From a virus, in the IMG/VR virus record IMGVR_UViG_3300042891_000266, positions 1 through 23,507 of that record: a DNA stretch of 23,507 nt, one strand, 5' to 3'. Below, piece by piece: positions 1 through 23,507 of the stretch (position 1 is its first letter; the number at the start of each line of letters is the position of its first letter). Both the position numbers and the translations under genes were made by a program. A model generated the notes under the pieces. The model was not told where the DNA came from. It made no database searches and saw only the letters and a list, made by a program, of their open reading frames with translations.

Positions 1-117
1 ATGACCGACACCTACACCACCTCAGGAACGCAGGGCCGCTTCACGGCTCGTGTCAAGCACATCGACAACACGTCCCAGACCACGACCGTGAACTTCAACT
101 ACATCGCCATCTACTAG
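1..117 (+). CDS. Small protein or C-terminal end of a structural protein
   Basis: An open frame runs from an ATG at the first base of the window to TAG at 115-117 and gives 38 residues rich in Thr, Asn and aromatic residues with alternating polar and hydrophobic positions (ending FNYIAIY), which suggests beta strands. No upstream sequence is available, so it may be a complete small gene or the C-terminus of a longer tail or appendage protein. The second is plausible because it lies directly before the lysis genes, where the last tail genes of siphoviruses usually sit. I do not recognise a family. Confidence 0.4.
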   Translation: MTDTYTTSGTQGRFTARVKHIDNTSQTTTVNFNYIAIY

Positions 118-128
118 GGAAGCCATGA

Positions 129-323
129 ATGACCAAGAACCCAACAGACTCTCCTTCACCTCAACTTCGACACTGGCTGGCAGTCGCCGGGTATCTCGTC
201 GTGCTCGCACTGGCAGTCCACGACCAACTGACCGACCCGCCAGCCGACACCGAACTGGTGACGGCAGTGGTGACACTCACCGCCGCCTACGCAGGCTTCG
301 GACTCGACCTGCTCAGAAAGTAA
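129..323 (+). CDS. Small two-helix membrane protein, candidate holin/antiholin
   Basis: The frame encodes 64 residues. ATG 129 is preferred over ATG 125, which lies in another frame, because AGGGAAG at 116-122 sits six bases upstream of 129. Two hydrophobic stretches are visible, about residues 15-32 (LAVAGYLVVLALAV) and 43-60 (LVTAVVTLTAAYAGFGL), separated by an acidic Asp/Pro-rich loop, with LLRK at the C-terminus. This two-helix small protein immediately before endolysin genes fits a holin or holin partner, which would be the second in the cassette beside the one at 1398-1556. The functional assignment is inferred from topology and position only. Confidence 0.6.
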   Translation: MTKNPTDSPSPQLRHWLAVAGYLVVLALAVHDQLTDPPADTELVTAVVTLTAAYAGFGLDLLRK

Positions 324-331
324 AGACCACC

Positions 332-406
332 GTGACCACCTACCCCTTCACCTGCCTGTTCACCGCCGCTGGCTTCGTCGCCAGCGTCCTCGTGTTCTGG
401 CTCTAG
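332..406 (+). CDS. Possible 24-residue single-helix membrane peptide
   Basis: GTG 332 to TAG 404-406 gives 24 residues dominated by one hydrophobic segment (FTAAGFVASVLVFWL). The ribosome-binding site is weak (AGAAAG about 10 bases upstream), and the frame is also open further upstream, so translation is uncertain. Position between two membrane or lysis genes is the main argument for it being real. Confidence 0.3.
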   Translation: MTTYPFTCLFTAAGFVASVLVFWL

Positions 407-434
407 CCCATCACTCGACCATAAGGAGGCCACC

Positions 435-800
435 ATGGCCCGCAGCAGAAGCCGACGCCGTCGGGGAGTCTTCCCCATCGGTGAGAAGCCCCAGACCACC
501 TACACCTACGGCAAACGCATCGCGGCCAAGTTCGGCCTCACGATGACCTCCCTCTACCGATCTCCAGCCCACAACGCAGCCATCGGTGGAGCCCCGAACT
601 CATGGCACACCAAGGGGATGGCCGTGGACTTCGTGCCCAACGACGGCAACTGGTCCAAGTTGGACAAGGCCGTGCTCTGGCTCAGGCTCCGCTTCTCGCC
701 CAAGACCGTCGAGGTCCTGTGGAGGACGAGCGGTCACTGGGACCACCTGCACGTGGCCTTCAACCCAGCCAAGGTGAAACCGTCCAAGAAGGTCCTCTAG
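435..800 (+). CDS. M15-family D-Ala-D-Ala-type peptidase (endolysin component)
   Basis: This 121-residue protein has the zinc-peptidase signature of the M15 family: SWHTKGMAVDF at residues 56-66 supplies the first His (H58) and Asp (D65), and HWDHLHV at 101-107 supplies the later His ligands (H104/H106). M15 enzymes cut peptide cross-links of peptidoglycan. The length matches a bare catalytic domain with no wall-binding module. An Arg-rich N-terminus (residues 2-10) precedes it. The start is set by a strong AAGGAGG a few bases upstream. The stop shares one base with the GTG of the lysozyme gene, so the two wall hydrolases are probably translated together. No signal peptide is seen, which implies holin-dependent release. 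Confidence 0.85.
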   Translation: MARSRSRRRRGVFPIGEKPQTTYTYGKRIAAKFGLTMTSLYRSPAHNAAIGGAPNSWHTKGMAVDFVPNDGNWSKLDKAVLWLRLRFSPKTVEVLWRTSGHWDHLHVAFNPAKVKPSKKVL

Positions 801-1360
801 TGAGACGCCTACGGAGACGGCTCAAGCGGCTGCTGGTCAGGGTCAAGGTCATCCGCCGCAAGATCAGGGCCGAGAAGGCCAAGCAGGCCAAGCCCTCGGG
901 CCTGTCCAAGAACGGGGCCGAGTTCATAGCCGAGTTCGAGGGCTTCTCCCCGGTCCCCTACGACAACGACGGGGCACCGGGTGGGAACTGCACCATCGGC
1001 TACGGCACCCTCATCCACCTAGGTCCCTGCCGCAAACAGGACTACAAGGACTGGGGCACCATCACTCAAGAACGTGGACTGGAACTGCTCCAGGACGAGT
1101 GCCAGACCGCGTGGCGTGTGGTCGAGGAGTTCGTCACCGTGCCGATCACGCAGAACATGGCCGACGCCCTCATCTCGTTCTCCTACAACTGCGGCTCGGG
1201 CGCCTTCATGTCGTCCACCCTGCTCAAGGTCATCAACGCCGGAGGCTCCGAGCAGGCTATCCGCCACGAGTTCTCCCGCTGGGTCAAGGCCAACGGCCAG
1301 ACCATCCCCGGCCTCGTCCGCAGACGCAAAGCGGAGGCCGACCTCTACTTCACCCCGTAG
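800..1360 (+). CDS. GH24 phage lysozyme (endolysin) with cationic N-terminus
   Basis: The start is GTG 800, overlapping the last base of the upstream stop, and gives 186 residues. Residues 38-186 match the T4-type lysozyme family (glycoside hydrolase 24): catalytic Glu in EFEGF (about E47), the YDNDG and TIGYGT motifs (54-58, 65-70), SFSYNCGSGAF (127-136) and the closing GLVRRRKAEADLY (171-183). It cleaves the MurNAc-GlcNAc bond of peptidoglycan. Residues 1-30 are unusual: about a dozen Arg/Lys in a likely amphipathic helix, outside the catalytic fold. Together with the upstream M15 peptidase this forms a two-gene endolysin that attacks both glycan and peptide. Confidence 0.9.
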   Translation: MRRLRRRLKRLLVRVKVIRRKIRAEKAKQAKPSGLSKNGAEFIAEFEGFSPVPYDNDGAPGGNCTIGYGTLIHLGPCRKQDYKDWGTITQERGLELLQDECQTAWRVVEEFVTVPITQNMADALISFSYNCGSGAFMSSTLLKVINAGGSEQAIRHEFSRWVKANGQTIPGLVRRRKAEADLYFTP

Positions 1361-1397
1361 TCCACGGGCCGCATGGCCCCTAAACAGAGGAGTGAAC

Positions 1398-1556
1398 ATG
1401 AAGAAGCACCGCCCCACCCCCAAGGTGGCCTCAGCCACCATTGGAGGTGCCCTAGTGACTCTGGCCGTCGGTCTGGGTCTCCAACTCTCACCAGAGATGG
1501 CCGCAGCTGTGGCCACGATTGTCTCGTTCTTGGCCGGGTACTTGAAGGCCGAGTAG
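1398..1556 (+). CDS. Holin
   Basis: A 52-residue protein starts at ATG 1398 behind CAGAGGAG (1385-1392). A basic N-terminus (MKKHRPTPK) is followed by a hydrophobic segment at about 10-28 (ASATIGGALVTLAVGLGL), the short turn SPEMAA, and a second hydrophobic segment at about 34-49 ending in LKAE. Two helices in about 50 residues directly after the endolysins is a standard actinobacteriophage holin arrangement, and the P-E-x-A-A-A turn recurs in such holins. A GTG at 1392 is in frame but lies on top of the ribosome-binding site. Confidence 0.8.
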   Translation: MKKHRPTPKVASATIGGALVTLAVGLGLQLSPEMAAAVATIVSFLAGYLKAE

Positions 1557-1566
1557 GACGAGTCAG

Positions 1567-1878
1567 GTGTCTGCCTATAAACGAGGAGCAGACCGGGAGC
1601 GTCAGGTTGTCCGCTTGTTTCGGGAGCGTGGCTGGTCTGCTACCCGATCAGCGGGCAGCCATGGCCCTGCCGACGTGGTCTGCCTGAGGGAGGGCTACCA
1701 GCCCATCCTCGTGCAGGTCAAGACCGACACGGCTGGACCTTGGGCTCACTTCGGGCCTCAGGAGCGTCGAGAACTACGTGAGGAGGCTCGCAGGGCAGGT
1801 GCTAGAGCACTGCTGCTCCACTGGCCTCCCCGCGGCACCCGCAAGTTTATCTTCGAGGAGGGATGGCCCAATGACTGA
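1567..1878 (+). CDS. Hjc-like Holliday junction resolvase / PD-(D/E)XK nuclease
   Basis: A 103-residue protein from GTG 1567 carries the pattern of archaeal-type Hjc resolvases and related PD-(D/E)XK nucleases: an N-terminal helix with Glu (RERQVVRLF, E11), SAGSHGPADVV with the metal-binding Asp (D36), then ILVQVK with the catalytic Gln/Lys (Q50, K52). Family members cut branched DNA. A role in resolving replication or packaging intermediates is likely. It sits between the holin and the phosphoesterase, outside the main replication block. Its TGA overlaps the next gene by eight bases. Confidence 0.75.
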   Translation: MSAYKRGADRERQVVRLFRERGWSATRSAGSHGPADVVCLREGYQPILVQVKTDTAGPWAHFGPQERRELREEARRAGARALLLHWPPRGTRKFIFEEGWPND

Positions 1879-3112
1879 CCGCAAGACCCAGCACCAGTAT
1901 CCGCCGGACCCAGAGTTCCTTGCCATGGTGGACCGCCTTGGCCCCGTCAAGACCGCCGTCAAGTTGGGAGTGTCGAGAGGAGCCGTGGCCAACCGGGTCC
2001 GCAAACTTCGGGCCGCCAAGGCAGACCTGGAGACACCCGGTCTGACCACCAACACCGACGGCACTGCCACGGTCGTCACCTCCGCCGATCTGCCGAGGGC
2101 ATGGAGCCCTGATGAGATACTTCGTGACTCCGGCCTTGACCCGGACGAATACGTGGTCAGGCAGGTCAGGGTCAATCGTTGGGGACCGCTGGAGGATCCC
2201 AAGTATCAGGTCCGAGTGGACGTGGCTCCCGAGTCAGGGGTCATCAAGGTGCCCGACCCCTCCAGCTGGAAGCCGCCCAAGCCGCCTAAGCGGACCAAGA
2301 AGCGGACGGGCCATGAGGTCGGCTTCGTGGTCGGAGATCACCACGCCCCCCACCACGAGCCAGTGCTCCACGAGTTGTTCCTCCAAGCCGTGGCTGAGAC
2401 CGAGCCAGACTTCATCGAGTTCAACGGTGACCTGCTCGACTTCTCGACCCTGAGCCGTCACAGGGAGTCCATCTCTGGTGACTACAACGAGTCAGTCTCC
2501 GACTGCCTTGAGGCTGGCTTCCGCATCTTGGCTGACATCCGCTCGGTGGCTCCGGCCGACTGCCGCATGAGGCTCAAGCGGGGCAACCATGACGAGCGGC
2601 TCCAGACCGCCGTCATCGACGCCCAGATCGGGGAACTCCGGCACCTGACCGCGGCCAACGAGGACGTGCCCGTCCTGTCACTGAGGAACCTGCTCCACCT
2701 GGACGCCCTCGACGTGGACTACGTGGACGAGGACTGGAGCCTTGCCAAGACCCGCCTGACCCCCAAGTTGAGCGTCCGCCACGGCACCTCGACATCCAAG
2801 AACGCCGGGGAGGAACTGCTCAACCGCCTCGGAGGCTCGGCCATCCAAGGGCACACTCACCGCCTCAGTGCCCGCTACCGCTTGGAGTGGCACGAGGACG
2901 AGGATGAGCCCTACTCCCTCAGGACCGCTTGGGAGGGAGGCACCATGGCCACCATCCCCGGTGGCCTCGGCTACGTCCCCTCAGGTGAGCCTCAGTGGGC
3001 CAACGGCTTCTTGGTCGTCCACACCTTCAAGGACGGCCGCTTCACCGTGGCCCCTGCGGTCTACGTCCCCAACTGTCTGCTGATGCCCGACGGGCACCGC
3101 TACGACGCATGA
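1871..3112 (+). CDS. Calcineurin-like metallophosphoesterase with N-terminal HTH-like segment
   Basis: This 413-residue protein has all the binuclear-metal phosphoesterase motifs in order: GDHH (155-158), NGDLLD (185-190), RGNHD (237-241), RHG (303-305) and GHTH (327-330). A preceding segment at about 24-50 (VKTAVKLGVSRGAVANRVRK) looks like a helix-turn-helix, and 133-146 is a Pro/Lys-rich linker. The family covers nucleases and phosphatases; the substrate cannot be read here, but the DNA-binding-like N-terminus suggests a nucleic-acid substrate. ATG 1871 has GAGGAGGG upstream and overlaps the resolvase gene. The stop codon lies in the base of the terminator hairpin at 3112-3139. Homologues are common among actinobacteriophage genes after the lysis block. 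Confidence 0.85.
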   Translation: MTDRKTQHQYPPDPEFLAMVDRLGPVKTAVKLGVSRGAVANRVRKLRAAKADLETPGLTTNTDGTATVVTSADLPRAWSPDEILRDSGLDPDEYVVRQVRVNRWGPLEDPKYQVRVDVAPESGVIKVPDPSSWKPPKPPKRTKKRTGHEVGFVVGDHHAPHHEPVLHELFLQAVAETEPDFIEFNGDLLDFSTLSRHRESISGDYNESVSDCLEAGFRILADIRSVAPADCRMRLKRGNHDERLQTAVIDAQIGELRHLTAANEDVPVLSLRNLLHLDALDVDYVDEDWSLAKTRLTPKLSVRHGTSTSKNAGEELLNRLGGSAIQGHTHRLSARYRLEWHEDEDEPYSLRTAWEGGTMATIPGGLGYVPSGEPQWANGFLVVHTFKDGRFTVAPAVYVPNCLLMPDGHRYDA

Positions 3113-3139
3113 AGAAGGCCCGCCGAAGCGGGCCTCCTT
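3112..3139. terminator. Bidirectional hairpin terminator
   Basis: A perfect 7-bp stem GGCCCGC/GCGGGCC (3117-3123 with 3128-3134) with a CGAA tetraloop is extended by AAG..A and T..CTT flanks, giving an A-rich 5' side and a T-rich 3' side on both strands. It lies exactly between two convergent genes, the phosphoesterase and the leftward HTH gene, so it can stop transcription from both directions. Confidence 0.8.
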
Positions 3140-3159
3140 GTGCTGCCTCTGTAGCCCTC

Positions 3160-3357
3160 CTACGAGTTGCGGATGATCTCGTATACGGTGCCTCGGTTGA
3201 TGCCAGCGGCCTTGGAGATGTCCACCTTGGACATGCCCTCCTTGACCGCCTCCAGCACCGCCTCCCTCAACTCCGTGGCGGCCTTCTCACGAGCCTCAGC
3301 AGCCCGCTCAGAGGCCCTACCAGCGGCCCTGAGACGCTTCGTGAGGTCGTCAGCCAT
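3160..3357 (-). CDS. Small helix-turn-helix DNA-binding protein
   Basis: This leftward 65-residue protein has a charged, coiled-coil-like N-terminus (about 1-38, rich in Ala, Glu and Arg) and a C-terminal helix-turn-helix of the resolvase/Hin type, GMSKVDISKAAGINRGTVYE (41-60). It contains no catalytic domain. It is the last gene of the leftward cassette, overlapping the preceding gene by eight bases, and ends just before the bidirectional terminator. It may regulate its own cassette or host genes; this is inference. Confidence 0.7.
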   Translation of the reverse strand: MADDLTKRLRAAGRASERAAEAREKAATELREAVLEAVKEGMSKVDISKAAGINRGTVYEIIRNS

Positions 3358-3637
3358 TCTGGGTCACCCGCTCCAGCATCTCCTTGACCTCAGCCACCGT
3401 GGGGTCCTCCAGCAGTGTCTCAAGCGGCTCATGGTCTTCTGGGTAGTCGGGTCCGTAGACGCCGACCCTGATGCCGTCGTCCTCGTAGTCCACCAGCACT
3501 GTGAGGTCACGGACCGTGGTGTCATAGCACCCGTGACCGCTATACCCCCACGGACGGTTGAGGCCACCCTTCTCCCTCAGTTCCACCACGAACTCGTCCA
3601 ACCGTTTCAACTCGTCCGACAGTTGAGTCTCTGACAT
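3350..3637 (-). CDS. Unknown acidic protein
   Basis: A leftward 95-residue protein is rich in Glu and Asp with a predicted alpha (1-24), beta (about 38-62, TVRDLTVLVDYEDDGIRVGV) and alpha (about 72-92) organisation. I do not recognise a family. It starts two bases after the stop of the 125-residue gene and overlaps the HTH gene, so the three are one transcription unit. Such leftward cassettes in an otherwise rightward phage region are often expressed in the lysogen. Confidence 0.6.
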   Translation of the reverse strand: MSETQLSDELKRLDEFVVELREKGGLNRPWGYSGHGCYDTTVRDLTVLVDYEDDGIRVGVYGPDYPEDHEPLETLLEDPTVAEVKEMLERVTQNG

Positions 3638-3639
3638 GT

Positions 3640-4017
3640 CTACTCCTTCTCTTTCAAGCCGCGGGCAATCGCAGCGTCGTATGCCTTGACGAACTTCCGC
3701 GGCTCATAGCCGCAGTCAGACAGCACCGTCGGTGCATTGGGGATGCCAACCGCCTCGCAGAATGGGAGGTCAAGGCTGCCGAAGCCATCAAGGCTCAGGA
3801 CGCACTCACCATCCACCCACACCTGCAGAAGGTAGCCACCGAACTCCCAAGTGGCGGCACTCAGACCTATCTGCCCCTTGGGGGTCTGGGCCACGAAACC
3901 GTCGGAGCCGTTGTCAAACGGCTGCCAATCCGTTCCAAAGCCCAAGCCCTCGTAGAACTTGGCCACATCCTCAACGGGAAGATCGACCCGCTGTCCACCT
4001 CGTGTTGTTGCACTCAT
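3640..4017 (-). CDS. Unknown protein, first gene of leftward cassette
   Basis: The frame stays open upstream, but ATG 4017 is chosen because AAGGGAGC lies about six bases before it and the longer form runs into the opposite-strand gene. The 125 residues show no known motif; the middle is rich in Gly, Phe and Trp (TWEFGGYLLQVWVDGECVLS), suggesting a beta-sheet core, followed by a helix ending in Lys/Glu. No signal peptide or membrane segment is visible. It heads the 4017-3160 unit. A role in lysogeny is only a guess from orientation. Confidence 0.6.
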   Translation of the reverse strand: MSATTRGGQRVDLPVEDVAKFYEGLGFGTDWQPFDNGSDGFVAQTPKGQIGLSAATWEFGGYLLQVWVDGECVLSLDGFGSLDLPFCEAVGIPNAPTVLSDCGYEPRKFVKAYDAAIARGLKEKE

Positions 4018-4037
4018 GTCTTGCTCCCTTCTTGTAG

Positions 4038-4065
4038 TTGTCACTTCCATGTTGGGGAGCATAAC
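4038..4065 (+). promoter_or_regulatory. Candidate sigma70-type promoter between divergent units
   Basis: TTGTCA at 4038-4043 (5 of 6 to the -35 consensus) and CATAAC at 4060-4065 (4 of 6 to the -10) are 16 bases apart, pointing to the gene at 4123. The opposite strand of the same stretch reads TATGCT at 4063-4058, a possible -10 for the leftward cassette. The 105-base gap between the divergent starts must hold both promoters. Confidence 0.45.
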
Positions 4066-4122
4066 AGATGGTCGGACGGAAGTGTTGCCCACCCCCCCAC
4101 CACCTACCCAAAGGAGCCGGAA

Positions 4123-4389
4123 ATGGCCTCCCGCATCTGCGACGTCTGCGACATTCACTGGCCCGTGTCCGGCTACGGGCTCTGCCCTGTCTGCCGGACC
4201 CCCACCCATTACTCCATGGAGAGACCAGTGCCGTCCGATCAGGCCGAACGCCTAGCCAACGCCCTCAAGTTTGAGCGGTACTACGAGCGGAGAGAAGCCC
4301 AGCGGGTCAGGTCTGGCCAGCCCAGTCCCGAGGAGTTGGGGTCACGGGACGCACAAGAAGAACTCGACCAACGGAAGGACGGAGCATGA
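4123..4389 (+). CDS. Small zinc-ribbon protein
   Basis: The start is ATG 4123 with AAGGAG at 4111-4116; the open frame extends further upstream but without support. The 88 residues begin with two cysteine knuckles, CDVC (6-9) and CPVC (21-24), followed by a charged helical region rich in Arg and Glu (about 40-88). Zinc ribbons of this size usually bind nucleic acid or act as adaptors; the exact role is unknown. Its stop overlaps the next ATG in the ATGA pattern. Confidence 0.65.
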   Translation: MASRICDVCDIHWPVSGYGLCPVCRTPTHYSMERPVPSDQAERLANALKFERYYERREAQRVRSGQPSPEELGSRDAQEELDQRKDGA

Positions 4390-4805
4390 GCAGACGCAAC
4401 AGGAACTACGAGGACTCGGCCCTGGAGGCCATCGGCATCCAAGCCAAGGCCGACTCCCAGACCACCAGAGTCTTCTCCCACGAGGTGCGCAAGCGGTTGG
4501 AGCACGGGGCAGCTGAGTATGGTGACGCCCACTGGTGGGAGGTCGGACTCGGGGAGTGCTTCCAAGAACTGGCCGACGAGGGCACCGATCTCGCCGGGTG
4601 GGCACTAGGGGTCCTTCAGGTGCTCAACTCCGAGGAGCAGGACGGCACCCTGACCCACGACGACGCCCACACCTGCCGCTTCTTGACCATGCAGGCCGCG
4701 GCCTTCGGGCTGCTGGCTTGGCAGGCCGCCCAGATAGCGGCTCAGACCTACCGTGAGTCGGTCAGCCCGACCGGGCCACCTCGACCTCACCGTGGCCGCG
4801 CCTAG
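4386..4805 (+). CDS. Helical protein, possible MazG-like nucleotide pyrophosphohydrolase
   Basis: This 139-residue, largely helical protein contains RLEHGAAEYGDAHWW (37-51) followed by ECFQELADEGTDLAGWA (57-73). The spacing of Glu61, Asp64, Glu65 and Asp68 in one helix resembles the metal-binding ExxD/E..D helix of all-alpha NTP pyrophosphohydrolases (MazG/dUTPase-type), which phages use to adjust nucleotide pools. The second Glu-rich helix expected in the fold is not obvious, so this is a tentative assignment. The C-terminus is a Pro/Arg-rich tail. It is translationally coupled to the zinc-ribbon gene. Confidence 0.6.
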   Translation: MSRRNRNYEDSALEAIGIQAKADSQTTRVFSHEVRKRLEHGAAEYGDAHWWEVGLGECFQELADEGTDLAGWALGVLQVLNSEEQDGTLTHDDAHTCRFLTMQAAAFGLLAWQAAQIAAQTYRESVSPTGPPRPHRGRA

Positions 4806-4829
4806 TGTGAATGGCAAACCGCTTTATCT

Positions 4830-4859
4830 ATGACACCGTTAGCGGTCACGGGGTATAAC
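4830..4859 (+). promoter_or_regulatory. Strong candidate promoter with internal operator-like palindrome
   Basis: ATGACA (4830-4835, 5 of 6 to -35) and TATAAC (4854-4859, 5 of 6 to -10) are 18 bases apart. The spacer carries ACCGTTAGCGGT (4835-4846), with inverted 4-base arms, which could be a repressor site. Transcription starting seven bases after the -10 would begin on the A of ATG 4866, giving a leaderless message. Confidence 0.6.
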
Positions 4860-4865
4860 TTCACC

Positions 4866-5063
4866 ATGCCGAACATCAGCCCCCATGACCGTCAAGTGTT
4901 GGAAGGACTCGTGATGGCAGTAATGCTGGCTCACAACCGACTGGAGCCGACTAGCCCTCTCCGTCGGATGACTGCCGTCGTCGCCTCTGAGATCGGTCGA
5001 GTGCTTCCTCCTCCGCCCGTAGATAAGCCCGCAGCAGGTCAGGGTCTACGGGCAGGTCAGTAG
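4866..5063 (+). CDS. Small protein from a probable leaderless transcript, antisense to the repressor end
   Basis: A 65-residue frame starts at ATG 4866, exactly where transcription from the 4830-4859 promoter would begin, and there is no ribosome-binding site, as expected for leaderless genes, which are common in actinobacteria. Residues 1-45 look helical (VLEGLVMAVMLAHNRLEP and MTAVVASEIGRVL); the end is Pro/Gly-rich. Its last 113 bases run antisense through the 3' end of the XRE repressor gene. I recognise no family. It could be a regulator acting against the repressor, or only its transcript could matter. Confidence 0.5.
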   Translation: MPNISPHDRQVLEGLVMAVMLAHNRLEPTSPLRRMTAVVASEIGRVLPPPPVDKPAAGQGLRAGQ

Positions 5064-5322
5064 AGATCACCAGAGAACTCGTCGGAGGTAGCCCGAGCAC
5101 CCCTCGTGGGCAGCCAAGTTCGGCCACCTGCTCCAGCAGGTAAGCCCGCTCCCACGCATTGTCTGGCACCGCCCCGGCCTCCCTTCGGCCCACCGTGGCT
5201 CCATTGACCTCTAGTTGTTGAGCCAGTTCATCTTGGCTCAATCTCATGTGGGCCCGTGCTGCACGGAGAGCCGCTGAGGTCCCTTCGGCAGTTTCGTAGG
5301 CAAACCTGGAGTCGTCATTCAT
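4951..5322 (-). CDS. XRE/HTH_3-family repressor, candidate immunity repressor
   Basis: The leftward 123-residue protein starts at ATG 5322 (GGTGAAAG upstream); a longer frame exists but crosses the control region. Residues 20-51 contain a helix-turn-helix of Cro/CI type, RAHMRLSQDELAQQLEVNGA followed by TVGRREAG. The C-terminal part is helical and very charged, ending in an Arg/Gln/Ser tail (RSQRRRRQSS). There is no S24 autocleavage domain, so induction would not be through RecA-stimulated cleavage. It faces away from the early operon at 5436, the position expected for a lysogeny repressor. The minus strand has TACGGT six bases before the ATG, so its message could be leaderless too. Confidence 0.75.
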   Translation of the reverse strand: MNDDSRFAYETAEGTSAALRAARAHMRLSQDELAQQLEVNGATVGRREAGAVPDNAWERAYLLEQVAELGCPRGVLGLPPTSSLVISTDLPVDPDLLRAYLRAEEEALDRSQRRRRQSSDGEG

Positions 5323-5435
5323 GCTTTCACCGTAGCGGAAGTCCCCTACGACACCGCTCATCTGACAGACGTGCGGACATTCCGTCCGTGAGTTCAGGTA
5401 GGTTCTCCCGCATCTGAGTAGGAGGGAGCCCCCGT
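5323..5435. promoter_or_regulatory. Divergent control region between repressor and early operon
   Basis: These 113 bases separate the leftward repressor from the first early gene. They include an inverted repeat CGGAC-ATTCC-GTCCG (5374-5388), a candidate operator, and ACCGTAGCGG (5329-5338), which resembles the palindrome in the 4830-4859 promoter. TAGGTT (5399-5404) is a possible rightward -10, but no good -35 accompanies it. GGAGGGAG at 5421-5428 is the ribosome-binding site of the 34-residue gene. Confidence 0.5.
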
Positions 5436-5540
5436 ATGGAAACAATCCACTCTGCCGGAGTAGTCGCAGTCGGCATCTGTTTAGCCTTTGCCTTGGCTGA
5501 GGTCAGGTCAAGGTTGAGCCGACGCAGGAGAGGTGTCTGA
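5436..5540 (+). CDS. 34-residue single-pass membrane protein, first early gene
   Basis: ATG 5436 follows a strong GGAGGGAG (5421-5428) at ideal spacing. The peptide has a short polar start, one hydrophobic segment at about 7-22 (AGVVAVGICLAFALAE) and a very basic tail (RSRLSRRRRGV), the topology of a small inner-membrane protein with a cytoplasmic C-terminus. As the first gene of the early operon next to the repressor it could act in superinfection exclusion or host takeover; there is no direct evidence. Confidence 0.55.
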   Translation: METIHSAGVVAVGICLAFALAEVRSRLSRRRRGV

Positions 5541-5542
5541 TC

Positions 5543-5749
5543 GTGACCTACCCCCACAACCTTGAGTCCTCGGTGTCCCCTTCTTCACCTGAGGACTCGG
5601 TGAGTGCCGCGGCTGACGAGACGCACGTCGCCCCACTCACCACCCCTTCGCTCATGGAGGTCGTGCTCGGACTACGGGCACGGCTGGACGAGTTGGAGCA
5701 CCGCATGTATGCGGTGGAAGACAAGACGAGAGGAGACGCAAGTGAGTGA
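5543..5749 (+). CDS. Small coiled-coil-type protein of unknown function
   Basis: GTG 5543 starts two bases after the previous stop, with AGGAGAGG at 5526-5533. The 68 residues have a Ser/Pro/Thr-rich, probably disordered N-half and a helical C-half (about 36-60, MEVVLGLRARLDELEHRMYA) with heptad-like leucines that could form a coiled coil. It overlaps the SSB-like gene by eight bases. No family recognised. Confidence 0.55.
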   Translation: MTYPHNLESSVSPSSPEDSVSAAADETHVAPLTTPSLMEVVLGLRARLDELEHRMYAVEDKTRGDASE

Positions 5750-6224
5750 TGCAACCCACGGCACCTTCAAGGTGAAGGCAGCCGAGACAGTCAAGACCGA
5801 GGTCGGGAAGTATGGCCTCAACGTCATCAAGGCCCAGTTCGAGAAGGACGGCAAGGTGGCCGAGGCGGAGTTCATGCAGAAGCCGGACACGCCCTTGCCC
5901 GCGGACGGTGAGTCCCTGACCGGGACTATCACCAAGAACCAGTTTGGCCTCCAGTTCAAGAAGGACAGGCCCGCTGGCTTCGGTGGCGGCTACGGTGGCA
6001 ACAGGGAGGAGTCGATTGACAGGGCCGTAGCGGTCAAGTCAGCCACCTCCATCGTCTCTGCCCGCATCACCGCTGGCGAGTTGAAGGGTGAAGAAGCCGC
6101 CACGGCAGCCTTGGCCGCCATGGTCGAGGACATCCTCGCCATCGTCAAGGGGGACAAGGCAGACCCAAAGCCCGTAGCCGAGGCTCCCACCTCGGCCAAG
6201 ACGGACGACGACATCCCGTTCTGA
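5742..6224 (+). CDS. Single-stranded-DNA-binding-like protein
   Basis: GTG 5742 with AGGAGA at 5731-5736 gives 160 residues; the frame is open upstream but overlaps the previous gene. The protein ends in D-D-D-I-P-F (155-160), the acidic tip by which bacterial and phage SSBs recruit partner proteins. The body has alternating strands (about 7-75) with a Gly-rich loop GFGGGYGGN (84-92), then two helices and a disordered Pro/Ala-rich linker. I infer an OB-fold-type ssDNA-binding protein serving phage replication; the core is not a close match to canonical SSB. It lies ahead of the nuclease, helicase and primase genes. Confidence 0.65.
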   Translation: MSDATHGTFKVKAAETVKTEVGKYGLNVIKAQFEKDGKVAEAEFMQKPDTPLPADGESLTGTITKNQFGLQFKKDRPAGFGGGYGGNREESIDRAVAVKSATSIVSARITAGELKGEEAATAALAAMVEDILAIVKGDKADPKPVAEAPTSAKTDDDIPF

Positions 6225-6352
6225 TGGCCAACCTGCCCCCGGAACTGGCCAACCTTGACTTGCCCGATGACGAGATGGCTGGGCTGCTACTTGCCCATGA
6301 ACTCCTCGTCGTGACTGGGGACGCCGTGTGGGAGGTCACCCCTCGTGGGTGA
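6224..6352 (+). CDS. Small acidic protein, unknown
   Basis: ATG 6224 overlaps the previous TGA by one base (TGATG) and gives 42 residues, strongly acidic with Leu-rich helices (LANLDLPDDEMAGLLLAHEL). There is no known family. The stop-start overlap and the position inside the packed early operon support its being a real gene. Confidence 0.5.
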   Translation: MANLPPELANLDLPDDEMAGLLLAHELLVVTGDAVWEVTPRG

Positions 6353-6446
6353 CTACGGTGACCCAGTCCGCATCGTCACGGTCCCGGCACCCAGTGAGGT
6401 GCCGGGGCCTGTGCCGACGCCCGACAAGATTGAGGTGCCAGTGTGA
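6345..6446 (+). CDS. Small Pro/Val-rich protein, unknown
   Basis: GTG 6345 has GGAGGT at 6331-6336, eight bases upstream, and gives 33 residues rich in Val and Pro (RIVTVPAPSEVPGPVPTPDK). It overlaps the previous gene by eight bases and the next by four (GTGA). Translation is supported by the ribosome-binding site and coupling; function is unknown. Confidence 0.45.
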   Translation: MGDYGDPVRIVTVPAPSEVPGPVPTPDKIEVPV

Positions 6447-6982
6447 CCCGCCCGATGCCGCTGATCGGCTACCGCCTCTGGCTGGCCGACTCCACCGCTC
6501 GGACCCTGTCGAGCCTGACCTTCCAAGACCTGATCTGGGCACCTGGAGCCACCATGGAAGCCTCCAAGCGTCCCTCCGAGCCTGCCATCTACGGAGGCCA
6601 CGGCCTCCACGCCATGACCAACTTCTTCCATGCGGACCCACAGACCGCCCGCTTGGCCGACTCCTACTCCCTCTGGCACACCATCTCAAAACTCAAGGAG
6701 AGGACCCGCGGTGAGACTGGCAAGCACTGGGTGGCCGGAGCCGTGCTGGCGTGGGGTGAAGTAGCCCTCCACGACTGTGGGGTCATCCGAGCCGAGTTCA
6801 TGCGGCCCATAGCCCTCCACTACCAGCCGTCGGTCAGGGACCATCAGGAGCAGCCCCCCTTCCACCTTCACCTGCTGGCAGACAAGTATCACCTGCCCCT
6901 GTTCACGCAGCCAGCCTCCCTGACCGCCTACGCCGCGGAATGGGGCCAGCCCGTGGGCACCGAGATGTTGGGTGCGGCATGA
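6443..6982 (+). CDS. Conserved-looking phage/actinobacterial protein, unknown function
   Basis: GTG 6443 (GAGGTG upstream) gives 179 residues. Striking segments are GGHGLHAMTNFFH (51-63) and WVAGAVLAWGEVALHDCGVIRAEFMRPIAL (split here: WVAGAVLAWGEVALHD then CGVIRAEFMRPIAL, about 96-125), with conserved-looking Trp, His, Gly and Arg. I recall similar Gly-Trp-Gly...Gly-Arg-Ala-Glu patterns in uncharacterised actinobacterial proteins but cannot name a function. It is mixed alpha/beta with no membrane segment. It is coupled to the nuclease gene by an ATGA overlap. Confidence 0.6.
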   Translation: MTRPMPLIGYRLWLADSTARTLSSLTFQDLIWAPGATMEASKRPSEPAIYGGHGLHAMTNFFHADPQTARLADSYSLWHTISKLKERTRGETGKHWVAGAVLAWGEVALHDCGVIRAEFMRPIALHYQPSVRDHQEQPPFHLHLLADKYHLPLFTQPASLTAYAAEWGQPVGTEMLGAA

Positions 6983-7833
6983 AGGTAGTCGAGCAGACAC
7001 TCCCTGAGCGGCACAAGGGGAACGGCCAGCCCAAGATCGACGGCACCTACTTCACCCGCGCCTCCTCTCTGGCCAAGGTGCTGGAGGACCAAGGTGGCCT
7101 CATCAGCTGGAAGGGGAAGATGGCCGCCTACGGCATCGCCCACAACGATGACCTCAGGGCACTGGCCGCCACCACGGACTTGAAGGACTACCGCTGGCGA
7201 GACATCGTCGAGCGGGCCTGCGAAGCCGCTGGAGCCTCCAGCGGGGCTGACATCGGCACCTCCATCCACACCGCCACCGAGGAGTGGGACCTCCGTGGTG
7301 AGGTGGCCGTCCAGCAGATGCCAGACGAGATCGTGGCCGACGCTAGGGCCTACCGAGACCTCATGGACGCCTACGGCTTCAAGCCACTGGCCGGAGAAGT
7401 CTTCGTGGCGAACAGGACTCTGAGGACCGCCGGATCCTTCGACCGTCTGGTGATGAGCCCCGAGGGCACCACCCACATCTTGGACATCAAGACCGTCGGC
7501 TCAGACAAGGACGCGGAGAAGGCAGCCAAGTGGTCGGGGGTGGCATGGGCCATCCAGACCGCCGTCTACGCCAACGCCAAGCCCTACGACGCCGACCGGG
7601 GCTACCTGGAGTGGGCCGATCTTGACCTTCCAGAGCCAGCCTCCGAGGGTCAGGCCGCCTACATCGTCGTGATCCCACGAGGCAGCGGCACGGCCGCACT
7701 CGTGGACATCGACCTCACCGAGGGCATGGAACTAGCCCAGCTGGCCGCTCAAGTACGGGACGCCCGACGGTCCAAGCCCGCAGCACCTCGACTTCCACAA
7801 GAACAACTCACGACCAAGGAGGACAAGAAGTGA
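6979..7833 (+). CDS. RecB/Cas4-like PD-(D/E)XK exonuclease
   Basis: ATG 6979 overlaps the previous stop and gives 284 residues. Motifs of the RecB-type nuclease family appear in order: GTSIHTATEEW (93-103, the motif-I His97), GEVFV (139-143), GSFDRLV (152-158, Asp155), HILDIKT (166-172, Asp169 and Lys171) and the QTAVY box (193-197). Family members process DNA ends; in phages they usually pair with a recombinase or SSB. An SSB-like gene lies just upstream, but no RecT/Erf/Sak-type annealing protein is recognisable beside it. The C-terminus is a Lys-rich tail. Confidence 0.8.
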   Translation: MKVVEQTLPERHKGNGQPKIDGTYFTRASSLAKVLEDQGGLISWKGKMAAYGIAHNDDLRALAATTDLKDYRWRDIVERACEAAGASSGADIGTSIHTATEEWDLRGEVAVQQMPDEIVADARAYRDLMDAYGFKPLAGEVFVANRTLRTAGSFDRLVMSPEGTTHILDIKTVGSDKDAEKAAKWSGVAWAIQTAVYANAKPYDADRGYLEWADLDLPEPASEGQAAYIVVIPRGSGTAALVDIDLTEGMELAQLAAQVRDARRSKPAAPRLPQEQLTTKEDKK

Positions 7834-8288
7834 CCACCCCCATGTATCCAGCAGACCTGTCCGAACTCAAGGACGAAGCCCCCTATGTGAACTGCCGGGA
7901 GTTTGCAGCGTGGCTTGAGGACCGCTTCACCCTAGAGGGCATCTTTGAGCGGATGTGCTCATCAGGCAGCACCGACCGCTGGACCCGCCGCTACTACCAC
8001 TGGAAGAAGGAGTCCCTGACCAACCGAGTCCAGGTGGGCAAGGTTGACGAGTTCTTGATGGACGTGTTCGGCATTGAGGTCATGATCAACGACCTGCCCG
8101 ACTGGCTGTTCGCCTACGACACCCGCGCCTACGGAAACTCCCCGGCCACCAAGGAGATGAGGGAGGCCGCACTGGCCCGCATCGCAGCCGGAGAGACGGC
8201 ATCGCAGGTGGCCGAGGACATCGGCCGATCTGTGAGCACCGTGGCCAAGTGGGCTACCAAGGCCCGCAGGCAAGCCGCAGCGGCATGA
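7830..8288 (+). CDS. Protein with C-terminal helix-turn-helix, unknown function
   Basis: GTG 7830 overlaps the previous TGA (GTGA), with AAGGAGG upstream. The 152 residues have an N-terminal Trp/Tyr/Arg-rich helical region (RWTRRYYHWKKE, about 50-61) and a C-terminal helix-turn-helix, AGETASQVAEDIGRSVSTVA (about 122-141), followed by a basic tail. This suggests a DNA-binding early regulator or replication accessory protein. I cannot name the family. Confidence 0.6.
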   Translation: MTTPMYPADLSELKDEAPYVNCREFAAWLEDRFTLEGIFERMCSSGSTDRWTRRYYHWKKESLTNRVQVGKVDEFLMDVFGIEVMINDLPDWLFAYDTRAYGNSPATKEMREAALARIAAGETASQVAEDIGRSVSTVAKWATKARRQAAAA

Positions 8289-8605
8289 GTTGGCCGAACT
8301 GGACAATCCTGCCCACCGAGGAGGGCTACGGACTCTCATGGAAGGTGTGGACCGAGGCTGGCTCAGAGAGTGGCTGGACGGCCACCAAGGAGCGGGCCAT
8401 GAGTGAGGTGGACGAAGCCTGCCGGAGGCTCCACGTGGCCGAGCCGCCCGATCAGCCGCTCTACTGGAACACCGACAAGTTGAAGGCAGCCGTCGAGGCC
8501 ATGAAGGACGCCCAGTGCGTCCCCGAGTCTCACGAGACCGACCAACTCCTGACCCGTGCCATCCATCTGGTCGAGGACGTCATCAGGGAGGAGCCCCTTG
8601 GCTGA
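8285..8605 (+). CDS. Unknown early protein
   Basis: ATG 8285 (ATGA overlap with the previous gene) gives 106 residues. The N-half has three Trp residues and a likely beta hairpin (YGLSWKVWTEAGSESGWTA); the C-half is helical and acidic. No motif is recognised. It overlaps the TTG start of the next gene by eight bases. Confidence 0.55.
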   Translation: MSWPNWTILPTEEGYGLSWKVWTEAGSESGWTATKERAMSEVDEACRRLHVAEPPDQPLYWNTDKLKAAVEAMKDAQCVPESHETDQLLTRAIHLVEDVIREEPLG

Positions 8606-8993
8606 GATAAGGCTAGACACCCCCCATGGCTGCCGGGACGAGTTGGAACGGTGCTCCAACGGCATCGCCACCCTCATCCCCGACCTGACCACCGCCATCG
8701 AGACCTTGGCACGTGTCGAGGTGGAACTGGAACTGGCAGAGGCCCTAGCCACCGTCGAGGTGGCCCAGAACTACCCCAAGATCACCGCCACCGAGATGAA
8801 GGCACGGGTAGTCAGGAAACTGGCAGCGGACGACGGTCGAGGCACCCTAAGGGGCCAGAAGACCGTCTTGTCGTCCACCGTGACTGCCCTGACCGCCCGC
8901 ATGAGGGCCCTGGAGAAGCGGATGTCGGCCGCCCAGTCGGCCTTGAATGACCACCAAGCGGAGGCCCGGTCGGCCGGACTGGTGGGACGGTGA
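8598..8993 (+). CDS. Helical coiled-coil protein with TTG start, unknown
   Basis: GGGAGGAG at 8586-8593 points to TTG 8598 as the start, giving 131 residues; the frame upstream is open but unsupported. Almost the whole chain is predicted helical with heptad-like Leu/Ala spacing (LTTAIETLARVEVELELAEA; later TALTARMRALEKRMSAAQSA), separated by a basic patch (MKARVVRKLAADDGRG). A long coiled coil next to DNA-processing genes suggests a DNA-end or recombination accessory role, but no family is recognised. Confidence 0.55.
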   Translation: MAEIRLDTPHGCRDELERCSNGIATLIPDLTTAIETLARVEVELELAEALATVEVAQNYPKITATEMKARVVRKLAADDGRGTLRGQKTVLSSTVTALTARMRALEKRMSAAQSALNDHQAEARSAGLVGR

Positions 8994-9880
8994 ATGTCGG
9001 CTCACTATTCACAGGGGTCGGAGGCTTCGACCTCGGCCTTGAACGAGCAGGCCACAACATCGTCTTCCAGTGCGAGTCCGACGCCTACCGACGCCGAGTC
9101 CTTAGACGCCATTGGCCAGACGTCACTATCTACGAAGACGTCCGAGGAGAGATCACGGGAGACATTGACCTCCTCTGTGGAGGCTTCCCCTGCCAAGACC
9201 TCTCAGTCGCAGGCAAACGGGCAGGGCTTGCAGGAGATCGGAGCGGCTTGTTCTTCGACGCAGCCCGACACGCTGACAATCTTCTCGGAGATGGAGGGTG
9301 GCTCCTCATTGAGAATGTCCCCGGCCTTCTGTCGAGTAATGAGGGACGGGACATGGGAGTGGTCATCGGGACGCTGGCCGACCTCGGCTTCACTGATCTC
9401 TCCTACAGAACTCTGGACAGCAGATACTTCGGAGTGCCCCAGCGGAGGAGGCGTGTCTTCATCCTTGCCAGACGTGCTACAGGCAGACGTGCCCTCCAGG
9501 TTCTACTTGAGCCCGAAGGCAGCGGCCGGGATAATCCGACGGGCAGAAAAGCGGGGGAAGGCTCTACCAGACCATCTCAACGAGGCCCTGCGGACCCTCG
9601 CAGAGGGGACATCTCATACGCCGTCACCTCGAAGTGGGTCAAAGGCAACGGAGGGCCCTCAGGAGATGAGTGTCAGAACCTTGTCGCAGGTGAGGCGGCT
9701 AACCCCGACGGAGTGCGAGCGGCTTCAAGGCTTCCCGGACGGGTGGACGACGCTCCCGTGACCTCCCCTGTCGATCTCAAGCCTGACGGCCGACGCTACG
9801 CCGCCATGGGAGACGCCGTGACCGTGAATGTCGCCCAGTGGATTGGACAACGCCTAAACGAGCACGGAGGTGACGGATGA
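8990..9880 (+). CDS. C5-cytosine DNA methyltransferase (Dcm-like), motif IX out of frame
   Basis: GTG 8990 gives 296 residues with class C5 methyltransferase motifs I (SLFTGVGGFDLG, 5-16), IV (GGFPCQDLS, 64-72, catalytic Cys68), VI (ENVPG, 108-112), VIII (QRRRRVFIL, 151-159) and X (MGDAVTVNVAQWIG, 273-286). The enzyme transfers a methyl from S-adenosylmethionine to cytosine, probably for protection from host restriction. The expected motif IX (RRLTPxECxRLQGFPD) is absent from this frame; it is encoded in the +1 frame of the same DNA (9690-9746). Either two compensating indels, frameshifting or genuine dual coding explains this. Motif X has Asp in place of the usual Asn (GDAV for GNAV). Activity is therefore uncertain. 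Confidence 0.8.
   Translation: MNVGSLFTGVGGFDLGLERAGHNIVFQCESDAYRRRVLRRHWPDVTIYEDVRGEITGDIDLLCGGFPCQDLSVAGKRAGLAGDRSGLFFDAARHADNLLGDGGWLLIENVPGLLSSNEGRDMGVVIGTLADLGFTDLSYRTLDSRYFGVPQRRRRVFILARRATGRRALQVLLEPEGSGRDNPTGRKAGEGSTRPSQRGPADPRRGDISYAVTSKWVKGNGGPSGDECQNLVAGEAANPDGVRAASRLPGRVDDAPVTSPVDLKPDGRRYAAMGDAVTVNVAQWIGQRLNEHGGDG
8994..9761 (+). CDS. Overlapping +1-frame protein within the methyltransferase gene
   Basis: ATG 8994 lies four bases after the methyltransferase GTG, with GGTGGGA (8981-8987) at better spacing to this ATG. It opens a 255-residue frame with no stop. The first 105 residues are Ser/Thr-rich and low-complexity. Residues 138-200 contain PTELWTADTSECPS, SSLPDVLQADVPSRFYLSP and GIIRRAEKRGKALP, which I recall as a recurrent protein family in phages and bacteria. 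Residues 233-251 hold methyltransferase motif IX (VRRLTPTECERLQGFPDG), then the frame stops. It may be a separate protein, a C5-methyltransferase target-recognition part, or a shadow frame that kept homology. Confidence 0.45.
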   Translation: MSAHYSQGSEASTSALNEQATTSSSSASPTPTDAESLDAIGQTSLSTKTSEERSRETLTSSVEASPAKTSQSQANGQGLQEIGAACSSTQPDTLTIFSEMEGGSSLRMSPAFCRVMRDGTWEWSSGRWPTSASLISPTELWTADTSECPSGGGVSSSLPDVLQADVPSRFYLSPKAAAGIIRRAEKRGKALPDHLNEALRTLAEGTSHTPSPRSGSKATEGPQEMSVRTLSQVRRLTPTECERLQGFPDGWTTLP

Positions 9881-10623
9881 GCCGCTGGTATGCCATGAGC
9901 ACCCACTTCTTGACCGATGAGAAGGTCGAGGGCCTAGGTGAGGAGCACGGCCCAGCCGGACCTCTGGTGATGGTGGCCCTGCTTTGCCGAGCCAAGACTC
10001 AAGCCCAAGGTGGCAAGGTGGACGGCACCTACCGTGACTTGGCCCACCTGTCCTTCTCTGATCGGGACGAGATCAAGGACATCCTCACCACGGCCCTCAA
10101 GGTGGGGATGGTCGAGGGAGAACTCAACGGCACGGGCTACCGCTTGTCCTTCCCCAAGTGGGAGAAGTGGCAGGCCGCCTTCCGCAAAGCCCAGTCTAGG
10201 AGCCGAAAAAAGGCCGACGAGTCACGGGGTGTCACGGACGGTCACGAGTCGTCACGGAAAGTCACTAACAAGACAGAACAGAACAAGACAGAACAGACCC
10301 CCAAGCGGCTGACCATTGAGAAGGTCTACCACGAGTGGGTCAGGGCCACGGGCAAGACGGGCACCATTCTCACTCAGGAGCGGAAGCGGAAGATCGTCAA
10401 GGCCCTCCAGGACTACCCGCTAGAGGACGTGGTAGACGCCGTCAGGGGCATCGCAGAGAGTCCGTGGCACAACGGTGAGAACCCCGAGAAGCGGAAGTGG
10501 CTGGACCTCACCCTAGCCCTCAGGGACGGAGCCCACATTGAACGCTTCCGTGACGAGCACCGTGGGGCGAACAAGGTCAAGGCCCCGTCCTCCCTCGACT
10601 ACGACCCGTTGATCGACGGATGA
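9877..10623 (+). CDS. Replication initiator / replisome organiser (DnaD- or lambda O-like)
   Basis: ATG 9877 (ATGA overlap) gives 248 residues. The N-terminus (about 1-105) resembles the winged-helix domain of phage replisome organisers (WYAMSTHFLTDEKV, LVMVALLCRAK, DLAHLSF). A hydrophilic linker (about 106-142) separates it from a C-terminal DnaD-type domain with ERKRKIVKALQDYPLEDVVD, then SPWHNGENPEKRKWLDL and ALRDGAHIERF (about 168-224), the pattern of phage helicase-loading domains. The linker is encoded by the iteron and A-rich repeats at 10221-10296, so the gene carries its own candidate origin. It is followed directly by the helicase gene, its expected partner. Confidence 0.8.
   Translation: MSRWYAMSTHFLTDEKVEGLGEEHGPAGPLVMVALLCRAKTQAQGGKVDGTYRDLAHLSFSDRDEIKDILTTALKVGMVEGELNGTGYRLSFPKWEKWQAAFRKAQSRSRKKADESRGVTDGHESSRKVTNKTEQNKTEQTPKRLTIEKVYHEWVRATGKTGTILTQERKRKIVKALQDYPLEDVVDAVRGIAESPWHNGENPEKRKWLDLTLALRDGAHIERFRDEHRGANKVKAPSSLDYDPLIDG
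10221..10300 (+). repeat. Iterons plus A-rich repeats: candidate phage replication origin
   Basis: Five GTCAC-headed units lie at exact 10-base spacing (starts 10221, 10231, 10241, 10251, 10261): GTCACGGGGT, GTCACGGACG, GTCACGAGTC, GTCACGGAAA and GTCACTAACA. They run into two perfect tandem copies of the 15-mer AACAAGACAGAACAG (10267-10281 and 10282-10296), an A-rich stretch unlike the GC-rich surroundings. An A6 tract lies at 10206-10211. Iterons followed by an A-rich segment inside the initiator's linker region is the layout of lambda ori in gene O. Confidence 0.7.
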
Positions 10624-11594
10624 ACGGCCTCGGAGAGATATGGCAGGAGCGTCGTCGAGCCATCCTGCTGGCCTCGGACGCCATCGTCAGCCGGGACAAC
10701 AAGGCATGGTCAGAGGTGGACGACCTCCTGTTCTCGGTGCGGTCCGCTCGACCAGCGGAGTCCGAGACCTTCAAGAAGGAGGAGGCCCCCAAACACCTCA
10801 AGGCCCTCCTCGACGACCCGGCAGTGGACACTTTCCCGCTCCCCTTCGCCCGCTTGAACAAGTGTCTGCTAGGTGGACTCCGCCGGGGCCAGACCTTCGT
10901 GCTGGCCGCCGACCCAGCCATCGGCAAGTCGGTCTTGGCCGATCAGTGGGCCGAGCACATGGCCCTCAACGGAGCCGACGTGCTGCTGATGATGAACGAG
11001 ATGCAGCCAGTGGACCGGGCCGCCAGGTGGGTCCAGAGACGCACGGGCATCCACGAGGAGAAGGTTCTGTCCAAGGACCTGACCGAGGATGAGCGGGCCA
11101 CCATCCTCAAGGAGGCCGAGACGTTCCCCTTCGACATGGTGAACATCGCCGGAGAGTCCTTCCGTGACGTAGCCGACCGCCTCCGCCAGACCAAGCCCGA
11201 CGTGGCCGTCGTGGACCTTCTGAGCCGCTTCGACTACCAAGACGAGCGGAGCCTCAGGTTGGGCATGGCCATGCTGACCAACGCAGCCCACCAGTCCAAG
11301 TGTGGCCTCGTGGTACTTCATCACCTCAATCAGAGACGCCAACGGGAAGACGGAAGCCGCCCGTCACCGACCCTCCAGGATCTTCGTGACTCGGGCTCGG
11401 TTGGTGGCTTCGCAGACATCGTCGGCTTCTTGAGCCGTGACTCCAACCCGGACGACCCAGTTCAACTCATGGCCACTGGCAAGTTGAGGCTGGCCAAGGT
11501 CAGGGCAGGTCGAGTCGGTGGGATCCGGGTCAGGTTGAACTCGACCAACATCCGCTTCGACGAGGTAGCCGACGGAGAGGCACTGGGTGTCTGA
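10620..11594 (+). CDS. DnaB-like replicative helicase (RecA-fold ATPase)
   Basis: ATG 10620 overlaps the initiator stop (ATGA) and gives 324 residues. The DnaB/RecA-type core shows Walker A ADPAIGKS (97-104), the catalytic Glu in NEMQ (126-129), Walker B VAVVD (195-199), the sensor strand LVVLHHLNQ (230-238), TLQDLRDSGSVGGFADIVGF (251-270) and a closing GGIRVRLN that could carry the arginine finger. It is shorter than bacterial DnaB (about 450-470) and lacks the full N-terminal collar domain, as in many phage homologues. It would unwind the fork after loading by the product of 9877-10623. The stop overlaps a small downstream frame. Confidence 0.85.
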   Translation: MNGLGEIWQERRRAILLASDAIVSRDNKAWSEVDDLLFSVRSARPAESETFKKEEAPKHLKALLDDPAVDTFPLPFARLNKCLLGGLRRGQTFVLAADPAIGKSVLADQWAEHMALNGADVLLMMNEMQPVDRAARWVQRRTGIHEEKVLSKDLTEDERATILKEAETFPFDMVNIAGESFRDVADRLRQTKPDVAVVDLLSRFDYQDERSLRLGMAMLTNAAHQSKCGLVVLHHLNQRRQREDGSRPSPTLQDLRDSGSVGGFADIVGFLSRDSNPDDPVQLMATGKLRLAKVRAGRVGGIRVRLNSTNIRFDEVADGEALGV

Positions 11595-11748
11595 CCGAGT
11601 CACAGAAGGGGCCGCAGCGGCCCTACAAGCCATCCTCGCCGCCAAGCACCCGCAGGCTGACATCCAAGTCGTCCCAGTGGACGGGTCTGACCATGAAGGT
11701 GACGTAGCCCTGCCCGATCTCGGGGACCTCAAGCCCGTCAAGGTGTGA
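11587..11748 (+). CDS. Small frame antisense to the integrase 3' end, possible gene
   Basis: GTG 11587 has GGAGAGG at 11573-11579 and overlaps the helicase stop by eight bases, matching the coupling pattern of the operon. It encodes 53 residues (starting VSDRVTEGAAAALQAILAAK, then an Asp-rich end). However, 126 bases lie opposite the C-terminal codons of the serine integrase, so one of the two strands may only be a shadow here. The integrase is the firmer call. Confidence 0.35.
   Translation: MSDRVTEGAAAALQAILAAKHPQADIQVVPVDGSDHEGDVALPDLGDLKPVKV
11608..11624. terminator. Weak hairpin between convergent helicase and integrase genes
   Basis: GGGCC (11609-11613) pairs with GGCCC (11619-11623), extendable by a G-C pair around a CAG loop. 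It sits just after the helicase stop and at the integrase stop. There is no T-run on either side, so intrinsic termination would be inefficient. Confidence 0.3.
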
Positions 11749-13119
11749 CAACTTCATCCGGCTGGTCAGTGGCTCGGTCCCCTTCTTGACCCAGACCACG
11801 TCAATCGCCCCACGGATGACCGCCTGCTTCTCCTCGACCGTCAGGGTGGGCCAGACGCCGCGGATGTCGTGGGCCACCTCCGGCTTGTCGGCTGCCCTGA
11901 TCGACGCCAACTCACGACGAGCGGCTTCAACGGCCTCCACCCGCTTCTTCAACCCTTCGGCCACATATTCGGCCCCCACGTCTGCCAAGTCCACCGCTCG
12001 CTGGAACTCCTGCAACTCGACCTCGGCCCGGTCGGCAGCATCGGTGGCCCGCCTCAGTGAGTCAGTGCCCTCCCGAGCCTCAATCCGCAGCCGCTTCCCG
12101 AGATGGACCAGCACCGCCCGCTCCACGATCTCATCAGCGTCTTGGACCTTGGCCCACGCAGGGGCCTCACAGGTCCCGGCCACCCCGTGGTCCCGCTTGC
12201 ATCGGTAGTAGCCGTTGGACCTGCTCATCCCACGCCGACACCCAGTGCACCGCATCAGGGCACTCCCAAGCAGGGCTGGCTCACCTCTCAATCGTCGAGT
12301 CTTGACCCACTGGGCAGCCCTCCACTCGTCCTCAGTCACCAGTGGCTCGTGGGCCTCCAGGTTGGGTGGGAAGCCTTGCACGTGTATCTCCCCTCGGTAG
12401 ACCCGGTTGGACAGGAGACTGGTGCAAGCAGACGTTCCCCGGCCAAGGTGCCGTGAGATGTCGGACATGCCCACCCCCTTGGCCTTCATCTGGAACGCCT
12501 CCCTGACTAGGGTGGCCTCTGGCTCCTTGGGGTGCAGTTTGCCGTCCCCTCCGTCCTTGGCCCGCTGGCACTGGTAGCCCAGCGGCACCTTCGGGGCTCC
12601 CCAGATGCCACGCTCCACGGCCTGCTTCTTGGCCTGCACGAAGCCGTTGGCCATCCGTTCCCGCATCATGGCTGCCACTGACAAGAACATGTTGCGAGCC
12701 ATGCGGCCCTCAGGGGTGCCCACGTCAAAGGCTTCGGCCACGGCTATCACTCGACCTCCCGCCGACTCGACCCGCTCTATTACCGCCAAGGCGTCGGTGA
12801 TGTGGAGCCGTGACAGACGGTCCAGCTGGGCCACCATCACTCCGGCGTACTGGCCAGACTCCACCCCGGCCAGCACCTTGTCCAAGATCGGCCGGGACTT
12901 CTTGGCCCCTGAGACATCCAACTCCGGCTCCAGAATCTCCACCTGGAGGCCGTGTTGGGCAGCGTAGGCCCGCATCCTGTCGGCCTGCTGCTCAGGTGAG
13001 ATCAGGGTCTCCTGACGGTCTCCCACTCGTGAGACCCGTGAATAGCCTGCAAAGGTGCCCTTTACGTCCGCAATACCTGACACCGTAACACCATGCAGAT
13101 GGAGCCGAGAGGTGCCCAT
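11623..13119 (-). CDS. int: Large serine integrase
   Basis: This leftward 498-residue protein has the serine-recombinase catalytic domain at the N-terminus: AGYSRVS (24-30) with nucleophile Ser30, AQLDRLSR (97-104) with the catalytic arginines, and EGRMARNMFLSVAAMMRER (about 137-155), the start of the long helix. It is followed by the recombinase domain, a zinc ribbon (CTGC then YYRC..HGVAGTC, around 291-317), and a coiled-coil segment (about 345-400), the domain set of phiC31/Bxb1-type integrases. It performs site-specific attP x attB recombination. ATG 13119 is preceded by AAAGGGG; internal GTG starts before AGYSRVS are possible. It is inverted relative to the replication genes around it. 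Confidence 0.93.
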   Translation of the reverse strand: MGTSRLHLHGVTVSGIADVKGTFAGYSRVSRVGDRQETLISPEQQADRMRAYAAQHGLQVEILEPELDVSGAKKSRPILDKVLAGVESGQYAGVMVAQLDRLSRLHITDALAVIERVESAGGRVIAVAEAFDVGTPEGRMARNMFLSVAAMMRERMANGFVQAKKQAVERGIWGAPKVPLGYQCQRAKDGGDGKLHPKEPEATLVREAFQMKAKGVGMSDISRHLGRGTSACTSLLSNRVYRGEIHVQGFPPNLEAHEPLVTEDEWRAAQWVKTRRLRGEPALLGSALMRCTGCRRGMSRSNGYYRCKRDHGVAGTCEAPAWAKVQDADEIVERAVLVHLGKRLRIEAREGTDSLRRATDAADRAEVELQEFQRAVDLADVGAEYVAEGLKKRVEAVEAARRELASIRAADKPEVAHDIRGVWPTLTVEEKQAVIRGAIDVVWVKKGTEPLTSRMKLSHLDGLEVPEIGQGYVTFMVRPVHWDDLDVSLRVLGGEDGL

Positions 13120-13123
13120 GTCC

Positions 13124-13157
13124 CCTTTGCCGTTAGCAGGTGTGGAGCAGGCAAAGG
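13124..13157. other. Inverted repeat in integrase-primase gap, candidate attP or control site
   Basis: CCTTTGCC (13124-13131) and GGCAAAGG (13150-13157) form a perfect 8-base inverted repeat with an 18-base centre, in the 53-base gap between the divergent integrase and primase genes. Phage attP for serine integrases is usually beside int and has inverted arms around a central dinucleotide, so this is a candidate. A related GCAAAGGTG occurs at 13049-13057 inside the int start. The repeat could instead regulate int. Confidence 0.35.
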
Positions 13158-13172
13158 TGAGGACGGTCTCCC

Positions 13173-13805
13173 ATGAGTGGGGCCGAACACTACCTGACCT
13201 CCCATGGAGTCAATCTTGACCTAGCCAAGGAGGCCGGAGTCCGCTGGGACGACGGCAACATCTACTTCCGCTACGAGCCTGTGAATGGCTCTGCCTACGA
13301 GCGGATCCGCTCCCTGTTCGACGGCATCTGCCGCCAGCCAGCCGGGAAGCCCCTCGACCTCTACTGGCCGTTGGGGCAGGCCAACAAGGCCACCATCCTC
13401 CTCTGTGAAGGTGAGTCTGATGCCCTAGCCGCAGCCTCCATCCTTGACCGCTCAGATCACCCGATGCTCCGAGGCATGTGCCCGGTCGGTGTGCCCGGAG
13501 CCTCTGCTCCAGCCAATCGCATGGCCCGTCACATCTTGTCCCTCAAGTGTGGCCCCGTCTACCTAGCCTTCGACCCCGACGAGGCAGGCCGGAAGGCCAC
13601 CGAGCGGTGGGTGCTGGCCCTAGAACGCATCGCCACACGGGCCATCCCGGTCGAGTTGCCCGAGGGCAAGGACCTAGCCGACTGCCTCGTGGAGCAGGGT
13701 GACGAGGCCGAGGACTGGCTGGCCAATCGTCTGGCCGACTTCGACGCCGCAGCGGACACCACTCGGATGGTCCAGCGGGCCGTCAAGGAGATGTTGGCCG
13801 CGTGA
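13173..13805 (+). CDS. Toprim-domain DNA primase
   Basis: ATG 13173 gives 210 residues. The Toprim fold is marked by ILLCEGESDALAA (75-87, catalytic Glu79) and VYLAFDPDEAGRKA (129-142, metal-binding Asp134 and Asp136). The region before it (about 8-66) has the short two-part form seen in phage primases of the T7/DnaG type, including SLFDGICRQPAGKPLDLYWP (47-66), but no zinc-binding domain. Primase makes RNA primers for the helicase encoded upstream, from which it is separated by the inverted integrase gene. A small zinc ribbon is encoded nearby at 14086-14178 and might supply the missing module. Confidence 0.8.
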   Translation: MSGAEHYLTSHGVNLDLAKEAGVRWDDGNIYFRYEPVNGSAYERIRSLFDGICRQPAGKPLDLYWPLGQANKATILLCEGESDALAAASILDRSDHPMLRGMCPVGVPGASAPANRMARHILSLKCGPVYLAFDPDEAGRKATERWVLALERIATRAIPVELPEGKDLADCLVEQGDEAEDWLANRLADFDAAADTTRMVQRAVKEMLAA

Positions 13806-14089
13806 CCGAGTGCTTCTTCGCCCATGTCAGTGAGTGCGAGTTCCGGGCCGACGGCCGCCCAGATCGGATGCACCTGATACCCGCCCAGAGGCTTCGCAAG
13901 GCTGGACTCAAGCGGAAGCAGGTCCAAGACCCTCGGCTCATCAGGCCGGGGTGCCGGAAGCACCACCACCAGTTCGACAACGGCTTCATCCGCTTGGAGC
14001 GTGTCGAGATACCGCAAGAAACCGAGGAGGCCGCTGCCGAATACGGAGTGGAGTGGTCTCTGGACCGTGACTACGGGGAGGCCACATGA
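13802..14089 (+). CDS. HNH-like zinc protein
   Basis: GTG 13802 (GTGA overlap with the primase) gives 95 residues. The pattern CEFRADGRPDRMHLIPAQRL (11-30) followed by DPRLIRPG and CRKHHHQFDNGF (about 42-61), then EYGVEWSLDRDY (about 79-90), matches a small actinobacteriophage family resembling HNH nucleases, with Cys/His metal ligands. A nuclease role in recombination or packaging is possible; whether it is catalytically active cannot be told. Confidence 0.6.
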   Translation: MTECFFAHVSECEFRADGRPDRMHLIPAQRLRKAGLKRKQVQDPRLIRPGCRKHHHQFDNGFIRLERVEIPQETEEAAAEYGVEWSLDRDYGEAT

Positions 14090-14178
14090 GCACCTGCTCT
14101 GAGTGTGGCTCCACGGTGGTCTCGGATGGTCGGGGCCACTTCGTGTGCACCAATCCCCAATGCGGAGTGGCCTTCTAG
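14086..14178 (+). CDS. 30-residue zinc-ribbon peptide
   Basis: ATG 14086 overlaps the previous stop (ATGA). The peptide has CSEC (4-7) and CTNPQC (21-26), a minimal zinc ribbon with 13 residues between the knuckles. It is short but the four-cysteine pattern and coupling argue for a real gene. It may bind nucleic acid or complete the primase. Confidence 0.6.
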   Translation: MSTCSECGSTVVSDGRGHFVCTNPQCGVAF

Positions 14179-14203
14179 CCACTCCCGACCTCAAGGAGCC
14201 CCC

Positions 14204-14857
14204 GTGAACACCCTGCTGGCTGGACTGCTCGTTCCCCTCACCATGGTCCTGACTGGACTCATCGGACCTGGAGACACCGACGGAGACGGCATCACCGACT
14301 CGTCAGATCGGTGCCCTCAGGTATCTGGCGTCGAGGACCACCTTGGCTGCCCCCACCCAGTCCGCACCGACAACGTCAAGATCACCCGCCCCCCTCGGAC
14401 CAAGTTCGTCAAGGTCAAGAACTGGCAGCCGTGGTCTCAGGCCACCCCCTCACAGGTCAGCATCATCTTGAGGGAGGAGCAGGCCCGCTGGGGAGGGCCG
14501 TGGCTTGGCAATAGGGTGGCGTGTGAGTCCACCTACAACTGGGCCGCCACCAATGGCCAGTATCAGGGCCTCCTCCAGTTCGGCCCGATCTGGCACTCAA
14601 TGTGGCCGGGAACTCCTCGTGGTGTCAAGTATCAGTCCACCACGAAGCAGCGGAAGCCAGTCATCCGCCACACCGAGTGGACCTCGGGCAAGTGGACCCA
14701 CCGCACCATCGGCCACCGCACCCAGAAGAAGACGGTCGTGAGATCAGGCCGCCTGCCCCGCTACCCCGACCCGTACCACGCATGGGCAGCCATCCGAGTC
14801 GGCCAGCGGGCCGTGTCAGGTGACGGCCCAACAACCTCGTGGGCCTGCGGACTGTGA
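14204..14857 (+). CDS. Secreted lysozyme/transglycosylase-like protein with calcium-binding repeat
   Basis: GTG 14204 follows CAAGGAG (14192-14198) and gives 217 residues. The N-terminus is a signal-peptide-like hydrophobic segment (3-20, TLLAGLLVPLTMVLTGLI). Next comes a thrombospondin type-3 repeat, DTDGDGITDSSDRCP (24-38), a calcium-binding motif. Residues about 83-217 look like a lysozyme-fold domain related to transglycosylases and resuscitation-promoting factors: VACESTYNWAATNGQYQGLL (105-124, probable catalytic Glu108), QFGPIWHSMW (125-134) and DPYHAWAAIRVGQRAV near the end. It would act outside the membrane on peptidoglycan. Its location among early genes, far from the lysis cassette, is unusual. 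Confidence 0.7.
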   Translation: MNTLLAGLLVPLTMVLTGLIGPGDTDGDGITDSSDRCPQVSGVEDHLGCPHPVRTDNVKITRPPRTKFVKVKNWQPWSQATPSQVSIILREEQARWGGPWLGNRVACESTYNWAATNGQYQGLLQFGPIWHSMWPGTPRGVKYQSTTKQRKPVIRHTEWTSGKWTHRTIGHRTQKKTVVRSGRLPRYPDPYHAWAAIRVGQRAVSGDGPTTSWACGL

Positions 14858-14940
14858 CCCCGGACCAACTCTCAGCCCTGACCTCCCTGATCGTGGCCGT
14901 CCTACTCATGCTGGCCGTCATCTTCGGCTGGGGCATGTGA
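14854..14940 (+). CDS. 28-residue membrane peptide
   Basis: GTG 14854 overlaps the previous TGA in the GTGA pattern; an in-frame GTG at 14839 is also possible. The peptide is nearly all one hydrophobic helix (LTSLIVAVLLMLAVIFGWGM) and would sit in the membrane. No clear ribbon of purines precedes it, so translation would depend on coupling to the secreted hydrolase, which might be its partner. Confidence 0.45.
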   Translation: MTPDQLSALTSLIVAVLLMLAVIFGWGM

Positions 14941-15488
14941 TGGACCGGGCTGGCACTGCACCCCACATCCGAGTCGTCCTCACCGACTGGGAGTTGGACC
15001 GAGTCCACCATGTCGGGGAGCAGCGGATGAAGTTGAACTCCGGCAACAGGAACGCTGCCCACTATCAGGATGTCTCAAGGCAACAGGACCGCCAGATAGC
15101 CGAGCCAGCTGCCGCCGCCTGTGAGTGTGCGGCCGCACGAGCCATGAACCGATACTGGCATGCCTCCTACTGGTCGGAGGGCAGCCATCAGCAGTTCAAG
15201 GACACCCCCGATGTCGGGGAGAACATCGAGGTCCGCCGGGTCCGCTACCCCAACGCCCGCGGCTTTGCCGTCGGTGAGAAGGACCGCCACCAGATCGTCG
15301 TGGCCTGCTTCGTGGAGTCTGAGGAGGACTTGGACGTGGTGAGGGTGCTGGGCTGGATGCACGGTGCCACGGCCCTCAACCTTGGCCAGATGACCGACTA
15401 CGGCCGCCTCCGGGCCCCGATCTCAGCCCTCAGCCTTGACGGCATGAACGGAGAACTAGTCGAGCCGAGCATGGCGGTGGCGGCATGA
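14940..15488 (+). CDS. Unknown phage protein with DVG-IEVRRVR motif
   Basis: ATG 14940 (TGATG overlap) gives 182 residues; GTG 14937 is an in-frame alternative. The centre holds an Ala-rich helix (PAAAACECAAARAMNRYW, about 58-75) and then PDVGENIEVRRVR (about 90-102) with KDRHQIVVACFV (about 115-126). I recall this YW...DVG..IEVRR pattern from uncharacterised actinobacteriophage proteins; the Asp, Glu and Lys could be a nuclease core, but this is speculative. It is coupled to the methyltransferase downstream. Confidence 0.6.
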   Translation: MDRAGTAPHIRVVLTDWELDRVHHVGEQRMKLNSGNRNAAHYQDVSRQQDRQIAEPAAAACECAAARAMNRYWHASYWSEGSHQQFKDTPDVGENIEVRRVRYPNARGFAVGEKDRHQIVVACFVESEEDLDVVRVLGWMHGATALNLGQMTDYGRLRAPISALSLDGMNGELVEPSMAVAA

Positions 15489-16453
15489 CGACCTTCAAGG
15501 TGTTGGAAGGCCACGTCATTGACCGACTCGCAGACCTGGAGGATGAAAGCGTCCAGACCTGCATCACTTCGCCGCCCTATTGGGGACTTCGGGACTACGG
15601 CTCCGAGGACCAGCTGGGGCTAGAACCTAGCCCCGAGCGATACGTGAAGAACATGGTCAAGGTATTCCAAGGGGTCAAACGGGTGCTCCGTGAAGACGGC
15701 ACCGTCTGGCTCAACCTTGGGGACTGCTACGCAGGCCCACGCTCGGCTGGTGGGGGCACTATGGCTGGCTTCAACGACCGCTATTTCGGGACGGACAACG
15801 GTGGCGGCAAACAAGCGGACGTAGACACGTCCAAGCCCCCCCGGCCTCAGGTGCAGGGTCTCAAGCCCAAGGACCTCGTCGGCATCCCGTGGCGAGTGGC
15901 TTTTGCCCTCCAGGAGGACGGGTGGTATCTCCGCTCCGACATCATCTGGCACAAGCCCAACCCGATGCCGGAGTCGGTCACTGATCGGCCCACAAGGTCT
16001 CACGAGTACTTGTTTCTCCTGACCAAGTCGCCCCGCTACTACTACGACGCCGACGCCATCAGGGAGGTCGGCACGGTACCTGCTGGAACTCGTGCCGCAA
16101 AGGGAAGCGAAGAACGTCACGGCCAGCCGGGGGTCAGTAGTCGGCCGCCGGAATACAAGGTCTACGACGGACTCAGAAACAAGCGGTCAGTCTGGACGGT
16201 CACGACCAAGCCATTCAAGGGAGCCCACTTTGCAGTCTTCCCTCCCGATCTCATTGAGCCATGCGTGCTCGCAGGTAGCGGACAGGGTGACCTTGTCCTT
16301 GACCCATTCACTGGCTCTGGCACCACTGGCCTCGTCTCACTGAGGCACGGTCGAGACTTCGTCGGCGTAGAACTCAACCCTGACTACGCTCAGATGGCAC
16401 GAGACCGCATCCAGCAGGACGCTCCTCTGTTGAACGAGGAGGTGGCCGCATGA
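15485..16453 (+). CDS. DNA amino-methyltransferase, SPPY type (N4-cytosine or N6-adenine)
   Basis: ATG 15485 (ATGA overlap) gives 322 residues. Motif IV TSPPYWGLRDYG (28-39) comes first and the AdoMet motif I DPFTGSGTTG (273-282) last, the beta-class order. Additional landmarks are VWLNLGDCYAG (74-84), DIIWHKPNPMP (about 152-162) and HEYLFLLTKS (about 172-181). SPPY is most typical of N4-cytosine enzymes but also occurs in N6-adenine enzymes, so the base is left open. No restriction endonuclease gene is adjacent, so it is probably an orphan protective methyltransferase. The following methyltransferase gene overlaps by four bases. Confidence 0.85.
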   Translation: MTTFKVLEGHVIDRLADLEDESVQTCITSPPYWGLRDYGSEDQLGLEPSPERYVKNMVKVFQGVKRVLREDGTVWLNLGDCYAGPRSAGGGTMAGFNDRYFGTDNGGGKQADVDTSKPPRPQVQGLKPKDLVGIPWRVAFALQEDGWYLRSDIIWHKPNPMPESVTDRPTRSHEYLFLLTKSPRYYYDADAIREVGTVPAGTRAAKGSEERHGQPGVSSRPPEYKVYDGLRNKRSVWTVTTKPFKGAHFAVFPPDLIEPCVLAGSGQGDLVLDPFTGSGTTGLVSLRHGRDFVGVELNPDYAQMARDRIQQDAPLLNEEVAA

Positions 16454-17781
16454 GGGAACGCCAACTCCTGATCGGTGACTGCTACGAGCAGATGAAGACC
16501 TTGGACGAGGGAAGCGTGGACGCCATCGTCACCGACCCGCCCTACGGCCTCTCCGCCGAGCCTGACATGGCAGAAGTCCTCCGCCACTGGCTGTCTGGTG
16601 ACGACTACGAGCATCGGGGCAGCGGTTTCATGGGCAAGTCGTGGGACTCCTTCGTCCCCGGCCCCAAGGTCTGGGAGGAGGCATACCGAGTGTTGAAGCC
16701 TGGAGGACACCTCGTGGCCTTCTTCGGCTCTAGGACCTACGACCTCGGAGCCATCGCCATCCGGCTGGCAGGCTTCCACGTCAGAGACCAGTTGCAGTGG
16801 CTCTACGGCTCAGGCTTTCCCAAATCCCTCGACGTGGGCAAGGCCATAGACAAGGCAGCCGGAGCGGAGCGGGAAGTGGTAGGCCGAAGAACTACTGGAA
16901 TCGGCACTGGTCAAGGGACAACACCGATCATGCAAGACACCGACAACATCTATGTCACCGCCCCCGCCACAGATGCCGCCAAGCAGTGGAACGGTTGGGG
17001 CACCGCCCTCAAACCCGCACACGAACCGATAGTCCTAGCCCGCAAACCGCTAGACGGGACGGTTGCCGAGAACGTCCAAGAACACGGGACGGGGGCACTC
17101 AACATTGACGGGTGTCGGATACAGGCCAACGGTGAACGGTTTGGTGGCGGTGCGGCTGGCACTTCTGGCTTCGTCAATGGCTATGCAAGCGGAGACGGCT
17201 TCAAAGAATCCACGGAAGGCCGCTGGCCCGCCAATCTAATCCTCGACGAAGCCGCTGGTGAGATGCTGGACGAGCAGAGCGGGGAGCAGAAGTCGGGGAC
17301 AGCGGTGAGGCGCAATACAGGACACGGACGGCACTTCGGGGTAGCAGACGATGGACTTGGTGACACCACTCCAACACACGATCTTGGCTATGGCGATACA
17401 GGAGGAGCCTCCCGCTTCTTCTACTGCCCCAAGACCTCCAAGGCCGAGCGGAACGCGGGGCTGGAAAAGACCAACAATGTTCACCCTACCGTCAAGCCGA
17501 TCGACCTGATGCGGTGGCTAGTCCGACTGGTCACACCACCCAACGGCACTGTCCTCGACCCGTTCACGGGCTCAGGCTCTACGGGGTGTGCCGCCATCTT
17601 GGAGGACTGTGACTTCATCGGCATTGAGCAGGACCCTGACTACGCCGAGATCGCCAGTGCCCGCATTGACTGGTGGAGCACCTTTGACTCAGGAACTTCA
17701 ACCGAGGCAGCCCTAGAAACTGGCTCAACTGAGTCAAAAAGCAGAGACGCTGGGCAACTGGCCATTGGGGATGTCTTTTGA
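16450..17781 (+). CDS. DNA N6-adenine methyltransferase, DPPY type
   Basis: ATG 16450 overlaps the previous stop and gives 443 residues. Motif IV TDPPYGLSAE starts at about residue 28 (DPPY 29-32), and motif I LDPFTGSGSTG is at about 369-379, again beta-class order. A long central region (about 130-330) with Gly- and Asp-rich segments would be the target-recognition part, and NVHPTVKPIDLMRWLVR precedes motif I. The Ser/Thr/Glu-rich C-terminus looks disordered. Enzymes of this layout methylate adenine at N6. It is the third methyltransferase in the window. Confidence 0.87.
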   Translation: MRERQLLIGDCYEQMKTLDEGSVDAIVTDPPYGLSAEPDMAEVLRHWLSGDDYEHRGSGFMGKSWDSFVPGPKVWEEAYRVLKPGGHLVAFFGSRTYDLGAIAIRLAGFHVRDQLQWLYGSGFPKSLDVGKAIDKAAGAEREVVGRRTTGIGTGQGTTPIMQDTDNIYVTAPATDAAKQWNGWGTALKPAHEPIVLARKPLDGTVAENVQEHGTGALNIDGCRIQANGERFGGGAAGTSGFVNGYASGDGFKESTEGRWPANLILDEAAGEMLDEQSGEQKSGTAVRRNTGHGRHFGVADDGLGDTTPTHDLGYGDTGGASRFFYCPKTSKAERNAGLEKTNNVHPTVKPIDLMRWLVRLVTPPNGTVLDPFTGSGSTGCAAILEDCDFIGIEQDPDYAEIASARIDWWSTFDSGTSTEAALETGSTESKSRDAGQLAIGDVF

Positions 17782-18023
17782 GCCGCCGCAAGACCGCCCA
17801 ACGAGGCCCAGCCAAGAAGGCCGAGCCAGAGTCCAAGGTGCGGTGGCTCATCATCAACAAGGAGACCGGGCAGCCAACCTATGGCTGCTGGAACGCCCTC
17901 CGGCATGGCATCTCAACCAAGGACAAGGCCGAGCAGGAGGCCAGACACCTCGTCCTGGAGACCGAGGTCGTGGCCGTCCACACCTTCTTCAACAAGCCCA
18001 ACCCCGACGAGGAGGCCGCATGA
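17778..18023 (+). CDS. Small basic protein with TTG start, unknown
   Basis: TTG 17778 overlaps the methyltransferase TGA (TTGA), with TTGGGGA upstream as a weak ribosome-binding site. The 81 residues start very basic (SRRKTAQRGPAKK), then have a compact part (VRWLIINKETGQPTYGCWNA, RHGISTKDKAEQEARHLVLE). No family is recognised; the size and charge suggest a nucleic-acid-binding accessory. It overlaps the ASCH gene by four bases. Confidence 0.55.
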   Translation: MSRRKTAQRGPAKKAEPESKVRWLIINKETGQPTYGCWNALRHGISTKDKAEQEARHLVLETEVVAVHTFFNKPNPDEEAA

Positions 18024-18664
18024 TCTTCACCGCTAAACACGCCCACCTCGTGATGTCCGGCAAGAAGACCCAAGCCCGACGCCCAGCCGGAGAGACCACC
18101 CCTCCATACAAGCCCGGACGGTCCTATGCCATCCAGACAGCAGTCGGCAAGCCCCCGGTCGGCCGGGTCCAGATCGTCGCAGTCAGCCCCGAGCGTCTAG
18201 GTGACCTGACCTTCGACAGTGCCCGTGCCGAGGGCTTCCGCACCCGTGAGGAGTTCTACACCTACTGGGAAAACACCTACAAGATGTCCGACCCTGACCT
18301 CGTGGTCTGGGTCTACATTGTGGCCCCGACCACTGAGCGTCGGTATCTGGCCAAGCGGATGGCCCAAGGGGAGCGGCTTGGCAAGACCAGAGACTACGTC
18401 GGCCGACCGCACATGGCCGTCCGTGACGAGCCCGAGGTCGTGCCTCCTGACTACCAAGCGAAACTGGTCGAGGAGGGAGTGGCCAAGTGGGAGCAGGATA
18501 GGACCGATGAGATAAACAACCTCGACTCCGCCCCGGTGGAGATCAGGCTGGCACGGCTTCGTCAGATGCAGGCCCAAGGTGGCGTGAACATCGACCGCCA
18601 CCTCAAGGCCATCACCTCCAGGATTGAGGCAGCTGAGAAGCGGGCAGGCATCCGGCCGTCCTAA
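18020..18664 (+). CDS. ASCH-domain (PUA-like) protein
   Basis: ATG 18020 (GGAGG at 18011-18015) gives 214 residues. Residues 1-112 match the ASCH fold: MIFTAKHAHLVMSGKKTQAR (1-20), the PYKPGRSYAIQ segment (about 29-39), GRVQIVAVSPERLGDLT (about 48-64), ARAEGFRTREEFYTYW (about 69-84) and VVWVYIV (about 95-101). ASCH proteins bind RNA or modified nucleotides, and phage copies are common but poorly understood. The C-terminal half (about 120-214) is helical, with a repeated-charge pattern and no known domain. It is the last gene of the long early/middle unit, ending at TAA. Confidence 0.8.
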   Translation: MIFTAKHAHLVMSGKKTQARRPAGETTPPYKPGRSYAIQTAVGKPPVGRVQIVAVSPERLGDLTFDSARAEGFRTREEFYTYWENTYKMSDPDLVVWVYIVAPTTERRYLAKRMAQGERLGKTRDYVGRPHMAVRDEPEVVPPDYQAKLVEEGVAKWEQDRTDEINNLDSAPVEIRLARLRQMQAQGGVNIDRHLKAITSRIEAAEKRAGIRPS

Positions 18665-19032
18665 GTGTGACCTTCCGTCCGCGGCCCCTGTCATTATCTG
18701 CGGACGCTTCGCTCACTGGGCCTTGGCATCGCCACATACGGTGCCCGCCGCGGTGTAGCCGTTGTATGCCTTCTAGCCCCTCACAGGGCCCGCGCACCCG
18801 CCGCTCCCTTCCGGCTGGTGTGCACTGCGGCATGGAGGAGTGGCACCTCGCCCAGCCCATCACTGGGAGACGCACGTTCGACTCGTGCTGCCGCCATCGG
18901 GATGTTCGGCCACCTTCTGGCCCCTTCCCACACGGGTGTGGTGAGAACCGCCACGCCCACCATCTTCTTGCCGACATCGTCCAAGCCCACCAGACCACCT
19001 TCCGTTGGGGCTGACGAACACGGCACGACCTT
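18665..19032. other. Non-coding segment with tRNA and hairpins
   Basis: These 368 bases hold no convincing protein gene: the open frames present lack ribosome-binding sites and have shadow-like composition. They do hold the inverted repeat CGTCCGC/GCGGACG (18676-18682 with 18700-18706), the tRNA at 18826-18896, and two hairpins just after it: GGCCA-CCTTC-TGGCC (18908-18922) and CCACA-CGGG-TGTGG (18928-18941). As the gap lies just before an HNH gene and terminase, it is also a plausible place for the genome end (cos). Confidence 0.6.
18826..18896 (+). tRNA. tRNA with anticodon CAT, initiator-like, atypical anticodon loop
   Basis: A full cloverleaf of 71 bases can be drawn. The acceptor stem is TGCGGCA with TGCCGCC (six pairs, mismatch at 1:72). 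Then come T8 and G9, D-stem GAGG/CCTC with loop AGTGGCA (A14, G18, G19, A21), G26, and anticodon stem CCCAG/CTGGG with loop CCCATCA and anticodon CAT (18858-18860). The variable region is AGAC (C48 matches G15). The T-arm is GCACG-TTCGACT-CGTGC with TTCGA intact, and the discriminator is A73; CCA is not encoded. The 1:72 mismatch and the A11:T24 pair are initiator features. Unusual: C33 in place of the near-universal T33, C37 in place of a purine, and no triple G-C run in the anticodon stem. Confidence 0.65.
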
Positions 19033-19368
19033 ATGACCAGAGCCGCCAAGATATGCCCAGAGCCACGGTGCCCCAACCTCGTGCCCTGTCCACTCCACAC
19101 CAAGGAGCCATGGGCAGGCAGCACTCGTAGCACCCGCACCGTCTCGGGCAGCCGCCAGCAGAAGCGGGCACGGTGGGTCATGGCCAAGCACTCAGGCATC
19201 TGCCACGTGTGCGGACAACCTGGAGCCGATCAGGTAGACCACGTCATCCCCCTCTCACAGGACGGACCAGACGAGGTGGCAAACCTCCGGCCCGTCCACT
19301 CCGACCCCTGCCACAAGGAGAAGACCTCGGCCGAGTCACTGGCTGCAAGGACCGCACCCAATGGATGA
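19033..19368 (+). CDS. HNH endonuclease of the packaging region
   Basis: ATG 19033 gives 111 residues; no good ribosome-binding site precedes it. Zinc-binding CHVC (57-60) and CHKEK (93-97) frame the HNH core QVDHVIPLSQDGPDEVANLR (67-86), with His70 and Asn84 as catalytic-type residues. The N-terminus has a further Cys-rich piece (CPEPRCPNLVPC, 8-19). HNH proteins next to terminase help cleave DNA at the packaging site in HK97-like phages, and this gene lies immediately upstream of the terminase genes. Confidence 0.85.
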   Translation: MTRAAKICPEPRCPNLVPCPLHTKEPWAGSTRSTRTVSGSRQQKRARWVMAKHSGICHVCGQPGADQVDHVIPLSQDGPDEVANLRPVHSDPCHKEKTSAESLAARTAPNG

Positions 19369-19684
19369 AGCCCCCCACATCCCCAAGCGTCGAGCCCTAC
19401 ACGACGCCATCCAAGACCTCCTAGTAGAGGACGGACTGGTAGTCCACTGGGTAGTCATCGCAGAGGTGACCGACGGGAACTCCAAGCAGGTGGCCCAGTA
19501 TGCAGGAGGAGGAGCAGACGGCCTAGAGCAGCCCACCGAGTGGGCCCGCATAGGACTCTGTGAGACCGTGACCACAGTCCTCAAGGACGCCGTGCTCGGC
19601 ATGTATGTCTCCTCAGAAGAAGACGATGTCCTCCGTGAACTGTGGGAGGAAAACGATCAACGGCTAGACGAGGATGAGGAGTAG
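19361..19684 (+). CDS. Small acidic protein before terminase, unknown
   Basis: ATG 19361 overlaps the HNH gene by eight bases and gives 107 residues. It looks alpha/beta with LHDAIQDLLVEDGLVVHWVV (13-32) and a very acidic C-terminus (SSEEDDVLRELWEENDQRLD and a DEDEE end). No motif is recognised. Location between HNH and terminase is suggestive of a packaging accessory, which is inference only. Confidence 0.6.
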   Translation: MDEAPHIPKRRALHDAIQDLLVEDGLVVHWVVIAEVTDGNSKQVAQYAGGGADGLEQPTEWARIGLCETVTTVLKDAVLGMYVSSEEDDVLRELWEENDQRLDEDEE

Positions 19685-19726
19685 CAGGCCGGGGGGTGTG
19701 AGGGTGGGGGGTGCCCCCCATGCCTG
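19685..19726. other. G-rich structured element upstream of terminase
   Basis: CAGGC (19685-19689) and GCCTG (19722-19726) can enclose a perfect hairpin TGGGGG-GTGC-CCCCCA (19705-19720), preceded by another six-G run (19691-19696) and a three-G run. It could be a terminator without a T-run, a G-quadruplex former, or part of the packaging site. Confidence 0.4.
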
Positions 19727-19794
19727 TCTGAGCGGGACCGTTGAGGGCTGGCACTGACCATCTGTACGGGTCCTAGAACTTTCAACTCAAGCGT

Positions 19795-19837
19795 GGAGCC
19801 GCATGGCACACGAGTCCAAGGAGGAGCCGCATGGCAC
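19795..19837 (+). repeat. Direct repeat at the terminase start
   Basis: The 15-mer GGAGCCGCATGGCAC occurs at 19795-19809 and again at 19823-19837, 28 bases apart. Each copy holds a ribosome-binding-like GGAG and an ATG (19803 and 19831), but they are in different frames; only ATG 19831 opens the terminase small subunit. The upstream copy could be a decoy start or a terminase-binding repeat. Confidence 0.7.
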
Positions 19838-20244
19838 CCGGACCAGCACCGAAAGACCCCAGCCAGAGAAGACGACGGAACGCCCCCGCCCGTGGCGAGT
19901 GGGTAGACCTTCCCGAACTCGACAAGCCCGTCTTGCCCGATCTCCCCGAGGGTGACTGGTCCAAGCGGACCGAGGACGCATGGTCGAGGTGGCGTAGTGA
20001 CCCGGCCACCACCCAATACTCCCCGGCCGCCATCTCCCAAGCCATCAACCTGCTCTACCTCTACGAGGGCTGGGTCCGAGGTGACGAAAAATACTCCGAG
20101 GTCCGCCTGACCATGGACGGTCTGGGCCTCACGCCGAAGGGGAAGCGGGACCTCAGATGGAGGGCACCTGAGGAGGTCAAGGAGGAGCCCGCTAGAACTC
20201 GTCCCAGTTCGACTTCACGGGTCCGCATCGCCACCAAGTCGTGA
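19831..20244 (+). CDS. terS: Terminase small subunit
   Basis: ATG 19831 (AAGGAGGAG upstream) gives 137 residues. The N-terminus GPAPKDPSQRRRRNAPARGE (4-23), then WVDLPELDKPVLPDLP (about 24-39), RTEDAWSRWRSDPATTQYSP (about 46-65) and GLTPKGKRDLRWR (about 98-110), follow the pattern of small terminases of actinobacteriophages. The protein recognises phage DNA for packaging and recruits the large subunit, whose gene overlaps by four bases. The C-terminus is Arg/Ser/Thr-rich. Confidence 0.8.
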   Translation: MAPGPAPKDPSQRRRRNAPARGEWVDLPELDKPVLPDLPEGDWSKRTEDAWSRWRSDPATTQYSPAAISQAINLLYLYEGWVRGDEKYSEVRLTMDGLGLTPKGKRDLRWRAPEEVKEEPARTRPSSTSRVRIATKS

Positions 20245-21809
20245 TGCTGGAATACCCGCACCCCACCCTAGGCCTCCAGGTGGCCGACTGGATTGAGGCC
20301 AACTGCGTGGTGCCCGATGGTGACCACGCCGGAGAGCCGTTCATCCTCACCGACGAGCAGCTGCTATTCCTCTGCAAGTTCTACCGCCTGACCGATCAGG
20401 CCAGCCCGGACGCCCCCACCCATGCCTTCCAGTATCGACGGGCCATGCTGGTCCGGCCCCAGAAGTGGGGCAAGGGGCCCCTCTCCGCTGCCCTCGTCCT
20501 AGCCGAGGCCGCAGGCCCGGTCCTGTTCGACGGCTGGGACGCCGAAGGCTTCCCCGTAGGACGCCCGTGGGCCTCGCCGTGGATACAAGTTGTGGCGGTC
20601 TCCGAAGATCAGACCGACAACATCTGGAACGTGCTGGTGCCCATGGTCGAGTTGGGTGGCCTCAAGGCAGACATCCCCGACACGGGCCGCACCCGCATCA
20701 ACCTCACCACCGACTCGGGAGCCGCAGGCAAGATCGAGCCCGTGACCTCGGCCGCCATCTCAAGGCTCGGCCAGCGGACCACCTTCGTCGTGATGGACGA
20801 GACGCACTCCTGGAACCGCCAGAACGGTGGCATCAAGTTGGCCGACACCCAACGCCGAAACCTAGCCGGAATGGGTGGCCGATCTCTGGAGACCACCAAC
20901 GCTTGGGACCCGGCAGAAGCCAGCGTGGCTCAGATGACGGCCGAGGCCAAACTGGACGACGTGCTCGTGGACATGGCCAAGCCGCCGGAACTCTCCGTCC
21001 GCAACAAGGAGCACCGCCGCAAGATGCTCAAGGCCGTCTACGGGGACTCATGGTGGGTAGACCTTGAACGGATTGAGGCCGAGGTCAATGAACTCATGGC
21101 CCGTGACCCCAATCAGGCCCGCCGCTTCTTCTTCAATGAGATCGTGGCAGGCTCCGACCGAGCCTTCGACGTAGACCTCTGGAAGTCACTGGCCGACCCC
21201 CACGAAGTCCCTCAAGGTGCCCTAGTCACCCTAGGCTTCGACGGCTCCCGCCGTCAGGACTCCACCGCACTGGTGGGGACCGAGGTGGACACCGGCTACC
21301 AGTTCGTGGTCGGTGTCTGGGAGAAGCCGGACGACGTCTACGAGGAGGACTGGGAGGTGCCGGAGGCCGAGGTGAACGAGGCCGTCCGCTGGGCCTTTGA
21401 GGACTCTGGGTGGGACATCTGGAGAATGTATGCCGACCCACCCTTCTGGGAGTCGGCACTGGACCGCTGGGCCTCCGTCTACTCAGCAGACCGCATCATC
21501 CGCTGGTGGACCAACCGCAACAAGGCCATGGCCTACTCACTGCAAGCGTGGGTGACCGACTGGTCGAGCGGGGGCCTAAGCCACGACGGGAACGAAGCCC
21601 TGACCCGCCACATCGGCAACTCCATCAAGACCAACACCCGCATCAAGGACGAGCAGGGTGGGTGGCTCTGGACCATCCGCAAGGCCGGAGCAAAAAGCCC
21701 ACAGAAGATCGACCTAGCCATGGCTGCCTGCCTCTCATGGGAGGCACGAGGGGACGCCATGCGAGACGGCGCAACTACCAAGACCAACTTCAAGACCGCT
21801 GGATGGTGA
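20241..21809 (+). CDS. terL: Terminase large subunit
   Basis: The start is GTG 20241 (GTGA overlap) or ATG 20244. The 522 residues form an N-terminal packaging ATPase with a Walker A variant RPQKWGKG (72-79) and Walker B FVVMDE (182-187, catalytic Glu187), followed by an RNase H-fold nuclease with TLGFDGSRRQDSTAL (331-345, metal-binding Asp334) and a late acidic residue in IDLAMA (490-495, Asp491). It cuts concatemers and drives DNA into the prohead through the portal encoded next. The length is normal for the family. Confidence 0.92.
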   Translation: MMLEYPHPTLGLQVADWIEANCVVPDGDHAGEPFILTDEQLLFLCKFYRLTDQASPDAPTHAFQYRRAMLVRPQKWGKGPLSAALVLAEAAGPVLFDGWDAEGFPVGRPWASPWIQVVAVSEDQTDNIWNVLVPMVELGGLKADIPDTGRTRINLTTDSGAAGKIEPVTSAAISRLGQRTTFVVMDETHSWNRQNGGIKLADTQRRNLAGMGGRSLETTNAWDPAEASVAQMTAEAKLDDVLVDMAKPPELSVRNKEHRRKMLKAVYGDSWWVDLERIEAEVNELMARDPNQARRFFFNEIVAGSDRAFDVDLWKSLADPHEVPQGALVTLGFDGSRRQDSTALVGTEVDTGYQFVVGVWEKPDDVYEEDWEVPEAEVNEAVRWAFEDSGWDIWRMYADPPFWESALDRWASVYSADRIIRWWTNRNKAMAYSLQAWVTDWSSGGLSHDGNEALTRHIGNSIKTNTRIKDEQGGWLWTIRKAGAKSPQKIDLAMAACLSWEARGDAMRDGATTKTNFKTAGW

Positions 21810-21813
21810 CCAC

Positions 21814-23193
21814 ATGGCTGACGAAAAGACGCTCAAGTATTGGCTCCAGGTCCTCAACGAGGAACTGGATGATCGGATCCCCGACCTCAACCGCATGGAG
21901 GACTACTACGAGGGAGAACACGCACCCCCCAATCACGTGAGGGAGTTGAAGGTTGAGTCCGAGTGGCGTGTCCTGACCAAGCAGGCCAGCACCAACTGGC
22001 CAGCCCTGATCGTGGACTCGGTCGAGGAACGCATGGAGGTCACGGGCTTCCGCTTCGGTGACACCGATCAGACCGACGAGGATGTCTGGAACATCTGGCA
22101 GAAGAACAACTTGGACGCCGACTCAGCCCTCGTCCACAAGGCAGCCCTGTCCGGCATCGGCCGCTCCTACGTCATCGTCTGGGCCGACGAAGCCGGGAAC
22201 GCACAGATCATTCCCGAACACGCCTCCACCACGGTCGTGGCCTACGACCCCCAGCAGCCACGCCGCCGACTTGCAGGGCTCCGCCGCTGGCGTGAGGGCA
22301 AGTTCTGGTACTGCACCGTCTACCTCCCCGAAGGTCTGTTCAAGTTCCAGACCGAGCACGAGTCATCCCTGCCAAGGGGTGACAACTGGGTCCGCCGTGA
22401 GGTGCCAGACGAGCCGTGGCCGCTACCCAACCCGCTGAGAGTGGTCCCCATCGTCGAGGTGCAGGTGAACCGACGCCTCAAGCCGGGGATGTTCGGTGAG
22501 ACCGAAGGTGAGTTTGAGACCGTCATCCCGATCTGTGACCGCATCAACACCACCATCTTCGCCGGGATGCTGGCCCAAGCCTACGCCGCATGGCCAGTCC
22601 GTGCCCTGATCGGCTCACCGCTCCAACTGGACGAGAACGGTGACCCCGTGGCCCCCTTCTCCCTGTCGGTAGACCGCCTCGTCCAGATCGAGAACCCGGA
22701 CGCGAAACTCCAGCAGTTGCCCGAGTCGGACCTGTCCAACTACGTCCGCTTCGCAGAGATGCACATCCGCCACCTAGCCGCCGTCACCAAGACCCCCGCC
22801 CACTACCTCCTCGGAGACACCATGGCCAACCTGTCCGCCGACGCTATCCGAGCGTCCGAGGCTGGTCTGATCTCCAAGGTCCGACGCCACATGGTCACCA
22901 CCGGGGAAGCGTGGGAGGCCGTGATGAGGCTGGCCCTCCAGGTCGAGAACCCCGGAGACCCGCGGTCACTTGCCGTCTCAGCTGAGGTCAAGTGGAGGGA
23001 CCCAGAGTCCCGCTCGCAGGCCGAACAGGCCGACGCCGCGGTCAAGTTGGCCACCATCCTGCCGTGGCAGGCCATCGCAGAGAAGATACTCGGAGCCACC
23101 CCTCAGGAGGTGGCCCAGTGGGAGGCCCAGAAGGCATCCGACCAACTCGGTGCCCTCATGTCCCAGCCCATGGAACTGCCTGAGCAGCAGTAG
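21814..23193 (+). CDS. Portal protein (SPP1 gp6-like)
   Basis: ATG 21814, four bases after the terminase stop, gives 459 residues. The N-terminus LNRMEDYYEGEHAPP (25-39) and the following ASTNWPALIVDSVEERMEVT (58-77) are typical of the gp6-type portal family in actinobacteriophages, as are the middle NPLRVVPIVEVQVNR (about 206-220) and the stem/crown region KTPAHYLLGDTMANLSADAI (about 326-345). Twelve copies form the DNA gate at one capsid vertex and dock the terminase. It ends in TAG, with the next ATG immediately adjacent. Confidence 0.92.
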   Translation: MADEKTLKYWLQVLNEELDDRIPDLNRMEDYYEGEHAPPNHVRELKVESEWRVLTKQASTNWPALIVDSVEERMEVTGFRFGDTDQTDEDVWNIWQKNNLDADSALVHKAALSGIGRSYVIVWADEAGNAQIIPEHASTTVVAYDPQQPRRRLAGLRRWREGKFWYCTVYLPEGLFKFQTEHESSLPRGDNWVRREVPDEPWPLPNPLRVVPIVEVQVNRRLKPGMFGETEGEFETVIPICDRINTTIFAGMLAQAYAAWPVRALIGSPLQLDENGDPVAPFSLSVDRLVQIENPDAKLQQLPESDLSNYVRFAEMHIRHLAAVTKTPAHYLLGDTMANLSADAIRASEAGLISKVRRHMVTTGEAWEAVMRLALQVENPGDPRSLAVSAEVKWRDPESRSQAEQADAAVKLATILPWQAIAEKILGATPQEVAQWEAQKASDQLGALMSQPMELPEQQ

Positions 23194-23507
23194 ATGGCCT
23201 CACCTCTGGCAGAGGCCCACAAGGAGGCCCAGTCCCGTATCCGCAGAGGCACTGCCCGAGCCGTCGGGCAGGTCTGGAAGGAGTTGGGCTCCTACGACCG
23301 CTCAGACGTGAACCGCTACGTCCTAGCCGTCACCCCAATCATCGAGGGTGGGAAGCGTCAGGCAGTGGCCACCGCGGCATCCTTCATCGGCCGCACGGTC
23401 AAGAAGCCAGCCCCACTCGTAGACACCGACCGCATCGTCAGGGAGACCCGCCGAGGAGTGCCGGAGTCAGAAGTCCAGCGGAGGGCCTTCGTGGCCACCT
23501 GGACTGC
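23194..23507 (+). CDS. Head morphogenesis (MuF-like / capsid maturation) protein, N-terminal part
   Basis: ATG 23194 directly follows the portal TAG and the frame is open to the window edge, giving 104 residues of an incomplete protein. It starts with a helical basic region (EAHKEAQSRIRRGTARAVGQ) and reaches RRAFVATWT, resembling the R.FV..WT segment of actinobacteriophage MuF-like proteins encoded just after the portal. The assignment rests mainly on this and on gene order; the rest of the gene is outside the window. Confidence 0.65.
   Translation, partial: MASPLAEAHKEAQSRIRRGTARAVGQVWKELGSYDRSDVNRYVLAVTPIIEGGKRQAVATAASFIGRTVKKPAPLVDTDRIVRETRRGVPESEVQRRAFVATWT

Follow-up and report, generated by a model that had tools for sequence, protein, structure and literature searches.

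This locus raises the question of how a phage C5-cytosine methyltransferase can be complete when one of its conserved motifs is absent from its own reading frame and is present in another frame of the same DNA. The window, that is the whole stretch of DNA that was analysed, is an entire phage contig of 23.5 kb (23,507 nucleotides), whose genes include those for terminase, portal, helicase and exonuclease. The PF00145 hallmarks I, IV (PCQ), VI (ENV), VIII (QxRxR), IX and X form a complete set at the locus, with motif IX in frame B only (Table 1); frame A contains motifs I, IV, VI and VIII, a TRD-like stretch and motif X, and lacks motif IX. Residues 2-163 of frame A match the Pfam family DNA_methylase (E 3e-42), which is also the sole Pfam match of frame B, where residues 213-252 align with positions 257-294 of the 324-position profile, the motif IX end. 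These frame translations, motif positions and Pfam matches confirm the first-pass annotation, which had described two overlapping frames with motif IX in frame B alone. Motif X of the window reads GD, compared with GN in most relatives. Two more phage DNA methyltransferase genes (phrog_67) lie in tandem at 15485-17781 with a 4-base overlap, which brings the total in this phage to three.

Table 1. Coordinates of the features of the locus in the window.
Feature	Position	Strand	Frame and remarks
Upstream ORF	8556..8993	+	its TGA (8991-8993) shares bases with the GTG of frame A and directly precedes the ATG of frame B
GTGAATG heptamer	8990..8996	+	frame-A GTG, TGA of the upstream gene and frame-B ATG interlocked
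Frame A (alpha), putative C5-cytosine methyltransferase large subunit	8990..9880	+	GTG 8990 to TGA 9880; 296 aa
Frame B (beta), putative nested +1-frame protein	8994..9761	+	ATG 8994 to TGA 9761; 255 aa; wholly inside frame A
Motif I	8999-9037	+	frame A
Motif IV	9179-9214	+	frame A
Motif VI	9302-9328	+	frame A
Motif VIII	9431-9466	+	frame A
Y domain, SLPDVLQ ... RFYLSPKAAAGIIRRAEKRGKALP ... HLNEALRTLA	9462..9602	+	frame B; helical; AlphaFold2 pLDDT about 80-97 at residues 161-207
RFYLSPKAAAGIIRRAEKRGKALP within Y domain	9498-9569	+	frame B
TRD-like segment, AVTSKWVKGNGGPSGDECQNLV	9620..9685	+	frame A; kept in L005 as AVTSKWRKGSGGPAGDECQNLV
Motif IX, VRRLTPTECERLQGFPDG	9690..9743	+	frame B only
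Motif X, RRYAAMGDAVTVNVAQWIGQRL	9791..9856	+	frame A

The answer that we consider probable is that two proteins made from this one stretch of DNA form a single heterodimeric C5-cytosine DNA methyltransferase. Alpha would provide AdoMet binding, the catalytic Cys, motifs VI and VIII, the target-recognition segment and motif X, and beta, read in the +1 frame, would provide the helical Y domain and motif IX. Beta would be initiated independently at its own ATG inside the interlocked heptamer, both frames being served by ribosomes that end the upstream gene or that are drawn by one Shine-Dalgarno sequence. The two chains would then assemble, and motif IX of beta would complete the small domain. 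We infer translation of beta, assembly of the heterodimer, its methylation activity and this route of initiation from sequence comparison.

The GTGAATG heptamer is identical in two relatives of the window (L005 and L085). The stop codon of the upstream ORF, which overlaps the first of the two starts and adjoins the second, may offer a route to reinitiation, and the window's own initiation site has a weak Shine-Dalgarno sequence only. In E. coli, closely spaced start codons in two frames have been shown to be both usable for AUGUG and GUGUG (PMC9841429); GTGAATG is analogous, although not identical, to these dual starts.

Selection on the two frames was assessed by comparing codon-position variation, region by region, between the window and L005 and L085 (values in this order). 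The third codon position of frame A (A3) was the most variable between motifs I and IV (0.54, 0.44), between motifs IV and VIII (0.50, 0.40) and in motif X (0.53, 0.43). In the Y domain and in motif IX the most variable was A1, which is the third position of frame B (B3): 0.54 and 0.57 in Y, where A3 was merely 0.17 and 0.20, and 0.35 and 0.58 in motif IX, where A3 was 0.04 and 0.12. The silent codon position thus switches from frame A to frame B and back to frame A, indicating that selection acts on A, then on B, then on A. For motif IX the constrained frame is B, and in the window clade the motif is present nowhere else; upstream of motif VIII, frame B displays no visible constraint except the lack of stops. 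The split with motif IX in B and motif X in A is common to the window, L005, L006, L007 and L085, which form one supported clade on the alpha tree (best identity of the four relatives, 67-82% in the catalytic half), and is also found in L042 and, on another branch, in L295. In the window alone, frame B stays open over IV-VIII in 21% of synonymous recodings (the sequence is G+C-rich), so this is not rare; the excess over chance lies in the conservation of frame B among relatives. The codon-substitution analysis of both frames that the first-pass annotation had proposed gives dual coding, which is close to certain on sequence grounds.

The same tests were extended to more distant relatives. In 81 non-redundant loci, codon-position entropy follows frame A over IV-VIII and frame B in Y; in the Y region the entropy of B position 2 was 0.57-1.12 versus 1.41-1.72 for B position 3, i.e. 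frame-B constraint, and frame A was the less constrained of the two frames. In a set of 149 non-redundant loci, which are related by ancestry and whose counts are not independent trials, the +1 frame was open from motif IV to IV+240 nt in 131, whereas 200 rounds of synonymous recoding of frame A, drawn from the codon usage of each gene, gave 20.3 +/- 4.0 (at most 32); the +2 frame was open over this interval in three. A Shine-Dalgarno 5-mer followed by a frame-B start just before motif IV was present in 57 of these 149 loci, compared with 15.7 +/- 3.7 after recoding and with one in the +2 frame. The +1 frame was open in none of 10 C5-methyltransferases devoid of Y. Stops freely entering frame B in relatives, which had been named beforehand as an observation that would speak against a second gene, were looked for, and no stop was found between motifs IV and VIII in any of the 69 Y-bearing loci tested. 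Right after QRRRR, the same bases encode VFIVG in frame A (V 0.85, F 0.96) and SLSxVLE in frame B (conservation S 0.83, L 0.89, S 0.91, L 0.90, E 0.75).

A Y-domain match was found in 75 of 80 viral relatives picked by frame-A similarity alone, the sole count free of selection on Y, as the other locus sets were partly picked by Y itself. The 'recurrent family' that the first-pass annotation had pointed to in frame B is real. That annotation did not notice how widespread the overlap is: within this branch of phage C5-methyltransferases it is almost universal, even in loci whose motif IX is in frame A. In all collections together, Y follows directly on motif VIII, in the +1 frame, in 250 of the 253 loci with a Y match, P1 dmt included (frame relation determined by script for 246 and by eye for 4); in the remaining three, Y is detached by an insertion (L072 and mycobacteriophage Thibault) or fused in frame (L074). 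The hosts and sources of Y loci include Proteobacteria, Bacteroidota, Acidobacteria, Bifidobacterium and Planctomycetes, and Y loci also occur in more than 500 plasmid records, mostly from E. coli. All those found were with C5-methyltransferases only. Frame A of most loci is complete, and since alpha keeps motif IX there, the role of beta is less obvious in most relatives. In phage P1, the dmt gene (L003) contains a +1-frame ORF of 157 codons with a Y domain (NC_005856.1, 66728-67201), which has an ATG with GGAG 7 nt upstream and is absent from the annotation of the record; unlike in the window, motif IX is in the dmt frame.

Certain loci separate the two frames naturally. L033, L035, L037 and L038 have frame-A stops inside Y and an intact frame B. 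In L072, about 215 aa are inserted in frame A between motif VIII and Y; the Y protein, detached behind the insertion, has an AGGAG and an ATG to itself, and stops occur over IV-VIII in the +1 frame. This Y protein resembles Thibault gp104 over its full length (51%). In Thibault (L171, NC_023738.1, gp102-gp106), HNH endonuclease genes and a frame change interrupt the methyltransferase between motifs I and IV, and gp104, annotated as hypothetical, is a free Y protein. In one clade, represented by L074 and L294, Y is joined in frame to the C-terminus of a complete methyltransferase to give a single chain, and stops are numerous in the +1 frame of L074; the presence of Y and methyltransferase in one chain supports a joint function. 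Sequence comparison establishes the motif split, its conservation, purifying selection on both frames and the linkage of Y with methyltransferases.

The motifs at the end of the enzyme have moved repeatedly. Motif IX was located in frame B in 8 loci by script; on the alpha tree this takes four moves or more, with L295 as an additional case. In L023, L210 and L220 motifs IX and X are both in frame B, and frame A contains I-VIII only. In about 33 loci (L008, L017, L025, L029, L046 and others) motif IX is in a third, downstream ORF, resulting in three-piece methyltransferases; this ORF sometimes has an ATGA-type overlap with the frame-A stop (L029, L259). Frame A of L210 also carries an intein-like insertion exactly at the catalytic PC^Q of motif IV (GGTPC FPGDVRIACRHG ... 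FVVHN CQAF).

For structure prediction, rows from phage records were left out of the input. The AlphaFold2 model of the window's frame B is confident in Y only (residues 161-210, pLDDT 78-97), with helices at 174-187 and 193-207; pLDDT is 66-77 in the motif IX region and mostly near 50 or lower for residues 1-150, and the N-terminus is predicted to be disordered. The model of the L074 fusion has a pTM of 0.86 with pLDDT of about 83-94 in the Y helices, and its residues 1-299 match M.HhaI (VIA Z 25.9, 256 aligned, rmsd 3.6). No match was obtained in a Y-profile sequence search of PDB or with free Y proteins against Pfam and NCBIfam, and a fold search of PDB with the frame-B model gave weak hits only (best VIA Z 3.9). 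The sole catalogue match to Y found is PHROG 16143 (139 positions, labelled DNA methyltransferase), which is matched over Y by the frame-B proteins of relatives (best E 2.7e-15) and weakly by frame B of the window (E 0.055); its function is given by this label alone, and the entry holds nothing on the overlap. Y weakly resembles the in-frame segment that follows motif VIII in some ordinary C5-methyltransferases (GDILETQVDSKYTISDKLWQGHQRR): among 30 sequences, two ordinary enzymes gave HMM E values of 5e-6 and 4e-4, with an hhalign probability of 1.6%. That Y might be this canonical segment, an ancient piece of the enzyme now read in another frame, is a lead only.

Of the three explanations offered in the first-pass annotation, namely a double frameshift, compensating indels and a pair of proteins made from one stretch of DNA, dual coding favours the last. 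A compensating pair of indels around motif IX, whether an assembly or sequencing error or a real pseudogene, would indeed split one methyltransferase into two frames in this way, but the split is present in relatives of 67-82% identity (L005, L006, L007, L085) and separately in L042 and L295, all independent contigs, for which reason the artefact was rejected; as third-position-like variation reveals selection on both frames, we consider either form of this explanation extremely improbable. Nor is it credible that conservation of frame B is a by-product of frame-A protein conservation and codon bias. Strong frame-A conservation over IV-VIII does limit +1 stops, but 131 open frames were observed against 20 after recoding with own codon usage, frame A is less constrained than B in the Y region, and C5-methyltransferases without Y are not open in +1; the recoding and the enzymes lacking Y led us to reject it. 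Programmed ribosomal frameshifting, with a +1 shift after motif VIII into B and a return near 9760-9790, would produce one complete chain, and for L023, L210 and L220 one +1 shift would be enough to join I-VIII, Y, IX and X. Since VFIVG in frame A and CSLSxVLE in frame B occupy the same nucleotides, however, one shifted chain would lose one of these conserved stretches. Frameshifting would also not select an open +1 frame over IV-VIII or Shine-Dalgarno/start pairs there, Y has a separate start in L072, and most loci have a complete frame A including motif IX; this mechanism is thus quite unlikely.

Finally, frame B could be a real nested protein with another function, for example a regulator or a counter-defence protein, motif IX in B being a shadow. 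Y is without a known fold match, and beta may act otherwise where alpha holds all motifs; but Y loci were found only with C5-methyltransferases, L074 and L294 combine Y with such an enzyme in one chain, and in the window clade motif IX is present in frame B alone and is under constraint in that frame. We find this reading unlikely, and a methyltransferase subunit appears to be the likeliest role of the frame-B protein.

Beyond the window, we think it fairly likely that the conserved +1 nested gene encodes a small subunit hidden in nearly all members of a very large branch of C5-methyltransferases from phages and prophages, P1 Dmt among them; the same DNA would code both for the catalytic chain and for Y, which is possibly the old post-VIII segment, and motifs IX and X could migrate between frames. 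There is little documentation, for bacteria or phages, of same-strand nested overlapping genes that are this long and are kept in phages with many groups of hosts. If this proposal is true, the annotation of hundreds of phage methyltransferases covers only half of the system, activity may have escaped assays in which one chain was cloned on its own, and P1, as a model phage, lends itself readily to a bench test. These loci would also constitute a natural experiment in which an enzyme segment leaves its frame yet is supplied in trans, re-fusion in L074 and L294 being the reverse step.

The small subunit of M.EcoHK31I is read in a different frame within the gene for the large subunit, and M.EaeI is alike; the window has this layout too. 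M.EcoHK31I and M.EaeI are bacterial restriction-modification enzymes, whereas the window locus belongs to a phage; in contrast with these two systems, alpha and beta of the window start at almost the same point, and the nested ORF is present in hundreds of loci even with motif IX in alpha. When 395 genomes of one order were searched for relatives of M.EcoHK31I, 8 had Y loci, none of which was identified as EcoHK31I. A literature search of open-access papers retrieved articles on M.EcoHK31I but no earlier description of the widespread nested gene. The motif split of the window (alpha, I-VIII, TRD and X; beta, IX) is that of M.EcoHK31I, whose large subunit carries I-VIII, TRD and X and whose small subunit carries motif IX only (PMC3404938). 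M.AquI is a two-chain C5-methyltransferase split into I-VIII and IX-X (PMC3404938), like L023, L210 and L220 with I-VIII in A and IX-X in B; the window differs from it in that motif X stays in alpha and the genes overlap almost entirely. In conclusion, the window is by its motif split a new member of the M.EcoHK31I kind, and the larger finding is the conserved nested gene across phages, P1 included.
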